NCBI RefSeq assembly: GCF_003545715.1
Contig: NZ_QVNU01000003.1
Location: forward strand, 620,001-684,000
Reading direction: 5' to 3'
Length of the DNA: 64,000 bases
DNA from: Taibaiella koreensis
GTDB lineage: Bacteria; Bacteroidota; Bacteroidia; Chitinophagales; Chitinophagaceae
The notes beneath the pieces are model-generated. The model did no database searches. It saw only the letters and a list, made by a program, of their open reading frames with translations, and was not told the origin of the DNA. Of the stretch, positions 1-64,000 are shown one piece after another. A program made the translations under genes and the position numbers. How positions within the stretch are numbered: the stretch's first letter is position 1; every line of letters begins with the position of its first letter.

Positions 1-2
1 CG

Positions 3-581
3 GGTACATATGATGTTGAGATGCCCGGCTCCCGGAGCAAGGCGAGCGGTATTGTGATCGAAGCCGGTAAGAACAAAAAGTACTATATGAGAGTAGGCGC
101 CGGGTCGCTTTCGTTCTTTTATCCCACAGCACCTAATCGTCCGGTAAAAGAGTTCCAGGCGCGTGTGAGTAAACGGTTTGAGAATGGTCCCGTGGTCAAC
201 CAGGGTTGCGATGACGAGCTACCCTACGATCCGGATAACTACCATGTAGAGATCACGACAATGCCGCCCACCTTGTTGAATATGGACCTGGAATTCAATG
301 TCAACAAGCGTATTCCCATTAAAGAGGAAGGTACCATGCAGATCACCAACAAGACCAATGTGGGTAAGATCCAGCTTTGGTACCAGATGGGCGACCGGAC
401 CTTTGTTCCCTTTTATGAAATGATGATTGCCGGCAGGGTCGATCTGCAAAAGCTCAACCTGCAGCCGGGCAACTATCAGGTGCGTTATTACAAAGGCGGG
501 GGGGGGCCTATGGCCAAAGCGGAAGTAAAGCTGTTCAGCATCAAAAGCAACACCACCACGAAACTTGAACTGGAATTATAG
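3..581 (+). CDS. C-terminal part of an unidentified, probably envelope protein (cut by window start)
   Basis: The reading frame is open to the window edge (GTYDVE precedes the first ATG at 21), so this is the 3' end of a longer gene and the ATG at 21 is probably internal. The visible ~190 residues fall into two similar beta-rich blocks, the second ending in a segment of the type L-x-PG-x-Y-x-V-x-Y (LQPGNYQVRYY), which suggests repeated immunoglobulin-like or carboxypeptidase-regulatory-like modules. Comparable C-terminal modules occur in secreted or VWA-type proteins of Bacteroidetes, but I cannot name the family. It stops 6 bases before the sensor kinase gene, so the two are probably co-transcribed. 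Function unknown. Confidence 0.7.
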   Translation, partial: GTYDVEMPGSRSKASGIVIEAGKNKKYYMRVGAGSLSFFYPTAPNRPVKEFQARVSKRFENGPVVNQGCDDELPYDPDNYHVEITTMPPTLLNMDLEFNVNKRIPIKEEGTMQITNKTNVGKIQLWYQMGDRTFVPFYEMMIAGRVDLQKLNLQPGNYQVRYYKGGGGPMAKAEVKLFSIKSNTTTKLELEL

Positions 582-587
582 AAACCT

Positions 588-1556
588 ATGCGACTGATCT
601 CCTTTCTTTACTTTCTGCTGCTGGTCTATATTATAGCTGCTATTGTTTTCTGGGGGCTCAGTCTCAACAGGCAAAGCGCTTTGATCGTCAGCAACGAGGT
701 TGATGTGTTGCATACACATATCGACAGTGTGGCGCGGCCACAGGAATACCAGAAGGCATTAAAGGGCATCAGGGAAAGGGAAAATACGCGTAAGCGGCAA
801 TACCTGGGCGAAGGTGCTACCTTTCTGGCTATTATCCTCATCGGCGCCGGCGTTGTCTATTCCTCGATCCGCAGCAATCACTTATTGTCCCGGCAGCAAT
901 CCAATTTTATTCTTTCTGTTACCCATGAGCTCAAATCGCCCATCGCGGCGGTAAAACTGAATCTGCAGACCATGGCACGCAGAAAGCTGGATGAGGACAC
1001 CCAGCAACAACTCATTGGCAGAAGTATACAGGAGGCGAACCGTCTGGACGATCTGTGCAATAATCTTTTGCTGGCCTCACAGATCGAAAGCCGTCATTTC
1101 ACACCTGCGGAGGAGCGTATCAATCTTTCCGGTATCGCTGCCGAATGTATCCAGGCCTACGAACATCGCGGACGCAATAGCTACAAGATCAAGCTGGAAG
1201 AAGATTGTTTTATACAGGGCGACCGCCTGCTGTGGAAGCTTGCCATCAACAACCTGCTGGAGAATGCCGTCAAATATTCGCCCGCAGGCAGCACCGTCAC
1301 ATTGGAGCTGGCACGACAGGACGATGATCTTATCCTGAGCGTCGCCGATGAAGGTTGCGGCATCAGCGATGAAGAAAAGCGGAAGATCTTCCGTAAATTT
1401 TACCGTGTGGGCAATGAGAACTCCCGCAAAACGAAAGGTACAGGCCTGGGCCTGTACCTCACTTCCAAGATCATTCAGCAGGATAAGGGCGCTATCCTGG
1501 TAAGGGACAATCATCCTGCCGGCTCGGTGTTTGAGATCACCGTGCCCAGGGCTTAA
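588..1556 (+). CDS. Two-component sensor histidine kinase (HisKA + HATPase_c), membrane bound
   Basis: 322 residues. Two membrane segments (about residues 5-26 and 74-93) bracket a short extracytoplasmic stretch of about 45 residues. The H-box FILSVTHELKSPIAAVK places the phosphoacceptor at His113. The ATPase domain shows the N box (NNLLENAVKYSP), a G1-type DEGCGIS, the F box (FRKFYRV) and a G2-type GTGLGLYLTSKI. No HAMP or PAS domain is visible. It should autophosphorylate and pass phosphate to an OmpR-type regulator, but no such regulator is in view; it may lie upstream of the window. It follows the truncated gene by 6 bases (operon). Its last 4 bases overlap the convergent phosphoglucomutase gene. 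The signal sensed is unknown. Confidence 0.93.
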   Translation: MRLISFLYFLLLVYIIAAIVFWGLSLNRQSALIVSNEVDVLHTHIDSVARPQEYQKALKGIRERENTRKRQYLGEGATFLAIILIGAGVVYSSIRSNHLLSRQQSNFILSVTHELKSPIAAVKLNLQTMARRKLDEDTQQQLIGRSIQEANRLDDLCNNLLLASQIESRHFTPAEERINLSGIAAECIQAYEHRGRNSYKIKLEEDCFIQGDRLLWKLAINNLLENAVKYSPAGSTVTLELARQDDDLILSVADEGCGISDEEKRKIFRKFYRVGNENSRKTKGTGLGLYLTSKIIQQDKGAILVRDNHPAGSVFEITVPRA

Positions 1557-2950
1557 AGTACCGTTTGCTTCACCTGCTCGAGTATATCCAGCGCTTCTTC
1601 CCTGCTGTTGCCTTCGGCGTAGATGCGCAGCACGGGCTCCGTTCCCGAGGCCCTCAGCATGATCCAGCCGCCGTTGTCGAGATGATATTTGATGCCGTCG
1701 ATGGTTTCGATGCGATCCACTTTATAGCTGCCGAAGGCTTTGTATACACCCTCGCCGGCTTCTTTCATAATGCGTAGCTTCTGCTCTTCCGTCAGATGCA
1801 GGTCATTTCTTTCGTAAGCAAAACGGCCGGTTACCGCATATACTTCTTCGCACAGCTGTTTCAGCGTTTTCCCGGTCTCCATCATATACTCATAGATGAT
1901 AAGCCCATCAAAGATACCATCGCGTTCGGGTATATGTCCCTTAATCGCGATACCGCCACTCTCTTCGCCACCCAGCAGCACATCGCTTTCGATCATCTTC
2001 TCGCTAATGTATTTGAAACCGATAGGCGTTACTTCCACTTCGAGGCCATAAGCGGCGCACATCTTTTTCACGCGGTCGGTAACCGAGAAGGCAATCACTA
2101 CTTTGCCGCCGAGACCTTTATATTGGTGCAGATACTGGATCAGCAGCAGTATAATATGATGGGCATCAACAAAGTGGCCATCCTCATCATAAAGTCCTAT
2201 ACGGTCGGCATCGCCATCGGTGGCGAGGCCAACTTTCAGCTCAGGCGTGCGGGCCATGGTTTCCGACAGCTCGCCCAGGTTTTTATGGATCGGCTCGGGT
2301 GGGGTGCCTTTAAAAGAAGGATTATAATCGCAATGCAATAATACGGCAGAGGGCAGCGTACGGCGAATCACGTTCTGGCCGGCGCCGTACATGGCATCAT
2401 AAGCCAGCTTGTAGGGTGCATTGTCCAGCTTGCCGAGATCGAATTTGGTATGCAGGTAATCGAGGTACATTTGCTCGAGATCTACATATTGCAGCATGCC
2501 CTTGGCCTCCCATTCTTCCAGCGATGTTTGCGGAACGGTTACGGCGTCGGGTATCAGGGCTTCTACGGCGGCGATATCTTTGGGGCTGGTAGGGCCGCCA
2601 TGGGGGCCTTTCAGCTTATAGCCATTATAGTCGGGAGGGTTGTGCGATGCGGTGATCACCACGCCTTGCTGCGCGCCGAGGGTCTTAACACCCAGGGATA
2701 CCATAGGGGTGCTCACAAAACCCTTTGCCAGGGATACTTTAATGCCATTGGCACACAATACGCCGGCTGCCGTAGCGGCGAAAAGCGCGCCGCCGAAACG
2801 GCAATCATGCCCTATGACCACATGTGCCTCATTGCCCGATTGCCGGAGCCAATGAGCCAGACCTTGCGATACCCTTGCAACATTGTATACCGTAAAGTCT
2901 TTGGCGATGATCGCTCTCCAGCCATCGGTACCGAATTTGATTATGTCCAT
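1553..2950 (-). CDS. Phosphoglucomutase / phosphomannomutase family protein
   Basis: 465 residues, full length for the alpha-D-phosphohexomutase family, which moves a phosphate between C1 and C6 of hexose phosphates in the cytoplasm to supply sugar nucleotides. All four signatures are visible: the phosphoserine loop TASHNPPDYNGYK (Ser102), the magnesium loop DGDADR (245-250), the sugar-specificity loop GGEESGG (327-333) and the C-terminal phosphate-binding RASGTEPVLRIY. Family membership is certain; whether glucose, mannose or glucosamine phosphate is the main substrate cannot be read from the sequence. The motif GEESGG is usual in phosphoglucomutase/phosphomannomutase types, while GlmM proteins usually differ here. 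Monocistronic, convergent with the sensor kinase. Confidence 0.93.
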   Translation of the reverse strand: MDIIKFGTDGWRAIIAKDFTVYNVARVSQGLAHWLRQSGNEAHVVIGHDCRFGGALFAATAAGVLCANGIKVSLAKGFVSTPMVSLGVKTLGAQQGVVITASHNPPDYNGYKLKGPHGGPTSPKDIAAVEALIPDAVTVPQTSLEEWEAKGMLQYVDLEQMYLDYLHTKFDLGKLDNAPYKLAYDAMYGAGQNVIRRTLPSAVLLHCDYNPSFKGTPPEPIHKNLGELSETMARTPELKVGLATDGDADRIGLYDEDGHFVDAHHIILLLIQYLHQYKGLGGKVVIAFSVTDRVKKMCAAYGLEVEVTPIGFKYISEKMIESDVLLGGEESGGIAIKGHIPERDGIFDGLIIYEYMMETGKTLKQLCEEVYAVTGRFAYERNDLHLTEEQKLRIMKEAGEGVYKAFGSYKVDRIETIDGIKYHLDNGGWIMLRASGTEPVLRIYAEGNSREEALDILEQVKQTVL

Positions 2951-3092
2951 GGTTATGCTTTAGAAAAGATTTTGAACAGGTTCTTGAAAAATAACGATGC
3001 AAAGAAAAGGAAAAAAGCCAGACGGGAAGGTCTTGTCCGGCAAAGCTATGTGGCGCTAACGTTAAAAAAAGGCGATGGTTGAAGGATAGGGC

Positions 3093-3120
3093 AAAAAAAA
3101 GTCCGGCTCGGGGCCGGACT
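3093..3120 (-). terminator. Intrinsic terminator of the cold-shock gene
   Basis: Arms AGTCCGGC (3100-3107) and GCCGGACT (3113-3120) form a GC-rich hairpin. Read on the minus strand it is followed by a run of eight T (complement of A at 3093-3100). It lies 35 bases after the csp stop codon. Confidence 0.8.
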
Positions 3121-3154
3121 TAGCATAGCTTAAGGTTGGTATCTATATACTCGA

Positions 3155-3361
3155 CTATCGTACTACTACGACATTGACTGCATTCATACCCTTACGACCT
3201 TGTTGCAGCTCAAATTCAACCTGGTCATTTTCCTTAATTTCATCAATGACACCGGTAGCATGAACGAAAACATCTTCTTTGCTGGCGGTGCTCTTAATAA
3301 AACCAAAGCCTTTTTCTGAGTTGAAGAACTTTACTGTTCCCTGGAATTTTTCTTTTTCCAC
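3155..3361 (-). CDS. Cold-shock domain protein (CspA family)
   Basis: 68 residues, the normal size for a single cold-shock domain. RNA-binding motifs RNP1 (KGFGFI) and RNP2 (DVFVH) are both present. Such proteins bind single-stranded RNA/DNA and act as RNA chaperones or antiterminators. The start is preceded by a -7 element about 33 bases upstream, implying a short leader of roughly 25-30 bases rather than the long thermosensing leader of E. coli cspA. Single gene with its own terminator. Several Csp paralogs are normal in these genomes, so no lettered symbol is assigned. Confidence 0.95.
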   Translation of the reverse strand: MEKEKFQGTVKFFNSEKGFGFIKSTASKEDVFVHATGVIDEIKENDQVEFELQQGRKGMNAVNVVVVR

Positions 3362-3393
3362 TGTAAAAAAATTTAATGAATAAATATGGATAT

Positions 3394-3401
3394 CAAAGAT
3401 A
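3394..3401 (-). promoter_or_regulatory. -7 promoter box for the cold-shock gene
   Basis: On the minus strand this reads TATCTTTG, a perfect match to the Bacteroidetes -7 consensus TAnnTTTG, 33 bases before the csp ATG. Confidence 0.65.
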
Positions 3402-3578
3402 TAGATTTATCGATCAAAAAGTGCAGCCTCTTTGTAAAAAAATATGCGAATTTAACTTTCTGATAATAGGTGATTTACAGCTTAAAAACCAGGTTTTTAC
3501 CTGTTGCGGACCGCTTTCTCAGCATAAATGCTTGTCTTCTTAAGGTAAAGTATGGATATTCTATTCATAAAGAAAGCT

Positions 3579-4856
3579 TTATGTTTTTCTCGGTTTCTTT
3601 TTTGCCGCCGGGAACAAAACATTATTGAGGATAAGCCGGTAGCCCGGCGAGGTGGGGTGTAGCGAAAGGTCGGTATGGGGATCATCGATCATATGCTGGT
3701 AATCTTCAGGGTCGTGGCCGCCATAGAAAGTAAAGGTCCCTTTGCCGTATTCGCCGTGGATATAGCGCGCTTCATTCTCCGGTTTGTATTCTCCCAGGAC
3801 CAGCACATTGCTTTTGAGTACTTCTTTATGAAAAGCAGTCGTTTGTCCCATAAAGCCTTTTATGGTAGTCGTGTGATTTTGGCAAAGCATGGTGGGGACA
3901 GGGTCAAACTTAGCCGAAAAAGTGAACAAGGTAAAGTAATCGACTCTCTGGTCAACCCTGCGGGTACCTGGTGGCGGGGGGCCATTGTCGATATCGGAAT
4001 ACTCATAGTCCATAACGTTGGTATTGAGCCTGAAATCCTTAAAAGCAAAGCAGGCGCCGAAATTCAGCTTCTGCTGGGCCTGGGGATCGGCCGGATCGCC
4101 GTCAAACGGCACATCGCAGATATCGACACCCTCTGCTGCCAGCGCGATGTCGTAGCTATCGGTGGCGCTGCACATAGCAAACAGATAGCCGCCCCCCGCT
4201 ACGAAACCCTGTATTTTTTTGGCCACCGCCAGCTTCAGCTGGGATACTTTCCTGAAGCCGTGCTTGGCGGCCATAGCCTCCTGCAATTTTACATCTTCCT
4301 CATACCACTTAGCACCGTGGTATTGCGACCAGAACTTGCCGTACTGGCCGGTAAAGTCCTCGTGGTGCAGGTGCAGCCAGTCATATTCGTGCAGCTTATC
4401 ATCGAGCAGCTCGTCATCATAAACCTTATCGTAGGGGATTTCGGCGTATTCGAGGGCCATAGTTACCGCATCATCCCAGGGCAGCTTGCTTTTGGGGGTG
4501 TATACGGCTATTTTGGGCGCCTTTTCCAGCTTGATCACATCGCCGTTGAAGTCGGGGTCGGCAATTTTTTGCAGGATGCCGTCGTACTGGGCGTCGGCCA
4601 TGACGGTATAGTCGACTCCACGCAACTTACAGGTCTTCTCTATCTCGGCATTCTGGTCCATGGCGAAGGCTCCGCCGTCGTAATTCAGCAGCCAGTCTAC
4701 CGGCATACCGGCTTTAAGGGCCAGGAAGGCAATGCCGTAAGCTTTGAGATGATTGCCCTGGTTGTCGGCGCTCATAGGAATATAGACCTTACCTGCGATG
4801 CAGGGTGTGCAGGCCGCAGCAAGCGAAAGCAGCAGGATCAGGAGTTTCTTGTGCAT
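3579..4856 (-). CDS. Secreted protein of the Bacteroidetes family usually labelled 'asparagine synthetase B'
   Basis: 425 residues with an N-terminal signal peptide (MHKKLLILLLSLAAAC); the cysteine may be a lipobox Cys. The mature part begins VYIPMSADNQGNHLKAYG, which I recognise from a Bacteroidetes family that databases call 'asparagine synthetase B'. No glutaminase N-terminal Cys2 and no ATP-pyrophosphatase SGGxDS motif of a true AsnB is visible, and the protein is exported, so the label is probably wrong. Segments such as FVAGGGYLFAMCSATDSYDIALA and GEYGKGTFTFYGGHDPEDY resemble the class I glutamine-amidotransferase-like fold (ThuA/DUF4159-like). Function unknown. Single gene, divergent from the glycosyltransferase gene at 4958. 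Confidence 0.8.
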   Translation of the reverse strand: MHKKLLILLLSLAAACTPCIAGKVYIPMSADNQGNHLKAYGIAFLALKAGMPVDWLLNYDGGAFAMDQNAEIEKTCKLRGVDYTVMADAQYDGILQKIADPDFNGDVIKLEKAPKIAVYTPKSKLPWDDAVTMALEYAEIPYDKVYDDELLDDKLHEYDWLHLHHEDFTGQYGKFWSQYHGAKWYEEDVKLQEAMAAKHGFRKVSQLKLAVAKKIQGFVAGGGYLFAMCSATDSYDIALAAEGVDICDVPFDGDPADPQAQQKLNFGACFAFKDFRLNTNVMDYEYSDIDNGPPPPGTRRVDQRVDYFTLFTFSAKFDPVPTMLCQNHTTTIKGFMGQTTAFHKEVLKSNVLVLGEYKPENEARYIHGEYGKGTFTFYGGHDPEDYQHMIDDPHTDLSLHPTSPGYRLILNNVLFPAAKKKPRKT

Positions 4857-4941
4857 ACCTGCAAGATAACGATTGCGCCCGAAAATAATTGTTGCCGGGC
4901 TGTTATACGGGAAGCTATCCCATTATGCGGGCCTTTATCCT

Positions 4942-4949
4942 TATTTTTG
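4942..4949 (+). promoter_or_regulatory. -7 promoter box for the ArnT-like gene
   Basis: TATTTTTG matches TAnnTTTG and lies 8 bases before the ATG at 4958. It argues against the longer reading frame opening at TTG 4889 or ATG 4925 and implies a very short leader. No clear -33 box was identified. Confidence 0.45.
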
Positions 4950-4957
4950 CCTCATTC

Positions 4958-6589
4958 ATGAAACAAGATCTCGTCAAGCAATTGCTGATCGCGCTCGGCG
5001 CAGCCATACTCTTCATACCCTTCCTGGGACATGTTCACCTTTTCGATTGGGATGAGGTGAACTTTGCCGAATGCGCCAGGGAAATGCTGGTAACCAAAAA
5101 TTACATGCGGGTACAGGTCGACTTTCAACCCTTTTGGGAGAAGCCGCCCCTGTTTATCTGGATGCAGGCGGCCTGCATGTCGGTCTTCGGCGTCAATGAG
5201 TTTGCCGCACGTTTTCCCAATGCGGTCGTGGGTATCGTAACGCTGTGCACCTTGTTCTATGTGGGCAAAAAGATAGTGAGCGAGCGCATGGCCTGGTGGT
5301 GGGTCGCTATTTATACAACGAGCTGGCTGCCTGCTTTTTACTTCAAAACGGCTATTATCGATCCTACTTTCAACCTGTTTATATTCCTCTCCTTTTACCA
5401 GGTATACCTTATGCGCTACGGACAGCGCGGCTTGCTGCATGCCTTGCTGGGCGGCATCTTTATGGGCCTGGCGATCATGACCAAGGGGCCGGTCGCAGTG
5501 CTGGTACCCGGCCTCAGCCTCGGCATTTACGTTATCCTCAACAAAGGTTTATGGGGCTATAAATGGTATTCTTTCCTGGTGCTGGCCCTGGCTTGCTTCG
5601 TTACCGCTTTCCTGTGGTTTGGCGTCGATATGATACAGAACGGGCTATGGTTCACCCGCGAATTCCTCAAGTACCAGGTGCGGCTGTTCATGACCGAAGA
5701 TGCCGGGCATGGCGGTCCCATTTACTATCACGTTGTCGTGCTGCTTATCGGTTGTTTTCCTGCTTCTGCCTTGCTGTTCCAGTCGGGGAAACGTTCTGCG
5801 GCTACGGTAGTCCGTAAGGAAGAGAAAGACTTTATCCGGTGGATGTGGATCATGTTCTGGGTAGTGCTGGTCCTGTTCTCCATTGTGCAATCCAAGATCG
5901 TGCATTATTCGTCGCTTTGCTATTTCCCGCTTACCTTCCTGGCGGCGATACAACTTAGCCGGCTGGACGAGCGGAAGATCAATCTGAAAAAGATCGTTAC
6001 CATTTTCCTGGCAGCGATAGGGATTCTTATTGCGGTAGCGATCACCCTGCTGCCCGTAGTTGGTATCCATAAAGAAAAGCTGATACCCCTGTTCGACGAT
6101 CCCTTTGCTGTGGCCAACCTGCAGGCGGCCGTTCCCTGGAGCTATGCTGAATGTCTTTTTGGCCTGCTATACCTCGCGGGCATCATCGTGGCGCTCATCC
6201 TGGCCCGTCGTTCGTTCCAGAAAGGCATGCTGCTCTTGCTGGGGCTTCAGCTCGTCATTATACAGGTGACCATGACCCATTTTGTGCCCAAGATCGAAGC
6301 TTATTCTCAAAAAGCGGCGGTTGATTACTACAAGAGCTTTGCAGGCAAGGATGTTTACCTGCAGACTCTGGATTTTGCCAGCTACGGTTATCTCTTCTAT
6401 TCGGCCAAGCAACCATCGACCAATCCGGAGTATTATAAGGACAAAAGAGGCTGGATGCTGAACGGGAAAGTAGACAAACCCTGTTATTTTATCGCCAAGA
6501 TCACTTCTGCGGCCGAATATGACAAGCATCCCAACCTGATGCGAATTGGCGAACGCAACGGCTATGTTTTTTATAAAAGAAAACAATAG
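4958..6589 (+). CDS. ArnT/PMT-like glycosyltransferase (GT39/GT83 superfamily), integral membrane
   Basis: About 543 residues if started at ATG 4958 (MKQDLVKQLL), which sits just after a -7 box; in-frame starts at 4889 (TTG) and 4925 (ATG) are possible. The first membrane helix is followed by DWDEVNFAECAREML, the acidic D-x-DE motif of polyprenyl-phosphate-dependent glycosyltransferases, and by FWEKPPLFIW, typical of ArnT-like enzymes. Around ten further hydrophobic helices follow, then a soluble C-terminal domain of about 90 residues. The family moves a sugar from undecaprenyl phosphate onto lipid A, other glycolipids or proteins on the periplasmic face. Acceptor and sugar cannot be deduced. 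Single gene. Confidence 0.88.
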   Translation: MKQDLVKQLLIALGAAILFIPFLGHVHLFDWDEVNFAECAREMLVTKNYMRVQVDFQPFWEKPPLFIWMQAACMSVFGVNEFAARFPNAVVGIVTLCTLFYVGKKIVSERMAWWWVAIYTTSWLPAFYFKTAIIDPTFNLFIFLSFYQVYLMRYGQRGLLHALLGGIFMGLAIMTKGPVAVLVPGLSLGIYVILNKGLWGYKWYSFLVLALACFVTAFLWFGVDMIQNGLWFTREFLKYQVRLFMTEDAGHGGPIYYHVVVLLIGCFPASALLFQSGKRSAATVVRKEEKDFIRWMWIMFWVVLVLFSIVQSKIVHYSSLCYFPLTFLAAIQLSRLDERKINLKKIVTIFLAAIGILIAVAITLLPVVGIHKEKLIPLFDDPFAVANLQAAVPWSYAECLFGLLYLAGIIVALILARRSFQKGMLLLLGLQLVIIQVTMTHFVPKIEAYSQKAAVDYYKSFAGKDVYLQTLDFASYGYLFYSAKQPSTNPEYYKDKRGWMLNGKVDKPCYFIAKITSAAEYDKHPNLMRIGERNGYVFYKRKQ

Positions 6590-6640
6590 CGGTATTGCTG
6601 TGCGCCCGTTAACCACATATAAATGTCATTTTTTATTACC

Positions 6641-6657
6641 TAATTTTTGTATTTTGC
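6641..6657 (+). promoter_or_regulatory. Probable promoter region of the DsbD-like gene
   Basis: Two overlapping near-matches to the Bacteroidetes -7 box occur here: TAATTTTTG (one extra base) and TATTTTGC (one base short of TAnnTTTG). The leader to ATG 6707 would be about 45 bases. Confidence 0.35.
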
Positions 6658-6706
6658 ACCACCCTAAAAAATCCGGTTCTTTCATTCTTTATTAATCATC
6701 CCATAA

Positions 6707-8803
6707 ATGAAGCGTTTATTATTATTGCTTTCGTTCCTGTTCGCCGGAATGCCTTTGTTTGCCCAGAAGTCGGTAGATGAGGTGGTGAAGTGGACCTATG
6801 ACATTAAAAAGACCGGTGACAGTACTTTCGATGCCGTAGTAACAGCAAAAATAATAGACGGGTGGCACATCTATACCGCGACTCCCGGTGGCGATGGCTC
6901 CGGATCGGAAGTGCCTACGAAAGTTACGTTTGCCAGGAATCCCAATATCCGCCTCGCAGGAAAGCTGCAAACCGATGGTAAGCCCATCAACGAGGAGATC
7001 AAGGAGCTGGGCTATTCGATCCAGTATTATGAAAAGAAGGTTGTCTATACCCAGAAGATTGTCGCTTCGGCCAATACGACGCTCAACGGTACGGTTTCCT
7101 TCATGACCTGCAAAGATTTTTGCCTGCCGCCCGCCACTAAAAAATTCCAGCTGAAGATAGAAGGTCTCGCGACCACTGCTGCTGTAATCCCGGATACAGC
7201 CACCGCAGCAGATACGCCCGTAGATGCGGGCACGAAAGAAACCCTGCTCACAAAGCAGGATAAGAAGGATACTACTGCAACAACCGGTAGCGGAACGCAA
7301 AGCGGCGCTGCCTCGGGCGGCGAGCTGTCGCTGTGGGCCATATTCCTCACGGGTCTTGGCGCTGGCTTCGCGGCATTTGTTACACCCTGCATCTATGCGA
7401 TGCTGCCCATTACTGTGAGCTTCTTTACCAAGCGCAGCAAGAACCGCGCTACCGGTATCCGGAACGCCCTTTTCTATTCCTTTTCCATCATCGGTATTTT
7501 CTCTCTTATTGGTGTGCTCATCAGCCTCTTCTTCAAGGAGAATACGATGTACCTGATCTCTACCAGCATTTGGTTCAATTTCTTTGTATTCGCTGTGTTT
7601 GTCGTGTTTGGCATCTCGTTGCTTGGCGCTTTCGAGATCACCCTGCCGGCATCCTGGAGCACCAAGCTCGATACCAAAGCCAATTCCAACAGCTTTGGCG
7701 GTATCTTCTTTATGGCCTTGGTGCTGGTTGTGGTTTCTTTCAGCTGCACTTCTGCTTTCATCAGTTGGCTTATCGTTCAGATCGTGCAGGCGCATAACCG
7801 TATCGGCGGCCTCATCGGATTTATGGGCTTTGGTATAGCCATTGCACTGCCTTTCGCGATTTTCGCTTTTTTCCCGGGCCTGCTCAACAATATCGCCAAA
7901 TCGGGTGGCTGGCTCAACAGCGTAAAGGTGACCATGGGCTTTATCGAGCTGGCGATGGCGATGAAGTTTTTATCCAATATCGATCTTCAATACCACTGGC
8001 ACCTGCTTGATTTCGAAGTATACCTTAGTATCTGGATCGTTTTATCGCTGCTACTGGGGATGTACCTGCTGGGCAAGCTCAAGTTTTCGCACGACGATGA
8101 TCTACCCAAGAATATGTTTGGTCAACCCTACCTTACCGTTACGCGCCTGTTCTTTGCCATTGCGGCCCTGGCCTTTACGGTATATATGATCCCGGGTCTC
8201 TGGGGCGCGCCGTTGTCGGGCATCAGCGGTTGGTTGCCCGAACGAAAGACACTCGAGTTTAACCTGCACGATGATATCATTAGTCTCAAACGGGGGCAGG
8301 TGTCGGGCAGCAGCAAAAGCTTATCTGAAGTATCGCCCGTTAAGTATACGGAAAACCTGAAATCGGAGCTGCCCGGTGTAGATGCATTCTTCGATTATGA
8401 GGAGGCTCTGGCTGCGTCAAAGAAAACCGGGAAACCCATCCTGCTCGATTTTACGGGCCATAGCTGTGTAAACTGTCGCAAAATGGAGCGCGCGGTACTA
8501 TCCAAACCGGAAGTATTGCGTGAGCTAAGCGAAGACTTTATTGTAGCCAGTCTTTATTGCGATGACAAAGCCTCGCTTTCTGAGAAGGAAGCCTATAAAT
8601 CGAAAGATGGTAACACCATCACCACGCTTGGTGATCGTAATGTAGACCTGGAGGTGAATACCTACGGAGAAGTGGGCCAGCCGTTCTATATCTTTGTCGA
8701 TAGCGATGGGAAGGTGCTGAAAAAAGCCGGCGGCTATGTGCCGGATGTGCAACGTTTTCTCGATATCATGAAGGAAGTAAAGAGTGCTTACAAAAAGAAA
8801 TAA
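6707..8803 (+). CDS. DsbD-type thiol:disulfide interchange protein
   Basis: 698 residues in the DsbD order: signal peptide (cleavage after LFAQ), periplasmic N-terminal domain with CKDFC (nDsbD-like), about eight membrane helices (residues ~205-510) and a periplasmic thioredoxin domain with CVNC (Cys587/Cys590). The membrane domain carries the redox cysteine pair in FVTPCIYAMLP (Cys228) and VSFSCTSAF (Cys347). The protein carries electrons from cytoplasmic thioredoxin across the inner membrane to periplasmic thiol proteins. Thioredoxin reductase and other periplasmic thioredoxin-fold proteins are encoded elsewhere in the window. Somewhat longer than E. coli DsbD because of a Thr/Ala-rich linker around residues 165-205. 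Single gene with a bidirectional terminator. Confidence 0.92.
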   Translation: MKRLLLLLSFLFAGMPLFAQKSVDEVVKWTYDIKKTGDSTFDAVVTAKIIDGWHIYTATPGGDGSGSEVPTKVTFARNPNIRLAGKLQTDGKPINEEIKELGYSIQYYEKKVVYTQKIVASANTTLNGTVSFMTCKDFCLPPATKKFQLKIEGLATTAAVIPDTATAADTPVDAGTKETLLTKQDKKDTTATTGSGTQSGAASGGELSLWAIFLTGLGAGFAAFVTPCIYAMLPITVSFFTKRSKNRATGIRNALFYSFSIIGIFSLIGVLISLFFKENTMYLISTSIWFNFFVFAVFVVFGISLLGAFEITLPASWSTKLDTKANSNSFGGIFFMALVLVVVSFSCTSAFISWLIVQIVQAHNRIGGLIGFMGFGIAIALPFAIFAFFPGLLNNIAKSGGWLNSVKVTMGFIELAMAMKFLSNIDLQYHWHLLDFEVYLSIWIVLSLLLGMYLLGKLKFSHDDDLPKNMFGQPYLTVTRLFFAIAALAFTVYMIPGLWGAPLSGISGWLPERKTLEFNLHDDIISLKRGQVSGSSKSLSEVSPVKYTENLKSELPGVDAFFDYEEALAASKKTGKPILLDFTGHSCVNCRKMERAVLSKPEVLRELSEDFIVASLYCDDKASLSEKEAYKSKDGNTITTLGDRNVDLEVNTYGEVGQPFYIFVDSDGKVLKKAGGYVPDVQRFLDIMKEVKSAYKKK

Positions 8804-8840
8804 TCTCTGCATACCTGGCGCCAGCCAGCTTTAATATAAA

Positions 8841-8872
8841 AGAGCGCGCAGCCTTCGAAGGCTGCGCGCTCT
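8841..8872. terminator. Perfect 32-base palindrome, bidirectional terminator
   Basis: AGAGCGCGCAGCC, TTCGAA and its mirror image form an uninterrupted palindrome. It lies between the convergent dsbD-like gene and the membrane-protein gene at 8930, with short T/A runs on both sides. Confidence 0.7.
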
Positions 8873-8929
8873 TTTATCCGGGATAGTATATCACTTAGGG
8901 GAGCATATTTTTACCTTATACTCCGGCGC

Positions 8930-9421
8930 TTATTTAAGATGCTTGAGCTGGGTGGCATACAGGATTATGAAAATGAGCGGGAACACATACCCGGCCACAG
9001 CAACAAAGCTACCGCCGGCAGCGCCCATGAGCACCAGCGCCAGGGGAGCGGCGATCTGGCCCAGCAGGTACAGGAAAAACCCGCTGCGTTTCAGTTTTCT
9101 CATTTGCATGGCGCCGAAGAAGCAAAGCGCTACGCTCACCAGCGTAATGATCATAACCGGCAGCTTCATCTCGCATTGCCGGGCCATCACATCCGACATC
9201 GCGTTCATCATTCCGGCCATGGGATTATCGCTTTGAGAAAGCTTGGCCATCATTTCCATCGACTTGCATACTGTGAAGTAGGTATATATGGCGCCAAGCA
9301 GCCCAAGTCCGGACCCGATAAAAGTGAGGATAGTCAGCACGTTGAGCATATCCGGTACTTTCTTGGCCGGTAGCTGCGGATCGGGATTAAAGCTTTCGTG
9401 GAACTGGTTGAAATCTGTCAT
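8930..9421 (-). CDS. Unknown small membrane protein, four helices
   Basis: 163 residues. A hydrophilic N-terminus (about 25 residues, Pro-rich) is followed by four predicted membrane helices near residues 27-50, 90-107, 114-132 and 136-155. A Met-rich loop (KSMEMMAKLSQSDNPMAGMM) separates helices 1 and 2. I do not recognise the family; similar small proteins in Bacteroidetes are listed as hypothetical. A near -7 box (TAATTTTA on the minus strand) lies about 35 bases upstream. Single gene. Confidence 0.75.
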   Translation of the reverse strand: MTDFNQFHESFNPDPQLPAKKVPDMLNVLTILTFIGSGLGLLGAIYTYFTVCKSMEMMAKLSQSDNPMAGMMNAMSDVMARQCEMKLPVMIITLVSVALCFFGAMQMRKLKRSGFFLYLLGQIAAPLALVLMGAAGGSFVAVAGYVFPLIFIILYATQLKHLK

Positions 9422-9621
9422 AATGGAGATGTTTTTTTGAAAGGCTAAAATTATGGCTATTTTGTAGAACTGTTCCCGTCTTGTAGAAAATTGCGGATTA
9501 TATTATTTTGCCGTAATTAATATGCTTTACTACCGTTATAAAGAGGGAAAATCGAAAATTTCAGTGTAAATTACGTTAATTTTTATCCCGCATTCAACAT
9601 AAAAGTATTCTGGGCTCCATA

Positions 9622-12600
9622 ATGAATTACCGGCTGAAATACATAATTGGCCTCCTGATATTCCTGGGAGGAGGAATCAGAACCTCTGCACAGACTAACC
9701 TGGAGGTATTCGGTCAAAACCGGGTACAGTTCCGCAGATTCGATTGGAAATTTTACGATGCCACACATTTCAAGATCTACCACTACGACCGTGCAGGACG
9801 GGATCTGGCCCGTTATGTAGCCGAGCAGGCCGAGCAGGACGTGAGCGCAATCGAACGAAGATTGGGGGGGCTGTTTCCCGAAAAGCTCAACATTATTATT
9901 TACAATTCTTACGATGAGTACCAGCAGACCAACGTAGGCCTGAACGGCGAGCTTCAGCTGCAGAACGATAATCCTGCCGGTACCGTCAACCTGGTAGGGG
10001 ATAAGCTGGTGATCTACTTTACGGGCAAGCATGCCGATCTGAAACGGCAGCTGCGCCAGGGCATGGCCCAGGTTGTGATGGAGCGGCTTATGTTTGGCGA
10101 GAATTTCAGGGAAATGGTGCGGAACGCCGTATTGCTCAACTTGCCCCCCTGGGTCACCACAGGTTATGTCGATTACGTGGTAGATGGCTGGACCACCAAC
10201 GACGATAACGACTGGAAGAACATACTGATGGCCGGTGACAAGATACACTTTGACGAGATAGGCGACCGCAATCCCAGGCTGGCGGGTAAAGCCTTCTGGA
10301 AATACATTGCCATTAAGTACGGTGAGAACAATGTGAAGAACCTGCTGTACCTTACCCAGCTGAAAAGCAGTCTTAACAAGGCATTGAAGCTCACTATCAA
10401 CCAGAAGCTGAAGGCAACATACGATTCGCTGGTAACCTACTACCAGGGAAGGTACGGCTTCGAAGAGCAGATATTTGAGCCGATGGATACTTCGCATTTG
10501 CTGACGCGTATTGCAGTGCCTAACGACGAAAGCCGTATTCGCGATATTACCGTTTCTCCGAGAGGCGGCGATGTTGCCTACGTAAGGTGGCGCTTCGGCG
10601 AGTATCAGGTGGTGCTTGAAAAAACAAAAATAGTCGATGGCATTGCCAAAAGAGAGAGTTCGGTGATCCTTTCCGGCGGTGTAAAGAACTACCGGGAGAA
10701 TGACGATCCCGATTATCCCCTTCTGGCCTGGAACAATACCGGGTTTAAGCTGGGTATCATATCCAAGATGAAGAACCGGCTCCGTATTCGCGTATACAAT
10801 TCCATAAAAGGAAAAATAGAGGATTTTAGGGTTCCGGCATCCCGTTTCGACCGTATTACCGGCTTCACCTTCATGGAAGATGATGATATGCTCATCATAT
10901 CGGCCATAAGAAAGGGGCAGAGTGATCTTTTTGAATACAGGCTGAAGGGCGGCCGCATGAACCAGCTTACCGATGATACCTGGGATGATATGGCGCCGGT
11001 ATTTGTAAGCGGAGGATCGAGGAAGGGCATTATTTTCCTGAGCAACCGGCCCGAACCTTTTCTCAATCTGAACGCACTGCCCAACGAGTTGCCGGCAGGG
11101 CCCATGAATGCTTTCTTTTATAATTCGACTACCAAAAGCTATGACCTGATGCAGCTGAGCCATAGCAAAAAAGGCGAGGTAGTACAGGCAATCCCCTACG
11201 GCAGCGATCACTTCGCTTTCCTCTCAGATCAAAATGGCGTCCGTAACCGCTTTGTCGTAATGTTTGCCCGCAATGTCAACAACCAGGACTCTGCCTATGC
11301 TGTGCCCATGACCAATTTTAGCCGTAGCATCCTTTATCAGCAATACAACCCGGCCAGCGGTAAAATTGCAGATGTTGTGCAGCGGCAAAAGGAGTATGAG
11401 GTGTTTTTTCACAAGATCGAATTGCCTGCTCCCGATGGCACTGCTGCGATCAAAAAGCTGTTGCCCCTTGTGTTTGTCGATGGGGTGGCCAACAATAAAG
11501 CCGCCACAGCAACCAATATGCCGGTAAACCTGATGGACAAGGCAGACCTGGAGAAGAAGGATGATGACTTTAAGATTAACACCGGCGATCAGTTGCAAAA
11601 TGAGTTCGGGAGAAGAAGCCGGCTCGATCCGACCGATTCGGCCAAAGTAGAACCCGGCGCAGAATCGAATACGCTTGCCGATATGCTTACGCTCAACCAA
11701 CCCGCCGATTCTTCCCAGGCGCCGCGCGTTACCCATACCGATGCCGGTACTGAGGCCAGCCAACCCCCCATTACTTCGGCTTCAGGCGAAACCGATGGCG
11801 CCCTCAACAAGCGGATCATATATGTAGACAGTACTTTCATCGAAATGCGCTCGCAGCCTTATCGTCGTTCCTTTACGCTGGACTTCTTCAGTATCAGGGC
11901 CGACAACAGCATTATTTTCAATCGTTACCAGTCGTACGACAATACCCTGGGCCAGTATGCCAACACGCCTATTTCCGGAATGATCACCGCCAGCCTTGTA
12001 GATAAGCTGGAGGATTACCGGTTTACCGGAGGGCTGCGTATTCCCGTCAATTTCTCAGGGCTTACCTACTTCCTGCAGTTTGAGAACTTCCGGCGTAGGG
12101 TAGATTGGGGCCTTATCTTCTACCGCCAGGAAACAAAGAACAACTATAGCTTCTCCGTCGACCCCACCCAGCCTGTCATCTTTACCGAGCCCGGCAAGAA
12201 TATCACTACCCTGGTACAAGGGAGTGTCAGCTATCCTTTCGACAAAGTAAAAAGCGTTCGCCTGCACTTTAGTGGCCGCGAAGACCGGCTGGTTATTAAG
12301 GCCAAAGATCCCATTGGGCTGGCGTTGCCCAATACGAAACAATATTGGGTCATGAGCCGCGCCGAGTTTGTCTACGATGATACGCGCAATCCTACCTTGA
12401 ATATATGGAATGGTCTGCGTTACAAGCTTTTCGCTGAATATAGCTACAGGCTTTATTCCAACAATACCTATACCACGGGAATCGATACCAATGCCTCCAA
12501 CAAAAAAGGAGGCTTCTACAATCTCGGTTTCGATTTTCGTTATTATCATAAGATCTATAAAAACTTTATTGCCGCCGTACGTGTAGCCGGTGCGCACTCG

Positions 12601-13122
12601 GGTGGTAACCAGAAGATCATTTATTTCCTGGGCGGTGTAGACAACGATGTCAATCCCAAGTTCAACAACAGCCTGCAGCCTTCGGGCAGGAACGACTATG
12701 CTTTCCAGTCCCTCGCCACCAACCTGAGAGGCTATACCCAAAATTCAAGAAATGGCAATACTTATGCCTTGATCAATGCGGAGCTTCGCTTCCCGGTCTT
12801 CGGCACCTTAATGCGCCGTCCGGTACAGTCTTCGCTGCTGAAGCACCTTCAACTGGTAGGCTTTGTAGATATAGGCTCGGCCTGGGAAGGCCTGTTGCCG
12901 ACTTCCGAGAACCTGGACCGTTACTACCGGGTTTCCTGGCCGCCTGCGCCATCCAATCCCATTGTATCGGTAGCCGTACCCAATTACTCCGATAACGGCA
13001 TTGCCATCGGATACGGTGCAGGCGTGAGGACCCAGCTCTTTGGATATTTTGCTCGTTTTGACGCTGCCTGGAACATCCGGAACAATTTCCAGTGGTACAT
13101 ATCCATCGGCACCGACTTCTAG
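9622..13122 (+). CDS. Large outer-membrane protein: peptidase-MA-like domain, TolB-like propeller, Omp85-like barrel
   Basis: 1166 residues with a signal peptide ending around TSAQ. Residues ~25-290 resemble the peptidase-MA-like domains found before propellers (phrases such as HFKIYHYDRAGRDLARYVAEQ), but no HExxH zinc motif is visible. Residues ~300-600 contain WD40/PD40 blades like those of TolB (PNDESRIRDITVSPRGGDVAY, TDDTWDDMAPVFVS). A polar linker (~620-740) leads into a C-terminal beta-barrel (~750-1166) whose last strands (GIAIGYGAGVRTQLFGYFARFDAAW, split: GIAIGYGAGVRTQLF then ARFDAAW) are Omp85-like and end in Phe, as expected for BAM substrates. Such proteins are widespread in Bacteroidetes but their job is unknown; a role in envelope biogenesis or transport is inference. 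Single gene. Confidence 0.85.
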   Translation: MNYRLKYIIGLLIFLGGGIRTSAQTNLEVFGQNRVQFRRFDWKFYDATHFKIYHYDRAGRDLARYVAEQAEQDVSAIERRLGGLFPEKLNIIIYNSYDEYQQTNVGLNGELQLQNDNPAGTVNLVGDKLVIYFTGKHADLKRQLRQGMAQVVMERLMFGENFREMVRNAVLLNLPPWVTTGYVDYVVDGWTTNDDNDWKNILMAGDKIHFDEIGDRNPRLAGKAFWKYIAIKYGENNVKNLLYLTQLKSSLNKALKLTINQKLKATYDSLVTYYQGRYGFEEQIFEPMDTSHLLTRIAVPNDESRIRDITVSPRGGDVAYVRWRFGEYQVVLEKTKIVDGIAKRESSVILSGGVKNYRENDDPDYPLLAWNNTGFKLGIISKMKNRLRIRVYNSIKGKIEDFRVPASRFDRITGFTFMEDDDMLIISAIRKGQSDLFEYRLKGGRMNQLTDDTWDDMAPVFVSGGSRKGIIFLSNRPEPFLNLNALPNELPAGPMNAFFYNSTTKSYDLMQLSHSKKGEVVQAIPYGSDHFAFLSDQNGVRNRFVVMFARNVNNQDSAYAVPMTNFSRSILYQQYNPASGKIADVVQRQKEYEVFFHKIELPAPDGTAAIKKLLPLVFVDGVANNKAATATNMPVNLMDKADLEKKDDDFKINTGDQLQNEFGRRSRLDPTDSAKVEPGAESNTLADMLTLNQPADSSQAPRVTHTDAGTEASQPPITSASGETDGALNKRIIYVDSTFIEMRSQPYRRSFTLDFFSIRADNSIIFNRYQSYDNTLGQYANTPISGMITASLVDKLEDYRFTGGLRIPVNFSGLTYFLQFENFRRRVDWGLIFYRQETKNNYSFSVDPTQPVIFTEPGKNITTLVQGSVSYPFDKVKSVRLHFSGREDRLVIKAKDPIGLALPNTKQYWVMSRAEFVYDDTRNPTLNIWNGLRYKLFAEYSYRLYSNNTYTTGIDTNASNKKGGFYNLGFDFRYYHKIYKNFIAAVRVAGAHSGGNQKIIYFLGGVDNDVNPKFNNSLQPSGRNDYAFQSLATNLRGYTQNSRNGNTYALINAELRFPVFGTLMRRPVQSSLLKHLQLVGFVDIGSAWEGLLPTSENLDRYYRVSWPPAPSNPIVSVAVPNYSDNGIAIGYGAGVRTQLFGYFARFDAAWNIRNNFQWYISIGTDF

Positions 13123-13281
13123 CAGGCAGCATATGCTCCGGGAAGCCCTGCCAGTACTGTTTTTCAGGGAAAAGCCTGATCTTTTCAGTTACAAATGGCT
13201 ATAAGCGTTAATTTGTGTTAATTCGGAATGTATTTTGGTGTTGTTTTTCTGTTACCCAACTTTTTTTCGAAAGAAAGCGTC

Positions 13282-13289
13282 TACTTTTG
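13282..13289 (+). promoter_or_regulatory. -7 promoter box for the sorting-domain gene
   Basis: TACTTTTG matches TAnnTTTG exactly, 19 bases before ATG 13309. Confidence 0.6.
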
Positions 13290-13308
13290 TATCGTTTAAT
13301 TATCGAAA

Positions 13309-13701
13309 ATGAAGAAATATATTCACCTGGTGCTTGTGTTGTTTGCCTTGTTACCATTGGCGGCCAAGGCTCAGACGATCAACGTCGGGTCTATGCCGGG
13401 CAACGTGCCGGCGCCGGCTGCCAGAAAGGAACTGCTGATACCGAACGCTTTCAGTCCCAATAATGACGGACAAAACGACTATTTCAAAGTATGTAATATC
13501 ACCAACGAAAAGCTGATCGACTTCAAAGTATTCAATCGCTGGGGTACAATCCTTTTCCGTACAACCGATGCCAAGCAAGGCTGGGATGGCACCTACAAAG
13601 GCCAGGTGCAGCCCCTGGGTGTATATGGTTATGTGATCCGCATCGGCTATCCCGATGGCTATGTTGAAACATATAAAGGTACAGTAACCCTGATCCGCTA
13701 A
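13309..13701 (+). CDS. Short secreted protein made almost only of a T9SS type B sorting domain
   Basis: 130 residues: signal peptide (cleavage about AKAQ, residue 23), a ~20-residue linker, then a gliding-motility-associated C-terminal domain (CHU_C family) from residue ~43. The diagnostic run is present: IPNAFSPNNDGQNDYF, then FNRWGTILF, then GWDGTYKG, ending YKGTVTLIR. This domain normally sits at the end of very large secreted proteins and directs them through the T9SS; here there is no cargo in front of it. It has its own promoter and terminator, so it is a real gene rather than a fragment of a larger one. The product should be exported and possibly surface anchored. A decoy, an adaptor, or a relic of a longer protein are all possible. 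Confidence 0.9.
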   Translation: MKKYIHLVLVLFALLPLAAKAQTINVGSMPGNVPAPAARKELLIPNAFSPNNDGQNDYFKVCNITNEKLIDFKVFNRWGTILFRTTDAKQGWDGTYKGQVQPLGVYGYVIRIGYPDGYVETYKGTVTLIR

Positions 13702-13723
13702 GATTTTTTGAATTGTTATTTTG

Positions 13724-13749
13724 AAAACCGCGCCAGGCGCGGTTTTTTT
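13724..13749 (+). terminator. Intrinsic terminator
   Basis: AAAACCGCGCC / GGCGCGGTTTT hairpin with a single-base centre followed by a T run, 22 bases after the stop codon at 13701. Confidence 0.85.
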
Positions 13750-13811
13750 ATTACACCATGCCTTTTTTTATTTGTCTGTAAAAAATGGCATGGATTTTCC
13801 ATTTATACGAC

Positions 13812-13819
13812 TATTTTTG
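13812..13819 (+). promoter_or_regulatory. -7 promoter box for the pyrophosphatase gene
   Basis: TATTTTTG matches TAnnTTTG. It lies inside the longest open frame (which begins at 13785) and 28 bases before ATG 13848, so it favours the later start. Confidence 0.6.
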
Positions 13820-13847
13820 TTTTAACTCTAAAAACTTAATACTAAGC

Positions 13848-16628
<2,781 letters not shown>

Positions 16629-16725
16629 TTTTTTCATATTAAAACAAAGAAACTGTTATAATTTCTTCATCATTTGCAATGTAGATAAACAACCATTATT
16701 TTTAAGTATTATCTTCATCAGCATA

Positions 16726-17766
16726 ATGAAATTCGGTAACAGGCTTAAATACATACTGTTTTCGGTGGTATACTGGCTTCTGGCCTGCCACTGCTATATT
16801 ATACTACGGTTTATAGGGATCGATGGCGATGCTGCCGGGAAGATAGATTACGGGGAAATATTTTTCCTCGCTACCTTCGACAGCATTGTCATCGGTTTTC
16901 TTTTTGGTGTTTTTACTTCTTCTTCACTAAGCCTGAAACTCAAGCGGAGGGCGTTCTTCAGCACCGTGCTTATCAATACGGTGATCTACGTCTGTTTTTT
17001 TGGCGCCGTTATTTTTGGTTCAAGCCTCGTGGGTAATACGCTGGCGTTTGCCATTCAATACAGCCTTTCCAGCGCCAGCCTGGTCACTTTATTCTACCTC
17101 TCGGTATGCAGTCTTTTGTACCACTTTATCCTGCAGATGAACAAGAAATTCGGGCCCGGAGTGCTGTTTGAATACATTATTGGTAAATATTTTAATCCGA
17201 AAGAAGAGAAACGGGTATTTATGTTCCTCGATCTTACCGCTTCTACAACGATAGCCGAATCGTTGGATACACTGCTGTACAGCCAGTTCCTTCAGTCCTG
17301 TTATATAGAGCTCACCGAGCCTATCAGCGCTTTCTCGGCGCATGTATACCAATTTGTAGGCGACGAAGTCGTGGTGACCTGGAAGGTCAATAAAGACTTT
17401 GACTATGGTCAATGCGTTAATTTTTACTTCGCCTTTGCCAATGCGCTGCTGCGCAAAAAAGATTATTTCCTGGAGACCTTTGGGGTACAACCACTGTTCA
17501 AAGCCGGCATCCATTCGGGAACGGTAGTAGCTGCCGAAGTGGGGGAACTGAAGACCGAGATCGCTTATCATGGCGATGTAGTGAACACGGCTTCCCGTAT
17601 ACAGGGCTTGTGCAACCAGCATAGCCAGCAGTTGCTCATTTCCGAGAGCATTTTCAATCCCATAGCCGGTAACAAAAAGTTTGCGCTGGGCCTGATCGGC
17701 GACGTGCAGCTGAAGGGCAAATACCAGTCGCTGAAAGTGTATAGTGTACAGCTCAAAGGCGCCTGA
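16726..17766 (+). CDS. Membrane-anchored class III adenylate/guanylate cyclase
   Basis: 346 residues. Four to five hydrophobic helices fill residues ~8-145, followed by a class III cyclase domain (~160-345). The two metal-binding aspartates are present in MFLDLTAST (Asp169) and QFVGDEVVVTWK (Asp213), and the typical GDVVNTASRIQ is visible. The enzyme should make cAMP or, less likely, cGMP from the nucleoside triphosphate at the inner face of the membrane. Substrate-selecting residues cannot be assigned confidently by eye. Membrane-anchored cyclases of this shape occur widely in Bacteroidetes. Single gene; no partner regulator is adjacent. Confidence 0.9.
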   Translation: MKFGNRLKYILFSVVYWLLACHCYIILRFIGIDGDAAGKIDYGEIFFLATFDSIVIGFLFGVFTSSSLSLKLKRRAFFSTVLINTVIYVCFFGAVIFGSSLVGNTLAFAIQYSLSSASLVTLFYLSVCSLLYHFILQMNKKFGPGVLFEYIIGKYFNPKEEKRVFMFLDLTASTTIAESLDTLLYSQFLQSCYIELTEPISAFSAHVYQFVGDEVVVTWKVNKDFDYGQCVNFYFAFANALLRKKDYFLETFGVQPLFKAGIHSGTVVAAEVGELKTEIAYHGDVVNTASRIQGLCNQHSQQLLISESIFNPIAGNKKFALGLIGDVQLKGKYQSLKVYSVQLKGA

Positions 17767-17864
17767 GTACTACGCTGTATTTTATGATACGCCTGCGCTT
17801 CGGTTGGTTACTGCTTGATCTTCTCCGGTGCCTGATCCCTGATCCTGTTTTCTGCAACGCTATG

Positions 17865-18617
17865 TCAGGCTTTGACATCCAGCTGCCGTACCTGCGCCTT
17901 ATACTGTGCCGGGATGAGGACGGCGCGCAGAAAGCGCAGTATGTGGACTTTGCGGTACAGGTCAAGGAGCAGCCCGGTAAAAGCTGAAGGCTTTAAGGGC
18001 AGCAGCCTGAGCGGGATAGGCGATACCAGGCGCAGCTGTACCTGCAGCAGGAAATGATAGCGCAATGGTCCCAGGTGCTTGCGGTATTGCCGGTACAGAT
18101 CGGTTGTATACTTGCTGTATTGCAGATTGGCCGAAAGATGCTCCTGGTAGGCCTGGCGCCAGCTGGCCTCATCCTTTGGCAATCCTGTGATACCCATTCT
18201 CTCGCCCACCTGCAGGAAAACAGCCGCCAGTGTTTCCTTTTCTGCCGGGGTGGCAGGTCGTTCAAGCAGCTCAAAAGCAGCCAGCGAATAGTGGATCAGC
18301 ATGAACAGCACATCGCGGTAAGCCCAGTCGGGTATCGCGCTGCCCCGGCTCTGCTCAACGCCGGTATGGATTTGACGGATACGTGCGATGGCGGCATAAG
18401 CCTCGTCTTCGGTGGCAAAAATGATCTGGCGGGCATAAGTTACCGTAGAAAATAGCCGGCCTATAGGATCGGCGGGAAGCTTGCCCGTAAAATAGAGCCA
18501 GTCTACAGCTTTGTTCAGTGCAAATTCCGCTGCGGCGCCGGCAAAAATAAACAATACAGTATCCGATTGCCCCCATATGGTCCGTACAATGGAGCCGGGC
18601 GGTACAAAATATTTCAT
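17865..18617 (-). CDS. DUF2236 / MpaB-type oxygenase-like protein
   Basis: 250 residues. The start YFVPPGSIVRTIWGQSDTVLF and the segment DPIGRLFSTVTYARQIIFA followed by AIARIRQIHTGV are characteristic of DUF2236, the family of the haem-containing latex-clearing protein Lcp and fungal MpaB oxygenases. His residues in the conserved IHTGV region and the helix DVLFMLIHYSLAAFE fit the family's all-helical fold. Whether this member binds haem or has oxygenase activity is not shown. It overlaps the upstream membrane-protein gene by 4 bases (ATGA), indicating translational coupling. Confidence 0.82.
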   Translation of the reverse strand: MKYFVPPGSIVRTIWGQSDTVLFIFAGAAAEFALNKAVDWLYFTGKLPADPIGRLFSTVTYARQIIFATEDEAYAAIARIRQIHTGVEQSRGSAIPDWAYRDVLFMLIHYSLAAFELLERPATPAEKETLAAVFLQVGERMGITGLPKDEASWRQAYQEHLSANLQYSKYTTDLYRQYRKHLGPLRYHFLLQVQLRLVSPIPLRLLPLKPSAFTGLLLDLYRKVHILRFLRAVLIPAQYKAQVRQLDVKA

Positions 18618-19114
18618 GAACGCAGGGAATGAGTGGGTACAGGTAATCGCCGGCTGGCCTCAAGCCGGCGTATTTTGCGATAGCAGATCAATAAGGGAAC
18701 CAGGCCCAGCACACCGAAGGAGCAATCGATGAGTCGCCAGAACAAAGGAATGTGGCGTATGCTGCCGGCTATAAATGCCAGGGGAAATATCATGAGGCAG
18801 GCCAGGCAGCTAAACTGTACTACCCATATATTCCGCACGGGATCCACGAGTGGTCCTATAAAAGCCGTGGCGATCACGATGTGCGCAAATGCCAGCCAGT
18901 CGTAGCCATAGGCGATAGCGGGAAAAGCCTTGTTGGTAGCGCTGATTGCCTGGTAGCTCTCTTCCAGCCAACGGTATAATGCCGTGTTGTATGATCCGAA
19001 AGAAAGGAGCCAGTGCAGCCCCGTCTCTACAGCAAAGGCGGTAATGCCGCTCAGCAGTAGCCCCGCCATGAACAACAGCAACCATAATCGTATCGTTCTT
19101 TCCTGTTTTTTCAT
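18614..19114 (-). CDS. Unknown four-helix membrane protein coupled to the DUF2236 gene
   Basis: 166 residues from ATG 19114 (MKKQERTIRLW); the open frame extends to 19186 but that extension crosses the probable promoter. Four hydrophobic segments lie near residues 12-30, 70-88, 99-120 and 130-147, with a basic C-terminus. No family recognised. The stop codon overlaps the next start (ATGA), so the pair is one operon and this protein may anchor or serve the DUF2236 protein; that is inference. Confidence 0.75.
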   Translation of the reverse strand: MKKQERTIRLWLLLFMAGLLLSGITAFAVETGLHWLLSFGSYNTALYRWLEESYQAISATNKAFPAIAYGYDWLAFAHIVIATAFIGPLVDPVRNIWVVQFSCLACLMIFPLAFIAGSIRHIPLFWRLIDCSFGVLGLVPLLICYRKIRRLEASRRLPVPTHSLRS

Positions 19115-19144
19115 TGGATTATTAATTAAAAAGTACTTTCTATT

Positions 19145-19159
19145 ACAAAGTAACTTTGT
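19145..19159. promoter_or_regulatory. Palindrome carrying -7-like boxes on both strands
   Basis: ACAAAGT-A-ACTTTGT is a perfect inverted repeat in the divergent region between the membrane-protein operon and the GT9 gene. The plus strand contains TAACTTTG (19151-19158), a full -7 match; the minus strand reads TTACTTTG, one base off spacing. It could be a bidirectional promoter core or an operator. Confidence 0.35.
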
Positions 19160-19229
19160 TTTTGACAGATCGCCAAAAAAAATCACACATCTTCTGTATG
19201 GCCTGTCTGCATTATTAAAACGACCCTTT

Positions 19230-19237
19230 TATCTTTG
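19230..19237 (+). promoter_or_regulatory. -7 promoter box for the GT9 gene
   Basis: TATCTTTG matches TAnnTTTG exactly, 16 bases before ATG 19254. It fixes the start at 19254 rather than at 18984, where the open frame begins. Confidence 0.65.
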
Positions 19238-19253
19238 CAGCGATTATTCTTTC

Positions 19254-20258
19254 ATGAAATTACTCCTCATCCGTTTTTCTTCCATAGGCGATATCGTGCT
19301 CACCACGCCGGTATTGCGCGCGTTGCGGCGCCAGTATCCCGGGGCCGAGATCCATTTCCTGGTCAAGCAACAATTTAAGCCTGTAATCGCAGCCAATCCT
19401 TATATCGACGTAATCCATACCCTGGAGCAGGATCTTAACGAGACCATCGCAGGGCTGAAACAGCATACCTTTGACTATGTTATTGATCTGCACCGGAACC
19501 TTAGGACAATGCGGGTGAAAAAGGCGCTGGGAGCGCCGTCGCTCACCTTCAATAAGCTCAATTTCAGGAAATGGCTGTACGTGAATTTCAAATGGAACGT
19601 GATGCCCGATAAAAGTATCGTCGACCGCTATTTTGAAGGCATGAAGCCGCTGAAGCTGAAGAACGATGGCGAAGGAATGGACTACTTTATTCCCGAAAAC
19701 CTACAGACAAAGCAGGACGATATTCCCATGGGACACTGGGCCGGCTTTGTTGGCTGCGTGATCGGCGGCTCTTACTTCACCAAGCAGTTCCCGGTGGCGC
19801 GCTGGAAAGAATTCGTAGCCTTATGTCCTTACCCGTTGATCCTGCTGGGCGGACCAGAAGACCGCGATGCCGGTAACGAGATCGTGGCCGCCGACCCGGC
19901 AAAGGTGTACAATGCCTGCGGCAAGTTTAATCTTAACGAGTCGGCCGACCTGGTAAAACGGGCAAAAGTGGTGGTGAGCAACGATACAGGCCTCATGCAT
20001 ATAGCAGCCGCCTTTAAAAAGCCTGTCGTATCGCTATGGGGCAATACGACGCCGGAAATGGGTATGTTCCCTTATTATGGCTTCAACAATTTAAACCAAA
20101 ACGTATCGCAATTGTCTGTGATAATGGAAGTGAAAGATCTTGGCTGCAGGCCTTGCAGCAAGATCGGCTACCATAAATGTCCCCGGAAGCATTTCCGTTG
20201 CATGAATGATATCCCTGTAGCGGCGATAGCCGAACAGGTGCAACGATTGTGGCAGTAA
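19254..20258 (+). CDS. Glycosyltransferase family 9 (ADP-heptose:LPS heptosyltransferase-like)
   Basis: 334 residues from ATG 19254. The N-terminus MKLLLIRFSSIGDIVLTTP is the hallmark of GT9. The C-terminal donor-binding half shows VIGGSYFTKQFPVARW, LLGGPEDRDAG, VVSNDTGLMHIAAAFKKP and LWGNTTPEMGMFPYYG, all typical. These cytoplasmic enzymes add a heptose from ADP-heptose to the LPS core. A Cys-rich end (LGCRPCSKIGYHKCPRKHF) is usual in the Bacteroidetes members. Single gene; no other LPS core genes are adjacent. Confidence 0.92.
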   Translation: MKLLLIRFSSIGDIVLTTPVLRALRRQYPGAEIHFLVKQQFKPVIAANPYIDVIHTLEQDLNETIAGLKQHTFDYVIDLHRNLRTMRVKKALGAPSLTFNKLNFRKWLYVNFKWNVMPDKSIVDRYFEGMKPLKLKNDGEGMDYFIPENLQTKQDDIPMGHWAGFVGCVIGGSYFTKQFPVARWKEFVALCPYPLILLGGPEDRDAGNEIVAADPAKVYNACGKFNLNESADLVKRAKVVVSNDTGLMHIAAAFKKPVVSLWGNTTPEMGMFPYYGFNNLNQNVSQLSVIMEVKDLGCRPCSKIGYHKCPRKHFRCMNDIPVAAIAEQVQRLWQ

Positions 20259-20299
20259 GCCGGACTGATTCTTATTGTTCATCTTCAAAATAAAATAAA

Positions 20300-20743
20300 A
20301 TGCGTTATCTACTTTCCTGCCTTGCCTTAACCCTGCTGGTATGGTGTTCCTGCTCCTCTATGAAGAAACAAGCTAAAGCAGGTGCCGGCGGCGGCAATTC
20401 ACTTGCCGGTACCGGCTGGACGCTTAGCTCGATCCCCGATTTTACGCCGGAGAAGACCCGTAGACCCGTAACTATCATCTTTGAAGACAGCCTGTCCCGT
20501 TTTGGCGGCTATGCAGGTTGCAACAGCTATGGCGGCAGCTATACGGTAGAAGGGACCGGTCTGAAGCTAGGACAGGTAGTCGCCACTAAAATGGCCTGCA
20601 TGCCTGGTCTGGATACAGAAAATAAGCTGTACAAGATATTTGATGAGGTAGATCATTTCCGTATTTCGGGGAATAAACTGACCCTGATGCAGGGGGAAAA
20701 GGTATTGGCCGAATTCACCGGTGGCAAAAAAGAACAAAAATAA
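20300..20743 (+). CDS. META domain lipoprotein (HslJ-like)
   Basis: 147 residues. The N-terminus (MRYLLSCLALTLLVWCSCSS) is a lipoprotein-type signal with Cys at 16 or 18. The META domain follows with the phrases GTGWTLSSI, FGGYAGCNSYGGSYTVEG, VATKMACMPGLDTENKLYKI and NKLTLMQGEKVLAEF, matching HslJ/META proteins closely. In E. coli HslJ is linked to heat and novobiocin resistance; the biochemical role is not known. It follows the GT9 gene by 41 bases and may be co-transcribed with it. Confidence 0.88.
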   Translation: MRYLLSCLALTLLVWCSCSSMKKQAKAGAGGGNSLAGTGWTLSSIPDFTPEKTRRPVTIIFEDSLSRFGGYAGCNSYGGSYTVEGTGLKLGQVVATKMACMPGLDTENKLYKIFDEVDHFRISGNKLTLMQGEKVLAEFTGGKKEQK

Positions 20744-20767
20744 TTTGGCTATAAATTAAAATTCCAG

Positions 20768-20775
20768 TAATTTTG
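20768..20775 (+). promoter_or_regulatory. -7 promoter box for rplU
   Basis: TAATTTTG matches TAnnTTTG exactly, 17 bases before the rplU ATG at 20793. Confidence 0.6.
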
Positions 20776-20792
20776 CGCAAAATTTTTGGAGC

Positions 20793-21095
20793 ATGTTTGC
20801 AGTTGTAACAATAGCAGGACAGCAGTTCAGAGTTCAGGCGAACGACGAACTTTTCGTACACCGTCTCGATGGCAAAGCCGGGGACAATGTAGAATTTTCT
20901 GATGTACTGATGACCAGCGATGGCGGCAATGTAGCCGTAGGCAGCGCTGTAAAGGCAGTCGTAAAAGCAGAGATCATCGATCATCTGAAAGGCGATAAAG
21001 TACTTATCTTTAAGAAGAAGCGCCGCAAAGGATATCAGAAGCTGAACGGTCACCGTCAATCCCTGACTAAGATCAAGATCCAGGCAATCGCATAA
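20793..21095 (+). CDS. rplU: 50S ribosomal protein L21
   Basis: 100 residues, normal length. Starts MFAVVTIAGQQFRVQANDEL and contains the conserved C-terminal KKKRRKGYQKLNGHRQ that contacts 23S rRNA. Gene order rplU-rpmA is the near-universal bacterial arrangement. A hairpin terminator and a fresh -7 box separate it from rpmA, so the two can be transcribed independently here. Confidence 0.98.
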   Translation: MFAVVTIAGQQFRVQANDELFVHRLDGKAGDNVEFSDVLMTSDGGNVAVGSAVKAVVKAEIIDHLKGDKVLIFKKKRRKGYQKLNGHRQSLTKIKIQAIA

Positions 21096-21133
21096 GGAAC
21101 ACCCTGTGGTGATCCTGTTACGATCGTCGTCTG

Positions 21134-21154
21134 AAAATCGCATGGCGATTTTTT
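21134..21154 (+). terminator. Intrinsic terminator after rplU
   Basis: AAAATCGC / GCGATTTT with a 3-base loop followed by further T, 40 bases after the rplU stop. Confidence 0.65.
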
Positions 21155-21174
21155 GGATAAATCAAATTATTATT

Positions 21175-21182
21175 TAACTTTG
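21175..21182 (+). promoter_or_regulatory. -7 promoter box for rpmA
   Basis: TAACTTTG matches TAnnTTTG exactly, 27 bases before the rpmA ATG. Confidence 0.6.
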
Positions 21183-21209
21183 TAGGTATTACAACTTAAT
21201 AAAAAAGTA

Positions 21210-21476
21210 ATGGCACATAAAAAAGGTGAAGGTAGCGTAAGGAACGGTCGCGATTCACGTAGCAGAAGGCTGGGTGTTAAAATTTTCGGTGGCCAGCCTG
21301 CTATCTCCGGAAATATCATTCTTCGTCAGAAAGGTACCGTGTATCATCCCGGTACAAATGTTGGAATTGGTAAAGATTTTACTATATTCGCATTAACAGA
21401 CGGAATTGTTGAGTTTAGAAAAACACGCAGTAAGACTTTAGTTTCCATAAACGAAGTAAGTACCGCTGAAGCCTAA
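21210..21476 (+). CDS. rpmA: 50S ribosomal protein L27
   Basis: 88 residues. Begins [20 protein letters not shown] and has [17 protein letters not shown] and [11 protein letters not shown], all conserved in L27. The N-terminus is the short form that reaches toward the peptidyl-transferase centre; there is no cleavable N-terminal extension of the Firmicutes kind. Lies directly downstream of rplU, as in nearly all bacteria. Confidence 0.98.
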
Positions 21477-21543
21477 CCCCCTTCAAGCGGTTTGCCATAA
21501 ATAAAAGAGCTTTTTTATTTTCTAACCCATAAATTCGATAAGT

Positions 21544-21819
21544 ATGGCAACTGCAAAAAAAGCTGCTCCGAAGAAAGCAGCCGCAAAAAAAGCCGCTCCA
21601 GCTAAAAAAGCTGCTGCTAAGAAAGCTGCTCCTAAAAAGGCCGCCGCTAAGAAAGCTGCTCCTAAAAAAGCCGCCGCTAAGAAAGCCGCTCCCAAAAAAG
21701 CTGCTCCTAAGAAAGCCGCTGCTAAAAAGGCCGCTCCTAAGAAAGCTGCTGCTAAAAAAGCTGCTCCTAAAGCTGCTAAAAAGCCAACCCCAACTAAGGT
21801 TGCTGCTAAGAAAAAGTAA
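21544..21819 (+). CDS. Histone H1-like Lys/Ala-rich DNA-binding protein
   Basis: 91 residues consisting almost wholly of Lys, Ala and Pro in repeats of the type KKAAP / KKAAA, ending KPTPTKVAAKKK. It starts at ATG 21544 and ends with a strong terminator. Such proteins resemble the C-terminal tail of eukaryotic histone H1 and bacterial AlgP/Hc1-type proteins, and are expected to bind and compact DNA through charge. The repeated codons make the DNA itself a short tandem repeat that may vary in copy number between strains. It follows rpmA by 67 bases. The KA-repeat is not an artefact of a shifted frame, because codon usage alternates normally and a terminator follows. Confidence 0.85.
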   Translation: MATAKKAAPKKAAAKKAAPAKKAAAKKAAPKKAAAKKAAPKKAAAKKAAPKKAAPKKAAAKKAAPKKAAAKKAAPKAAKKPTPTKVAAKKK

Positions 21820-21842
21820 TGCTAAAGTTCTCAATGAAATAG

Positions 21843-21870
21843 TCCCGGTAGTTCACTACCGGGATTTTTT
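21843..21870 (+). terminator. Intrinsic terminator of the H1-like gene
   Basis: TCCCGGTAGT / ACTACCGGGA hairpin with a very tight loop, followed by six T. Confidence 0.85.
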
Positions 21871-21885
21871 GTGAGCTGAAAGCAA

Positions 21886-21893
21886 TAATTTTG
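21886..21893 (+). promoter_or_regulatory. -7 promoter box for the tandem paralog pair
   Basis: TAATTTTG matches TAnnTTTG. It overlaps the first possible start (TTG 21891), so translation must begin further downstream. Confidence 0.55.
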
Positions 21894-21929
21894 AGCCAAA
21901 CCTGTTTTAGTTTTCTAAAATCGTTTCCC

Positions 21930-22679
21930 TTGTTGCTCCGGTATTGTCTCCTGTTTTTTATGCTGCTTGGCATTACGCCTGCGATAGCACAGTCGCTGGA
22001 CGGTGTGGTCGCCGATAATGACGGCAGCCCTCTTCCCGCAGTGATCGTGGTCAATAAGACCAAAAATCTTTCCACTATGGCCGATGTAGACGGGAAGTTC
22101 AGCATTAAAGCCGATAAAGGCGACGATATCGAATTCACTTACGTAGGCTACTATCCTGTTTCTTTCCAGATGCCCGAAGGCGCCAACGTCTTTCGCCGGG
22201 TAAATCTCAAGAAAAAGCTGTATACCCTGGAAGAGGTCGAGATACGCCCCGACTGGACGCCTTACCAGCTGGATTCTATTGCCCGTAGTAAGCGATACGC
22301 GCTGGACCTTTCCCGCAAAAGAGCCAGCAGCACGGTAATGGGATCGATCTTCAGCCCGGCTTCGGCCCTTGCCGAGCAATTCAATAAAAAGAGCAAACAG
22401 CGTACCCGCTTCCAGGAAAACTTCAAAAAGTGGGAGGGTCAGAAATTTGTCGATACCCGGTATACGCCGGAAGAAGTTACCGCGCTTACAGGTCTTACCG
22501 GCGATACGCTGGCTGCCTTTATGAACGCCTATCCCATGCCCTACGATTACGCCCGGGCAGCTACCGATCTCGAGATCAAGATGTGGATCAAATACAATTA
22601 CCGGCAATGGAAACAAAAGCCGGTGACGCTGCCGCCACCAATACCAAAAGAAACTGCCGATACGTTAAAGAAACCATGA
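21930..22679 (+). CDS. Secreted protein with carboxypeptidase-regulatory-like domain, copy 1
   Basis: About 249 residues if translation begins at one of two adjacent TTG codons (21930/21933); the frame opens at TTG 21891 but a -7 box covers that codon, and the only ATG (21960) would leave a signal peptide too short. The signal peptide LLRYCLLFFMLLGITPAIAQ is followed by a CarboxypepD_reg-like domain (LDGVVADNDGSPLPAVIVVN, DVDGKFSIKADKGDDIEFTY split by M-A). The second half is shared with the next gene, including TRYTPEEVTALTGLTGDTLA and AYPMPYDYARAATDLEIKMW. Function unknown, presumably envelope. Its stop overlaps the start of copy 2 (ATGA). Confidence 0.82.
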   Translation: MLLRYCLLFFMLLGITPAIAQSLDGVVADNDGSPLPAVIVVNKTKNLSTMADVDGKFSIKADKGDDIEFTYVGYYPVSFQMPEGANVFRRVNLKKKLYTLEEVEIRPDWTPYQLDSIARSKRYALDLSRKRASSTVMGSIFSPASALAEQFNKKSKQRTRFQENFKKWEGQKFVDTRYTPEEVTALTGLTGDTLAAFMNAYPMPYDYARAATDLEIKMWIKYNYRQWKQKPVTLPPPIPKETADTLKKP

Positions 22680-23416
22680 GGTTTCTTTTTCTTTTATGGC
22701 TGCTATGCAGTGTTGTGTCACTTTCTGCACAGGAACTGGAAGGTACTGTAGTAGATGCCGCCACGGGCGAGCCATTGGCTTCGGTACATATCGAGAACCG
22801 CCGCAGCGGTACAGATACGTGGTCGGCCGGAAAAGGAACGTATACGATAGCTGTAAAAAGCAGCGATCATATACGCTTCAGTCTGCTAGGCTATATCAGC
22901 AAGGAATTCGTTGTAGGTTCCGATGAGGCGACGCAATACCAACGCATCCCGCTGGAGAAATACCTGCAGCGTATCGATACCGTGGTCATCCGTCCGGGGC
23001 TCAGCGATTATCAACGGGATTCACTGGAATATCGCAGGTTATTCGGGAAAAAAGTGGCGCAGGAACCTGCAAAGTTCGGATTGAACAAACAAGGTCCGCC
23101 GGCACGGTTCGGTGTAGTCTTCAACAATCCCATATCGGCGCCGTACCAACGGCTGGCACGTAAATACAAGCGATTGCGCGCTTTTCAGAAACGATTCAAG
23201 AACCAGGAAAAGCAGTCTTTTGTCTACACCCGTTATACCCCCGGGGTCGTACACGACCTTACCGGCCTTACAGGAGATACGCTGGCCGCCTTCATGAATA
23301 CCTATCCCATGCCTTACGATTATGCCAGGGCAGCATCGGACCTGGAGATCGGTATGTGGATCAAAGATAATTACCGCCAATGGACAGGGAGAGCCGACTA
23401 TAAGCAGCAACAATAA
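22676..23416 (+). CDS. Secreted protein with carboxypeptidase-regulatory-like domain, copy 2
   Basis: 246 residues from ATG 22676, which overlaps the previous stop (ATGA); the longer open frame from 22430 is only the out-of-frame shadow of copy 1. Signal peptide (MRFLFLLWLLCSVVSLSAQ), then a CarboxypepD_reg-like domain (LEGTVVDAATGEPLASVHIE) and a C-terminal half closely similar to copy 1: TRYTPGVVHDLTGLTGDTLA, then AFMNTYPMPYDYARAASDLE. The two genes are tandem duplicates in one operon. Family function not known; in Bacteroidetes this N-terminal domain is usual on TonB-receptor-related and outer-membrane proteins. Confidence 0.87.
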   Translation: MRFLFLLWLLCSVVSLSAQELEGTVVDAATGEPLASVHIENRRSGTDTWSAGKGTYTIAVKSSDHIRFSLLGYISKEFVVGSDEATQYQRIPLEKYLQRIDTVVIRPGLSDYQRDSLEYRRLFGKKVAQEPAKFGLNKQGPPARFGVVFNNPISAPYQRLARKYKRLRAFQKRFKNQEKQSFVYTRYTPGVVHDLTGLTGDTLAAFMNTYPMPYDYARAASDLEIGMWIKDNYRQWTGRADYKQQQ

Positions 23417-23420
23417 AAAA

Positions 23421-23446
23421 AGCCCCGCAGGCAATACTGCAGGGCC
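23421..23446 (-). terminator. Terminator of the delta-60 repeat gene
   Basis: GCCCCGCAG / CTGCAGGGC hairpin with one mismatch; on the minus strand it is followed by a run of seven T (complement of A at 23415-23421). It lies between convergent genes. Confidence 0.6.
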
Positions 23447-23471
23447 GGCTGGTTGTGCCTGGTTAATCGAA

Positions 23472-25382
23472 TTATCTGGCGATAATGAGCTTCTCTGTTT
23501 TGATCAGCATGCCTTTGGTATCGCTAATGCGCAACAGGTAAATACCTGCAGGCAGATCGTTCAGCATCATCATGCTTACGTGGCTTTCTTCCCGGATCAT
23601 TTTTCCTTCTATACCGGTGATGGCAACGTTGACCTTAACCGGCGACTGGATATGGATCATATCCTTTGCCGGATTGGGATAGAGGCGTACCTGCTGTGCG
23701 AGCTGCTCCCGCTCATCCAGGCTGAGATTGGTTACCGTAAATACATCGGAAGTGTCTTTGCACCCTCCGGTATTGGTTACCGCTACCTGGTAGCTGCCAT
23801 TGGCAGTTACGGTATAAGTGCTGTTGGTCGCGCCGGGAATAGAGGCATTGTTGCGTATCCATTGGTAGGTCGCATAGGGAAGAATGGTGGACAAGGTATT
23901 GCTCGTACGCTGGATCACGGCGGGCGCCACATTGGTAATGCTGATATCCTCGCCATTGTCGCTACCGGTAAGCGCAGGGCTGCTGCTCACTACACGGATG
24001 CGGTAGCCGGTGCCGCTGGGTGTATTGGAAGGTAACATAGCATTGATGGTACCGCTGGCTGTGCCGCTGAGCGTACCGATCGCCACCGGGCTGCTGAAGC
24101 TGCCGGAAGCATCGCTGAGCTGCGCGGTAAATACATTGCCGCTGTTGATGGTACCGGTCACGGTAAAGGATACTGCGACAGCCGGGTTCTGGCAAAAATT
24201 CCCCACAGTAAGCGCGCCGGTCTTTATATTATCCGGTCCGGTAAGCCGGGCCACAAAATTGCGGCTGGTGCCGTTGTAGGTGGTCAGCTCGCCGGCAATA
24301 ATGATCTTTTCATTGGGCTGGATAGCAAAGACGAGCACCGTTTGATCGCAGCCGCTGCCTACGTTGAAGGTGGCGTCGAGGCTGCCATCAGCATTCAGCC
24401 GGGCAATGCGGTTAATGCTAGTGCCGTTGTACGTTACAAACTGGCCGCCGAGCAATACTTTGCCATCGCTCTGCAGCTTTACGGCATGAGCAAAAGGCTG
24501 GGGACCGGTGAGGGCGGTGCCTACATTGAAAGTGGCATCTGTAGTGCCATCGCTGTTGAGCCGGGTAATGCCGGCGCGTGACAAGCCGTTGGCATTAGAA
24601 AAGAAACCGGCAATGATCATCTTGCCGTCGGGTTGAATGGCTATGGAATTGACAGTGCCGTCGAAGCCGTCTGTAGTGCCAAAAGTGGCGTCCAGCGTAC
24701 CGTCGGCGTTAAGCCGTACCAGCCTTGGGGGCACCGCCAGTCCCTTATAAGTCCAGAAAGAGCCGCCGACCAGGATCTTGCCATCGGGCTGGATGGCGAA
24801 ACAGGCAACGGCGCGGTTGAAGCCAGTACCTGTGTTGAAGGCGGCATCGCGAGTGCCGTCGCTGTTGAGCCGCAGAATATTGTTATTGGCAGTACCGTTA
24901 AAGGCATCAAATTCACCGCCGACCAGGATCTTGTCATCGCTTTGCAGTGCCACGGCATTTACCGAAGAATAATCTGTTGTAATGCCTGTGCCCAGGTTGG
25001 TTTTAAATGTAGCATCCACCGATCCGTCGCTATTGAGCCGTGCGATACGGCCGGGTATTGGAAGGTTATTGAACTCGGTAAAGCCGCCGCCGACCACGAC
25101 CTTGCCATCGCTTTGCAGCGCCATGGCAGGTACATAGCTATTGAAGCCGTTGCCGGTGAGCGAAAAGGACGCGTCTACGGTACCATCGTTGTTGAGCCGC
25201 GCTACATGTTTGGAAAACCCTCCGCCGACCAGTATTTTACCATCTGGCTGCAGGGCCAGGGAGTTGGCGCCGTTGAAGTCCAGCGCCGTACCAGGATTGA
25301 AAGTCGCATCCAGTGTGCCTTGCTGGGCCTGCAGCGTAAGGCAGCCGGAAAAAAGCAGGGCAAGTGTCAATATTTTTTTCAT
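23472..25382 (-). CDS. Delta-60 repeat beta-propeller protein exported by the T9SS
   Basis: 636 residues: signal peptide (MKKILTLALLFSGCLTLQAQ), then about seven repeats of ~50-55 residues with the signature 'ALQPDGKILVGG ... RLNSDGTxDATF' (residues ~25-385), which is the delta-60 repeat thought to form a beta-propeller. Then come Ig-like segments (~385-555) and a T9SS type A sorting domain over the last ~75 residues (RLYPNPAKDMIHIQ, ITGIEGKMI, LNDLPAGIYLLRI). The protein should cross the outer membrane through the T9SS and be released or anchored. Ligand unknown; no catalytic motif seen. Single gene. Confidence 0.92.
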   Translation of the reverse strand: MKKILTLALLFSGCLTLQAQQGTLDATFNPGTALDFNGANSLALQPDGKILVGGGFSKHVARLNNDGTVDASFSLTGNGFNSYVPAMALQSDGKVVVGGGFTEFNNLPIPGRIARLNSDGSVDATFKTNLGTGITTDYSSVNAVALQSDDKILVGGEFDAFNGTANNNILRLNSDGTRDAAFNTGTGFNRAVACFAIQPDGKILVGGSFWTYKGLAVPPRLVRLNADGTLDATFGTTDGFDGTVNSIAIQPDGKMIIAGFFSNANGLSRAGITRLNSDGTTDATFNVGTALTGPQPFAHAVKLQSDGKVLLGGQFVTYNGTSINRIARLNADGSLDATFNVGSGCDQTVLVFAIQPNEKIIIAGELTTYNGTSRNFVARLTGPDNIKTGALTVGNFCQNPAVAVSFTVTGTINSGNVFTAQLSDASGSFSSPVAIGTLSGTASGTINAMLPSNTPSGTGYRIRVVSSSPALTGSDNGEDISITNVAPAVIQRTSNTLSTILPYATYQWIRNNASIPGATNSTYTVTANGSYQVAVTNTGGCKDTSDVFTVTNLSLDEREQLAQQVRLYPNPAKDMIHIQSPVKVNVAITGIEGKMIREESHVSMMMLNDLPAGIYLLRISDTKGMLIKTEKLIIAR

Positions 25383-25719
25383 AAAAGCTTTATTGTTTTT
25401 TGGTAAAAAAAATGAGCGCCAAAGGAGATATGGTTTGGTTCCTGAGCGGCAACCTGTGGCACCGGTCCGGGTTATTATGCATTGATTTTAGAGGGCGGCA
25501 TTCATCTCATGATCGACATAAGTGGTTTAGTTGTTAAGAAATCGGCGGATATTTTTATTTTAATTATCTTGATACGCAAAGCCAGAGCCAACCGGGTGCG
25601 ATAAAACGTCCCGGATGCAGTAGCGGACCTTTCTCTACAAATTAAAGGATCCAGCTGCTGAAAATCTTTTCGGATTTCACTGATATTTTTTATTTAACTA
25701 TGATTGTCGCTGTACAACA
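25383..25719. other. Non-coding divergent region
   Basis: 337 bases between the divergent delta-60 gene and the sensor kinase. It is AT-rich near both starts. I see no convincing -7 box, hairpin or ORF; the promoters of both neighbours must lie here. Confidence 0.5.
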
Positions 25720-27672
25720 TTGAGTAAAGTGTATTTTTATCCTATTTCAAGAAGCCGCTTGATTGTGGGCACATTGTGGTGGCTGCTTCTGACTACCGTC
25801 GCCGGCCGGGCGCAGGAGGTGGTACGTCTGTCGCATGCCACCTTCACCACTGCCGATACGCTTCAGGTAAGGGCCCTGATCCGTAAAGGCATTCCATTGT
25901 TGTCGCGCAATACCGACAGCGCGATCGCTTGCTTCGAAGCTGCAGAAGCGCTGAGCCGGGCCACGGGCTTCGACGATGGTATCGGCTATGCCCTGGCCTT
26001 TCTGGGCGCGGCCGTGACAGACAGGGGCGACTACGCCCGGGGATTGATGCTCTACCAGGAGGCTTTGCCCTATTGCCGGCGGGCCCGCTACATCGGGAAC
26101 GCGCTACCCAGCTTGTATATCAACATGGGCGGCAGCTTTTTCCAGTCTGGTGATTATAAGCGCGCGCATGAATACTATTACCTCGCGTTAAAATACCTGC
26201 AACAGTATTTCCCGGCCAGTGACAATATCGCAGCAGTATACAACAACCTGGCTACCGTACAGGAAGAGCTGGGGCAACACCGTCAGGCTTTGGCCTATGC
26301 GGTGCAGGCCGAGCAATTTGCCCGTAAAAAGAATGCGGTGATGCTCATTGGGAGTGCCCTGGTCAATAAGGGAACGGCCTACGATAAGCTGCAGCTTGTC
26401 GATAGTGCCATGTCTGCTTATCGCGAGGCGCTGACGCTGAGCCGCAAAGAGGGCATTACAGATATGGAGCAGGCCTGTCTCACCAGCATGGGCGATTTGC
26501 TCCTTAAGTCGGGCCGGAATCGTGAAGCGGTTGCTTATTATCGCGACGCCATGCAATTGAGCACGACCACCAGCCCGTTGCACGCCTTTATTATGCCTGG
26601 CTATTCGCTGGGCCTGGCGTTGTTCCGGTTGAAAGAGTACCGGCAGGCAGAGCAGGTGCTGCTGGCGGTTTTGGCGAAGGCAAAGGAAACCGGGATTACC
26701 GGCAATCAGAAAGACGGGCACGCTACGCTGGCTGCGCTTTACGAAGCGACAGGCAGGTACCGCGAAGCCCTGGAGCAGCACCGCCGGTACGATCAGCTCA
26801 AGGACAGCCAGATCAATACCGAAAAGCTGCGTGCGATCAACGAGGTGGAGGCACGCTACCAGACCGTACAGAAGAACAAGGAGCTGCTGGAAAAGGAATG
26901 GACCATCGCAGCGCAAAAAAGAAGGATCGAGCATAAGAATATCCTGATCGGCGCCGTTATCGGAGGAATGCTGATCGGGCTTGCCGTGACGCTGGGCATA
27001 TATAGAAGCCGGCGCAAAATAGCCATGAGGGACAGAAGGATAGAACAGCTAAAAGCCATGATGGCCGGCGAGGAAAAGGAACGGGTGCGTATTTCAAGGG
27101 AGCTGCACGACGGTATCGGCGGGATGCTCACCGGGATTAAGATGAACCTGAAGACCTGGCAGAAGCTGCATGAGCAAGAGGTGACCGGTGATGGCTTGGG
27201 CGATGTGATGGAGATGTTGCAGGATATGGGCCGGGAGATCCACAAAACGGCGCATAACCTGATGCCCGATATCTTGCTGAAGCATCACCTCAAAGAAGCG
27301 CTGCTGTTGTATTGCGAGCAATTGGATACAGGAGGGCAGCCGGTTATAGACCTGCAATTTTACGGCGACCTGGATAGTCTCGGTAAAGCGCTGGAGCTAC
27401 CGATATACCGGATGATACAGGAACTGCTGCAAAATATTATCAAGCATGCACAGGCTACCCTGGTTGCCGTTCAGGTGCGACGGGAGGCCCAGGTGATCAG
27501 CATCCTGGTAGAAGATAACGGTACGGGTTTCAAGGCGCAGGATAAACACCGTGGCCTGGGGCTGATGAACATCGAAGCAAGGGTACAGGCATTGAACGGC
27601 TATTTTTCCATTGAGCCGGCCGGGCAGGGAACCACAGCATTTATAGAGCTTAACCTGGAGCAAACCAACTGA
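25720..27672 (+). CDS. TPR-containing sensor histidine kinase (HisKA_3 / NarX-type)
   Basis: 650 residues from TTG 25720 (no ATG fits: the nearest, 25700, is out of frame and stops at once). Signal peptide/anchor (residues ~12-30), a periplasmic sensor region of six or seven TPR-like repeats (~45-370), a coiled segment, one membrane helix (~405-425) and a cytoplasmic kinase. The dimerisation box is RVRISRELHDGIGGMLTGIK with His463, which is the HisKA_3 type used with NarL/LuxR regulators. The ATPase domain has LQNIIKHAQAT, VEDNGTGF and GLGLMNIEARV. The paired regulator starts 7 bases downstream. Signal unknown. Confidence 0.92.
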   Translation: MSKVYFYPISRSRLIVGTLWWLLLTTVAGRAQEVVRLSHATFTTADTLQVRALIRKGIPLLSRNTDSAIACFEAAEALSRATGFDDGIGYALAFLGAAVTDRGDYARGLMLYQEALPYCRRARYIGNALPSLYINMGGSFFQSGDYKRAHEYYYLALKYLQQYFPASDNIAAVYNNLATVQEELGQHRQALAYAVQAEQFARKKNAVMLIGSALVNKGTAYDKLQLVDSAMSAYREALTLSRKEGITDMEQACLTSMGDLLLKSGRNREAVAYYRDAMQLSTTTSPLHAFIMPGYSLGLALFRLKEYRQAEQVLLAVLAKAKETGITGNQKDGHATLAALYEATGRYREALEQHRRYDQLKDSQINTEKLRAINEVEARYQTVQKNKELLEKEWTIAAQKRRIEHKNILIGAVIGGMLIGLAVTLGIYRSRRKIAMRDRRIEQLKAMMAGEEKERVRISRELHDGIGGMLTGIKMNLKTWQKLHEQEVTGDGLGDVMEMLQDMGREIHKTAHNLMPDILLKHHLKEALLLYCEQLDTGGQPVIDLQFYGDLDSLGKALELPIYRMIQELLQNIIKHAQATLVAVQVRREAQVISILVEDNGTGFKAQDKHRGLGLMNIEARVQALNGYFSIEPAGQGTTAFIELNLEQTN

Positions 27673-27679
27673 AGAGAAC

Positions 27680-28318
27680 ATGAACATCCGTATAGCTATT
27701 GCAGACGACCATCCTATGATCATCGGCGGCTTGAAGAATATGCTGTCGGTATACCCGCATATCCGTCTGGCCGGCGCTTATGGCAATGGCGCCGACCTGC
27801 TGCAAGGCCTGCAGGAGAATCAGCCTGACGTGCTGTTGCTGGATATCCAACTGCCGGACAAGACCGGCGATATGCTGGCGCCGGTAATACTGAAACATTA
27901 TCCCGATATCCGTATTCTTGCGCTGACGAATCTGAACAGCGCTTTATATGTGCACAATATGCTGCGCATGGGGGTACTGGGCTATGTGCTGAAAAACACC
28001 GACCCGGAAGTCGTGATCAGGGCCGTAGAGACAGTATATGAGGGTAAACAATTTATTGATCCGGCACTACTGGATAGCCTCGATCAGTTTACGCAACGCA
28101 TGAAAAGGGAATCGGCGCTGAAGCCTGCGCTTACTCCCAGAGAGAAGGAAATACTGCGCATGACCGTGAACGGCGATACGATACAGGAGATATCGGAAAA
28201 GCTGTTTATCGGATTGCGGACAGTAGAATACTATCGTTCCAATCTTTTCCTGAAGCTGGATGTCAGGAATATGGCGGGATTGATACGAAAAGCCCTGCTG
28301 CTGGGTCTTTCGGAGTAG
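27680..28318 (+). CDS. NarL/LuxR-type response regulator, partner of the TPR kinase
   Basis: 212 residues. Receiver domain with acidic pocket ADDHP (residues 8-12) and phosphoacceptor Asp55 in LLLDIQLPD; Lys in GYVLKNTDPE closes the site. A LuxR-type helix-turn-helix follows (LTPREKEILRMTVNGDTIQE, then KLFIGLRTVEYYRSNLFLKL). It should bind DNA as a dimer after phosphorylation by the kinase encoded immediately upstream. Targets unknown. Confidence 0.94.
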   Translation: MNIRIAIADDHPMIIGGLKNMLSVYPHIRLAGAYGNGADLLQGLQENQPDVLLLDIQLPDKTGDMLAPVILKHYPDIRILALTNLNSALYVHNMLRMGVLGYVLKNTDPEVVIRAVETVYEGKQFIDPALLDSLDQFTQRMKRESALKPALTPREKEILRMTVNGDTIQEISEKLFIGLRTVEYYRSNLFLKLDVRNMAGLIRKALLLGLSE

Positions 28319-28532
28319 CTTGCTTTATTGCTCGCGGCGATCATATCAGTTATAAGGTGGGCTTTCTCGCGGCGTCGCAGCGGCGCCGCGAGAAAAAAGA
28401 TATTTTACAAGAAGCTGACACCGCAGGATATTCGACTTTTGCGTGCTCTCTGCGGCAGCCTGCCGGAACGCGCAGCGGTCTGCACGGCAAAAGATTTCTC
28501 CCGGTTTTTTGTGGAGCAGTAATTCTTTTTTC

Positions 28533-28661
28533 TGAGTATCCGGATATAGGAAACAAAGGCGGTCCTTGAGCTTGTCGAAAGGACAAAGATGGTGCTTCGA
28601 CAAGCTCAGCAGCCGTTATTTAGAAGCAAATTGTATCCCGTTTCCTACATCCGGATAGTCA
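28533..28661. repeat. Composite palindromic element, copy A
   Basis: Outer arms of 22 bases (28533-28554 and 28640-28661) pair with 20/22 matches; they contain CCGGATATAGGAAAC and GTTTCCTACATCCGG. Inside lies a second perfect 12-base inverted repeat, GAGCTTGTCGAA (28568-28579) and TTCGACAAGCTC (28596-28607). Copy B at 32947-33090 has the same nested plan. Confidence 0.8.
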
Positions 28662-28776
28662 TTTTCTTTTTTTGCCACGAAAACAAAATGTGGTGTCTCG
28701 CAGCGGCGCTGCGAGACAGTAATAAGTAATGTCCAGGAACAAGCGCTGCGAGAAAAGAAATAGCTCCTGTATAAGA

Positions 28777-28812
28777 AACAAGCGCCGCACGGATACTCCG
28801 GCGGCGCTTGTT
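28777..28812 (-). terminator. Terminator of pyruvate carboxylase gene
   Basis: AACAAGCGCCGC / GCGGCGCTTGTT, 12 perfect pairs with a 12-base loop, 22 bases after the pyc stop; TTTCTTAT follows on the minus strand. Confidence 0.65.
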
Positions 28813-28834
28813 GCGTTATCTAAATTGTCTTGTA

Positions 28835-31800
28835 CTATTCCATCTCGATCACCACATCATTCTGATCTACCATGGTACCGGCATTGATGTGCACTTTCTT
28901 TACCTTGCCTGCCTTGGCCGCGCTTACGGTACTTTCCATCTTCATCGCTTCGATTACGAACAAGGGAGTGCCGGCTTGCAGTTCATCGCCTTCCTTTACC
29001 AGCACCACGCTTAGCTTGCCCTGTAAGGGCGCACCGGTTTCCTTATCCGCATCGCTTACTTTTTTATGCTGCGGTTTCAACGATTTAACGGAATTGTCTT
29101 TCACCCTGATCGTCCTGTTGTAGCCGTTCAGCTCAAAGGATACGGTGCGCATGCCGGTCTCGTCGGCATCGGAAACGAAGATCAGCCGTACATGAATGGT
29201 CTTGCCCTTGCCCAGCTCGATCAGCAACTCTTCATCATTCTTCATGGGGTAGAAGAAGGCCGGTGTGGGAATATTGCTTACTTCGCCAAACTCGTTCTGA
29301 TAATGGTAATATTCATCGTATACCTTCGGGAACATCTGGTAAGAAAGGAAATCGAGGAAGGTGCTCCCGGGATATTTTTCCGTAAAGCCTTTGAAGGCTT
29401 CCTCCAGGTCTATGTCGGGCAATAGCTGTGCATTGGCGCCATTGGTCTGTGGCTCATTGCGCAGCACGATCTTTCTCAGCTTTTCGGGGAAGCCGCCGTA
29501 AGGCACGCCCAGCTCGCCTTTGAAGAAACCAACTACCGAAGCGGGGAAAGAAAGATTCTTACTTTCATTGAGCACATCTTCAGCAGTAAGTGCGTTAGCC
29601 GTCATGAACAGGGCCATATCGCCCACTACTTTAGAGCTGGGCGTTACTTTCACAATATCGCCAAACAGCTCGTTCACCACCTTGTAGTTTTGCTTGATGG
29701 TGGTCAGCTGCCCGCCAAGACCGATCGCCTCCGCCTGCTGGCGCAGGTTGGAATATTGCCCTCCGGGTATTTCGTTGTCGTATACTTCGGCTGTGGCCGA
29801 TTTCAGGTCCGATTCGAAAGGGTAGTAATATTCCCTGGCCGCTTCCCAATAGTTGCTGTAGGCATTGAGGCTGTGCAGATTGCTCCGGCGTTCGCGTGGA
29901 TGTCCCTGCAACAGCGCAACGAGAGAGTTAAGGTTGGGCTGCGCAGTCGTGCCGCTGAACGAGGCCAGCGAGCAGTCGATCGTATCCACACCAGCATTCA
30001 CGGCATTGAGATAGGTGGCGACCTGGGTACCTGCGGTATCGTGTGTGTGCAGCGCAATGGGCAACGCTATATTTTCCTTCAGCGCGCCGATCAATTCGGT
30101 AGCGGCATTGGGCTTCAGCAGGCCAGCCATGTCCTTGATGGCCAGCATATGTGCGCCAGTATCCTCAAGCCTGCGGGCCAGGTCGATATAATACTGCAGG
30201 TTGTACTTGTTGTTTTCTTTGCGCTGCACATTGCCGGTATAGCATATGGCAGGCTGGGCAATGCCGCCCGTATGTTTTACCACGTGCTCGATCCCGGGCA
30301 GCATGGATTCAATATTGTTGAGCGAATCGAAGATGCGGAACACATCTACACCGTTTTCCCATGACTTCTCAATGAACTGCTGGATCACATTGCGCGGATA
30401 AGCCGAATAACCTACGGCATTGTATCCCCTGAAGAGCATTTGCAGCAGCACATTTGGCATGGCTTTCCTGATCTCCTGCAGCCTTGTCCAGGGACATTCG
30501 TGCAGGAAGCGCAGCGCAACGTCGAAGGTGGCGCCGCCCCATACTTCCATAGAGAATAGCTCGGCATGATTGCGGGCATAGCCTTCTGCTACCGCAAGAA
30601 TATCCCTGCTGCGCATGCGCGTGGCTACCAGCGATTGGTGGGCGTCGCGGTAGGTGGTATCGGTAAACAATACGGAAGGTTCTTGCCCAAGCCATTGCAT
30701 GAAGCCCTGTGGCCCCAGCTCCGTCAGTTTATCTTTGGTCCCGGCTGGAAAAGGCGCAAAGGAGTCGAAAGCGGGTATTTCCGGCGTCCTGAACCTACGG
30801 GTAGGATCGTAATGCTTCACATCGGGATGTCCGTTGATCTTGATATCGGCCAGGTACTTCAATATCCTCGTGGCGCGGTCTTTCGGGCGATCAAAAGCAA
30901 ACAGCTCCGGATTGTTGTCGATGAAATTTACCGTGCAGAGGCCTTTGCGGAACTGCTCGTGCGTGATCACATTTTCCAGGAAACGGATATTGGTGGTCAC
31001 ACCCCTTACGCGGAACTCACGCAGGGAGCGGTTGAGCCGTTGCGCCGCACCGGCCAGCGTACGGCCGGAGGCGGTGACCTTTACCAGCATAGAATCAAAG
31101 AAGGGAGAGATCTTCATGCCGGAATAAGCGCTGCCCTCATCGAGCCGGATGCCGAAACCGCCGGCATTGCGGTAAGTGATGAGCGTACCGTAATCGGGTT
31201 TGAAATGATTCTCCGGGTCTTCCGTGGTGATACGGCATTGGATCGCAAAACCATTAAGCTTTACATCGTCCTGGCTGCGGATAAAGATATTAGGATCGGA
31301 CAAGGGTACGCCTTGTGCGATAAGGATCTGGCTGCGCACAACGTCGATACCGGTCACTTCTTCTGTTACGGTATGCTCGACCTGTATCCTGGGGTTCACT
31401 TCTATGAAGTATACTCGGTGTTCCCTGTCGACAAGAAATTCTACGGTGCCGGCATTGTTGTAATTGACCGCACGCGCTATTTTCAGCGCATAGTCGTATA
31501 CAGCCTCCCTGGCTTCCTGTGGTAGATTTGGGGCCGGGGCGATCTCTACTACTTTCTGAAAGCGGCGTTGCACAGAGCAATCGCGCTCGAAAAGATGAAC
31601 GATATTGCCATGATTGTCGGCCAGCAGCTGTACTTCGATATGCTTTGGCTGGTCGATGAATTTTTCGATAAAAATAGTGCCGTCGCCAAAGGCTTTTTCT
31701 GCTTCGCTGTGTGCTTCTGTAAAGGCTTTTTCAAGATCTTCTTTTTTGCGCACCACACGCATGCCTCTGCCACCACCGCCGGCCGCAGCTTTGAGGATGA

Positions 31801-32302
31801 TGGGAAAGCCGATGCGTTCTGCTTCCTCGATTACCTTGTCCGTATCGCCGAAGCTGATGGTACTGTCCTCAATAACCGGCACATTGACCGCTCGCGCGAT
31901 TTTTTTGGCCGCGATCTTATCGCCCAGCTGCTCCATTACTTCCGGAGTGGGGCCAATGAAGATGATGCCTTCTTCACGGCAGCGGCGGGCAAACCGTACA
32001 TTCTCGCTCAGGAAGCCATAGCCAGGGTGGATGGCGTCGATCGCGTTGTCCTTTGCGGTCTTGATAATGGCCTCGATATCGAGGTAAGGCTTCAGCGGCT
32101 CTTCTTCGTTGCCGATAAGATAGGCCTCGTCGGCTTTATAGCGGTGAAGCGAGTAGCGATCCTCATAGGTATAGATGGCCACTGTGCGGATACGCATTTC
32201 GGAAGCTGCACGCAGGATGCGGATGGCGATCTCTCCGCGGTTGGCTACCATTAATCTTTTGATCTGGCCTTGCGCCGCCTGATCGGGTAAGGTCGTTTGC
32301 AT
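28835..32302 (-). CDS. pyc: Pyruvate carboxylase
   Basis: 1155 residues, full length for the single-chain enzyme that makes oxaloacetate from pyruvate and bicarbonate with ATP. Order: biotin carboxylase (~15-465; MVANRGEIAIRILRAASEM, ATP-grasp loop KAAAGGGGRGMRVV, FIEVNPRIQVEHTVTEEVTG), carboxyltransferase (~545-820; TTYRDAHQSLVATRMRS, metal-binding HTHDTAGT), the central allosteric/linker region and the biotin carboxyl carrier domain at the end, with biotin lysine Lys1121 in VIEAMKMEST. Single gene. A probable -7 variant (TAATTTGC, minus strand) and a hairpin GCTCCC/GGGAGC (32341-32356) lie in its leader. Confidence 0.97.
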   Translation of the reverse strand: MQTTLPDQAAQGQIKRLMVANRGEIAIRILRAASEMRIRTVAIYTYEDRYSLHRYKADEAYLIGNEEEPLKPYLDIEAIIKTAKDNAIDAIHPGYGFLSENVRFARRCREEGIIFIGPTPEVMEQLGDKIAAKKIARAVNVPVIEDSTISFGDTDKVIEEAERIGFPIILKAAAGGGGRGMRVVRKKEDLEKAFTEAHSEAEKAFGDGTIFIEKFIDQPKHIEVQLLADNHGNIVHLFERDCSVQRRFQKVVEIAPAPNLPQEAREAVYDYALKIARAVNYNNAGTVEFLVDREHRVYFIEVNPRIQVEHTVTEEVTGIDVVRSQILIAQGVPLSDPNIFIRSQDDVKLNGFAIQCRITTEDPENHFKPDYGTLITYRNAGGFGIRLDEGSAYSGMKISPFFDSMLVKVTASGRTLAGAAQRLNRSLREFRVRGVTTNIRFLENVITHEQFRKGLCTVNFIDNNPELFAFDRPKDRATRILKYLADIKINGHPDVKHYDPTRRFRTPEIPAFDSFAPFPAGTKDKLTELGPQGFMQWLGQEPSVLFTDTTYRDAHQSLVATRMRSRDILAVAEGYARNHAELFSMEVWGGATFDVALRFLHECPWTRLQEIRKAMPNVLLQMLFRGYNAVGYSAYPRNVIQQFIEKSWENGVDVFRIFDSLNNIESMLPGIEHVVKHTGGIAQPAICYTGNVQRKENNKYNLQYYIDLARRLEDTGAHMLAIKDMAGLLKPNAATELIGALKENIALPIALHTHDTAGTQVATYLNAVNAGVDTIDCSLASFSGTTAQPNLNSLVALLQGHPRERRSNLHSLNAYSNYWEAAREYYYPFESDLKSATAEVYDNEIPGGQYSNLRQQAEAIGLGGQLTTIKQNYKVVNELFGDIVKVTPSSKVVGDMALFMTANALTAEDVLNESKNLSFPASVVGFFKGELGVPYGGFPEKLRKIVLRNEPQTNGANAQLLPDIDLEEAFKGFTEKYPGSTFLDFLSYQMFPKVYDEYYHYQNEFGEVSNIPTPAFFYPMKNDEELLIELGKGKTIHVRLIFVSDADETGMRTVSFELNGYNRTIRVKDNSVKSLKPQHKKVSDADKETGAPLQGKLSVVLVKEGDELQAGTPLFVIEAMKMESTVSAAKAGKVKKVHINAGTMVDQNDVVIEME

Positions 32303-32440
32303 TTTTTGTAAAATTTTAGCCGTTTAAAATTGAAAAACATGCTCCCTGCCGGGAGCGGGTGCAAATTACTTTTTATCGGAATAGGAACGATTTATTTTCC
32401 CCGAGGTTGTTTAACGGCATCGGCGGAAAAAAGTTGAAAG

Positions 32441-32932
32441 CTACCAAAGGCTGGTCTGTACCGGTTGCCCGGCGCGTTCCAGTTTGAGCAGGTACTCTTT
32501 GCGCCAGAGCCCGCCGGCATAGCCTGTAAGCGATCCGTCGGCGCCTATGATACGGTGACAGGGAATGAATACCGCGATGGGATTCCTGTTGTTGGCCGAG
32601 CCTACGGCGCGTATGCTCAGTGGATTGTTGAGCTGATGGGCAATATAGCCATAGCTTTCTGTTTTTCCGAAAGGTACCTTTACCAGTTCGCGCCATACCG
32701 CTTCCTGGAATGCGGTGCCAGTGGGCAGAAGCGGCAGGTCAAAGGCCCTTCGCTTGCCATTGAAGTATTCGTCCAGCTGCTGTGCCGCCAGGCGGCTGAG
32801 CGTATTGGCCAGCACCGGTTCGGTAAGGTATTGCCCCTGTGCCTCCTCGATGAAGGAAACAGAGAGCAAGCCTTGCTCCGAGGCAGAGATCCGTACAGGA
32901 CCGAGCGGCGACTGATAAAACGATGTGTACAT
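32441..32932 (-). CDS. ogt: Methylated-DNA--protein-cysteine S-methyltransferase
   Basis: 163 residues. The acceptor cysteine is Cys125 in VFIPCHRIIG, followed by the conserved GSLTGYAGGLWRKEYLLKLE. The helix-turn-helix region (FQEAVWRELVKVPFGKT, then RAVGSANNRNP) is complete. The protein moves the methyl group from O6-methylguanine (and O4-methylthymine) in DNA to itself and is consumed. No AdaA-type N-terminal domain, so it is the Ogt form. Single gene; composite repeat copy B lies behind its start. Confidence 0.96.
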   Translation of the reverse strand: MYTSFYQSPLGPVRISASEQGLLSVSFIEEAQGQYLTEPVLANTLSRLAAQQLDEYFNGKRRAFDLPLLPTGTAFQEAVWRELVKVPFGKTESYGYIAHQLNNPLSIRAVGSANNRNPIAVFIPCHRIIGADGSLTGYAGGLWRKEYLLKLERAGQPVQTSLW

Positions 32933-32946
32933 ACGGAAATGAAAAA

Positions 32947-33090
32947 AGCTGACTATGCTGATATAGGAAACAAAACTATTTCCGGTCCTTGAGCATGTCG
33001 AAAGGACAGCTATAAATGGTGCTTCGACAGGCTCAGCAACCGGGGTTGGGACAATGTTGCGCGACGTTTCCTATATCGACATAGCCAGAT
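32947..33090. repeat. Composite palindromic element, copy B
   Basis: Outer arms of 25 bases (32947-32971 and 33066-33090) pair at about 21 positions and include GATATAGGAAAC / GTTTCCTATATC. The inner inverted repeat is GAGCATGTCGAA (32991-33002) and TTCGACAGGCTC (33023-33034), 11/12 matched. The flanking bases GGTCCTTGAGC and ATGGTGCTTCGACA are shared with copy A at 28533-28661. Confidence 0.8.
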
Positions 33091-33125
33091 AAAAAAAGTC
33101 CGGGGCAGCGAACTATCCCGGACTT
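33091..33125 (-). terminator. Terminator of trxB
   Basis: AAGTCCGGG / CCCGGACTT (33096-33104, 33117-33125) with T run on the minus strand (A at 33091-33097), 26 bases after the trxB stop. Confidence 0.75.
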
Positions 33126-33150
33126 ATCTGGTAAATTATAGACCCGGGTC

Positions 33151-34122
33151 TCAGGCACTCGCATGCGCAGCCGTAGCGGCTTCATGCTCCAGTGCGCCCA
33201 GGTAACGCTCTGCGTCCAGGGCTGCCATACAGCCGCTGCCGGCTGCGGTTACCGCCTGGCGATAGATCTTATCCTGCACATCGCCGCAGGCAAATACCCC
33301 GTCGATATTCGTCTTCGAAGTGCCCGGCGTGGTAAGGATATATCCTTGCTCATCCATTTGAAGGTAATCCTTGAAAAGATCGGAGTTGGGCTGATGACCA
33401 ATAGCCACAAAGAAGGCGCTCAAAGGTATGGTCGTTTCTTCGTTGGTCTGATGGTCCCTGATCTTTACGCCATCTACTTTCTTATCGCCCAGCACTTCCA
33501 CGGTCTCGCTGTTCCAGTAAATCTGGATATTGCCGGTTTTCAGTACACGTTCCTGCATTACTTTAGAGGCGCGCATTTCGTTGCGGCGTACGATCATATG
33601 CACTTTGGTGCACAGCTTGGCCAGGTACAGCGCCTCTTCGCAGGCGGTGTCGCCGGCGCCCACTATGGCTACTTCTTTATCTTTAAAGAAAAAGCCATCG
33701 CACACGGCACAGGCCGAAACGCCATAACCATTCAGCCGCTGCTCCGATTCGATACCGAGCCATTTGGCTGAAGCGCCGGTAGCGATGATCACCGAGTCGG
33801 CCTCGATCCATTTCTCTTCGTCTACTTCTATGCGCAGCGGACGCTGTGAAAGGTCCACCTTCGATACCATACCCCAGCGGAGATCGGTACCCATGCGGCG
33901 GGCCTGTGCCTCAAAATCTTTCATCATCTGCGGGCCCATGATGCCTTCGGGATAGCCTGGGTAATTCTCTACGTCGGTGGTAATGGTCAGCTGTCCGCCG
34001 GGTTGCAATCCTGAGTACAGTACGGGTTTCATACCGGCGCGCGCCGCATAGATGGCAGCAGTGTAGCCGGCAGGTCCCGAGCCAATGATCAGGCAATGAA
34101 TTCTTTCTGTGCTTTCTGACAT
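33151..34122 (-). CDS. trxB: Thioredoxin-disulfide reductase
   Basis: 323 residues. FAD-binding GSGPAGYTAAIYAARAG at the start, the redox CAVC (Cys138/Cys141) in SACAVCDGFFF, the NADPH loop VGAGDTACEEALYLAKL and the C-terminal FACGDVQDKIYRQAVTAAGSG. The enzyme passes electrons from NADPH to thioredoxin in the cytoplasm, and thereby feeds DsbD-type systems such as the one at 6707. The last ~10 residues form a short Ala/His tail. Single gene. Confidence 0.97.
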   Translation of the reverse strand: MSESTERIHCLIIGSGPAGYTAAIYAARAGMKPVLYSGLQPGGQLTITTDVENYPGYPEGIMGPQMMKDFEAQARRMGTDLRWGMVSKVDLSQRPLRIEVDEEKWIEADSVIIATGASAKWLGIESEQRLNGYGVSACAVCDGFFFKDKEVAIVGAGDTACEEALYLAKLCTKVHMIVRRNEMRASKVMQERVLKTGNIQIYWNSETVEVLGDKKVDGVKIRDHQTNEETTIPLSAFFVAIGHQPNSDLFKDYLQMDEQGYILTTPGTSKTNIDGVFACGDVQDKIYRQAVTAAGSGCMAALDAERYLGALEHEAATAAHASA

Positions 34123-34219
34123 GTTATGATGCTTTAATTGATATACATTGAACTACCTGCGAAAATAGGTGTTTTTTATCTCATGAGTAAATAGGCTGGC
34201 TCAAAGGCGGTATAGAGAA

Positions 34220-35128
34220 TCACTTAGGTATGATCAGGGTATCGAAAGTGTTACTGTAGCCGGCCCATACGCCCAGGGCGCCATTGCTGATATTGCTGGT
34301 GACGTGTACCGGTGAAGCGAAAGGGTTGCCATTTGCAGCATAAGAAAACTCCAGCGTACGCCAGAAATCGAATACCCCTTTGTCGATCGCGCTCCATTTG
34401 ATCACTACAGTGTCTCCTTTGTAAAAATAGCCGAAGGTCTCCCTGTCGATCGTATCCATGCGGTCGAAGCCCGCCGACAGCTGTATCGTGATCTTGCTGC
34501 CGTTGATGATCGCGTCGTCGTTTACCGAATAATAGGGCGCCAGGAAAGGTTCCTGGTTGGTTTTGGTAAAATAGCGTACACGGTTGCCCAGGGTGTCGGG
34601 ATCTGTATATTGGGCAAACAGCAGCATGGAATTGGGGTAATCTTTAGGGATCTCCTCTGCCTTGGGTGTTTCGGCCCATATGGAATCCAGTGCCTTGGCA
34701 TAGGGTATCGTCGTGGCCGATTCGTAGGTCTTACCGCCGTATTCGATCTTCAATTGGTAGGTCCTGCCGGCGCGTCCCCTGAACAACAGCGCATTTATGT
34801 CGGAAGAATCGACACTGTAAAAATAGACAGGAGTGCCGTTATTATCGACCTGGTATTCCCGGAGCAGGAACGATTGGCTGCCGTCTGATATGGTAATGCG
34901 GGCGTCGTGCAGGAACGCATTGTTAAGGGTTTTCAGATCGATACGCGAAAAAAAGCCGAAGCTTTTGGTCAGGATCACGTAAGGGGGAACATCCGTTTCA
35001 ATGGCGCCCTCCACCACCACTTTTTCTGCCGAGGGGCCCAGGTCAAACTTCACTTCCTTCTCACAGGAGAAAAGAAACAAGGCGCCGGCCAGCATCAACA
35101 GGAAAGGAAAGTTACGATTCATGAGCAT
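34220..35128 (-). CDS. DUF4249 lipoprotein
   Basis: 302 residues; start at 35128 or at ATG 35122. The lipobox is in GALFLFSCEKE. The sequence FDLGPSAEKVVVEGAIETDVPP and the SFGFF, RITISDG and LFRGRAGRTYQLKIEY segments match DUF4249, an outer-membrane-associated family of Bacteroidetes. These genes normally sit directly beside a TonB-dependent receptor; here the neighbours are trxB and rlmB and no receptor is adjacent. Function unknown; probably surface-exposed and involved in uptake. Confidence 0.88.
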   Translation of the reverse strand: MLMNRNFPFLLMLAGALFLFSCEKEVKFDLGPSAEKVVVEGAIETDVPPYVILTKSFGFFSRIDLKTLNNAFLHDARITISDGSQSFLLREYQVDNNGTPVYFYSVDSSDINALLFRGRAGRTYQLKIEYGGKTYESATTIPYAKALDSIWAETPKAEEIPKDYPNSMLLFAQYTDPDTLGNRVRYFTKTNQEPFLAPYYSVNDDAIINGSKITIQLSAGFDRMDTIDRETFGYFYKGDTVVIKWSAIDKGVFDFWRTLEFSYAANGNPFASPVHVTSNISNGALGVWAGYSNTFDTLIIPK

Positions 35129-35233
35129 TCGTCATTTGTCCGGTACCTCCGGCAAATGTTACAACGCGGGATTACCCTTTTCATTGCCCGGTAAGTGACA
35201 GTCCGGCGCGTAAAGACCATGCCTGCCATATGG

Positions 35234-36010
35234 TTAATTTAAGATTTTCTGCCGGTGCACTTCATACAGCATAATACCGGCAGCTACCGATACATTAAGC
35301 GAATCAAAGTTACCGGTCATGGGAATCCGTACCAAATGATCAGCATGTTTTAACACAAAGTCGCTTACGCCTTTGTCTTCCGAGCCCATAACGATGGCGA
35401 GTGGCAATGTAAGATCCGTATCCTGGATCAGCGTGCTGCCTTGCAGGCTCGCCGCCGCCAACTGTATACCGTTCAGGTGCAGCACATCGACCGCTTGTTC
35501 CACAGAAGCGACGCGGCATACCGGTATTCTCTCCAGTGCACCGGCTGACGCCTTGATGCCTTCTTCGGTAATGGCCGCAGTGTTACTTGAGGGAACCACC
35601 AGGGCATGAGCGCCGTAGCAATATGCCGAACGCGCAATGGCGCCCAGGTTACGGGTATCGGTAATGCCGTCGAGCAAAACAATAAGGGGTGTTTCCCCCT
35701 TGTCGACGGCCTGGCTGATGATCTCTTGCAGCGGCTGGTATTCAACGAGGCCGGCAATGGCCACTACACCCTGGTGGTTGGCCTGGGTAAAGCGCCCGAG
35801 CTTCTCCTGAGGTACCAGGCTTAATGCTATATTCAGCTCCCGTGCTTTCTTCCTGATAGCCGATATTTCGTCGCCCGTCGCCGTCTGCAGCAGGAATATT
35901 TTTTCCAGGTTGGCGCCTTGCTCCATAGCTTCCAGCAAGGGTTTCCGGCCGATGATCAGGCGGTTTTTGGGCAGGGAAGGGCCCGAACGTTTAAAAGGTG
36001 GTCTGTTCAA
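35234..36010 (-). CDS. rlmB: 23S rRNA guanosine-2'-O-methyltransferase (SpoU/TrmH family)
   Basis: 258 residues. An N-terminal substrate-binding domain (IIGRKPLLEAMEQGANLEKI) precedes the SPOUT domain with motif 1 LDGITDTRNLGAIARSAYC, motif 2 LPLAIVMGSEDKGVSDFVL and motif 3 IPMTGNFDSLNVSVAAGIML. This is the RlmB pattern, methylating G2251 in the P-loop of 23S rRNA with S-adenosylmethionine. TrmH-type tRNA enzymes are the main alternative, but the two-domain layout supports RlmB. Single gene. Confidence 0.92.
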   Translation of the reverse strand: MNRPPFKRSGPSLPKNRLIIGRKPLLEAMEQGANLEKIFLLQTATGDEISAIRKKARELNIALSLVPQEKLGRFTQANHQGVVAIAGLVEYQPLQEIISQAVDKGETPLIVLLDGITDTRNLGAIARSAYCYGAHALVVPSSNTAAITEEGIKASAGALERIPVCRVASVEQAVDVLHLNGIQLAAASLQGSTLIQDTDLTLPLAIVMGSEDKGVSDFVLKHADHLVRIPMTGNFDSLNVSVAAGIMLYEVHRQKILN

Positions 36011-36076
36011 GGAAATTCATTTTACCGGACCTTACGCGGCCCTTGGTTCAGAAGGCAAAGGTAGCTTAAAAAAAGA

Positions 36077-36103
36077 GGCAGCCGGCAATAAGCGCCCGCT
36101 GCC
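36077..36103 (-). terminator. Terminator of the thioredoxin-like gene
   Basis: GGCAGC / GCTGCC arms; the minus strand continues with TCTTTTTTT (A run at 36068-36074). It lies 25 bases after the stop at 36128. Confidence 0.55.
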
Positions 36104-36127
36104 CCGTTCTGTTGCATTAGTATCGTA

Positions 36128-36622
36128 TTACCTCAGCGTCTTGCCTGCTACTGCAGCCGGCGACCACTGCTGCAGGAATTCCGCGATCTTCGCCGGACTG
36201 TGTCCCTTACCTTCTTCCAGGTAACCGGAGTTCTGGGTATGGATGCGATTCCCTTTATTGTCCAGGATCACAAATACCGGAAACCCGAAACGTTGCGGAT
36301 AACCCAACCCGGCCCACAGCTTATCCCCGGCATTCTTCTTTTCATAATTCACATGTACCAGCACATAGTTATCGCTCATCAGCTTGCTCAGCGTATCGTT
36401 GCCGGTAACGGTCTGGTTGAAACGGGTACACCAGATGCACCAGTTGCCGCCGACCATCAGCATCACATTCTTGTGCTGTTGCTGCGCCTGCTTTACTGCC
36501 TGTTTAATATCGGCATTGGCATCGGCCGCAGGGTTGTACAGCTTTGCGCCCTCCCTGGCTTCCTGTGCCTGAAGCGTGTAACCGCCCCATAACAGAAGAA
36601 TTGCTAAGATCCATTTTTTCAT
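36128..36622 (-). CDS. Periplasmic thioredoxin-family protein (CIWC)
   Basis: 164 residues. Signal peptide MKKWILAILLLWGGYTLQAQ, then a thioredoxin-like domain with GGNWCIWCTRF (Cys62, Cys65), LVHVNYEKKN, and FPVFVILDNKGNRIHTQNS containing the cis-Pro loop. The motif W-C-x-W-C resembles DUF255 and thioredoxin_7 proteins more than classical WCGPC thioredoxin. A periplasmic thiol reductase, possibly supplied with electrons by the DsbD-like protein; the partner is inferred only. Single gene with its own terminator. Confidence 0.9.
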   Translation of the reverse strand: MKKWILAILLLWGGYTLQAQEAREGAKLYNPAADANADIKQAVKQAQQQHKNVMLMVGGNWCIWCTRFNQTVTGNDTLSKLMSDNYVLVHVNYEKKNAGDKLWAGLGYPQRFGFPVFVILDNKGNRIHTQNSGYLEEGKGHSPAKIAEFLQQWSPAAVAGKTLR

Positions 36623-36691
36623 GAGGCAAAGGTAAACCCGGAGCGTATAGGCAGGGGTTAATGTTTTGCAATAGGCGCATAAGGCATGATG

Positions 36692-38926
36692 TTATCGTAA
36701 CATGTAGCGGATACCGGCAAAGCCCCGTATGCCCTGCAGGGGAGCGTAGTTGTATTCTGTGTCGAAGGTGTAGCCTTTGGGATTGCTCACCGGATCGTTG
36801 ACCTGCTTATCGAAAGGGTCGAAAGGACGCATAAAGGTTTCTTTCGGCACAAAGTTCAGCAGGTTCTTTACCCCGCCGTACAGTTCCAGCCCGCTACCTA
36901 TTTTTTTAGTCAACTGTATATTGGCCAGGCAGTATAAGGGAGAATATTCGGGGCGGTAGTCGTCTTTCTGCAGGGGCAGGCGCATGGGGCCGTTCAGCTG
37001 CCCGGTAAGATCAATGATCCAGCGGTAGGGGAGGGTGTAGGTAATGGCATAGTTGCCCGACCATTTCGGCGCAAAGAGCTGGTTGCTCCTCACCATGAGC
37101 CCGCTACCGGCATCGCGGTTCATCTGGTAGACGTCCATATAGGTGGCGCCGGCCATTATATGCAAAGGTATGCTGAAGGTCATGCTCAGGTTGAGCGAAA
37201 TGCCTTGGGATATGGCATGCCCGCTGAGGTTGCGGTAGAGGATCTTATTGGGATCGGTATTATAGTCGCCGGTAATCTTATTGGTGAAATAGCTGTAGAA
37301 AGCAGTCGCATCTACGTTGATAAAATTGTTGCCCAGCGGAAGTTGCAGCACATAGTTCAGGTTGCTGTTGTACGAACGTTCCGGCTTCAGGGCTTCTTCT
37401 ATTTCCACTTTCCGTGCACCAGTGAGCGCCGCATGATCCTCGGTGAAGAGATTGACTACCCTGAAACCGGTCCCGAAGCTGGCTCTCAGTGTATTCCGGT
37501 CGTCGGGCGACCATTTATAGGCCAGCCGGGGCGAATGAATAGCATGGTGCACTCTGTCGTAATCGAAGCGGTAACCCAGCAGCAGCTTGTGGCGTCGGTG
37601 CAGCGACCATTCGTCCTGGATAAACACACCGGGCAGCGGCGTGCGTGAAGGGGCGTCTTCGCCCGATACGGTAGCCGTGCCGGGTGTATTGTCGTTATAG
37701 TAAGTATAGCGGAAGGAGGCGCCTGCCAGTAAGCTGTGCCGTCCCCATTGTTTGTCCCAATAGAGCTGTGCGAAAGCCACTTTCTGGTCGGCCAGGAAGG
37801 GTACGGTACCGTAGTAGGAATCCTGGTGATGGCCGATCACCGAGAATTGCGTCATGATCTTTTCCTTTAAGGGCAGCTGGTATTGGCCTATCAGCTCCCA
37901 GCGGGATGTGTAAATGCTTTCGCCATAAATACTGTCGCTGCCCCGCCAGGCCCGGGACCAGTCCATCTGGCCACCCCAACGGTCTTCGTATACATAACGG
38001 GCGGCAATGCTGGCTACACGGTTGTCTATGCGTGTAAAATCCCATTTATTAAAGACCGATATCCTGTTTTGCAGCGTGACATCTGTAAAGCCGTCGTGGT
38101 TGCGGTCGTAAGGTTGCTGGTAGTTGTAGTAGCTGACGCCAAGCAAGGTTTGCACCTTGCCCATCCTGGCTTTGAAGGAAAGGTCGGTATTGTATTCCTG
38201 CCAGGAGGTAGCCATCAGGTCGACACTGAACCGGGGCGCATTCTGCGGCGACCGGGTAATCACATTGATGATACCGCCCATGGCCTCGCTGCCGTAGAGG
38301 GAGGCGGCCGGGCCCTTAACCACTTCCAGCCGTTCCACAATACTGTTGGGAATGCCGCTAAGGCCATATACAGTAGAGAGGGCGCTCACAATAGGCATAC
38401 CGTCGATCAGCACCAGGGTATAGGGGCCTTCCATGCCATTGATATGAATATCGCCGGTATTGCACACATTGCAATTGAGCTGCGGCCTTACGCCATTGAT
38501 CATGCCCACAGCATCGAAAAGCGAAGGGCTCGGATTCTTTTTAAAGAATTTAGGGGTAAATATCTCCACCGGGATGGGACTTTCGGCCCGGCTTACCGGT
38601 TTCAGAGTGCCGGTCACTACCACTTCGTCCAGTCCTTGCTGTGGCTTTAGCCGTATGGTCACTGCACCCGCCGGTTGGTCGGTCAGCATATCGTTATCAT
38701 ATCCTGTATAGGAAACGATCAGGGGATAAGTTGCCAGGCTATCGGTTGTCGTCAGGCTAAACCGTCCCCTGCCGTCGGTGAACACTGCCTTGTCCTTTCC
38801 CTGGACACGTACCGTGGCGCCCGGTAACGACTCGCCGCTACGGCTGTCTACTACCGTTCCGGAAAGTACCTGGGCTTTTACCTGTAGAGAGATTATGAGT
38901 AGTAGAAATGTTAATTTTGATTTCAT
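36692..38926 (-). CDS. TonB-dependent outer-membrane receptor
   Basis: 744 residues from ATG 38926 (MKSKLTFLLL); an in-frame start 21 bases earlier is possible. Signal peptide, then a CarboxypepD_reg-like domain (LSGTVVDSRSGESLPGATVR), the plug (~105-225; PYTLVLIDGMPIVSALSTVY, LEVVKGPAASLYGSEAMGG) and a 22-strand barrel ending GFAGIRYMLR. A Cys pair (LNCNVCNTGDIHI) in the plug is unusual but known in several metal-related receptors. Upstream lies a palindrome resembling DtxR-family operators, so iron or manganese regulation is likely and metal-chelate or haem uptake is the best guess. No partner transport genes are next to it. Confidence 0.92.
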   Translation of the reverse strand: MKSKLTFLLLIISLQVKAQVLSGTVVDSRSGESLPGATVRVQGKDKAVFTDGRGRFSLTTTDSLATYPLIVSYTGYDNDMLTDQPAGAVTIRLKPQQGLDEVVVTGTLKPVSRAESPIPVEIFTPKFFKKNPSPSLFDAVGMINGVRPQLNCNVCNTGDIHINGMEGPYTLVLIDGMPIVSALSTVYGLSGIPNSIVERLEVVKGPAASLYGSEAMGGIINVITRSPQNAPRFSVDLMATSWQEYNTDLSFKARMGKVQTLLGVSYYNYQQPYDRNHDGFTDVTLQNRISVFNKWDFTRIDNRVASIAARYVYEDRWGGQMDWSRAWRGSDSIYGESIYTSRWELIGQYQLPLKEKIMTQFSVIGHHQDSYYGTVPFLADQKVAFAQLYWDKQWGRHSLLAGASFRYTYYNDNTPGTATVSGEDAPSRTPLPGVFIQDEWSLHRRHKLLLGYRFDYDRVHHAIHSPRLAYKWSPDDRNTLRASFGTGFRVVNLFTEDHAALTGARKVEIEEALKPERSYNSNLNYVLQLPLGNNFINVDATAFYSYFTNKITGDYNTDPNKILYRNLSGHAISQGISLNLSMTFSIPLHIMAGATYMDVYQMNRDAGSGLMVRSNQLFAPKWSGNYAITYTLPYRWIIDLTGQLNGPMRLPLQKDDYRPEYSPLYCLANIQLTKKIGSGLELYGGVKNLLNFVPKETFMRPFDPFDKQVNDPVSNPKGYTFDTEYNYAPLQGIRGFAGIRYMLR

Positions 38927-38959
38927 TGATTTTATTTCTTTTTGCAAAGGAAATAAAAA

Positions 38960-38975
38960 TTTAGATTAGTCTAAA
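38960..38975. promoter_or_regulatory. Palindrome resembling a DtxR/MntR-family operator
   Basis: TTTAGA-TTAG-TCTAAA is a 16-base inverted repeat, 34 bases upstream of the TonB receptor start. The core TTAGnTTAGnCTAA coincides with the core of known DtxR/IdeR boxes. It sits in the divergent region and may also affect the gene at 39048. Confidence 0.5.
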
Positions 38976-39023
38976 ATAATTTTTAAGAATTTTTTGAAAC
39001 GCCTCGCTTGCATCGGAATACCT

Positions 39024-39031
39024 AGCTTTGT
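39024..39031 (+). promoter_or_regulatory. -7 promoter box for the transglutaminase-like gene
   Basis: TAGCTTTG matches TAnnTTTG, 16 bases before ATG 39048. It excludes the longer frame opening at 38994. Confidence 0.55.
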
Positions 39032-39047
39032 AAGGCAAGGAAGAAAA

Positions 39048-39611
39048 ATGATATTCAATTTCAGGATAAGCCATAACGGACCAGTTTCGGATCAGTTCTG
39101 GCTCAGGGAAACAGCAGACTTTCAGCAGGCGGCGGCCTGGGTGCGGCAATTGCCTTATCGCCGTAACCAGGCCAGGTTAGATCCGCTGGTGCTGTTCCTG
39201 GAGGGATATGGTACCTGCAGCACCAAGCACGCAGCGCTGCGCCGGCTGGCCGGAGAGCAGCAGCAGGATGGGGTACAGCTCTGCATGGGCATGTTCAGGA
39301 TGAACAGGGACAATACACCGCGGGTAGCTGCAGTGCTGGACCGTTACGGCCTTGCCTATATTCCTGAGGCGCATAATTACCTGCGCATCGACGGCGCCAT
39401 ATACGATGCTACGCGACCCGGCGCCAGTGCTGCCGATTTTGAACCGGAGCTGATGGAGGAGTGTATCATCAGTCCGGATCAGATTGGCGAGTTTAAGGTG
39501 AATTATCATAAAATGTTTATCAACCGCTGGCTGGAGCAAATGGCGCTGCCCTACAATGCCGGTGCGCTATGGACGATCAGAGAAGCCTGCATCGCCGCTT
39601 TGTCCCGTTAA
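39048..39611 (+). CDS. Transglutaminase-like cysteine protein (cytoplasmic)
   Basis: 187 residues from ATG 39048 (MIFNFRISHN). No signal peptide. A transglutaminase-type catalytic triad is visible: Cys57 in GYGTCSTKHAAL, His109 in IPEAHNYLRI and Asp120 in AIYDATRPG, with the usual spacing. Proteins of this fold act as amidases, peptidases or cross-linking enzymes; substrate unknown. It is transcribed away from the TonB receptor and starts 14 bases before the hydrolase gene, measured from its stop at 39611 to ATG 39625, so the two form an operon. Confidence 0.8.
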   Translation: MIFNFRISHNGPVSDQFWLRETADFQQAAAWVRQLPYRRNQARLDPLVLFLEGYGTCSTKHAALRRLAGEQQQDGVQLCMGMFRMNRDNTPRVAAVLDRYGLAYIPEAHNYLRIDGAIYDATRPGASAADFEPELMEECIISPDQIGEFKVNYHKMFINRWLEQMALPYNAGALWTIREACIAALSR

Positions 39612-39624
39612 ATACCGATCGTTT

Positions 39625-40347
39625 ATGAGGTGTCTCTGTGTTTTCTTTCTTTGTTTTTTCTTAATGAGCAATCTTTCGAACGCCCGGCTGCCGGAGCCCG
39701 GGCAAAAGACGATCTATCTCTTCAGCGGTCTTGGCGCCGATTACCACGCTTTTGGCCGGCTGAGCCTCCCAGGCTATCACCTGGTCTATATCCGGTGGAT
39801 CAGGCCTGAGAAAGGAGAAAGCATGGCGCAGTATGCAGGTCGTCTGCGCAGCCAGATCACGGTACCCCGTCCTATACTGATCGGACTTTCTTTCGGAGGG
39901 ATGATAGCCGTCGAGGTGGCTAAGCAACTGCCGGCAGAGAAGATCGTATTGATCTCTTCGGCCAAGACCAGGAGCGATCTTGCCGCAGGCGCCAATTTTT
40001 TCTTCAAATGGAAGCTATACCGGTATATTCCCGGGCAGCTGCTGCAACAGTCCAATTTTATTGTCAATAAACTCTTTGGCGCCGAGACAGCTTCCGATAA
40101 GGAAGTGCTGGGCGCTATACTGGAAGATACCGACGTACCCTTCTTCCGCTGGGCCATGGACAATATCGTTCATTGGGATAATGAGACCATACCGCCACAT
40201 CTCATCCATATTCACGGCACCGCCGACAGGATCATTCCTTTCAGCGCTGTAAAGGCCGATTATGCCATCGAAGGCGGCGGACACCTGATGGTCCTGAACC
40301 GTGCCGATACGATTAGCAGGATCATCCTCGATTTCCTTCATTCTTAA
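39625..40347 (+). CDS. Alpha/beta hydrolase, exported
   Basis: 240 residues from ATG 39625 ([12 protein letters not shown]); the open frame begins at 39556 inside the previous gene. Signal peptide to about residue 20. The fold's markers are clear: oxyanion region [13 protein letters not shown], nucleophile elbow [12 protein letters not shown] (Ser), acid in [11 protein letters not shown] (Asp) and histidine in [12 protein letters not shown]. Esterase, lipase or peptidase activity cannot be told apart by eye. Second gene of the transglutaminase-like operon, with the YyaL-like gene 23 bases downstream. Confidence 0.85.
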
Positions 40348-40370
40348 TACCAACTTACATTTATACGACT

Positions 40371-42440
40371 ATGTCCAACCGATTGCAATATGAGAGCAGC
40401 CCTTATTTACAGCAGCACGCCAATAACCCTGTCGACTGGTATCCCTGGGGCGACGAAGCCTTTGAGAGGGCGGCAAGGGAGCATAAGCCTGTGCTGGTCA
40501 GCATCGGTTATTCGGCATGCCACTGGTGCCATGTGATGGAACATGAGAGCTTTGAAGATCCTGGGGTCGCCGCATTCATGAACGAGCATTTTGTGAACAT
40601 AAAGGTGGACCGGGAAGAGCATCCCGATGTAGACCACCTGTATATGGATGCTTTACAGGCAATGACGGGATCGGGCGGCTGGCCGCTCAATATGTTCGTT
40701 ACGCCGGATCGTAAGCCTTTTTACGGGGGCACTTATTTTCCGCCGGAGCAGCGCTATGGCCGCAGCTCCTGGCGGCAGCTGCTTGAAGCGTTGCGCCAGG
40801 CCTGGCTGGAAAAACCGGAAGAGATACGGCTACAATCGGAGCAAATGCTGCAGCACCTGCGGCAGGCCTCACAGGTCGCCGCGGCTACAGGAGCGGAAGA
40901 AGAGCTAAGCCTGGCCCTGGTCGATACCATCGCGGACAACCTGCTGCAGCAGGCCGATAAGGAAGACGGAGGCTTTGGCCCCGCGCCTAAATTCCCGGCA
41001 ACCGGATCGATCCGGTACCTGCTGGAGTACTGGCATTACCACCGGGAGCGACAGCCCGAACGCGCAGCAGCAGCACTGGAGCAGGCTTTGCTCAGCCTGG
41101 ACAAGATGATCGCCGGGGGTATCTACGACCAGGTAGGTGGCGGCTTTGCGCGGTATGCAACCGACAGGGAATGGCTGGTCCCGCACTTTGAGAAAATGCT
41201 TTATGATAATGCATTACTGGTAATCCTGCTTTGCGATGCTTATCGCCTTACCGGGAATCCGGTATATGGCGAGGTGATCAGGGAAACCATCGCTTTCTGC
41301 TACAGGGAACTGGGCTTTGCCGATACGGGTGGCTTCTGGTGTGCGCTGGACGCCGATTCGGAAGGCGAGGAAGGGAAATTCTACACCTGGACTATAGAAG
41401 AATGGCAAGCGATAACACCTGGTATCCATCCGGCTGTGGCGCAGTATTTCGGTGTAACGGAAGCCGGGAACTGGGAAGGGACCAATATCCTGAACCAGGC
41501 CGTGCCCGCGACCGTGGTGATGGAGACCTTTTCGTTAACGCCAGATGAATGGCATGTTTTGTTACAACAGGCTAAAGAGGTGCTGTATGCTTCACGAAGC
41601 TGCCGGGAACGGCCAGGCACCGACGACAAGCAGCTTTTGTCCTGGAATGCGCTGATGAATATTGCCCTGGTGGAAGCTTCCCTGGCCCTGGATGATGCCG
41701 GCTATCTTGACGATGCAGGGAAGCATATGGCCTGGATGCTGAAGCATTTCAAGCGGGAAGACAGCAGCCTGGCACATGTATTCAAAGATGGCATTGCCCG
41801 TATTGCCGGAAAGCTGGACGACTATGCTTACCTGGTGAAGGCCCTCTGCCGCCTGGCTACTGTAGACGGAGCAACGCAATGGCTACAGGAAGCGGAGGAA
41901 CTGATGCGCTATACAGATCGTTACTTCCTGCAGGAGGACAACCGGTTTTATTACTTTTCTTCGTCGGTGCAATCTGATATCCTGGTGCGGAAGACCGAGC
42001 TTTACGATGACGCCACGCCCTCGGCCAATGCGGTAATGATGGAAAACCTGTGGCTGATGGGCAACCTATACGAAAACGGAGGCTGGACTGCCCGCAGTGA
42101 GGCCATGTTGTATGCCATGAAACAGACGGTAATGCGTTACCCCGGCTCTTTTGCCCGCTGGGCTGTCTTCCTGCAGCAGTACCAGGTGGGGCTGATGCAG
42201 CTGGTCATTGCCGGTCCGGCAGCGCAACAAGCGCTGATCGCATGGAACAAAGCGTATGTCCCCGAAGTGGCGGCAGTAGCGGTAGCAGAGGACTACGCGA
42301 GCCTGCCTGCGGCTAAGGGTAAATTCAAGCCTGGTTTCGACTATTATTATTTATGTTCCGGGATGAGCTGTCTCCCGCCGGTAACCACACAGGAAGCTGT
42401 GATAGCGCTGCTGGAAAAACGACGGACCGGCGGGCGCTAA
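40371..42440 (+). CDS. YyaL/SSP411-type protein: DUF255 thioredoxin-like domain plus (alpha/alpha)6 barrel
   Basis: 689 residues, full length. Begins [18 protein letters not shown] and [11 protein letters not shown], the fixed start of DUF255. The redox-type motif is CHWC (Cys50/Cys53) in [38 protein letters not shown] and [10 protein letters not shown] follow. From ~200 the protein is a six-hairpin glycosidase/epimerase-like barrel ([34 protein letters not shown]). The bacterial family is called YyaL; the mammalian homolog is SPATA20. Role is not established: a thiol/redox or sugar-related function has been proposed from the domains. Probably the third gene of the operon from 39048. Confidence 0.93.
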
Positions 42441-42960
42441 GATCATACCCGGCCGGGCCGGAAGATGCTATTCCGGCGCTTTCAGACAAAATATGTTCCA
42501 AACAGTTGTTTTGAAAAAAAAAAATTCTTTATTTAGCCCTCCGTTTCAACATAACTGTGTAGGAAAAGCAAAAAAAAATTAACGGTATTGTTGCATTTTC
42601 AAAAAATTATTTGAATATTGTGACCCGTTGCAGAAAATCACGTGGTAACCGAATGTGAGCAGGAGCAGTGTATTGTAAGGAAACGGGAAGAGGAAGAAAT
42701 ATATTGTGGAGGGGCATATTGTAAGGGGGATCAGGAACATTCCACACCAAACAAACAGACGGCCGGAAGGTAAAAGAACGAAAAAGCCTTTTTTTCATTC
42801 AGAGGTTTATTTTTCAAAACTTTGATTATCTTTCGTGCAAAATTGACCAGGTATCTCTTTATCAGTATTGATAAGATCATACATTACTTTAAAACACGGC
42901 AATGATTGCTTTTATATACAGGAGGGCAAATCTGAAACCGAAATGTATGGAGCAATAACA
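42441..42960. other. Non-coding region before the gldKLMN operon
   Basis: 520 AT-rich bases. The best promoter candidate is TATCTTTCG at 42827-42835, one base away from TAnnTTTG, about 130 bases before the chosen gldK start. In-frame extension of gldK to TTG 42868 is possible but lacks support. A 63-codon minus-strand frame (42607-42798) has no recognisable features. Nothing else stands out. Confidence 0.5.
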
Positions 42961-44259
42961 ATGACAAAAAACACACAGATGAAACAACTCTCCCTGAGTA
43001 TTGCCACAGTGGCTATGGCTATGTTCGCTGCCAGTTGCGGACAGCCTACATCGCAAGGTCAGTTAGTGGGCGACTATTCTAACAGAATGAATTATAAAGC
43101 CCCTACACCGGTTGGTATGGTTTTCGTAGAAGCAGGTGTACTGAAATCAGGCTACAGCGATCAGGATATTCAGAATTCTATGGATGCGCCGATCCGTACA
43201 TTTAACATGACCGGCTTCTACATGGATGCTACCGAGATCACGAATGCGGAATATCGCCAGTTTACCAACTGGGTTCGCGACTCCATCGCGCATACGATAT
43301 TGGGAGATTTTAAAGATAACGACGATGGTACCCAGAGCATCGATTGGGCCAATCGTTTGAAGTGGTCTGATGCCGATGTTCAGGATCAGCTGATGGGTAT
43401 GTTTATCGATGCCGGACAAACCGGTACCGGTAAAAAAGAACTGGATGTTTCCAAGCTTGAGTATTTCAGCCGTAAATTTGATCTGGAAGGCTCTATTATG
43501 AATCCTGGTCAGCCCCGTACGAGCTTTGAGATTAAGAAGTCGGTTAAGGTGTATCCCGACACCACGGTTTGGCTGAAGCAGTTTGCTTATTCCAACAATG
43601 AGCCGATTACCCGTCAATACAACTGGTTCCCTGCTTTCGACGAATATCCTGTAGTAGGTGTGAACTGGATCCAGGCCAATGCCTTCTGTAACTGGCGTAC
43701 CATGCTGTGGAAAGGAGAGCGCGAAAAACGCAAGCTTTACTTTGAAGGCGAATTCCAGCTGCCTACAGAAAGCCAGTGGGAATGGGCTGCACGTGGTGGT
43801 CGTCAATTGTCTCCCTATCCCTGGGGCGGACCATACACTATGAATCAGAAAGGTTGCTACCTGGCCAACTTTAAACCCGATCGTGGCGATTACTCTGCCG
43901 ATGGTGGTCTGTATACCGTGAGAGCCAATGCTTACTGGCCCAACGATTACGGTCTGTACAACATGTCTGGCAACGTGGCCGAATGGACCCGTTCCATCTA
44001 TGTAAGAGATGCATACAATGTCAATATGCTGTCCGACATGAATCCTGATATCAGGGCTCGTCTCAGCGAAACCGACCCCGCCTGGCAGCGCAGGGTAGTG
44101 GTTAAAGGCGGCAGCTGGAGGGATCCCGCTCCTTACCTGAATGTAAGCTATCGTGACTATGAATATGCGGATACCGCCAAAGCGTATATCGGTTTCCGTT
44201 GTGTATATGAGCAGGTTTACGGAGGCATCACCAATAACAATGGCAGGGCTTCCAGATAA
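42961..44259 (+). CDS. gldK: Gliding motility / T9SS lipoprotein GldK
   Basis: 432 residues from ATG 42961 (MTKNTQMKQLSL); ATG 42943 or 42979 are also possible. Lipoprotein signal with lipobox AASC. The body is a formylglycine-generating-enzyme-like (FGE-sulfatase/SUMF1) domain: VGMVFVEAGVLKSGYS, FYMDATEITNAEYRQFTNW, FPAFDEYPVVGVNWIQANAF, LPTESQWEWAARGG, NMSGNVAEWTRSIYV, VVKGGSWRDPAPYL. GldK (PorK) forms, with GldN, the periplasmic ring of the T9SS under the outer membrane. First gene of gldKLMN, the invariant order in this phylum. Confidence 0.95.
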   Translation: MTKNTQMKQLSLSIATVAMAMFAASCGQPTSQGQLVGDYSNRMNYKAPTPVGMVFVEAGVLKSGYSDQDIQNSMDAPIRTFNMTGFYMDATEITNAEYRQFTNWVRDSIAHTILGDFKDNDDGTQSIDWANRLKWSDADVQDQLMGMFIDAGQTGTGKKELDVSKLEYFSRKFDLEGSIMNPGQPRTSFEIKKSVKVYPDTTVWLKQFAYSNNEPITRQYNWFPAFDEYPVVGVNWIQANAFCNWRTMLWKGEREKRKLYFEGEFQLPTESQWEWAARGGRQLSPYPWGGPYTMNQKGCYLANFKPDRGDYSADGGLYTVRANAYWPNDYGLYNMSGNVAEWTRSIYVRDAYNVNMLSDMNPDIRARLSETDPAWQRRVVVKGGSWRDPAPYLNVSYRDYEYADTAKAYIGFRCVYEQVYGGITNNNGRASR

Positions 44260-44331
44260 GTGGGTTTGTTGCGGCGTGGATTCTATTTAATTATCATCTA
44301 ATTTCAATCGTAAAAAAACAATTAAAAAGAA

Positions 44332-45174
44332 ATGGGCTCAATATCTTTGTTTTTTGAAACCAAGCAAGGTAAATACATTAAAAATCTGATCATCGGTGTA
44401 GGTGCGGGCGTAGTACTTTTGGGTGCTCTCTTTAAAATCCAGCACTGGGAAGGCGCAAGTCTGATGCTTACTGTGGGTATGTGTACTGAGGCGTTCATCT
44501 TCTGTTTGCTGGGTATTCTTCCTCCGCATAAAGATTACTACTGGGAGCGCTACTATCCCAACCTGGACGAAAATCCCCATGTTGAAGCGTATAAGAAAGG
44601 CCTGAAGTTCAAGCCACCAGTGTCTGCCTTGGGCGAATCTGCCGGCGGTGGAAGCAACGCGACAGCATCGCTGGATAAATTGCTGGACGACGCCAACATC
44701 AACGCGCCTAACCTGAAACGCCTGAATGAGAATTTCCAACGTTTCGGTCAAACAGTAGAGCAGATGAAAGACATCACCGATGTTACTGCCGCTACCGGTA
44801 CCTATTCTCAAAGCGCCCGCGAAGCTGCCGACGCCCTGGGACAAATGAAGAATACCTTCATTGGCGCTACAAACACATTGCAATCCTTTAATAATGCTGC
44901 CGACAGTACGGCACAATTCCATCAGCAAGTGCAGGTATTGTCTAAAAACCTGGGTTCGCTGAACCAGATCTATGAGGTAGAGCTTCAGGATGCTAACAAT
45001 CACCTGAAGGCGATGAACAAATTCTACAGCAACCTGGTAAACGCTTCCGATGCTATGGCATCCAGCGCTTCCGATGCCGTAGCTGCTAAAGAGCAGATCG
45101 CGACCCTGTCTAAGAACCTGGCACAGCTGAATAACATCTACGGTAACATGCTGAGCGCTATGCAAGGCCGCTAA
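44332..45174 (+). CDS. gldL: T9SS motor protein GldL
   Basis: 280 residues. Two membrane helices near the N-terminus (~17-35 and ~42-62) with the characteristic GALFKIQHWEGASLMLTVGM between and within them, and a glutamate in helix 2 (Glu53, CTEAFIFCLLG), the residue used to couple proton flow in GldL/PorL. A long cytoplasmic helical region rich in Asn/Ala heptads follows (~110-280). With GldM it forms the inner-membrane proton-driven motor of the T9SS and gliding. 72 bases after gldK. Confidence 0.97.
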   Translation: MGSISLFFETKQGKYIKNLIIGVGAGVVLLGALFKIQHWEGASLMLTVGMCTEAFIFCLLGILPPHKDYYWERYYPNLDENPHVEAYKKGLKFKPPVSALGESAGGGSNATASLDKLLDDANINAPNLKRLNENFQRFGQTVEQMKDITDVTAATGTYSQSAREAADALGQMKNTFIGATNTLQSFNNAADSTAQFHQQVQVLSKNLGSLNQIYEVELQDANNHLKAMNKFYSNLVNASDAMASSASDAVAAKEQIATLSKNLAQLNNIYGNMLSAMQGR

Positions 45175-45275
45175 GTACCGGTGGTGTATTGTTAACCCAC
45201 AACTATGGAGCCTTCCGGAAATACCGGCCGGGCTTCCTGTAAAAAAGTTTTTAAAACAATAGAAAAAGTTAAAGG

Positions 45276-46823
45276 ATGGCTTTACCTAAAGATCCCCGGC
45301 AGTTGATGATCAACCTGATGTATTTGGTGTTGACAGCCATGCTTGCCTTAAATATTACCAAGGAGGTCCTTACGGCCTTCATGACCATCAATGGGAGTAT
45401 CGAGAAATCCAATACCACGATCATCGATAAAAACAACGCCTTTTATAAGTCTTTTGATGAAGCGGAAGCAAGTTCTGACCGCGCAAAAGTGAAACCGTAT
45501 AACGATAAGGCGAAAGAGATCAAAGCGAAATCTGAAGAACTGTACAAATTCTTGGATACCTGGAAAGAAGATATCATTACGAAATCAGGAGGCTGGGATA
45601 TCGTGAACGGGATAAAGGAAATTAAAAGTCCCGAAGATATCAATACGCCAACTATGCTGCTTGTGGAAGAGAAGAAGGGCGATGATATCAAAAAAAGGCT
45701 TACAGAATTCAGTCAATATGTACTGGAACGCGTGGAAAACCCTGCTGATAAAGACCGTCTGACAAAGCAGATTCCGATCCAGATCAAGGATCTGCCCAAA
45801 ACAGAAGACAATCCGAATGGCGACTGGACCTATGGCACTTTCCACAACATCCCTGTAGTGGCTTCGGTAGCGATGTTCTCCAAGTTTCAGAACGACGTGA
45901 AGAATACGGAATCCATGGTGCTCGATTACCTGGCTTCCCAGGTTTATCTGAAAGACATCAAAATCGATGCATTTGTTCCGATGGCGACGCCTAATACCAG
46001 CTACGCATTGGAAGGTCAGGAGATAGAAGCGACACTTGTTCTGGCTGCTTATAATAAGAATATCAATCCCAGGATCACTTCTTCAGCCGGAGCTGTTAGT
46101 GTCAAAGAAGGTGTCGGTACGCTTAAATTTAAAGCTTCCGGAGCAGGCCCCAAAACGGTCAATGGCGTCATGACTATGGAGACCAACGGAGAAATTAAAA
46201 ACTATCCTTACAAGTTTAACTACACGGTGGGTTCTGCCGGCGCCTCTTTGCAGCTGGATAAGATGAACGTAATGTATATTGGCGTACCGAACCCTATGAC
46301 ACTTTCCGCTTCGGGTTATAATATCGAAGATGTAAAGCCCGTAATGCCCTGGGCCGAGCTGACCAGCACCGGCAAAGGCAAATATGAGGCCAAAGTGAAC
46401 AAGCAGGGTACCTTTGACTATACGATTGCGGCATCTGGTCGCGGTGGTAGCACAGGCGGTACGGTCAGCAGCGGCAAGATCAGGGTGAAGTACATCCCTG
46501 CGCCTACGGCTACTGTGGGCGGTATCTCAAGTGGAAAAATGGAGACTGCCAAAGCGAAGGCCCAGCAAGGGGTGATTGCCAAACTGGAAAACTTCGATTT
46601 CGACACCCGCTTTGAAGTGCTGAGCTTCCGCTTTGCTTACATACCCAGGAATGGAGAATACGGTGAGGCTGAGAATCCGGGCGGCGCCAGGTTTAATGCT
46701 GCTGTACGGGCATATATGGATCGTTCGAAACCTGGTGATAAATGGATATTTGAGAACATCAAGGTAAAAGGTCCTGACGGCCGGGTACAGACCGTAAACT
46801 CGATAACAATAACGTTGATTTAA
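45276..46823 (+). CDS. gldM: T9SS motor protein GldM
   Basis: 515 residues. Short cytoplasmic start (MALPKDPRQ with Arg8), a single membrane helix (LMINLMYLVLTAMLALNI) and a long periplasmic part. The first periplasmic domain (~35-220) is helical; the later domains are beta-rich (AYNKNINPRITSSAGAV, VMYIGVPNPMTLSASGYN, VKVKYI-like strands) and end in RVQTVNSITITL. GldM dimers run through the GldL ring and reach GldK/GldN across the periplasm to transmit motor force. Third gene of the operon, 101 bases after gldL. Confidence 0.97.
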   Translation: MALPKDPRQLMINLMYLVLTAMLALNITKEVLTAFMTINGSIEKSNTTIIDKNNAFYKSFDEAEASSDRAKVKPYNDKAKEIKAKSEELYKFLDTWKEDIITKSGGWDIVNGIKEIKSPEDINTPTMLLVEEKKGDDIKKRLTEFSQYVLERVENPADKDRLTKQIPIQIKDLPKTEDNPNGDWTYGTFHNIPVVASVAMFSKFQNDVKNTESMVLDYLASQVYLKDIKIDAFVPMATPNTSYALEGQEIEATLVLAAYNKNINPRITSSAGAVSVKEGVGTLKFKASGAGPKTVNGVMTMETNGEIKNYPYKFNYTVGSAGASLQLDKMNVMYIGVPNPMTLSASGYNIEDVKPVMPWAELTSTGKGKYEAKVNKQGTFDYTIAASGRGGSTGGTVSSGKIRVKYIPAPTATVGGISSGKMETAKAKAQQGVIAKLENFDFDTRFEVLSFRFAYIPRNGEYGEAENPGGARFNAAVRAYMDRSKPGDKWIFENIKVKGPDGRVQTVNSITITLI

Positions 46824-46847
46824 TTATTCTTAATAAATTTAGGGAAC

Positions 46848-47750
46848 ATGAACATCCTGAATAAAATTGGTTTGACTTTAGGGATCCTTTCTATGGGCAG
46901 CATGGTGTTTGCACAAAATCCATCGGTAGCTGACCCGTCTCAGCCACAGGCTTCTGCCGATGCTGTGAATGCCACCTGGAAGCCGTCCCTGGTAAAGGAT
47001 GGGATTATCGATAAAGTACCGCATCTGAATAAGACGATGGGAATGACCGATATCCGCGAAGCGGATGCGGCCTGGAAACGCCGGGTTTGGCGCCAGATCG
47101 ATGTCCGTCAAAAGCAAAACCAGGCCTTTGTTTACGAAGGTGACGAGTACTCTGGCGGTGGCTCTTTTATTGAGATCCTGATCGATGCGGTAAAGAAAGG
47201 CAAGATTTCTGCCTACGGTACCATGGATGACCGGTTTACTACACCTCTGGATATGGAAGCCTTTGAGAAGACGATCGGCGGTACAGAAGATTCGACCATG
47301 GTAGAGGATCCTATTACAGGCGAACAAACCTGGGTTAAGGTTCGTAAGGAGTTTGATATCAATTCTGTTACGAAATACCAGATCAAAGAAGACTGGATCT
47401 TCGACCGCAATACCGGTCGCATGGTGGTACGCATCATTGGTGTCGCCCCGCTTCAGGATCGTATGGATGATAACAACAACCTGAGAGGCTCGCTACAGAT
47501 GTTCTGGCTGTATTACCCTGATCTGCGTAAATTGCTGGCCAACTATGAAGTGTACAATCCCCAGAACGACCTGCACCGCATGTCCTGGGCCGATTTCTTC
47601 GACGGTCGCTATTTTGCGAGCTACGTGGTTAAGACCTCTGCCAACAATGCCCGCGGTCTTAAATTCAGCGGTGACCTCCGTGGCCTCGAAGAAGGTGATA
47701 AGGCAATCGAAGTGCTGCGCGAAAAAGAAGATGATATGTGGCAACGCTAA
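46848..47750 (+). CDS. gldN: T9SS component GldN
   Basis: 300 residues with signal peptide (MNILNKIGLTLGILSMGSMVFAQ). The family landmarks are present: DIREADAAWKRRVWRQIDVR, EILIDAVKKGKISAYG, KEDWIFDRNTGRMVVRIIG and FWLYYPDLRKLLANYEVYNP. GldN (PorN) binds GldK in the periplasmic ring and contacts the C-terminal domain of GldM. Fourth and last gene of gldKLMN, 24 bases after gldM, closed by a terminator. Confidence 0.97.
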   Translation: MNILNKIGLTLGILSMGSMVFAQNPSVADPSQPQASADAVNATWKPSLVKDGIIDKVPHLNKTMGMTDIREADAAWKRRVWRQIDVRQKQNQAFVYEGDEYSGGGSFIEILIDAVKKGKISAYGTMDDRFTTPLDMEAFEKTIGGTEDSTMVEDPITGEQTWVKVRKEFDINSVTKYQIKEDWIFDRNTGRMVVRIIGVAPLQDRMDDNNNLRGSLQMFWLYYPDLRKLLANYEVYNPQNDLHRMSWADFFDGRYFASYVVKTSANNARGLKFSGDLRGLEEGDKAIEVLREKEDDMWQR

Positions 47751-47765
47751 GCCTCATGTTTATAG

Positions 47766-47796
47766 AAAAAGCCGGGACATATGTTCCGGCTTTTTT
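47766..47796 (+). terminator. Intrinsic terminator of the gldKLMN operon
   Basis: AAAAAGCCGG / CCGGCTTTTTT with a 10-base loop, 15 bases after the gldN stop codon. Confidence 0.85.
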
Positions 47797-47844
47797 ATAT
47801 CCCGTTTTTTACATTTTGCAAACAAAAATTGCCAGTCAATTGAC

Positions 47845-47852
47845 TAAGTTTG
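47845..47852 (+). promoter_or_regulatory. -7 promoter box for the M28 peptidase gene
   Basis: TAAGTTTG fits TAnnTTTG, 53 bases before ATG 47906. No clear -33 box at the expected spacing. Confidence 0.4.
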
Positions 47853-47905
47853 CACATTTATATGCCCCGGACTATAGGGCTATCGATTAATCCAACCCAG
47901 TGTTA

Positions 47906-49597
47906 ATGAAAAGAGTTGTTGCAGTCTCCCGGTTCTTCATGATCTTGTCTTTGGCGGGTTTGGCCGGCAGGGGCGAAGCCCAGATCTGGAAGAAGATATT
48001 ACCCGATAAAAAAGACGAGAAGCAGCAGGTACAGGATGACAATGCGCAGGCGGTGATCCAGCAGCTACGTGCAGACATCGGCTACCTGGCTTCCGATCAG
48101 CTGGAAGGCCGGCGCACCGGAACCAAAGGCGAAGCGTTGGCCGGCATGTATATCGAAAAGCGGATGGGGCAGATAGGGCTGATGCCTTACGGACAGAACT
48201 ATCGCCGCCCGTTCAAATTTGAATGGGGTAAAGAGCTAACGCCCGAGCTGCGTTTCTCCATCAGCAATAAATATATTTCTGTACCCGAAGATGCTTTCCC
48301 CGCGCCATTTTCTGCGGCAGCAAAGGATGAGAATTATGTATTGCCGGAAAGTATGGAGTCCAATAGCCCCTGGCTCGTTCCCTTATACGAATCGGAGACG
48401 GATGCAGATAATCCGCATTTTGACTGGGAAAAGCAGGCCTTCGACCGCGCCCGGAAAGCTGCAGAAAGAGGGGCGACTTCTGTATTGTTTTACGACAAAT
48501 ATGGCAGCAAATATTTTCCGGCATTCAGCAAAAGGACTGATTACGAAGGCCTGGATATCCCGGTAATGGTGCTGAGCAAAAAGATCTACGACCTCTATGT
48601 CAAAGACATGAAAGTGATGCAGCCCGTGATGATGAATATTACCTTCAGAAAGGAGTTCCGCACGGGAACCAACATCGTAGGCTATATCAATAACAATGCG
48701 GCGCAAACGGTGGTCATTGGTGCACACTACGATCACCTGGGCTATGGAGAAGACGGCAGCTCGCGGGCTACCGATGGTGTAAAAGCGATACACAACGGAG
48801 CCGACGACAATGCCAGCGGGGTAGGGGCTATGTTGGCGGTTGCCGCTAAGATAAGGCAGTCCGGTGCGAAGAAATATAATTACCTCTTTGTCGCTTTCTC
48901 GGCCGAAGAGCTGGGCCTGCTGGGATCGAAGGCATTTGTGAAGGACAAGGATTTCAATCCGCGCAAGGTGGCCTATATGATCAATATGGATATGGTAGGC
49001 CGCCTGAGCCCCGATCGGAAGCTGACGATAGGCGGCCTGGGCACATCGCCTGTATGGCCCAGCGCTATTGCGGGTATCAATAGCAATTTCAAGATCGTAA
49101 AGGATAGCTCCGGCATTGGTCCCTCCGATCATACTTCCTTCTACAACGACAGTATACCGGTCCTCTTTTTCTTTACCGGTACGCATGCCGACTATCACAA
49201 GCCGAGCGATGATGCCACCAAGATCAATTACGTGGGCACGAAGGATGTAGTCAACTATGTATTCGGCGTTACAGCAGCCATGGAAAAGCAACCCGCCCCC
49301 TTGTACACGGCTACCCGTAATACAACCATGACCCGGACCAGCTTCAAGGTAACCCTGGGCATTATGCCGGATTACAGCTACCAGGAAGGCGGCGTGCGTA
49401 TCGATGGCGTGATCGATGGCAAGGCGGCAGCAAAGGCAAAGCTGCAGCAGGGCGATATCATATTGCAGCTGGGCGCGGTCAAGATCAACGGCATGCAATC
49501 CTATATGGAGGCGCTGGGCTCCTTTAATCCCGGCGACAAAACAACCGTTAAGGTAAAACGCGGTCCCACCGTACAGGAGTTCCCGCTTGCCTTCTAA
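47906..49597 (+). CDS. M28-family zinc aminopeptidase with PA-like insert and PDZ domain
   Basis: 563 residues from ATG 47906. Signal peptide to about GRGEA. After an N-terminal segment (SDQLEGRRTGTKGEALAGMY) comes a protease-associated-type insert, then the M28 catalytic domain with all metal ligands in place: ViGAHYDHLGYG (His), NGADDNASGVGAML (Asp), SAEELGLLGSKAF (Glu pair), INMDMVGRL (Asp) and GPSDHTSFYNDSIPVLFFF (His). A PDZ-like domain ends the protein (VIDGKAAAKAKLQQGDIILQ, split). The enzyme likely trims amino acids from peptides in the periplasm or at the surface. It lies behind gldKLMN but has its own promoter. Confidence 0.92.
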   Translation: MKRVVAVSRFFMILSLAGLAGRGEAQIWKKILPDKKDEKQQVQDDNAQAVIQQLRADIGYLASDQLEGRRTGTKGEALAGMYIEKRMGQIGLMPYGQNYRRPFKFEWGKELTPELRFSISNKYISVPEDAFPAPFSAAAKDENYVLPESMESNSPWLVPLYESETDADNPHFDWEKQAFDRARKAAERGATSVLFYDKYGSKYFPAFSKRTDYEGLDIPVMVLSKKIYDLYVKDMKVMQPVMMNITFRKEFRTGTNIVGYINNNAAQTVVIGAHYDHLGYGEDGSSRATDGVKAIHNGADDNASGVGAMLAVAAKIRQSGAKKYNYLFVAFSAEELGLLGSKAFVKDKDFNPRKVAYMINMDMVGRLSPDRKLTIGGLGTSPVWPSAIAGINSNFKIVKDSSGIGPSDHTSFYNDSIPVLFFFTGTHADYHKPSDDATKINYVGTKDVVNYVFGVTAAMEKQPAPLYTATRNTTMTRTSFKVTLGIMPDYSYQEGGVRIDGVIDGKAAAKAKLQQGDIILQLGAVKINGMQSYMEALGSFNPGDKTTVKVKRGPTVQEFPLAF

Positions 49598-49738
49598 CCC
49601 CGGAGATGTTATTATAGAAGCCGCCCTTCGCCATACGGAGGGTGGCTTTGCTTATCCCGGGCCGGGTGTAAAAAAATATGGTGTTTCAAGGGTTTTAACC
49701 TATTTTAGCAATACGAAAATTGAGTGCTTTCCGAAGAT

Positions 49739-50614
49739 ATGCAAGCGAATAGAGAGATACAGGCGCTGCTGCACCTGGTAGACGACCCGGACAGAGAAGT
49801 GTTTGATACCGTAGCCAGCCAGCTGCTCCGCTATGGCAAAGAGATTATCCCCAACCTGGAACAGCTATGGGAAACGACGGAGGATGAGGATGTGCAGTAC
49901 CGCATCGAGAACCTGATCCACAGGGCCCTATTCACCGAGCTGCAGCACGAGTTTGCGGCCTGGGCGCGCGAGCCGGCGCCTTCGCTGTTTAAAGGCGCCG
50001 TGCTGGTAGCCAAATACCGCTATCCCGAGCTCAACATTCAGCAGCTGATGAAGCAACTGGACCAGATGCGCCGCAATATCTGGCTCGAGCTCAACTACTA
50101 CCTCACGCCGCTGGAGCAGATCAATGTGGTCAACAGCATTCTTTACAATTATTACAAGCTGCAGGGCAAGGAGATCACAGAGCGGGATCCCAACCTGTTC
50201 TATATCAATGCGACCCTGGAAAGCAAGCAGGGCAACGCCTTTTCCATAGGAGTCATCTACCTTTCCCTTTGCGAACTGCTGGATATTCCCATCTTTGCCG
50301 TAGGGTTGCCCCGGCAGTTTGTGATCGCCTTTTTCGATACCCAATACCACTTCATGACGCCCGATACGGAACCGGTGCAAACCATCCAGTTCTATATCGA
50401 CCCGGTGAATGGCATGGTCTATACACAAAACGATGTAGAGGTATACCTGAAAAAGATAGGGGCGGGGCATGAAGAGCATTTCTTCCAGCCGCTGAGCAAT
50501 AAAGAGGTGATCATCCGTATGCTGGAGGAAATGGCGCTGACTTACGACTATGCCCATGAAGAAGATAAGGCGCAGGAAATGCATCAGCTCATCAGCGTGC
50601 TGCGCAGCGATTAA
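49739..50614 (+). CDS. SirB1-like transglutaminase-fold protein
   Basis: 291 residues from ATG 49739 (MQANREIQALL). No signal peptide. N-terminal HEAT-like helical part (~1-75), then the SirB1/transglut_core2 region (~80-200: LNYYLTPLEQINVVNSILYN, then ERDPNLFYINATLESKQGN and IGVIYLSLCELLDIPIFAVG) and a C-terminal helical tail. Where active transglutaminases carry Cys the sequence reads QGNAFSIG, and where the family often has His (LPGHF) it reads LPRQF, so it is probably non-catalytic. Family role is unclear. Followed by the SRP RNA gene. Confidence 0.82.
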   Translation: MQANREIQALLHLVDDPDREVFDTVASQLLRYGKEIIPNLEQLWETTEDEDVQYRIENLIHRALFTELQHEFAAWAREPAPSLFKGAVLVAKYRYPELNIQQLMKQLDQMRRNIWLELNYYLTPLEQINVVNSILYNYYKLQGKEITERDPNLFYINATLESKQGNAFSIGVIYLSLCELLDIPIFAVGLPRQFVIAFFDTQYHFMTPDTEPVQTIQFYIDPVNGMVYTQNDVEVYLKKIGAGHEEHFFQPLSNKEVIIRMLEEMALTYDYAHEEDKAQEMHQLISVLRSD

Positions 50615-50799
50615 CGATTACCAACGCCATCCGACAACCGTTGTTTCAATAATCGTTTTTTGCCACAACGTTTTGCTCCTGCGGAACATAATCGTGGATG
50701 ATATCATTTTCTGCAACCGTTTTGCGCTATAGCGGAAGATCGTCGATATCGTTTGTGCATTTTTTTGTAGAAAAATTTCATAATTCGGTAAAACAGGCG

Positions 50800-50807
50800 T
50801 ATCTTTG
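50800..50807 (+). promoter_or_regulatory. -7 promoter box for the SRP RNA
   Basis: TATCTTTG matches TAnnTTTG exactly and lies 4 bases before the first base of the SRP RNA stem, the right spacing for transcription to begin at the stem. Confidence 0.7.
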
Positions 50808-50811
50808 CGCC

Positions 50812-50905
50812 GGCAAGTCTTATACGACCAGCTCCTGTTGAACCTCCCCAGGGCAGGAATGCAGCAAGGATAGATGGTTGAGCGGTGCGATATAAGTAAC
50901 TTGCC
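50812..50905 (+). ncRNA. ffs: Small signal recognition particle RNA (4.5S type)
   Basis: About 94 bases. The ends pair (GGCAAGT at 50812-50818 with ACTTGCC at 50899-50905). The centre contains the Ffh-binding core of bacterial SRP RNA, GAACCTCCCCAGGGCAGGAA followed by TGCAGCAAGGAT: the CAGG...GGAA and GCAGCA symmetric/asymmetric loops are recognisable. A perfect -7 box stands directly before it and a T run (TTTTTTTATTT) after it. This RNA scaffolds Ffh and FtsY for co-translational membrane targeting. Confidence 0.9.
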
Positions 50906-50977
50906 ATTTTTTTATTTAAGATCATGAGTATAATTGATCTGTCCTTCTCTTTTTTTCGTTAATAACCGATACGATAT

Positions 50978-51628
50978 ATGAAATTCTTCATCGATACAGC
51001 CAATCTCGCACAGATCAAGGAAGCACATGATCTCGGCATATTGGACGGTGTAACGACCAATCCCTCCCTGATGGCGAAGGAGGGGATCAAAGGCCAAGAG
51101 GCTATCCTGCAACATTACAGGGATATCTGCGGTATCGTGGATGGCCCGGTAAGCGCCGAAGTGCTCGCTACCGATTTTAAAGGTATCGTTGACGAAGGCA
51201 TGAAGCTGGCGGCTCTGCACGCAAACATCGTGGTAAAGGTGCCTATGATCAAAGAAGGGATAAAGGCGATCAAATACTTTTCCGATAACGATATCAAGAC
51301 CAACTGTACCCTGGTATTCTCGGCAGGACAGGCCATAATGGCCGCTAAAGCCGGTGCGACCATGGTGTCCCCCTTCATTGGCCGCATCGACGATGCCAAC
51401 TGGGATGGGGTACAGCTGATCGAGCAGATCGTGAACGTGTACAACGCCCAGGGCTTTATGACCGAAGTGCTGGCGGCTTCTATCCGTTCTCCTTTACACA
51501 TTGTAAAATGTGCTGAAGTAGGCGCCGATATCTGCACCTGTCCCTTGAGCTCTATACTGGGGCTGCTCAACCACCCGCTTACCGATATAGGGTTGGCCAA
51601 GTTCCTGGAAGACGCTAAGAACCTTTAA
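50978..51628 (+). CDS. Fructose-6-phosphate aldolase / transaldolase-like protein
   Basis: 216 residues, the short form of the transaldolase family (FSA/TalC type). MKFFIDTANLAQIKEAHDLG and DGVTTNPSLMAKEG open the barrel; the Schiff-base lysine is Lys87 in NIVVKVPMIKEG; TNCTLVFSAGQAIMAAKAGA and SPFIGRIDDANWDG follow. Short members are either true transaldolases of the pentose phosphate pathway or fructose-6-phosphate aldolases; the sequence alone does not settle it, though most genomic copies are annotated as fsa. Single gene with a strong terminator. Confidence 0.93.
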   Translation: MKFFIDTANLAQIKEAHDLGILDGVTTNPSLMAKEGIKGQEAILQHYRDICGIVDGPVSAEVLATDFKGIVDEGMKLAALHANIVVKVPMIKEGIKAIKYFSDNDIKTNCTLVFSAGQAIMAAKAGATMVSPFIGRIDDANWDGVQLIEQIVNVYNAQGFMTEVLAASIRSPLHIVKCAEVGADICTCPLSSILGLLNHPLTDIGLAKFLEDAKNL

Positions 51629-51686
51629 GCAACAAGCGGTTACAAGGCAACAATATTCCTTTTTCAACGTTATTTCAGTTACATTT

Positions 51687-51720
51687 GCGTATCCCTCATG
51701 CAAGGGATACGCTTTTTTTT
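51687..51720 (+). terminator. Intrinsic terminator after the aldolase gene
   Basis: GCGTATCCCT / AGGGATACGC with a 6-base loop followed by eight T. A perfect -7-like box, TACATTTG (51680-51687), abuts it, so the hairpin could also lie at the 5' end of the next transcript. Confidence 0.85.
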
Positions 51721-51753
51721 AAAGACGCTACAGGTCGGGAACAATCTATCGTT

Positions 51754-52530
51754 ATGATCGAAGTTAAAAACGTACAGAAGAGCTTTGGCGACAAAAAAGT
51801 ACTGCAGGACGTCAATTTTGTGATGGAGGCGGGTAAGACCAACCTGATCATCGGCACCAGCGGTAGTGGCAAAACGGTACTGATGAAGTGTATGATCGGT
51901 CTCTTTATGCCCGATTCGGGCCAGATCCTTTACGAAGGGCGCGACATGATGCAGATCGACGAGAAGGAAAAGAAAGAGATACGGCAGCAGATCGGTATGC
52001 TGTTTCAGGGCTCGGCATTGTTCGATAGTAAAACGGTGCAGGATAATGTCATGTTCCCCCTGGACATGTTCACCAATCAGCGGTACCGGGAAAAGATGCA
52101 GCGTGTGCAGGAAGTGCTGGATCGTGTGAACCTTAAAGATGCCAACCGGAAATTCCCGGCCGAGATCAGCGGCGGTATGAAGAAACGCGTAGCGCTGGCG
52201 CGCGCCCTCGTGCTCAATCCCAAATACCTTTTCTGTGACGAGCCTAACTCGGGCCTGGACCCGCAAACCTCGATGGTGATCGACCGGCTCATCAGCGAGC
52301 TGACCAAAGAGTACAATATAACTACCGTGATCAATACGCATGATATGAACACCGTAATGGAAAGCGGCGATCATATCGTATACATGCACCAGGGCAAAAA
52401 ACAGTGGGAGGGCTCCAATAAGGATATTATCTTTAGCAAGGACAAATTGCTCAACGACTTTATTTTTGCCTCCGAATTTCTGCGCGATGCAAAGGCCAAG
52501 CGTATGGAAGAAATAGAAGACAAGCAATAA
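51754..52530 (+). CDS. ABC transporter ATP-binding protein, MlaF/MkL type
   Basis: 258 residues from ATG 51754 ([12 protein letters not shown]); the longer frame from 51685 begins inside the terminator. Walker A GTSGSGKT (34-41), Q-loop [10 protein letters not shown], signature [15 protein letters not shown], Walker [14 protein letters not shown] and switch His in [10 protein letters not shown]. The SGGM-KR signature and [18 protein letters not shown] place it in the MlaF/MkL group that powers lipid transport with an MlaE permease and an MCE protein. Neither partner gene is adjacent, which is unusual. The VF530 gene follows directly. Confidence 0.92.
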
Positions 52531-52531
52531 C

Positions 52532-52783
52532 ATGACGCACGAGGATCAGGCAACAGGTAAACCAAAGCAGCCCAATAACCCCTTGCATGGCGTTACCCTG
52601 CAGGCTATACTGGAACATTTGCTGGCTTATTATGACGGTTGGGAACAGTTGGGATACAATATCCCGATCAATTGTTTTACAGATAATCCCAGCATGAGCT
52701 CCAGCCTTAAATTTCTTCGCCGCACGCCCTGGGCGCGCAAAAAGGTGGAAACGCTTTATCTGGCCACCCTGGATTATATCTGA
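52532..52783 (+). CDS. VF530 (DUF2132) small DNA-binding-like protein
   Basis: 83 residues. The conserved VF530 core is clear: [60 protein letters not shown]. The family is small, helical and conserved in many proteobacteria and Bacteroidetes; DNA binding has been suggested from structure, the cellular role is unknown. It begins 1 base after the stop of the MlaF-like gene, so the two are co-translated. Confidence 0.92.
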
Positions 52784-52793
52784 ATCGATTATG

Positions 52794-52819
52794 AGGCCGC
52801 CGGCAAGGGCAGCCTTTTT
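52794..52819 (+). terminator. Terminator after the VF530 gene
   Basis: AGGCCGCC / GGGCAGCCT imperfect hairpin followed by five T, 10 bases after the stop. Confidence 0.5.
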
Positions 52820-52982
52820 CTTTGTGTGGCAATGGGAAGGAGCTCCTTGCCGCGCTTATTGGCCGTTTTCTGAAAGACGAGCTTGTTACGGTAATCTGCA
52901 TTGTCCCCCAATTATCGACATTTTTCGTCTTTTAATATCCAGGCTGGTCAAATCGTTAAAACATTATATCCCGCAAAAAAGA

Positions 52983-53008
52983 AGAGGCCACCCATAAGGG
53001 CAGCCTCT
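52983..53008 (-). terminator. Terminator of the PKD protein gene
   Basis: AGAGGC...CCC and GGG...GCCTCT arms; the minus strand continues TCTTTTTTG. Located 25 bases after the stop at 53034. Confidence 0.6.
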
Positions 53009-53033
53009 CTACTATTGCCAAACAAAACACGGT

Positions 53034-55373
53034 TTATTGCTTGCTGATCTGCATCGAGCGGGCGCCTTCGCTGCCCTTGATGAGCAGGTAATAGATGCCG
53101 GCATTCAGGTGTCCGGTCTCTACTTTGTTGATACCGGAATGGATCGGCTGATGATATACGGTCTGACCCAGCACGTTAACCAGGCTCAGCTCGCTGTACT
53201 TGCCGTTCTTACAATCCAGGTACAGGGTTTGTGTTACGGGATTGGGGTATACATTAATACCGTCTTCCTTACCCAGGCGGCTAATGCCAAGACCATGTTT
53301 CGGAATGATCTCATCTTCCGTTTGTCCGAAATCGTTGCCGTTACTACTGTAGTGTCCTGCTGCGAGTGTAATGGTCGCAGAAGGGGTAGTTCTGTAGTTC
53401 ATCGCTTCGGGATATACGGTATAGCTGCCTTCGGGTATATTGCTGAAGGCGTAGTCGCCGTCGGCATTGGTATAAACCGATGCGATCACCTTGTTGGTAT
53501 TATCGCGTAGCAGCACCAGCATATCGGCTACGCCTGTTGCGGTGCCCTTACCCGCACCCATGCTGATATTGCCGCCTACAAAGCCCGGGCCTGAGGTTAC
53601 AGTACCGGTCAGCATAACGATATCCCGGTGCAGACTAGCGCCGCCGCTGTGGAATATGGGCGTAGCGCTACCCCAGTATGGGCTGGAATAATGGTAGGTA
53701 GGAATGAAGCCGGTAGTGCCGGGTGTTTGACCCAGAACCGCTGCTTTTACATAATAAGTGCCTGCAGGCGCATTATGGAAGCCGTAATGCGGATTGTAAA
53801 TGCTGCGGTAAAGCGAATCGATGGCAGTAAGCGTATTGGCTGTGCTGTCGTACCGGATCAGCCATACTTTAAATGAATCGGTAGGATTGCCGATGCTCAG
53901 GGAGTCGTAGTAAATATTACCGGAGATCTCGTTATTTTGGCCACCTACGACTATCGTATAGCTAATGCTGTCGTGGCAATACTGTGCCATTGTAAAAGAG
54001 TCTACCCAGGTATCAAAAAGGGTAACGGTATAGCTGCCAGGTGCTGAATAAGTGTGCGACGGATGATATAATGACGATGAGGTGCCGTCGCCAAAATGCC
54101 AGTTGGTGCCATTGAGCGCCATCGTGCCCACACTATTGGAAGTATTGGTAAAATTGACGGTATTACCCGAAACCGCATAGGTAAAATTGGCGTGCAGGGA
54201 ATCACATACGTTGCTGCTGCCACCGCCGGTGATCGTAATATTGTAGGTCACGCTATCGGAGCAGATTTGGGTCATATTCAGAGAATCTGTCCAGTTGCTG
54301 ATCAATGTAACGGCATATACACCGGGAGCGGCATAGGTATGTGAGGGGCTATACTGTGTAGAGGTGCTACCATCGCCAAAATGCCAGCTGGCGCTGCTCA
54401 CAAATACATTGTTCAGCGCATTGGATGTATTGTGAAATTGTGCAGTAGTACCGCCCAAAAGAGAAACGGTATAGTCGGCGTGCAGGGAATCACATACGTT
54501 GCTGCTGCCACCGCCGGTGATCGTAATGTTGTGGGTTATGGTATCGCTGCAATACTGGGTCATGGTCATAGAGTCTACCCAGCGATTGATCAGGGTAACT
54601 GTATAAGTACCGGGAGCTGCATAGGTATGTAAAGGCTGCAGCTGGGTAGAGGAGCCGCCATCGCCAAAGCTCCAGCTCGCGCCGTTTATAAAGGCTGTCG
54701 TACTGCTGGTAGAAGTATTGATGAATTGTGCGGTGCTACCCGATACTGTTGCATAGAAATTGGCATGCAGGGAATCGCAGTTCAGGCCGGGAATGTAGAT
54801 ATTCTGCCCGTTGTTGTAGGTACATCCGCCTCCGGTGGCCTGGAGGGTAAGGTTGTAACTGCCGCCTACTGCGTAAGTGTGGGTTACGGGGCTGCCTGTC
54901 GCGGTACCGCCGTCGCCGAAGTTCCAGGAATAGGTCATGCCCGGGGTACCGGCCGGCGTGGTGGCCGACATGGTAAAGGAGCCGCCACCATTGTTGATGG
55001 TAGTTACATAGGTAGCGCAGGGAGAGTAGCCTACCGTTACCTGATGAAAGATAGTGTCGATGCAGGTTGCAGCCGGGTTGAGGCTGTCGTGCAGCTCAAT
55101 CCGGAGCATAGCATTGTAGGTCCCGGGCGCTGCGTAATTGTGGCTGGTAGTCGTGTTGAAATTGTGCTGGCTGCTGTTGTCGCCGAAATACAGGGTGAAA
55201 TGAGGCACGCTACCAGGCGGATAGCTGCCGGGGCTAGTGTTGGTAAAATTGACCTTTAAAAGGTCGTTGCCTGACGGCGCTGAGGCCCAGCTGAATTGAG
55301 GATTGCACTGTGCGCGCAATAAAGCTGGACTGAAGCATGCCAGGCAGAGGAGTGCCATAATACATTTTTTCAT
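53034..55373 (-). CDS. PKD-repeat surface protein exported by the T9SS
   Basis: 779 residues. Signal peptide (to about LLRAQ), then five PKD-type domains (~22-490) recognisable by WNFGDGG / WSFGDGG / WHFGDGS / WHFGDGT with the following HTYAAPGTYTVTL strands; three of them are near copies spaced 96 residues apart. Two carboxypeptidase-regulatory/SdrD-B-like domains follow (~490-690), and a T9SS type A sorting domain closes the protein (INVYPNPVTQTLYLDC, LSLVNVLGQTVYHQ, LNAGIYYLLI). It should be carried over the outer membrane by the T9SS and may mediate adhesion or binding; no enzyme motif is seen. Single gene. Confidence 0.92.
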   Translation of the reverse strand: MKKCIMALLCLACFSPALLRAQCNPQFSWASAPSGNDLLKVNFTNTSPGSYPPGSVPHFTLYFGDNSSQHNFNTTTSHNYAAPGTYNAMLRIELHDSLNPAATCIDTIFHQVTVGYSPCATYVTTINNGGGSFTMSATTPAGTPGMTYSWNFGDGGTATGSPVTHTYAVGGSYNLTLQATGGGCTYNNGQNIYIPGLNCDSLHANFYATVSGSTAQFINTSTSSTTAFINGASWSFGDGGSSTQLQPLHTYAAPGTYTVTLINRWVDSMTMTQYCSDTITHNITITGGGSSNVCDSLHADYTVSLLGGTTAQFHNTSNALNNVFVSSASWHFGDGSTSTQYSPSHTYAAPGVYAVTLISNWTDSLNMTQICSDSVTYNITITGGGSSNVCDSLHANFTYAVSGNTVNFTNTSNSVGTMALNGTNWHFGDGTSSSLYHPSHTYSAPGSYTVTLFDTWVDSFTMAQYCHDSISYTIVVGGQNNEISGNIYYDSLSIGNPTDSFKVWLIRYDSTANTLTAIDSLYRSIYNPHYGFHNAPAGTYYVKAAVLGQTPGTTGFIPTYHYSSPYWGSATPIFHSGGASLHRDIVMLTGTVTSGPGFVGGNISMGAGKGTATGVADMLVLLRDNTNKVIASVYTNADGDYAFSNIPEGSYTVYPEAMNYRTTPSATITLAAGHYSSNGNDFGQTEDEIIPKHGLGISRLGKEDGINVYPNPVTQTLYLDCKNGKYSELSLVNVLGQTVYHQPIHSGINKVETGHLNAGIYYLLIKGSEGARSMQISKQ
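53900..54780 (-). repeat. In-gene tandem repeats encoding PKD domains
   Basis: Three successive ~288-base units; the block starting CGTGCAGGGAATCACATACG recurs at 54191 and 54479 almost unchanged for about 50 bases, and a diverged copy begins at 54764. The period is in frame (96 codons). Confidence 0.75.
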
Positions 55374-55602
55374 GTTCCTTTTTTTTAGTGATCGAAATTT
55401 GGTCTTAAGTAAGATGTGAACAGCGCAACGAAACCCTTATCCTATTCGCTTTTTTTAGGAAAAAGCCTGTCCATGCCGTGAATTATCGGGAAACCAGGTG
55501 CCGGTCGTACCAAAAAACCAGGTACCAGTCGTACAATAAGCTTTAGACAAAGCCTATCCGGGTATAAATTTTCTGCCTGGCTGTCCCTCTGCAATTAATA
55601 AT

Positions 55603-55610
55603 TAACTTTG
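55603..55610 (+). promoter_or_regulatory. -7 promoter box for pruA
   Basis: TAACTTTG matches TAnnTTTG exactly, 34 bases before ATG 55645. Confidence 0.6.
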
Positions 55611-55644
55611 CGGTTTCCATAGCTTAAAATTTTTAAACATCTAT

Positions 55645-57270
55645 ATGAACAACGGATATTTCTATTTCGCCGAGCCGAAGAATGAGCCGGTACGCAGCTA
55701 TGCACCCGGTTCGGCCGACGCTGAAAATCTTAAGAAAGCTATTGCCGAGCTCAAAGGCCAGCAACGCGATATTCCCATGTATATCAATGGCAAAGAGGTA
55801 CGTACAGGTAAAACACAGGCAATCCGTCCGCCACACGAAACGGCCCACCTGCTGGGCCATTTTCACGAAGGCGATGCGAGCCATGTTAAAGACGCGATCG
55901 CCGCTGCACTGGCGGCCCGTGAGCAATGGGCTGCGACCAGCTGGGAGCACCGTGCGGCCGTGTTTATGAAGGCTGCAGAGCTGCTGGCCACCAAATACCG
56001 TTTCCGCATGAACGCCGCCACCATGCTGGGACAAAGCAAGAATGCCTACCAGGCTGAGATCGACAGCGCCTGTGAGCTGATCGACTTCCTGCGTTTCAAT
56101 GTTCATTTCCTGAGCGATATCTATAAGCAACAACCTATTTCTCCCGAAGGCTTCAACAATCGTATGGAATACCGTGCGCTGGAGGGTTTTGTGCTGGCAG
56201 TAACGCCCTTCAACTTTACGGCTATCGGCGGCAACCTGCCTACTGCGCCGGCTATGTGCGGCAATGTGGTGGTGTGGAAACCTGCCAATACCCAGATCTA
56301 TTCCGCTTCCGTATTCATGGAGATACTGAGGGAAGCCGGTTTGCCCGATGGCGTGATCAACCTGGTATATACAAGCGGTCCGGTGGTAGGCGAGATATGC
56401 TTTGACCATCCGGATTTTGCCGGGGTGCATTTTACCGGTTCTACCGGCGTATTCCAGGGCATGTGGAAGAGCATCGGCAACAATATTGCCAAGTATAAAT
56501 CTTATCCCCGTATTGTAGGTGAGACCGGTGGTAAGGATTTTGTTTTTGTACATCCTTCGGCTGATGTGGACGCTGTAGTAGCCAACCTGGTGCGCGGCGC
56601 TTTCGAATACCAGGGGCAAAAATGCTCCGCGGCTTCACGAGCCTACCTGCCTTCCAACCTGGCCGAAGAGATCAAAAGTAAATTCATCGCCGAGTTGAAG
56701 ACCCTGAAAATGGGACCAGTGGATGATTTCACCAACTTTATCAATGCCGTGATCGACGAAAAATCGTTCAACAGCCTGGTGAAATACATCGATGGTGTGA
56801 AGGATAGCAGCGAGGCTAAGATTATACACGGCGGTAGCTACGATAAGAGCAAAGGCTACTTTATCGAGCCTACCGTGATCGAAGCTACCAATCCTGATTA
56901 TGTGACCATGTGCGAAGAACTGTTTGGCCCTGTGCTTACCATCCATACCTACGAGGCAAGCCAGTGGGAACAATTGCTCGACAAGGTAGACCACACTTCG
57001 GGTTATGCCCTTACCGGCGCTATCTTTGCCCATGACAGGGCTGTGATCGAGTTGCTGACAAAGAAGCTGGTGAATGCCGCAGGTAACTTCTATATCAACG
57101 ATAAGCCTACGGGAGCCGTAGTCGGACAGCAGCCTTTTGGCGGCGCCCGCGCTTCCGGTACCAACGATAAGGCCGGTTCCATCCTGAACCTGTTCCGCTG
57201 GCTGAGCGCCCGTACGATCAAGGAAACATATGTGCCGGTAACCAATTACCGTTATCCTTTCCATCAATAA
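55645..57270 (+). CDS. pruA: L-glutamate gamma-semialdehyde dehydrogenase (1-pyrroline-5-carboxylate dehydrogenase)
   Basis: 541 residues, the length of the stand-alone PruA/ALDH4 enzyme. Aldehyde-dehydrogenase landmarks: VTPFNFTAIGGNLPTAPAMC, NVVVWKPANTQ, FTGSTGVFQGMW, general base Glu293 in VGETGGKDF, nucleophile Cys327 in YQGQKCSAASRAY, and EELFGPVLTIHTYE. The gap-free match to the ALDH4 pattern (GNFYINDKPTGAVVGQQPFG) supports the proline-degradation enzyme that oxidises glutamate semialdehyde to glutamate with NAD+. No proline dehydrogenase domain or putA gene is next to it. Single gene with terminator. Confidence 0.95.
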   Translation: MNNGYFYFAEPKNEPVRSYAPGSADAENLKKAIAELKGQQRDIPMYINGKEVRTGKTQAIRPPHETAHLLGHFHEGDASHVKDAIAAALAAREQWAATSWEHRAAVFMKAAELLATKYRFRMNAATMLGQSKNAYQAEIDSACELIDFLRFNVHFLSDIYKQQPISPEGFNNRMEYRALEGFVLAVTPFNFTAIGGNLPTAPAMCGNVVVWKPANTQIYSASVFMEILREAGLPDGVINLVYTSGPVVGEICFDHPDFAGVHFTGSTGVFQGMWKSIGNNIAKYKSYPRIVGETGGKDFVFVHPSADVDAVVANLVRGAFEYQGQKCSAASRAYLPSNLAEEIKSKFIAELKTLKMGPVDDFTNFINAVIDEKSFNSLVKYIDGVKDSSEAKIIHGGSYDKSKGYFIEPTVIEATNPDYVTMCEELFGPVLTIHTYEASQWEQLLDKVDHTSGYALTGAIFAHDRAVIELLTKKLVNAAGNFYINDKPTGAVVGQQPFGGARASGTNDKAGSILNLFRWLSARTIKETYVPVTNYRYPFHQ

Positions 57271-57296
57271 AGAAGGCGGATTTTTCCAGGATAAAT

Positions 57297-57340
57297 AAAA
57301 GGCTGTTGGATGCTTGAAACGAAGCATCCGACAGCCTTTT
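57297..57340 (+). terminator. Terminator of pruA
   Basis: AAAAGGCTGTTGGATGCTT pairs with AAGCATCCGACAGCCTTTT (57322-57340) with a single G-U pair and a 6-base loop, 26 bases after the stop. Symmetric A/T ends allow function on both strands. Confidence 0.8.
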
Positions 57341-57370
57341 AGCATTTTCCCTTTGCGACTAAAAAGGAAA

Positions 57371-57598
57371 AGAAATCACCGCAAAGAAGCAAAGGTTGCG
57401 CAAAGAACAGGAAGCACCTCCTTACTTTGTGTGCTTGGCGTTTAAAAAAGATTTATTCCTTAGCGCCCTTTGCGGTTAAAATAAAAAAAGAAATAACCGC
57501 AAAGAAGCAAAGGTTGCGCAAAGGACGCGAAGCTCTTCCTTACTTTGCGTGCTTTGCGTTTAAATAAGAATTATTCCTTAGCGCCCTTTGCGGTTAAA
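57371..57598. repeat. Two tandem ~110-base palindromic repeats, period 118
   Basis: Unit 1 (57371-57480) and unit 2 (57489-57598) are highly similar. Each begins with ACCGCAAAGAAGCAAAGG and ends with GCGCCCTTTGCGGTTAAA, so the ends form an inverted repeat ACCGCAAAG / CTTTGCGGT (57378-57386 with 57468-57476; 57496-57504 with 57586-57594). Degenerate pieces flank them (CCCTTTGCGACTAAA near 57349 and GAAATCGCTGCAAATAG near 57604), suggesting older copies. Non-coding, between convergent genes. Confidence 0.85.
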
Positions 57599-57640
57599 GA
57601 AATGAAATCGCTGCAAATAGGCCTTTGCCCGGCAGCGCTT

Positions 57641-58258
57641 CTATACAAATTTCATTTGTGTAGCCAGCCGGATCAAGACCGCCGTATTCTTTACATTGAA
57701 TTTTGCCAGCAAGTGCTTTCTGTGGGTATCGATGGTCGTTGTGCTTACAAACAGCCGCTCTGCCATCTCTGCATTGGTCATGCCCTCGGCAATAAGCTGC
57801 AGTACCTCTGTTTCCCGTCGTGTGAGCACAGGGGCATCGGCCGTTTCGTTCTTTTTGATCATTTCGGAGGCCTCCAGGCTCAGGTATTGCCTGCGTTGCA
57901 TTACGGTCTCTATGGCTTTCAGTATCTCTGCCTTTGATGCATTCTTAAGCAGGTAGCCCGATGCGCCCTTGTCCAGCATCCTGGAGATAAAGCTGAGCTG
58001 GTTAAACGTGCTTAAACCGATAACTTTTACGCCGGGATAGCGTTGCAGCACCTCTCCGCAAAGCTCGATGCCGCTGGTATCCGGTAGGTTAATATCCATC
58101 AGGATAACATCCGGTGTCTGTGTCCGGAGATAAGATAAACAGGCTGCCGCGTTATAGGCATATCCCAGCCAATCGATCTGCGGTTCCTGCTCCAGCATCG
58201 ACCTGATGCCCTCAATCACCATGTAGTGATCATCTACTATAAACAGCTTTGTTTTCAT
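57641..58258 (-). CDS. NarL/LuxR-type response regulator of the second TPR kinase pair
   Basis: 205 residues. Receiver with VDDHYMVIEG, phosphoacceptor Asp55 in ILMDINLPD and Lys in GYLLKNASKAE, then a LuxR helix-turn-helix (LTRRETEVLQLIAEGMTNAE, RLFVSTTTIDTHRKHLLAKF). It overlaps the kinase gene by 4 bases (ATGA), so the two are coupled. Same design as the regulator at 27680, but only moderately similar in sequence. Its nearest non-repeat neighbours upstream of the operon are the small peptide genes at 60476-60910, a possible target. Confidence 0.94.
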   Translation of the reverse strand: MKTKLFIVDDHYMVIEGIRSMLEQEPQIDWLGYAYNAAACLSYLRTQTPDVILMDINLPDTSGIELCGEVLQRYPGVKVIGLSTFNQLSFISRMLDKGASGYLLKNASKAEILKAIETVMQRRQYLSLEASEMIKKNETADAPVLTRRETEVLQLIAEGMTNAEMAERLFVSTTTIDTHRKHLLAKFNVKNTAVLIRLATQMKFV

Positions 58259-60207
58259 CGTGCAATGAATTCAATGAATACGGAAGTCCCGACCGATGGC
58301 GCAGATTGTATATGCAGCTTGCCGTTGTGGTAGTCCAGCCGTGAGCGGATATTTTTCCAGCCGATCCCTTCAGCTGTTTTTAATGCATCGACATCAAATC
58401 CTTTACCGTCGTCTTCTACGGTAAGCGTTAGCAGGCCGGCTTCCCGGGTTGCCTGTACCATTACTTTGCGTGCCGAAGCATGTTTGATGGCATTGTTCAG
58501 CAGCTCCTGCACTATCCTGTATACGGTAATAGCGAGGGAATGTTCAACAGGAACCTTTTCCAGACCCATAGAGAGATAGGAAACCGCCACTACGCCGCTT
58601 ACCGACAGCTGGTTGCAGAAATCGCTCAGCGCAGCATCCAGGCCAAATTTCGTTAAGGATTCCGGCATCATATTGTGTGCCACCCGGCGCATCTCCGTTA
58701 TAGAATGGTCCAGCATATGAATGCTGTAGTCAAATGTTTTCCCTTGTTCTGCTTCCATAGCCACACTGGCCTTGATCGTGCCCAGGGAGTGCTTTATCCC
58801 CGAGAGCATGCCGCCCAGCCCGTCGTGCAGGTCTTTGGCCAGGCGCGACCGTTCCTGCTCTTCTCCCTTAAGAATAGCTTCGCTGGCCGTTAGTTTTTTT
58901 TCTCTTTCCAGCTCGGCGATGCGTTGCTTTTGTATCTTTTGCTTGTTCTTGATGTTCCGGTAGATCAGCAAGGCGAGCAGCAGTAGCAGCAGGGCTCCAA
59001 TGCCCAGGGCCAGGGTAATGCTTTTGTGCTGCCGGAGGGTTAATTGATATAGTTTCTTATCGGCTTGTAGTGATTTGATGGCCGCCTGGTTTTTTTCAAA
59101 TTCATACCTGGCCTCGTTGTTGCTGATAACGGTTTGGTTTTTTTCACCGATAATAGAATCATTTAAGGCCTGTGCCTGCTTCTGGTAAGCAAGGGCCACT
59201 TTGTAATTTCCCCTGTGCTCATTGAGCGTTGCCGCCTTAAGCAATAAGTCCTTCCGCTCATACTTTGTTTCGAGCTGTATTGCCAGCTGTAACCCCTGCT
59301 GTATGGCCTTCTCGGCCAACGCAAAGTTGCGGGTTTGTATATAGAGATCAGCCTTGCCCATATAGGCATACATTTCGTATTCCGGTACCTGCTTTTGCCT
59401 GGAAAGGGCAATCACCTTATCGAAATAGTATGCGGCGGGAACGCTATTGTTTTGCCCGCTATAGACGCCGGCTTTGCCCAGCCAGGCATCGAGGAACGAG
59501 ATATCATCGTGCTGCTCCCCAGCTATGTTTTCTATCTTATGAAATAGCACGAGCGCCGTATCGTACTGCTTCAGGTATACCGCCGCAGTAGCCAGGTTGT
59601 ACAGGCTGGAAGCTACTGCCATATCATCCTTCAGCTGCTGCGCATACTGCAATGCACGTTGTGCATATTGCTTCGCTTTTTCAAATTGTGCCAGGGACAG
59701 GAATACCGCAGCGAGGTTATTGTTAGCGAGGCGTTGCAGCTTTATATCAGCGATCTGTTCTGCGTATTTTTTGGATTCGAGGTAATGTGCGGCCGCAGCA
59801 TTAAAATCGGACAGGTACTGCCATTCGCTGCCGACGTTCAGATTAGCCACTGCCAGGTCTCTGGGACTGCCTATTTGCTTATAGATTTCCAGGGCCTTTT
59901 TTGAATCATCCAGTGCTTTCCGGAACTGCCCCTTATTGTTGAGCACAGTGATGGCATTACCGGCATAGGCCGCTTCTCCTCTCCTGTAGCCTATTGCCTG
60001 TGCTAGTTGTTGCGCCTTACGATAATAGTATAGCGCAGAGTCTCCATCCTTTTCTTCAAGCAAAGCCCCATAGCTATAATACAGGGAAACGGTGGCCGTA
60101 TCCTGGCGCGCAACAGCTATAAGACGCTGCAGGCTGTCTTTCGCATTTTCCTGCCGGGCGAAAGCCATATTGGATAGCAGACCCAAAATGATAGCTGCTT
60201 TTTTCAT
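58255..60207 (-). CDS. TPR-containing sensor histidine kinase, second copy of the architecture
   Basis: 650 residues, the same length as the kinase at 25720. Signal peptide (MKKAAIILGLLSNMAFA), about eight TPR-like repeats in the periplasm (~20-340), a coiled coil, one membrane helix (~398-418), and a HisKA_3 kinase with the box RSRLAKDLHDGLGGMLSGIK (His461). The ATPase domain contains LLNNAIKHASARKV, VEDDGKGFDVDA and GIGWKNIRSRLDYHNGK. It should phosphorylate the regulator encoded by the overlapping downstream gene. Signal unknown. Confidence 0.93.
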   Translation of the reverse strand: MKKAAIILGLLSNMAFARQENAKDSLQRLIAVARQDTATVSLYYSYGALLEEKDGDSALYYYRKAQQLAQAIGYRRGEAAYAGNAITVLNNKGQFRKALDDSKKALEIYKQIGSPRDLAVANLNVGSEWQYLSDFNAAAAHYLESKKYAEQIADIKLQRLANNNLAAVFLSLAQFEKAKQYAQRALQYAQQLKDDMAVASSLYNLATAAVYLKQYDTALVLFHKIENIAGEQHDDISFLDAWLGKAGVYSGQNNSVPAAYYFDKVIALSRQKQVPEYEMYAYMGKADLYIQTRNFALAEKAIQQGLQLAIQLETKYERKDLLLKAATLNEHRGNYKVALAYQKQAQALNDSIIGEKNQTVISNNEARYEFEKNQAAIKSLQADKKLYQLTLRQHKSITLALGIGALLLLLLALLIYRNIKNKQKIQKQRIAELEREKKLTASEAILKGEEQERSRLAKDLHDGLGGMLSGIKHSLGTIKASVAMEAEQGKTFDYSIHMLDHSITEMRRVAHNMMPESLTKFGLDAALSDFCNQLSVSGVVAVSYLSMGLEKVPVEHSLAITVYRIVQELLNNAIKHASARKVMVQATREAGLLTLTVEDDGKGFDVDALKTAEGIGWKNIRSRLDYHNGKLHIQSAPSVGTSVFIEFIAR

Positions 60208-60475
60208 GGATCATTTTTACGGGATCAGGCTCATTGCCGTTTAAAAATAGGAAATTATATGCTGACATTTTATTCAACGAAGACGCGGATAGCCAAACCT
60301 GCAGTGTATCGCCCCGGGCCCAGGCCAGGAGTATTGTAGCCATATAGCATAAAAATGCCCTTGCCGGGTAGTTTGCGGCAGGGGACAAAAAATCCCCTAA
60401 AAACAGGAGAAGAACAACGGCAGGCCTGTACGAGTTTTGCGCTATCATTATTTCTTAACCCTTTAAACAGTAAAC

Positions 60476-60655
60476 ATGAAAAAGACCCTGAAAAAACTCG
60501 ACCTGCGCAAAAAGCAAATCGTTCCACTCATCGCTGCCGACCTGGTATTGGGCGGTCTGCGAAAACCCAATACCTCCGGCAATACCGGTAAAGGTGGTGG
60601 CTGGACCTGCGATAGCTGCATCACTATGCCCGGCCAGAAAGGATGCCCTAAGTAG
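60476..60655 (+). CDS. Small Cys-containing peptide, probable RiPP (lanthipeptide-type) precursor, copy 1
   Basis: 59 residues, ATG 60476. The leader-like N-terminus MKKTLKKLDLRKKQIVPL fits the K-L-x-L-x-K-x-x-I pattern of Bacteroidetes class I lanthipeptide leaders and runs to a Gly-Gly (26-27, LVLGGL). The C-terminal part has Cys45, Cys48 and Cys57 and three hydroxy residues near them (Thr44, Ser47, Thr50): WTCDSCITMPGQKGCPK. The second copy 81 bases downstream preserves this part at 23 of 24 positions while the leader varies more, as expected for a precursor family. No LanB/LanC, YcaO or radical-SAM enzyme is in the window, so maturation is unproven. An unmodified secreted peptide or a metal-binding peptide is possible. 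Confidence 0.72.
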   Translation: MKKTLKKLDLRKKQIVPLIAADLVLGGLRKPNTSGNTGKGGGWTCDSCITMPGQKGCPK

Positions 60656-60736
60656 TCGTTCTATCTGCTGCAACAGCATTACCGGAAGCGATCTTTGTTT
60701 CCTCATTTATCCTGTAACCCCTATAAAACTAAAGTC

Positions 60737-60910
60737 ATGAAAAAGAACCTGCAAAAACTCGACCTGGGCAAAAAGCAAATCGTTCAGCTCACGGCCACGA
60801 ACCAGGTATGGGGTGGTCTGCAGAGAGCCAATGCCAATACCGGCAAGGGCGGCGGATGGACCTGCGACAGCTGTATCTCTATGCCGGGCCAGAAAGGATG
60901 CCCTAAATAA
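60737..60910 (+). CDS. Small Cys-containing peptide, probable RiPP precursor, copy 2
   Basis: 57 residues from ATG 60737; the frame opens at 60695 but that extension has no counterpart in copy 1. Leader MKKNLQKLDLGKKQIVQL, Gly-Gly at 26-27 (QVWGGL), then NTGKGGGWTCDSC and ISMPGQKGCPK with Cys43, Cys46 and Cys55. The only change from copy 1 over this last part is Thr to Ser (residue 48), which keeps a dehydratable side chain. A strong terminator follows at 60926. With copy 1 it forms a two-gene operon on the plus strand, divergent from the kinase/regulator pair and convergent with the ABC transporter. Confidence 0.74.
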   Translation: MKKNLQKLDLGKKQIVQLTATNQVWGGLQRANANTGKGGGWTCDSCISMPGQKGCPK

Positions 60911-60925
60911 ACATTCCTTTGGAGG

Positions 60926-60959
60926 CGAGGGGCTATCTGGTAACGTGGATAGCCCCTCG
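60926..60959 (+). terminator. Intrinsic terminator of the small-peptide operon
   Basis: CGAGGGGCTATC / GATAGCCCCTCG, 12 perfect pairs with a 10-base loop, followed by TGTTCTTTTTA, 15 bases after the stop of copy 2. Confidence 0.8.
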
Positions 60960-61040
60960 TGTTCTTTTTAGGAGACACAGTAGCAAAATTGCGAAAGATA
61001 AGAAGCGCAAAGCCTGTCGTATTCTTGCTCTGAAAGCAGA

Positions 61041-62876
61041 TCAGGCGATGCTTTGTAGCTGGGTAAGCCGGTAATAGCTGCCCGACTCGTTGTTCATCAG
61101 TTCTGTGTGGCTACCTTGTTCTACGATCTCGCCATCCTGGAGTATGATAATCTCATCGGCTTCTTTGATCGTGCTTAGCCGGTGTGCGATCACAATAGTG
61201 GTACGGCCTTTCATCAGGTTGTTCAGGGCATCCTGCACCAGTCGCTCCGATTCGGTATCCAATGCTGATGTCGCTTCGTCCAGTATCAATATGGATGGAT
61301 CTTTAAATACCGCTCTGGCAATGCTGAGGCGCTGCCGCTGACCGCCGGAAAGACGCATGCCACGGTCGCCGATGACGGTATGGTAGCCCTCTTCCGTATC
61401 CATAATAAAGGCATGCGCATTAGCCGCCCTGGCCGCATGCACCACATCTTCCATGCGTGCAGACGGATGTCCGAGGGCAATATTGTTGAATATGGTATCG
61501 TTAAAAAGAATGATCTCCTGTGTTACAAAGCTCATATGGCTACGCAGGGACTCCATAGTATACTGCTTTACGTTTTTACCATCGATCATCACCGCGCCCC
61601 CGGTAACATCGTAGAACCGCGGGATCAGGTCGGCAATGGTCGACTTCCCTACGCCTGATGGCCCTACAAGGGCAATGGTTTTCCCTTTTTCGATCCTGAT
61701 GTTTATTCCTTTCAGCACAGGCTTGTCTGTATAGCCAAAGCCTACGCCATCGAAGGTTATCTCCCGGCAGAAAGCCGGCAGCGGTATCGCATCGGGAGCA
61801 TCTGCCACCTCCACTTTTTTATCCAGTATTTCCAATATACGCTCGCCCGACGCCCGTCCCGTCTGCATATTGGACAAGGCCGTCACAATAGCCTTTGCCG
61901 GACGGATGACCTGGGAAAATATGGCGATGAAAGCGATAAAAGCGCTGGCCTGCAGGCCGTTGTTACGGGCCAGCACCAGTCCACCGCCATAAACGAGGAT
62001 ACAGGCCACGACCAGCACGCCGGCGGCCTCTGAAAAAGCCGGCGCCAGCTCCCTTTTGTTGAAGGATGCCAGGCTGGCTTTGCGGTAAAAATCATTTTCC
62101 CTGCTAAATCTTTTTACAACAAAGCCGGTAGCATTGAACGCCCTTATAATACGCATGCCCAGCAGGGATTCATCGATGAGTGTGAGCAGACGGCCCGCCG
62201 AAGCCTGTACGTCCTTGGCTTCCCTGCGCAGCTTTCTGGTAACCGCTGCAATAGCCAGCGCAGAGACAGGGATAATGATAAGGGTAAATAAGGTAAGTTT
62301 TGCCGATATGGCAAAGAGCGCGATGAAGTAACCGATCATCACGTAAGGCTCCTTGAACAATACTTCCAGTGAGCTCGCGGCGGCGCCTTCTATCCCGTAC
62401 ACATCCGTATTCAACCTGGAAATAAGGTCTCCCTTGTGCTCCCGGGTAAAATACCCCAGGTGCAATTGGTTGATCTTTTCGAAAAGGGCTTCCCTCAGAC
62501 GCTTTACCAGCAAGGTCCTTGTGTTGATGAGGCAGCGTTGGGCCAGGTAACGGAAAATATTGGTCAGCAGTACCGCCGACACGATCATTATGGCGAGGAA
62601 ATAAAGCGCATATGCCGGGTTGCTCGTTTTGAAATGGTATATCAGGTGATAGAAATAACTTTTAAAGAAAGAAGCAGAGCATTCAAACGACGGCGCAGTG
62701 GCGTAAGCGGTGGCATCGGCTGTATTGACGGGATCAAAAAGAAAATTGAGCAGAGGTATAATGAGCGCAAACTGGAAGATACCGAAAAAGACACCCAACA
62801 GGGTAAATGCGAAAAAGGGAAAAATAAACCGGTGGAAAGGCCTCACATATTGCAGTAAACGGCGGTATATCTTCAT
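61041..62876 (-). CDS. MsbA-like ABC transporter, fused permease and ATPase
   Basis: 611 residues from ATG 62876 (MKIYRRLLQYVRPFHR); the frame continues to 62948, overlapping the glycosyltransferase gene, without support. Six membrane helices (~20-330) then the ATPase: Walker A GPSGVGKS, Q-loop FVTQEIILFNDTI, signature LSGGQRQRLSIARA, Walker B ILILDEATSALD, switch His IVIAHRLSTI. There is no N-terminal C39 peptidase domain, so it is not a leader-cleaving bacteriocin exporter. Best matches by pattern are lipid A/lipid flippases of the MsbA type. It lies 17 bases after the glycosyltransferase gene on the same strand, pointing to glycolipid export; transport of the nearby peptides is a weaker possibility. 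Confidence 0.93.
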   Translation of the reverse strand: MKIYRRLLQYVRPFHRFIFPFFAFTLLGVFFGIFQFALIIPLLNFLFDPVNTADATAYATAPSFECSASFFKSYFYHLIYHFKTSNPAYALYFLAIMIVSAVLLTNIFRYLAQRCLINTRTLLVKRLREALFEKINQLHLGYFTREHKGDLISRLNTDVYGIEGAAASSLEVLFKEPYVMIGYFIALFAISAKLTLFTLIIIPVSALAIAAVTRKLRREAKDVQASAGRLLTLIDESLLGMRIIRAFNATGFVVKRFSRENDFYRKASLASFNKRELAPAFSEAAGVLVVACILVYGGGLVLARNNGLQASAFIAFIAIFSQVIRPAKAIVTALSNMQTGRASGERILEILDKKVEVADAPDAIPLPAFCREITFDGVGFGYTDKPVLKGINIRIEKGKTIALVGPSGVGKSTIADLIPRFYDVTGGAVMIDGKNVKQYTMESLRSHMSFVTQEIILFNDTIFNNIALGHPSARMEDVVHAARAANAHAFIMDTEEGYHTVIGDRGMRLSGGQRQRLSIARAVFKDPSILILDEATSALDTESERLVQDALNNLMKGRTTIVIAHRLSTIKEADEIIILQDGEIVEQGSHTELMNNESGSYYRLTQLQSIA

Positions 62877-62893
62877 AAGGGTAATGTTAGGTA

Positions 62894-63946
62894 TTAGTAT
62901 AAAGTACGATAAACTTCCAGATAAGCGGTTGCTGCCTTTTTCCAGCAAAAAGATTCGCTTCGTTTTTGTATCTGGTCCCGCATTTCCTGTAGCCGGTAGC
63001 GGGCCATACCATCGGAAAAGACGCTGTTCATATGGTCTTCGCTGAAATCATGAAAGTAAAAGGCGGCATCGCGGCCTATTTCAGGTAAGGCTGTGCGCCC
63101 CGACAGGAAGACGGGCTTACCAACCGACATCGCTTCCATTACTGTGAGGCCAAAACCCTCGGCGAGAGAGGGCAATACGAATGCGTAGCAGTTGTGGTAA
63201 TACCAGGATTTTTCATTTTCCGATATGTTGCCCAGCATCCGGAGCCGGTGACTTACCCCCAGATCACTGGCTATGCGGTGGATAAGGGATTCATAATCGC
63301 TATCCTGTCGCGGCCCTGCAATCAACAGCTCCATCTGTTCCTGTTGCCTTAGTAGGGGCAGCAGCACATGGAAATTCTTCTTGGCGCAAAGGGTACCGAG
63401 GGAGAACAGGAAAGGCCTTGCCGGTTTGTAAGAATAGGGGAATAAAGACGGCTGCTCCAGGTGGTTGGTTCCATTGTGGATCGTATAAACCTGCTTGTTG
63501 CCGGTGTCGCAGTGCCGTTGTACATCATCGTAGCAGAAACGGGATACGCAGACGATGGCATCGCTTCTATCGATATTGGCCTGCAGGTGTCGCAGGTACC
63601 GCTCTTTTTTGGCTTTGCTCTTCGGTTCGTAAAGGAAATTGAGATCGTGTATGCTCAGCACTACCTTGATCCTCCGGTTCCGGAACGGCAGGTAATCGGA
63701 GTTCTGGTAGGTACCGTGCCAGATATCAAAAGAACGCAGCGCGGGCATGAGGAACTTCCGGAGAGGATGCTGGTACAATACAGGGCCCTGGAAAGCCGGC
63801 ACAGCATTGGGAGGAATAAAGAATGCCATCTGCTCCCTCGCCGGATCCTGCTGCCGGGCTATATGAAGACCCAGGTTAAGGCAATAATGATACAGACCGG
63901 TATTGCTGTACTTCATCCGTTCGCAATCGAATACGATATGTTTCAT
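62894..63946 (-). CDS. Glycosyltransferase, GT4-like (GT-B fold)
   Basis: 350 residues. Acceptor half starts MKHIVFDCERMKYSNTGLYH and includes FDIWHGTYQNSDYLPFRN and SIHDLNFLYEPKSK; the donor half contains LGTLCAKKNFHVLLPLLRQQ, ISENEKSWYYHNCYAFVLPS and the sugar-nucleotide E-x7-E region SLAEGFGLTVMEAMSVGKPV, then SGRTALPEIGRDAAFYF. This is the GT4/GT1-group pattern used for LPS, capsule or other surface sugars. Sugar and acceptor unknown. First gene in view of an operon with the ABC transporter; another reading frame ends 6 bases upstream. Confidence 0.92.
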   Translation of the reverse strand: MKHIVFDCERMKYSNTGLYHYCLNLGLHIARQQDPAREQMAFFIPPNAVPAFQGPVLYQHPLRKFLMPALRSFDIWHGTYQNSDYLPFRNRRIKVVLSIHDLNFLYEPKSKAKKERYLRHLQANIDRSDAIVCVSRFCYDDVQRHCDTGNKQVYTIHNGTNHLEQPSLFPYSYKPARPFLFSLGTLCAKKNFHVLLPLLRQQEQMELLIAGPRQDSDYESLIHRIASDLGVSHRLRMLGNISENEKSWYYHNCYAFVLPSLAEGFGLTVMEAMSVGKPVFLSGRTALPEIGRDAAFYFHDFSEDHMNSVFSDGMARYRLQEMRDQIQKRSESFCWKKAATAYLEVYRTLY

Positions 63947-63952
63947 GCTTTA

Positions 63953-64000
63953 TTATTCTGTCTTCATCCTTGTGAAAATTTCATCACAAAAGGGTTGTGT
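63953..64000 (-). CDS. C-terminal end of an unidentified gene (cut by window end)
   Basis: A minus-strand frame enters from the window edge, encodes TQPFCDEIFTRMKTE and stops at 63953-63955, 6 bases before the glycosyltransferase ATG. The tight spacing suggests it is the upstream gene of the same operon. Fifteen residues are too few to assign a family. Confidence 0.4.
   Translation of the reverse strand, partial: TQPFCDEIFTRMKTE

Follow-up and report, generated by a model that had tools for sequence, protein, structure and literature searches.

Class I lanthipeptide precursors (LanA) that carry an LxLxKx5L leader with a double-glycine end, and whose clusters include a C39 protease, have been described in the Bacteroidetes (PMC7268733). 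Elsewhere in the phylum, PedA15.2 of Pedobacter lusitanus NL19 is processed with a C39 protease, as cited in PMC12328550, and the ChmABC (Chryseobacterium) and RuiABC (Runella) systems dehydrate and cyclise in E. coli with the native GluRS and tRNA-Glu (PMC9993889). Scattered precursor libraries are described from marine picocyanobacteria as the prochlorosins and synechococsins (ProcA/ProcM and SyncA/SyncM), with 29 to 83 precursors per genome (PMC10783134, PMC9872173) and up to 83 per strain (PMC10783134). Here, a 64,000-nt stretch of the Taibaiella koreensis genome (the window) was analysed together with the rest of the genome, and two small tandem genes within it most probably encode two near-isoforms of one precursor, which belongs to a genome-wide class I lanthipeptide-type library and is modified in trans.

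The coordinates and lengths of the two ORFs (59 and 57 codons), as reported in the first-pass annotation of the window, were verified from the ORF list. The pair and its surroundings contain the following features, those assigned to the two-component system being tied to the peptides by position only.

57641..58258, minus strand: NarL/LuxR-type response regulator, the partner of the kinase (Pfam)
58255..60207, minus strand: TPR sensor histidine kinase with HisKA_3 and HATPase_c domains (Pfam)
60476..60655, plus strand: precursor peptide gene 1, an ATG-start ORF of 59 aa (coordinates with stop)
60476..60556, plus strand: leader of peptide 1, residues 1-27, with its Gly-Gly end at 60551-60556 (HMM alignment KK..KL.L.K..I..L...GG)
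60557..60652, plus strand: core of peptide 1, residues 28-59, LRKPNTSGNTGKGGGWTCDSCITMPGQKGCPK, with the conserved part at residues 36-59 (60581-60652; alignment with copy 2)
60737..60910, plus strand: precursor peptide gene 2, an ORF of 57 aa from the ATG at 60737 (coordinates with stop)
60737..60817, plus strand: leader of peptide 2, residues 1-27, with Gly-Gly at 60812-60817 (alignment to the pool leader HMM, see below)
60818..60907, plus strand: core of peptide 2, residues 28-57, LQRANANTGKGGGWTCDSCISMPGQKGCPK, with the conserved part at residues 34-57 (60836-60907; alignment and codon comparison)
60925..60970, plus strand: intrinsic terminator 3' of gene 2, with a 15-pair stem, a loop of 6 and a T-rich tail

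Alignment of the two peptides confirmed the shared leader MKK-x-L-x-KLDL-x-KKQIV with a Gly-Gly at positions 26-27, which in peptide 1 is presumably the C39 cleavage site, and a C-terminal part that is identical at 23 of 24 positions, the single difference being Thr50/Ser48. The first-pass annotation had noted three Cys with three Ser/Thr next to them in this part; three Cys and four Ser/Thr positions (T37/T35, T44/T42, S47/S45 and T50/S48) are conserved between the copies. For gene 2, the mechanical ORF list gave an alternative start, the TTG at 60695, upstream of the ATG. The two genes are separated by 81 bp, and the terminator downstream of gene 2 (15 pairs and T tail at 60925-60960; folding energy -35.5 kcal/mol, z -6.1) is as strong as had been claimed; this gap and the terminator suggest that the tandem genes form one operon.

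A comparison of the copies at the codon level bore out the claim of a conserved core behind a variable leader. The 24 core codons comprised 14 identical codons, 9 synonymous differences and 1 conservative change (Thr/Ser), while the 27 leader codons showed 2 synonymous vs 9 non-synonymous differences (Fisher p 0.0019 for the contrast between core and leader). The core of the pair is thus under purifying selection and is kept while the leader drifts, a pattern that tells real constraint from a recent duplication. A constant core with a drifting leader makes the pair an unusual case.

We then asked how the leaders relate to known and resident families. The pair had no match in a Pfam search. Against the NCBIfam model NF038153 (lant_leader_L1a; curated cut-off 22 bits), peptide 2 scored 13.6 bits (E 0.056) and peptide 1 gave no match, so that the pair is not filed under this family. 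An HMM made without the pair, from 126 leaders found elsewhere in the genome, scored peptide 2 at 24.0 bits (E 5e-7) and peptide 1 at 21.9 bits (E 2.4e-6) among the 276 ORFs of the window. It picked the pair alone: the next ORF had an E of 0.58, and the best score in 1000 shuffles was 9.0 bits. Among 6,638 ORFs from 800 kb of precursor-free sequence of the same genome, no score exceeded 11.9 bits. By the pool leader HMM, the pair belongs to its own genome's pool of GG-leader precursors.

The size of this pool was estimated with NF038153, which gave 129 matches in the genome (5.94 Mb, 24 contigs), about 90 of them over the cut-off; in 14 control genomes no match exceeded it. Two matches were not intact precursors, one having an early stop and the other being a metalloprotease. 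Without the pair, the pool comprises 127 intact ORFs, which encode peptides of 50 to 109 aa; their MKK...KL.L.K..I..L leader nearly always ends in Gly-Gly (one lacks both GG and GA). Cys makes up 13.5% of the cores vs 0.2% of the leaders, and all 126 cores that follow a recognisable GG or GA contain Cys and Ser/Thr. Overall, about 129 GG-leader, Cys/Ser/Thr-rich precursors, the pair included, lie at 96 sites, 72 of which hold a single precursor. A LanB or LanC gene is found within 5 kb of only 9 of the 129 and within 20 kb of 13. With few enzymes and numerous precursors that are scattered over the genome and join one type of leader to diverse cores, the genome matches the pattern of a dispersed library.

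The first-pass annotation had found no maturation enzyme in the window and had proposed enzymes in trans or, failing that, a different kind of short secreted peptide, naming the lack of any RiPP enzyme in the genome among the grounds for rejection. No maturation enzyme was seen next to the pair: the adjoining ABC protein (61041-62948, minus strand, convergent) is MsbA-like, and the C39 matches of the genome lie on other contigs. Far from the pair, LanB, LanC and a C39 exporter are all present, so that this ground for rejection does not apply. The one full LanB, on contig C16, has both dehydratase domains, stands in a row with a C39-ABC exporter and HlyD, and adjoins its own precursor, which carries the common pool leader. 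Four LanCs are encoded on four contigs, each with at least one adjoining precursor. The HG, WCYG and CHG motifs are intact in all four; NisC-type cyclases draw their catalytic His and zinc ligands from these motifs. Precursors beside LanB or LanC bear the same leader as the orphans, and this common leader family, with some of its members next to the enzymes, supports reading the pair as class I lanthipeptide-type RiPP precursors. A second, shorter LanB (922 aa; L097:4272-7040, plus strand, contig C20) has both dehydratase domains recognisable and adjoins a LytTR-type regulator; neither a precursor nor a LanC lies within about 5 kb of it.

The pair combines the class I leader and a core with three Cys and four conserved Ser/Thr with a genome that encodes LanB and LanC at a distance, and the Gly-Gly at 26-27 in both copies with a C39 exporter elsewhere in the genome. 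The nearest enzymes are on other contigs, and the pair is not clustered with them; such clustering is usual in class I but lies outside its definition. Since the defining chemistry is (methyl)lanthionine in the product, we infer the pair's class I membership. In the proposed mechanism, the short leader (KL.L.K..I..L...GG) would be recognised in trans by a LanB dehydratase from another contig, which would dehydrate Ser/Thr of the Cys-containing core. Ring closure to (methyl)lanthionine, by addition of the Cys thiols, would fall to one of the four separately encoded LanCs. Finally, the exporter encoded next to LanB, an ABC protein with a C39 peptidase, would cleave behind the Gly-Gly and secrete the core through an HlyD channel. 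That these enzymes act on the pair is a prediction from sequence, as are the pattern of rings, the export step and what the product does (perhaps antagonism or signalling).

An alternative explanation is that the pair forms a private circuit with the divergent TPR kinase and NarL regulator, as their dedicated signal or target, and is no product of the pool. The Pfam domains agree with the earlier description of these neighbours, the kinase gene and the pair are divergent and 269 bp apart, and a response regulator lies within 5 kb at 30 of the 96 precursor sites vs 17 expected (1 of 1000 shuffles as high). However, there is no excess of response regulators within 1.5 kb and a weak one within 3 kb, and the genome, with 126 receiver domains, is rich in two-component pairs. 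This alternative, which we consider unlikely, is moreover one about regulation and as such compatible with a lanthipeptide library. Sensor-kinase adjacency was likewise not adopted as a rule for the whole pool, because the excess was modest at 4-5 kb and absent at 1.5 kb. At the sibling loci examined, the kinase, the regulator and the ABC protein match distant paralogs only. The nearby two-component system is, by position only, a candidate regulator of the pair.

The relation between leader and enzymes was also followed across relatives. Among four genomes of the genus, the three with LanB have 123, 77 and 69 leader matches; the fourth (G103, 99% complete) has no LanB and 0 leader matches, the system having been lost or never gained. 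In 246 genomes of the family, LanB was present in 11 of the 12 leader-positive genomes vs 17 of the 234 others (p 6e-11, with shared ancestry uncorrected), and counts above seven leader matches occurred in this genus only. Between the genome and one sibling, 33 reciprocal-best pairs had alignable cores, with a core dN/dS of 0.09. In these, core Cys was conserved at 202 of 202 positions and 95% of Ser/Thr stayed Ser or Thr, vs 67% conservation of the residues besides Cys, Ser/Thr, Gly and Pro. Conservation of Cys and Ser/Thr in orthologs of orphan precursors shows that genes which would escape enzyme-anchored mining are under selection.

The non-redundant cores of three genomes were further examined for spacing, with Cys fixed and the other residues shuffled. 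Ser/Thr showed an excess at precisely the fifth residue ahead of Cys and none at the fifth behind it (z 6.8, 8.8 and 3.7), and control (ordinary) genes had no such peak. In the same pool cores, Ser/Thr were depleted right after Cys. We interpret the Ser/Thr-x4-Cys excess as the footprint of rings that would join Ser/Thr to the Cys five residues later, possibly a genome-scale footprint of a preferred ring size. The window pair does not have this favoured spacing (nearest spacings 1, 4, 7 and 8).

These results bear on a second alternative, that the genes encode unmodified secreted Cys-rich peptides whose leader serves C39 export only and whose Cys are engaged in disulfides or metal binding (CxxC...C). 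Its attractions are that the pair's core is Gly-rich with a CxxC motif, that the spacing of the pair's Ser/Thr differs from the one favoured in the pool, and that GG leaders serve unmodified bacteriocins and pheromones too. Yet in the orphan orthologs conservation of Cys and Ser/Thr is much higher than that of other residues, the Ser/Thr-x4-Cys footprint is directional, precursors vanish together with LanB in the genus, and precursors with the same leader adjoin LanB and LanC, all of which makes this explanation quite improbable. It is harder still to believe that the peptides are substrates of another RiPP enzyme (a radical SAM or YcaO enzyme, or the shorter LanB acting as a non-dehydratase), with LanB and LanC handling no more than a few of them: the genome searches for enzymes covered LanB, LanC and C39, and the isolation of the shorter LanB from precursors and LanC would fit, but the leaders co-occur with LanB, and their motif is the one published for class I LanAs of the phylum (PMC7268733). 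Chance ORFs, suggested by short length only, can be dismissed for practical purposes in view of the 9 synonymous vs 1 conservative changes in the core, the leader-HMM match and the strong terminator.

Relatives of the pair itself were also sought. An alignment search with the pair's core of the 246 family genomes and the four genus genomes gave no relative, nor did tblastn in plasmids and phages or a scan of 84,980 species with the back-translated leader, some of these collections possibly omitting the closest records to the source. The core pattern WTCxSCxxMPG, sought in contigs of genomes and viruses, matched chance frames throughout. Homologs with conserved Cys/Ser/Thr spacing in other genomes, named earlier as a check, were found for the pool, whose orthologs keep Cys and Ser/Thr, but not for the pair's core. 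As the core has no relatives outside the genome, its Cys/Ser/Thr spacing is testable between the two copies only, and the lack of a relative in the collections searched marks the pair as a species-specific item of the library.

Two elements recur upstream of other pool genes. Ahead of 16 precursor genes of this genome and 18 of two siblings there is an H-type pseudoknot, 13-23 nt from the start codon; its copies include the following.

L112:5099-5162, minus strand: pseudoknot copy
L045:5115-5172, minus strand: pseudoknot copy
L062:4915-4982, plus strand: pseudoknot copy
L093:12539-12592, plus strand: pseudoknot copy
L151:6923-8233, plus strand: four pseudoknot copies
L180:3121-3558, minus strand: pseudoknot

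Its architecture consists of P1 (YGCY/GGYR) and P2, with a CCCC-type loop and a GACAGGGG-type 3' strand. A first model built from 15 copies found more copies at sibling precursor starts, and a second model found more in the genome itself; in 800 kb of precursor-free sequence, the models found nothing above noise, so that its restriction to precursors holds for the sequence scanned. In an alignment of 30 sequences, 92% of cells were paired vs 45-49% when slid, and 44 cells were doubly changed vs 14 in shuffles. The pseudoknot had no match in Rfam even at E 5-10, and it was rejected as a known riboswitch, ten whole loci giving only two TPP riboswitches at the gathering score; with its strong covariation, it is a candidate new regulatory RNA. 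The two TPP riboswitches flank a precursor and LanC gene (L044:8775-8869 and L044:10829-10918, both minus strand). Through the upstream one, thiamine would control both the precursor and LanC; the downstream one lies ahead of a TonB-dependent receptor.

The second element is a palindrome, ACTGCA-N5-8-TGCAGT, that often stands just ahead of a TAnnTTT(G) box, which we take to be of the Bacteroidota type.

L034, L040, L043, L053, L054, L081, L085 and L098: palindrome loci in the genome
L202, L203 and L204: palindrome loci in siblings

All palindrome-plus-box matches precede pool ORFs (8 of 8 in the genome and 3 of 3 in siblings), while 800 kb of control sequence contain no copy of the palindrome; palindrome and box are likely the operator of a precursor regulon. 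Both elements were discarded as regulators of the window pair, as neither is present upstream of it.

Taken together, there is about an even chance that the system is a class I counterpart of the prochlorosins, in which one or two LanBs and a set of four LanCs would act in trans on about 129 dispersed precursors, subsets would be controlled by a pseudoknot RNA and a palindromic operator that are not in Rfam, and the window pair would be a species-specific duplicated product. If a class I library of this size is real, the range of LanB and LanC also extends to very many unrelated cores, reached by way of a short common leader; this would be useful in peptide engineering and poses a question of specificity. 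The Ser/Thr-x4-Cys footprint in addition predicts a preferred ring size that is testable genome-wide across the pool. In the literature examined, which excludes subscription Pedobacter papers, we found no dispersed class I library of this size, and no claim of priority is made.

Compared with the class I LanAs described for the Bacteroidetes (NF038153, PMC7268733), the locus shares the leader motif, the Gly-Gly end, a Cys/Ser/Thr-rich core and the presence of LanB, LanC and C39 in the genome, but the pair scores below the cut-off and lies far from the enzymes, and its leader, of 27 aa, is shorter. The class of PMC7268733 was found beside synthetase genes, whereas about 120 of the 129 precursors here are orphans. 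The PedA15 series of Pedobacter lusitanus NL19 and the pinensins of Chitinophaga are class I lanthipeptides from the same phylum, and ChmABC and RuiABC are likewise class I LanA/B/C systems of Bacteroidota, but with clustered genes in place of a dispersed pool. It is mainly in marine cyanobacteria, with enzymes of another class, that libraries scattered in a comparable way are known. The pool resembles the prochlorosins and synechococsins in combining numerous dispersed precursors, alike in their conserved GG leader and divergent in their cores, with very few enzymes. Those families, however, are class II, with one bifunctional LanM and a Nif11-type leader, whereas the present genome has class I LanB and LanC for about 129 precursors, the leader being of the LxLxK type and the LanB having two domains. 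The pool thus works like a prochlorosin-type library but is not a member of that family.
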